From NCBI GenBank assembly GCA_020047885.1, contig JAIFNF010000300.1:1-7394 (forward strand): 7,394 nucleotides of DNA. Reading direction: 5' to 3'. The notes beneath the pieces were generated by a model that saw only the letters and a list, made by a program, of their open reading frames with translations, had not been told where the DNA came from and made no database searches. Shown in pieces: positions 1-7,394 of this stretch. Made by a program: the position numbers and the translations under genes. The DNA is from Gammaproteobacteria bacterium (lineage in GTDB: Bacteria; Pseudomonadota; Gammaproteobacteria; Competibacterales; Competibacteraceae). Position 1 is the stretch's first letter, and each line of letters opens with the position of its first letter.

Positions 1-110
1 TTAGATACAGATTAGCGCCTGGCGCTCCCCCTCTCCATTTATGGGGAGGGGGTTGGGGGGAGGGGTCTGAACGCTTACCAATCAGGTAGGGTTAGATACA
101 GATTAGTGCC
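1..110. repeat. 19-bp near-perfect direct repeat bracketing a short insert
   Basis: Bases 1-19 (ttagatacagattagcgcc) and 92-110 (ttagatacagattagtgcc) match at 18 of 19 positions, 91 bp apart. The right copy contains the last codons and stop of the methyltransferase gene (minus strand, residues ALICI then TAA). The left copy repeats that gene end downstream of the stop but in a different frame. The insert between the copies holds a hairpin and G-runs. The arrangement fits either a local tandem duplication or insertion of a small palindromic element with duplication of the target. The left copy begins exactly at the window edge, so its true length is unknown. Confidence 0.7.
14..65. repeat. Abutting inverted repeats with G-run (REP-like palindromic element)
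   Basis: Bases 14-26 form a perfect 6-bp inverted repeat with one central base (agcgcc t ggcgct). It directly abuts a second inverted repeat, arms 27-38 (ccccctctccat) and 41-52 (atggggaggggg), a 12-bp stem with one C/T mismatch (a G.U pair in plus-strand RNA) and a 2-base centre. The right arm runs on into further G tracts to position 65. Intergenic palindromes of C-run/G-run type are widespread in proteobacterial genomes and are usually REP or MITE-like. There is no T-run after the stem on the minus strand, so it is not a classic intrinsic terminator, although it could still stall or protect the 3' end of the operon transcript. Confidence 0.6.
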
Positions 111-2677
111 AGAAACTTCTCACGGGCGGTGACTTGTGGTACGAGCCGACCCTTGGACATCTTCACCATACACACGATCTGCCGGTGGTGATTCGGCCCG
201 AAGCTGACATGCACCGGCAGGTCGCAACCGTAGAAGTACAGTCGATCAAAGGGCGTGTTCGCCACGATCCATTGCGCCACTTCCAGCATATTCTCATCCT
301 CGATCAGGAAGTCCACCGCCGCCCCCAGCCGGTCACAAACGAGCCGACCTTGGCGATTCACTTCATGCGCTGCGTGCTGATCGCGCTTCGGGTCGATGCG
401 TCCGGGAATCTGTCGGGCCAGCAGTGGCGAGCAGAAGCCGTAGGTCAGGCGGATCATCCCGAAGTAGTCGATCACCGGGTCGAGAATATTCAGCGCCAGA
501 TCCAGCAGGGCGGTGTAGCTGTCCGGCTGTTCCGGGCGATTGGCCAGTCCGGTTCGCACTTGAGTTTCGCCGCATTCGATCAGTTGCCGGAAGGTCAGAT
601 ACGCGCCGCAGGGGGCGTCCAGATCCGGGAGAGTCGACGCCCGGTTGAGCGTGAAGCCGTCCACCTGCCAGCGATACCGGGTCAGCGTCTCCTGAAATTT
701 TGCGGGTGGCGGGCCATAACCGGTGAGATCGAACAGTCCCAGGGCGTCGAGGGCGGCTTCAAAGGCGAGTTGCTCCGGGTAGTTGGGAAATTCTTCGTTG
801 ATATAGCGGGATTTGTGGTACAGGAAGGCCGGTTCGTAGCGGTCGCCATAGGCGAAATAGTCGATATTCTGCTGCCGAAGCTTGATTTTGACCCGTTCCA
901 GCAGGCGCGGCAGGGGCGAGTGCTCAAAATCGTCAAAGCGCAACAGGCTGACTTTCCCCGACGCGATGTGGATTTTGATCAGATCGGCGTGGCGGTAGTC
1001 GCCGTACAGCACCGCCGCGCAGCCGACGTAGATGCGCAGCAGTGGCGGGAGCTGTTCGACCAGGCGGGTGTGCAGTTGCAGCGACTTCCCCGGTTCCAGC
1101 CAGCCCAGGCCGTGTTCCGCTGCGGTCTGGCAGGCTTGTTCAATGGCAGCGATATTCGCGGTTTCAAACAGCCGCGTCCGGGCGGCGTTCTGCGCGGCAG
1201 CGTAATCGCCAAAGAACGTCTTGATGTCGCGTTGCAGTCCCGGCTCCAGATGCGCATAGGGTTTGCGCTGTTCAAATTGCATCAGGGCAAAGTAGACCTC
1301 CAAGTCGGCGCTGCGGCTCGCCCGACTCCGCGCCAGATCATCGGGATCGTTGCGGGCTTCGATGAACCGAAAGGCCTTTTTCAGCGATCCGAACCCGGCG
1401 TTCAGCGTTTCCAGGTCATCCACTTCGGCAGGTTCAGGCATCCGCCCCAGCATCAGACTCAGCGCCCAAAGCCGGTCAAGAACTTCCTGATAGTCGCCAT
1501 ATTTTTCCGCAGCCTGGTCGCGTCTCAGCGTCGCCGGACGTTCGGCGACTGATGTCGTCGGACGGCGTAGTAAAGTCCGGCGACTGCGGTAGCGTTCCAT
1601 GAGAAACCGCTGTTCGGCGTCTTGATCCCGGAAAATGTAGAGCACGCCCGGCGCGACCGGAATGGCGACTTCGTCCAGCGCCGCCTCGATGAACGCCTTG
1701 ATCTCAGCCTGGGTGTAGTACTTCTGGAAGGTGTCGCGCTGGGTGCGGACGCCATCGCGGAAGGGCTGGCCACGCGGGTCGTGCGGATTGGCCAGCATGA
1801 CCGCGACGACCAGCAACCGTTCCGCCAGCGACCAGGCGCGAATCAGCGCCTCCAGCCGCTCGTCGCGATCTTCGATAACGTTGATGACGAAGCCGAGATT
1901 GACCAGATCGGCGGCATGAATCGCTTGATCCGGGGCGTAATACGGATCCCAGCCGTCGGCGTTTAACCCATTATCCCGCAGGCCGCGCACGTCGTCGCCG
2001 CGCCCGCAACCGTAGTCGAACAGTGAGAAGCGCCCGTCGAGAAAGCCGTAACGAGCCAGGCTTTGCACCGGGGCGGAGAAGTTGGAGCGCGCCAGGGCGG
2101 TGCGGTGCCGGGCGGTTTCCCAACCCGTCGCGGGCAGCGCCAGGTTCGCATCAGTGGTTTCCTCATCCCCACTGTCCACATTCCCCAGCGGAACCAGGCT
2201 ATGCCCGGCGATGTGATAGCCTTTTTCCCGCACCAGCGCCAGCCACTGCCGTTGATAACCAATGCGGGTCGGCTGATCGAACAGGCCAATGGTCTCCGCT
2301 GCTTCAGTGAGCGCGGCATATTCGGCGCGGTGCGGATGGTCGTCCGGCAGTAACAGTTCCTTGCGGTGCAGGATGGGCGGGTTGAGGGAGTCGGCGTAGG
2401 TGCGGTAACTGACGGTCTGCTGGTCGAGATTGACCAGCCAGCTTTCCCGTAGCGCCGGGAACGGTTCGTCGAAGAAATCCGGGTAGTTCAGCAGGGCGAC
2501 GCAGGGGCCGTCAACGTCAATGCGCACCAGGTTATAGCGTTCAGCGCGGGCGATGTCGGCCAGGCGCTCGGCGGCGTTCCACCGTTCGACCCAAACAGGG
2601 TTGATCGCCAACCCGGCGTCGATGTGAAAGTAGCTGCGTTGCCCCACCATTTTGCCGGGTGCCGAGTGCGCTTTCAT
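92..2677 (-). CDS. Phosphorothioation-associated-type SAM methyltransferase with internal duplication and C-terminal M15_3-like domain
   Basis: 861 residues, cytoplasmic, with no signal peptide or membrane segment. The start is the ATG whose TG overlaps the upstream TGA, preceded by purine-rich GGGGGATTGAGAGG; Met10 is a possible alternative. Domain order by eye: repeat copy 1 (about 13-163); class I methyltransferase core (about 188-352), preceded by HRTALARSNFSAPV, with SAM motif I DYGCGRGDD (221-229), acidic loop GWDP (242-245) and NLGFVINVIED (260-270); helical linker (about 370-530); repeat copy 2 (about 530-680); C-terminal domain (about 693-828) resembling peptidase M15_3, with candidate zinc ligands H768, D789 (GAAVD) and H823 (VHVS). 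The core and linker fit my memory of the family named 'DNA phosphorothioation-associated putative methyltransferase'. There is no DPPY/NPPY motif of N6/N4-amino methyltransferases and no cytosine-methyltransferase PC motif, so the substrate is unknown. It is second in an operon behind a BrxC/PglY-like ATPase. The family call is fairly sure; peptidase activity is inference. Confidence 0.85.
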   Translation of the reverse strand: MKAHSAPGKMVGQRSYFHIDAGLAINPVWVERWNAAERLADIARAERYNLVRIDVDGPCVALLNYPDFFDEPFPALRESWLVNLDQQTVSYRTYADSLNPPILHRKELLLPDDHPHRAEYAALTEAAETIGLFDQPTRIGYQRQWLALVREKGYHIAGHSLVPLGNVDSGDEETTDANLALPATGWETARHRTALARSNFSAPVQSLARYGFLDGRFSLFDYGCGRGDDVRGLRDNGLNADGWDPYYAPDQAIHAADLVNLGFVINVIEDRDERLEALIRAWSLAERLLVVAVMLANPHDPRGQPFRDGVRTQRDTFQKYYTQAEIKAFIEAALDEVAIPVAPGVLYIFRDQDAEQRFLMERYRSRRTLLRRPTTSVAERPATLRRDQAAEKYGDYQEVLDRLWALSLMLGRMPEPAEVDDLETLNAGFGSLKKAFRFIEARNDPDDLARSRASRSADLEVYFALMQFEQRKPYAHLEPGLQRDIKTFFGDYAAAQNAARTRLFETANIAAIEQACQTAAEHGLGWLEPGKSLQLHTRLVEQLPPLLRIYVGCAAVLYGDYRHADLIKIHIASGKVSLLRFDDFEHSPLPRLLERVKIKLRQQNIDYFAYGDRYEPAFLYHKSRYINEEFPNYPEQLAFEAALDALGLFDLTGYGPPPAKFQETLTRYRWQVDGFTLNRASTLPDLDAPCGAYLTFRQLIECGETQVRTGLANRPEQPDSYTALLDLALNILDPVIDYFGMIRLTYGFCSPLLARQIPGRIDPKRDQHAAHEVNRQGRLVCDRLGAAVDFLIEDENMLEVAQWIVANTPFDRLYFYGCDLPVHVSFGPNHHRQIVCMVKMSKGRLVPQVTAREKFLALICI

Positions 2678-5600
2678 GGCCTCTCAATCCCCCATCGCTC
2701 CATCAGTAGCGCCAGAAGCTGACGCTGGTGGGCAGCCGGTAATTGTTCAATACGGCTGATCATTTCGTCCAGGCTCATCTGATCCAAGTGCGCGGTTAAT
2801 TGCGTGGTGATCGGTTGCAGGATCACCCGTTCCTCGGGACGCAAGGCATCCGGTGGATGGCCTAGCGCTTTCAACAGGTGCTGAGTGTGCTCCTTGTCCA
2901 GCACACGGACGTCGGTGATCGTCAGGAAACCCTGTAACCAGGTTCCTACTCGCGCTCGCCGCGCCTGTTCTTCCAGGCGGGAGCGTTGCTGCCGCACGGT
3001 CTCCAGTACATGTTCAACCTGCATCCGGTCGGCGCTGGACAGGTAACCCGGCGCGGCCTGCAATTCCTGTTCAAATTCGTGGCACTGTGCGGAATTTAGC
3101 GTGTTGAGGGGCTTTAACACGCGCGGTTGCAACCAATCTGTTGAACGTTGTTGCGCCGCGTGGAGGCGTTCATCGGCGAGCGCCTGGAAGATAGTGGCCA
3201 AGTCCCAGGTGGGTTCAATGTCTTTTTCAGTCAGCAGGGTGTTCAGTTCCGGCAGTTGCCGTTCAATGTACCCCTGGAGCAGTTCCCGCAACCGCTCGAC
3301 GCTGACTTCACCGGTTTCCCAGGCGGAAACTGCCGCGAGGAGATGTTCCAGTTGCAGAACCATTTCGCTGATTTCGCCCTGATCCCGGGTGTCAACGAAA
3401 ATTTCACGCAGGCGCCGGGTCTTGATCAGCGCCTCCTGCACCGCCGCCTGGCAGGTCAATGGCCAGTCATACAGTGTGCTTAGGGTGTCGCGCTGCTGTT
3501 TAAGGCGCTCATTCAAGCGTTGCTGGCGCTGTTGGATGGCCTTGACGCGGGCGTTGATTTCGTCGGCACTGAGCGCGCTGGCCGTGGCTCGAACCGCTTC
3601 AATCAGTTCATCGCCCCGGGCGATGTCATCCCGCAACTCCCGCACCGGCGTCGATTCCGAGGGATCGGGTTGCCGGGGGTAATCGTCGCTCTCGTCCAGC
3701 GTCAGCTTGAACTGTTGCCGTTTCTCGACTTGCAGAATGGCCTGTTGCATCTGCTGTTCAAGCGTGCGCGCCTCGGCAGGCAGTTGGAGGAGATGCAAGC
3801 TTTGCACCGCGTTTTCCAGCCGCCGGCGGAAATCGCCGACCTGACCGACATTCTGGCAACTTTGCCGCAGAATCCAGTTCGTAGCACGCGGGGTGACGAA
3901 TTGATGGACTGCCGCCAGCAGGGTTTCCGCATCGTGCCGATAGCGCTCCGGCCAAACCGCGGTATCCTCCAATTCCCGCAGTCGCTCGGTGAGGCGGAAC
4001 GCAAGTTTTAGCAAACGCCCGACATCATCCTGACGTTCCGCATTTTCAATACTCCGTTCAATATCATCCAGTTGTGCGCGAGCTTCGTGCAGTTTCGCCG
4101 AGGCTTCACCGGTTTGGTCACATAGATACCGGTAGAGTCCGGCCTGGGCTTCCGGCAGTGGATCGACCTTGGTCAAGCGCCGGGCTTCATCCCCGAGGGT
4201 GACTTTGCCCTGATAACTTTTCTCGGCATCCCAGCGACTGAGCAGATCCCGCCAACGCTGGGCGCTGTCTTCAGTCAGGAAGCGCACGGTGCTGCTTTCG
4301 AGAACGCCTTGGCTCAGAAAATGGCTGCGGGTACTCGGAAACGCCGCGTCGGCCCAATCACTGGCGGCGATCATTTCGCCATCCTGTTCAATCCGGCGGG
4401 GCGGGTTAGCGACGCCCAGCAACAGGCCGAGCAGCACTTGGGCGGAAGCGGCGTTCATGCCGTAGGGCGGAGCGATCAGCGCCTGATGCGAAGTCCACAA
4501 GGTGCGTTGGGGATCCTCCCGATGGGCGTGCTGGAGCCATTGGTAAACCGCCTTAACTTTGGGTTCCTGCGGTTCGGTCAACTGACCGGAGGGCAGCAGC
4601 GCCCGCCAACCCTGCGCCAGTAGCGTATTTACCCGGTTCTGCAACTGCTTCTTCTGCGTCTGCACCCACGCGCCATCGACCTGCCGGGCGATCAGGCTGC
4701 GCGTCAACTGGGCGCAATCGGCCGGCCCCCCGCCCGCCGTTGTGGCGAACCCGTCAAAGGGGAAGGGCAGGGCTGCCGGATAGACCTGCGCAAAAATCGC
4801 CTCGCCGACCGTTTTCAACCGCCCCTCCGGCGCGGTCGGGAACCCGGCGACCCAGTACAGACGCTCCTTGATCAGCGCCGCCACGCCCTCCTTGAACGCC
4901 TGACGACTGCGGTCTATTTCCTCGGGAATGAAGCGGCGAAAGCGCTCGTGATCTTCCGCCGCCAGGGGTTCTTCAAACACATACAGGCGGCTCAGATGCT
5001 CGGCCAAGGTTCCCTGTCGATCCGCCAGACCGACAATCCAGACCGGGGCAGTCGCATATCCGGTGCGCTGGAGTTGTTCATCGAGACGGGCGCGAATCCG
5101 GGTCTCGATCTGCGCCAGATCATCGTCAGCGTGCAGGTACAGATAAATTAACTGGCCACGGAGGTCTTTGGGCGAAGCGGCTTGTTGCCAGGTCTGAAAC
5201 GCCCGCTGAATCTCCTTTTCAACCGTTGCCACCTGCGCCAGTTGCGCGGCAAACCCCCACTCGCGGGTGGCGATCTCGCGGCTTTGATAAAAATCGGTAT
5301 CGAGGTGGCCAAGTTCGCCATCCTTCGCGCCGCGCCGCAGGAACAGGTCGCGCACGGCTTCGGCGGTGAATCCGGTCTGTTTGCGGCGCAGCCATTGTTG
5401 GAACTGCCCGCGCGTAGTGGCGTCGGCGATCAGTTCATACTGCCCCAAATCCGCGTTCCACTCCACCGCGCCCAGTTCCTGGCTAAGCGCCTGGAGGGCT
5501 TTGTCCAGGGTGGCGCTATCGAGCGCGGCGGCTTCGCCCAGCAATGCATTCATGGCCGGTTGCGACTGCTTGCCGACCCGCATCTTTTCCAGAATGGCGA

Positions 5601-7158
5601 CGCCGGCCAGAGCCAGCCGTTGTGGGTCGTTCAGATGCCCCTGAAACTTCTCCAGCAATCCTTGCAGGGTTTCGGCGACCGTCGCACCGGTTTCGCGTTC
5701 TGCGGCGATCATTTCCGGCAACAGACTGCGCAGCGCCAGTTCCGCCGCGCTGACCTGGCGCAGGCGACCGGCAGTAACCGCCTCTTCGTCGCTGATCCGC
5801 TCAATCACGTCCTTGATGAAGGTCAGCGCCGAGCGCGATTGCACGATGTCGCGCTGGCGGGTGAGAAACCAGGTTGCCAGGGGATGCAGCGGCCAACAGC
5901 CCTGGACGATGACCCGAGCAAAGCGTTCGGGATCGTTCCAGACCGGGAAGCGGTGGAAGCCGGGCAGGCTGTCCTGCATCCGCTGCCAGCTCAACTGACC
6001 CTGGCGTTCGGCGTTGGCGGTGCGCCAGACTTCGGCCAGTTGCGGTTCATCCTTGCCGATGATGTGGGCGAAAATAGTTTCCAGATTGGTGGACAGATAC
6101 CATTTTTCCGCCGCGTCGAACCGGGTGATATAGCGCTGCAGTTGCCGGAGATCGGCGCTGCTGAAGCGCTTGAGATAGGCTTTGAGTTCGTACTGGATGA
6201 AGCCGATCAGCCGCACTTTCTGGCTATTATCCTGGACGCCCTGAAAAATTTGCTGCAAGGCGGCGTCCCCGGCCAGATGGGGCTTTTCGGCGGCGTATTC
6301 CAGATAGCGCCCGAACTCGTCAAACAGGATTACCACGCTGGAAAACGCACCCTGGGCACCGCAATAGACCTCGCACAGCGTGTTGATCAATTCTTGCGCC
6401 GACTCCTGGCCGACGACCGGAATCGGTGAACCGTTAGCTTCGTCATACAGCGCATCGACTTCGGTATAGGTCGCCTCATCCCGGTTTTGCAGGCGTGCGC
6501 CAATCTCCGCTGCGGTCAGACCGGGCAGGCGCTGGGCGAAGCGTTCGGCGCGAAAGGCAAAGTTGCGGTCGACGAACTGTTCAGCCGTTTGAAAACGCGG
6601 CGACAGGTCACGGATGGCTCCGGCATCGACGCCGTAGCGCTGCAACTGGGCAAACACGGTCTGCACCAGGGCGTTGCCGAGGTGAAAGCCCGCCATGCCA
6701 TCCAGCGCCAGCACCAGCACCGGGCGGGTCAAGTGCGCGAGGGCGTCCTGAACCGCTTGACCGATGGTGGGATCCGCTTGGGCAATATGGGCGACAATCT
6801 CCTGAGCGGTCGCGCCGTGTGGATCAGCCAATAACGGGGCGCAGGTCACGGCGAAATGGGATTTGCCCCCGCCATAACCGGCCACGGCCAGCGCATAGGG
6901 ATTGCGTTCCCGACCGTGCAGGCCATCGAGAATGGATTGCAGCAGATCGCGCACCAGACTGGCGGTGTCCTTGAGCCGATAGCCGCCTTCAATGCCTTCT
7001 TTTTCGGCATCGCTGGCCCCGTGATAGCGCGGGCCGTGAAAGACAAAAGCCCGGGCGGCTTGTTGCGCCTGCGCCTCACGTTCCTGCACCCAGCGCAATT
7101 GCACCGCGCCTTCAAAAAACCGTTCCTCATGGAAACGAACCAGGTCGCCGATTTTCAT
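2674..7158 (-). CDS. Giant BrxC/PglY-like P-loop ATPase, probable DNA modification/phage-defence component
   Basis: 1494 residues, soluble. Start ATG at 7158-7156 has AAGGA 9 nt upstream. Walker A is AGYGGGKS (93-100, K99), matching [AG]x4GK[ST]. Walker B is VVILFDE (275-281, D280/E281). LIGFIQ (317-322) looks like a sensor-1 strand, and R346 in YITRFDAAEKW is a candidate arginine finger. WPLHPLATWFL (422-432) followed by RSALTFIKDVIE is the helical lid pattern seen in BrxC/PglY-type and related defence ATPases. PPYGM followed by a leucine-rich helix (897-916) resembles a segment of the C-terminal half of those proteins. Charged, heptad-like helices at about 1018-1070 and 1180-1230 may be coiled coil. 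Its size is larger than the roughly 1200 residues usual for BrxC or PglY. It overlaps the methyltransferase gene by 4 nt and likely works with it, perhaps as the DNA-loaded motor or sensor. DndH-like or a separate ATPase family are alternatives; the AAA-like ATPase call itself is secure. Confidence 0.8.
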   Translation of the reverse strand: MKIGDLVRFHEERFFEGAVQLRWVQEREAQAQQAARAFVFHGPRYHGASDAEKEGIEGGYRLKDTASLVRDLLQSILDGLHGRERNPYALAVAGYGGGKSHFAVTCAPLLADPHGATAQEIVAHIAQADPTIGQAVQDALAHLTRPVLVLALDGMAGFHLGNALVQTVFAQLQRYGVDAGAIRDLSPRFQTAEQFVDRNFAFRAERFAQRLPGLTAAEIGARLQNRDEATYTEVDALYDEANGSPIPVVGQESAQELINTLCEVYCGAQGAFSSVVILFDEFGRYLEYAAEKPHLAGDAALQQIFQGVQDNSQKVRLIGFIQYELKAYLKRFSSADLRQLQRYITRFDAAEKWYLSTNLETIFAHIIGKDEPQLAEVWRTANAERQGQLSWQRMQDSLPGFHRFPVWNDPERFARVIVQGCWPLHPLATWFLTRQRDIVQSRSALTFIKDVIERISDEEAVTAGRLRQVSAAELALRSLLPEMIAAERETGATVAETLQGLLEKFQGHLNDPQRLALAGVAILEKMRVGKQSQPAMNALLGEAAALDSATLDKALQALSQELGAVEWNADLGQYELIADATTRGQFQQWLRRKQTGFTAEAVRDLFLRRGAKDGELGHLDTDFYQSREIATREWGFAAQLAQVATVEKEIQRAFQTWQQAASPKDLRGQLIYLYLHADDDLAQIETRIRARLDEQLQRTGYATAPVWIVGLADRQGTLAEHLSRLYVFEEPLAAEDHERFRRFIPEEIDRSRQAFKEGVAALIKERLYWVAGFPTAPEGRLKTVGEAIFAQVYPAALPFPFDGFATTAGGGPADCAQLTRSLIARQVDGAWVQTQKKQLQNRVNTLLAQGWRALLPSGQLTEPQEPKVKAVYQWLQHAHREDPQRTLWTSHQALIAPPYGMNAASAQVLLGLLLGVANPPRRIEQDGEMIAASDWADAAFPSTRSHFLSQGVLESSTVRFLTEDSAQRWRDLLSRWDAEKSYQGKVTLGDEARRLTKVDPLPEAQAGLYRYLCDQTGEASAKLHEARAQLDDIERSIENAERQDDVGRLLKLAFRLTERLRELEDTAVWPERYRHDAETLLAAVHQFVTPRATNWILRQSCQNVGQVGDFRRRLENAVQSLHLLQLPAEARTLEQQMQQAILQVEKRQQFKLTLDESDDYPRQPDPSESTPVRELRDDIARGDELIEAVRATASALSADEINARVKAIQQRQQRLNERLKQQRDTLSTLYDWPLTCQAAVQEALIKTRRLREIFVDTRDQGEISEMVLQLEHLLAAVSAWETGEVSVERLRELLQGYIERQLPELNTLLTEKDIEPTWDLATIFQALADERLHAAQQRSTDWLQPRVLKPLNTLNSAQCHEFEQELQAAPGYLSSADRMQVEHVLETVRQQRSRLEEQARRARVGTWLQGFLTITDVRVLDKEHTQHLLKALGHPPDALRPEERVILQPITTQLTAHLDQMSLDEMISRIEQLPAAHQRQLLALLMERWGIERP

Positions 7159-7167
7159 TTTGCATCA

Positions 7168-7172
7168 TCCTT
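7168..7172 (-). promoter_or_regulatory. Ribosome binding site of the ATPase gene
   Basis: On the minus strand AAGGA lies 9 nt before the ATG at 7158. Two overlapping upstream ATGs (in GATGATG) are out of frame with the ATPase, so this site supports the ATG at 7158 as the start. Confidence 0.6.
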
Positions 7173-7303
7173 AAAGCCGTTGTTGAGTTTTTTTGAAACA
7201 CGGGCGCTAAATGCGGCAGTGATGTATTTCCAAAATAATGATAGCCGTACTAAGCACAATGTGCCGGGAAATCCGTCTACAATTCGGGTTTCTGAAAGAT
7301 ATT

Positions 7304-7310
7304 GGAGAAG
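7304..7310 (+). promoter_or_regulatory. Ribosome binding site of the right-edge gene
   Basis: GGAGAAG lies 3 nt before the ATG at 7314, with its GGAG core 6 nt upstream. This decides the first ATG over the in-frame ATG three codons later. Confidence 0.6.
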
Positions 7311-7313
7311 TCG

Positions 7314-7394
7314 ATGCCCGAAATGCAGATCACCGGTGATGACGACCGGTCAACGGATTTTGACTCGCCGTGGAAAGAGGCGATTGGGGCGTAT
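7314..7394 (+). CDS. Partial Rpn/PD-(D/E)XK-type protein (DUF4351/'cytosolic protein'-like), 5' end only
   Basis: An open frame from ATG at 7314 to the window edge gives 27 residues, beginning MPEMQITGDDDRSTDFDSPW and continuing KEAIGAY. The acidic lead followed by DSPWKEAIxxY is the opening I associate with a large family of bacterial proteins annotated as Rpn-family recombination-promoting nuclease/putative transposase, DUF4351 or cytosolic protein, where the next residues are usually FPEFMAFFFP. That family often spreads in many copies per genome and carries a PD-(D/E)XK nuclease-like fold. It is divergently oriented and not obviously part of the minus-strand operon. The catalytic part lies outside the window, so the call rests on about ten residues. 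Confidence 0.6.
   Translation, partial: MPEMQITGDDDRSTDFDSPWKEAIGAY

Follow-up and report, generated by a model that had tools for sequence, protein, structure and literature searches.

An M15/Hedgehog-fold domain with a conserved candidate zinc triad, fused to or encoded near a phosphorothioation-associated putative methyltransferase

The window analysed here, a 7,394-nt stretch of a Competibacteraceae gammaproteobacterium (GCA_020047885.1, contig JAIFNF010000300.1), carries on its minus strand a gene for an SspC-like ATPase of 1494 aa (2674..7158) and, with its start overlapped by 4 nt, an 861-aa open reading frame (92–2677) that encodes a putative methyltransferase ending in a further domain, hereafter the tail. 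The upstream ATPase is weakly matched by the PADLOC SspC model (E 1.5e-16, best stretch residues 67–189). Scanned for tRNAs and with Rfam (gathering thresholds), the window gave no match, and its 7.4 kb encode neither a PAPS-reductase-like protein nor a cysteine desulfurase, both of which related loci (L074, L137 and L146 among them) carry.

The 861-aa protein is a strong member of NCBIfam TIGR04096 (DNA phosphorothioation-associated putative methyltransferase), which it matches at 605 bits (cut-off 150; E 8e-182), with the model match ending at residue 678. The dnd_rel_methyl core (residues 189–678; 644..2113, minus strand) comprises a class I SAM methyltransferase domain and the region following it. 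The N-terminal region (~residues 1–175; 2153..2677, minus strand) repeats at ~residues 540–690 before the tail, giving two TIGR04096 stretches, and this duplication is also found in relatives (blastp of residues 1–188 against the second region, E 1e-12 in L071); the second copy lies at window positions ~608–1060. In the whole-protein model the fold aligner was informative on residues ~193–351 and on the tail, and residues 193–351 are predicted to adopt a methyltransferase fold, for which the nearest folds among those listed are tRNA and small-molecule methyltransferases, including Trm9, METTL6 and glycine N-methyltransferase. DNA base methyltransferases carry a (D/N/S)PP(Y/F) or PC motif; the conserved stretch read in this methyltransferase is NLGFVINVIE. 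Pfam gave Methyltransf_23 as the sole match to the window protein, even at E 10. The initial annotation had called this partner a DNA-modification protein; given those nearest folds, the label rests on gene neighbourhood.

The tail (residues 685–861; 95..625, minus strand) falls past the end of the TIGR04096 match and was assigned to the M15/Hedgehog fold by predicted structure and profile comparison. An AF2 model of residues 686–861 reached a pLDDT of 94.2 and has the Hedgehog/DD-peptidase (M15) fold: its top match in the PDB, and thus its best solved fold, is the Streptomyces albus G zinc DD-carboxypeptidase (1LBU, M15A), and its top match in BFVD is a phage M15A protein (TMq 0.72). A tblastn search with the tail returned 19 phage records at E 0.01 (best 7e-8), several of them annotated peptidase M15 or endolysin, and hhalign of 13 tails against five phage proteins gave a probability of 99.5% (E 4e-22), placing H768, D789 and H823 over the phage H, D and H. 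The phage M15/endolysins (Pelagibacter phage HTVC027P, Caulobacter phage GB2A, Stenotrophomonas phage Salva), whose triad can be aligned with that of the tail, are 29–33% identical to it over 65–86% of its length. The phage profile in turn reached 1LBU at E 8e-6 over residues 85–163, a match that stops before H197, with R138, H154 and D161 in register by counting; searches of PDB sequences with tail profiles yielded chance rows only, and the relationship between tail and 1LBU came via the phage profile and the fold. Family databases gave little at this sequence level. PF08291 (Peptidase_M15_3) left the window protein unmatched at E 10 and the tail alone unmatched at E 1, and matched 15 of 73 relatives weakly (best E 0.019); PHROGs returned nothing for the full protein and a single row at E 0.33 for the piece, and PADLOC matched neither the window protein nor the two standalone tails scanned. 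The initial annotation had proposed the fold from an M15_3-like segment whose coordinates and residues proved right on re-reading the sequence. Public records already name some relatives ‘peptidase M15’ or ‘Peptidase M15A’, and to that extent the fold assignment has a precedent.

Three residues of the tail, put forward in the initial annotation as candidate zinc ligands, occupy the places of the M15 triad: H768 in DQH (374..376), which lies over the His of phage SQH and whose codon was checked, D789 in GAAVDF (311..313), over the Asp of phage GxAxD, and H823 in VHVS (209..211), over the His of phage W-x-H-x-S, all on the minus strand. We followed their conservation in 240 relatives (the best 120 of 1507 and the best 120 of 818 proteins, P0001 being the window’s own protein). 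Each is kept in at least 238 of these 240 best listed relatives (H768 in 238, D789 in 240, H823 in 240; the exceptions are P0121 and P0024), so that alignment and conservation identify them as candidate M15-type H, D, H ligands. Other positions are nearly as constant among the same best 240 (D766 239, E772 238, N774 218, C781 238, R783 239, D811 240, Y814 240). C690 and C702 are kept in 229/230 and 234/234 of the best listed relatives, and neither is fixed in distant members. Down to 34% identity, 13 diverse tails all share the triad, D766, E772, N774, C781, D811 and Y816. Comparison of the window with L001 gave Ka/Ks values of 0.116 for the tail, 0.137 for the methyltransferase part and 0.131 for the whole protein. 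To judge by these sequences, the near-invariance of the triad and of the insert residues between its first two members favours a working metal site.

Around the triad the pocket has changed. Two departures had been noticed at the outset, namely a longer spacing between the first His and the Asp and the replacement of the YRS arginine by C749; both are real, but more exist, including an Asp in place of the SxH Ser and an insert bearing E772, C781 and R783. To place these changes, 13 tails were aligned with 37 other M15-type sequences, five from phages and 32 from genomes. The genomic sequences were drawn from PF08291 or tail-profile matches and then passed through a phage-profile filter (of 45 loci entered, 12 fell below the E-value filter, one was a duplicate and 32 were kept); a smaller alignment with a length filter kept 7 of 31 matched genomic sequences. 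S[GA][FY]R in the phage M15/endolysins is replaced in the tail by YGFC, their S-x-H by DQH, their H-x6-D by a spacing of 20 residues, and their L/C-I-x-E stretch by LYFYG. All 37 other M15-type rows carry the Arg of the [FY]R turn and 0/13 tails do (11 Cys, 1 Ala, 1 Thr), a count to be read knowing that the selecting phage profile itself carries this Arg and favours Arg-bearing rows. C749 (431..433, minus strand) aligns at this substrate-binding position, R138 in 1LBU, and the tail accordingly lacks the M15 substrate-binding Arg; among the best 240 listed relatives, a single one has Arg here. Two residues before the first His, Ser stands in 29/37 other M15-type rows and Asp in 13/13 tails. Between ligands 1 and 2, the stretch 769–784 (326..373, minus strand) contains the family-specific insert (E772, N774, C781, R783), which is missing from the 12 closest peptidases; the spacing of 20 residues is 14 more than in the phage enzymes and departs from H-x6-D. 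The Glu of those 12 peptidases is Tyr in the tails, as it is in 17/37 other M15-type rows (which, from their length and motif, we take to be YcbK-type), a further 8/37 having Phe. Loss of this Glu was considered as proof of inactivity and dropped, because those 17 rows share the Tyr. At the last-His position 8/37 other M15-type rows have Asn. Three residues before H823, where 1LBU has D194, the tail has no fixed acid (acidic in at most 1/240 best listed relatives); D819, four before H823, is Asp in 175/240.

As far as the sequences go, the loss of the Arg and Ser together with the gain of a new Asp and Arg would favour a changed substrate, and the early suggestion of a non-peptidoglycan role holds as far as it can be tested. 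These changes also bear on whether the tail might be a cell-wall or precursor peptidase that halts the infected cell by cutting D-Ala-D-Ala or peptidoglycan precursors in its cytoplasm. VanX, of the same family, acts in the cytoplasm, and the closest phage sequence relatives found for the tail are peptidase M15/endolysin genes; nevertheless, the R138 equivalent is replaced in 13/13 tails and 239/240 best listed relatives, the loop joining the first two ligands is longer, and the gene also sits inside modification operons, which together make such an effector very improbable.

The same pocket could instead belong to a pseudo-enzyme, an M15-fold module stabilised by zinc and serving to bind DNA, a signal or a partner protein without catalysis, a case already made for Hedgehog signalling domains. 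Tails without the Arg, without the SxH Ser (Asp in its place throughout) and with no fixed acid at the H-3 position would also fit a dead enzyme, and Hedgehog offers a precedent, the accessible text of PMC11266112, which also tabulates the roles of 1LBU residues including R138, describing this fold as able to act as a ligand through its zinc site. Hedgehog domains differ from the tail in being extracellular animal ligands and in mostly keeping H-x6-D, and their E177 equivalent is described as taking a proton from the catalytic water (both in the accessible text of PMC6027127). Against a non-catalytic module stand the near-invariance of the triad and nearby polar residues over deep divergence and the presence of Tyr at the Glu place in other M15-type rows, by which the loss of that Glu is no proof; we regard this alternative as possible but rather doubtful.

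A cousin family of ~200-aa M15-like proteins was seen in 8/398 genomes (L107, L109, L110, L111, L113, L115, L118, L119). It keeps the [FYL]R Arg and the first His, which is followed by a longer loop (HIWDxR...), and shows an Asn aligned at the last-His place; the two of eight members scanned had no Pfam match. In L148 a cousin gene adjoins ORFs that by eye resemble type I restriction HsdS and HsdM. A replacement of the ligand Asp by Cys in this family was not borne out, as an Asp can be aligned in 37/37 other M15-type rows.

To describe the genetic linkage of the tail, we surveyed 398 Pseudomonadota genomes, counting as strong any tail with a profile E below 1e-60. TIGR04096 scored above cut-off in 11 genomes, and the tail profile matched 21, seven strongly and 14 at E 3.5e-9 or weaker, the latter being ordinary or cousin M15-like proteins. 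All seven strong tails are in TIGR04096 genomes and none is in the 387 genomes without TIGR04096 (Fisher p 1e-12, related genomes not being independent); 6/10 is the fairer figure for the linkage, because G001 was chosen as centre for having the gene. Five of the 11 carry the tail fused (G001, G041, G097, G253, G387) and two carry it as a separate gene, abutting the methyltransferase in G280 and one gene away in G263, whereas four (G171, G227, G239, G350) gave no strong tail at the profile’s sensitivity, so the methyltransferase can do without it. Unlike the window protein, 6/11 TIGR04096 members in the sample thus lack a fused tail. The fusion to a defence-type methyltransferase claimed initially therefore stands for the window protein, but the domain also occurs as a gene of its own in dnd/ssp clusters.

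The separate-gene tails lie in compact arrangements. In L081 (G263), dndB, dndC, dndD and dndE are followed by the tail gene, which overlaps dndE by 4 nt, and then by an HNH gene, and the methyltransferase lies on the opposite strand from the dndB-C-D-E-tail run; in L082 (G280), the end of the tail gene is the start of a 627-aa methyltransferase, with dndB, C and D downstream; and in L146 (IMG/VR), sspB, sspC, sspD, tail and methyltransferase form one run, with sspA divergent. On cyanobacterial plasmids, the tail accompanies a methyltransferase, DUF4007 and PAPS reductase in Pseudanabaena (L094), a methyltransferase and DUF4007 in Leptolyngbya (L089), and a cysteine desulfurase, a gene named dndB and PAPS reductase in Geminocystis (L090), where no methyltransferase was found within 24 kb. 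Altogether, 10 standalone loci were read (L081, L082, L088–L094, L146), 6 with dnd/ssp genes and 5 with a methyltransferase; L088, L091, L092 and L093 showed neither in the stretch read. From the plasmid search, 10 of 11 records were read (H11, with 26% of the query covered, was left out). Short listed rows on short contigs, some of which (P0121, P0131) start inside the pre-tail region, were not counted as standalone, and extra G430 fragments, which end at contig ends, were taken as assembly breaks. Two in-frame joins, of a BrxL N-terminus to the methyltransferase C-half plus tail (P0062, on 4 contigs) and of a DUF4007 N-terminus to the tail (P0214, on 6), look like deletion chimeras and were set aside as evidence. 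The HNH-type gene belongs to a family (two members scanned, L081 and L090) found at L081:7975-9120, L082:8270-9417 (split over two overlapping ORFs), L073:4219-5388 and L090:22247-23374. A second small class I methyltransferase gene was also seen (L072:11625-12209, L073:5712-6422, L087:11110-11754, L082:11871-12518), the first three being one BLAST group and that of L082 separate.

Besides the window, 14 fused loci were read (L071–L076, L080, L084–L087, L136, L137, L145), 11 of them with dnd- or ssp-like genes nearby. SspA–D types lie near the fused gene in L072–L075 and L080; L137 has dndB, C and D with a DndA/SspA-type desulfurase; L136 has DndH- and SspB-like genes, and L071 a DndH-like gene, via a second contig (L144). 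L085, L086 and L145 have no dnd/ssp gene in the stretch read. In L076, L084 and L087, the restriction genes SspF, SspG or SspH stand beside the fused gene; the idea that the domain is confined to the modification half was dropped for this reason. Genes for modification and for restriction both neighbour the fused tail, and its surroundings do not single out the modification step. The 1494-aa ATPase occurs in 3/398 genomes (in G041 barely, E 5e-4), all three with a fused tail. In L131, L136 and L144 it is preceded by a DndH-like HerA gene and then a ~300-aa gene, which resembles SspB weakly in L131 and L136 and has no match in L144; L131 also carries SspF- and SspG-like genes, and in G253 (L131/L080) the ATPase does not adjoin the methyltransferase.

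Such restriction genes beside the fused gene, the DndH-like and SspB-like genes before the window’s ATPase in related loci, and the peptidase-type fold itself are what might be expected of a defence-system protease cleaving a phage or partner protein on infection. However, the tail is equally at home by modification genes (dndBCDE, sspABCD), it has lost the substrate-binding Arg, and no target is known; we consider a protease of this kind improbable.

In a tree of 35 sequences, one branch (100/99) separates all 23 tails from the other sequences and another (91/95) sets apart the 14 fused tails; L082 and m15_L114 form long branches of unsure placement. The tree fits what was probably one fusion of two genes already in the same clusters.

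From the predicted fold, conserved triad, changed pocket and genetic linkage computed here, we infer metal binding, catalysis, substrate and joint action, and tentatively prefer, at not quite an even chance, that the tail is a retargeted metal-dependent hydrolase, or an enzyme derived from one, in phosphorothioation defence. Under this proposal, the tail would be an M15/Hedgehog-fold domain, sequence kin of phage-type M15 peptidases, that kept its zinc triad while its pocket was rebuilt for a non-peptidoglycan substrate. It would belong to the dnd and ssp phosphorothioation-based defence clusters (SspA, SspB, SspC, SspD, SspF–H, DndB–E and DndH-like genes, of Ssp/Dnd systems and Type-4 BREX, neighbour it in related loci). 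Being fused in some lineages and adjacent in others, tail and TIGR04096 methyltransferase probably act together in this defence, perhaps in one step or complex, with the tail acting on the system’s own product or on a partner.

A more specific proposal, which we consider unlikely, is that the tail is an unrecognised phosphorothioation enzyme, whose zinc site and near-invariant loop residues C781 and R783, lying between the first two ligands, would with the methyltransferase add, remove or check a further group on sulfur-marked DNA or an intermediate. Phosphorothioation, which modifies the DNA backbone, has accessory genes of unexplained role. Our literature search, in a collection with few subscription papers, found nothing linking an M15 domain to phosphorothioation, and the terms M15 and hedgehog are absent from the accessible main text of the Ssp/Dnd papers PMC10853773 and PMC12839542. 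Set against those accessible texts, a conserved candidate zinc-site domain in dndBCDE and sspABCD runs by a methyltransferase points to an undescribed step or complex. If the phosphorothioation-enzyme proposal were true, an M15 peptidase fold would be part of a nucleic-acid modification pathway. Under the wider proposal, too, the tail would add, besides Hedgehog, another departure of the DD-peptidase fold from cell-wall work.
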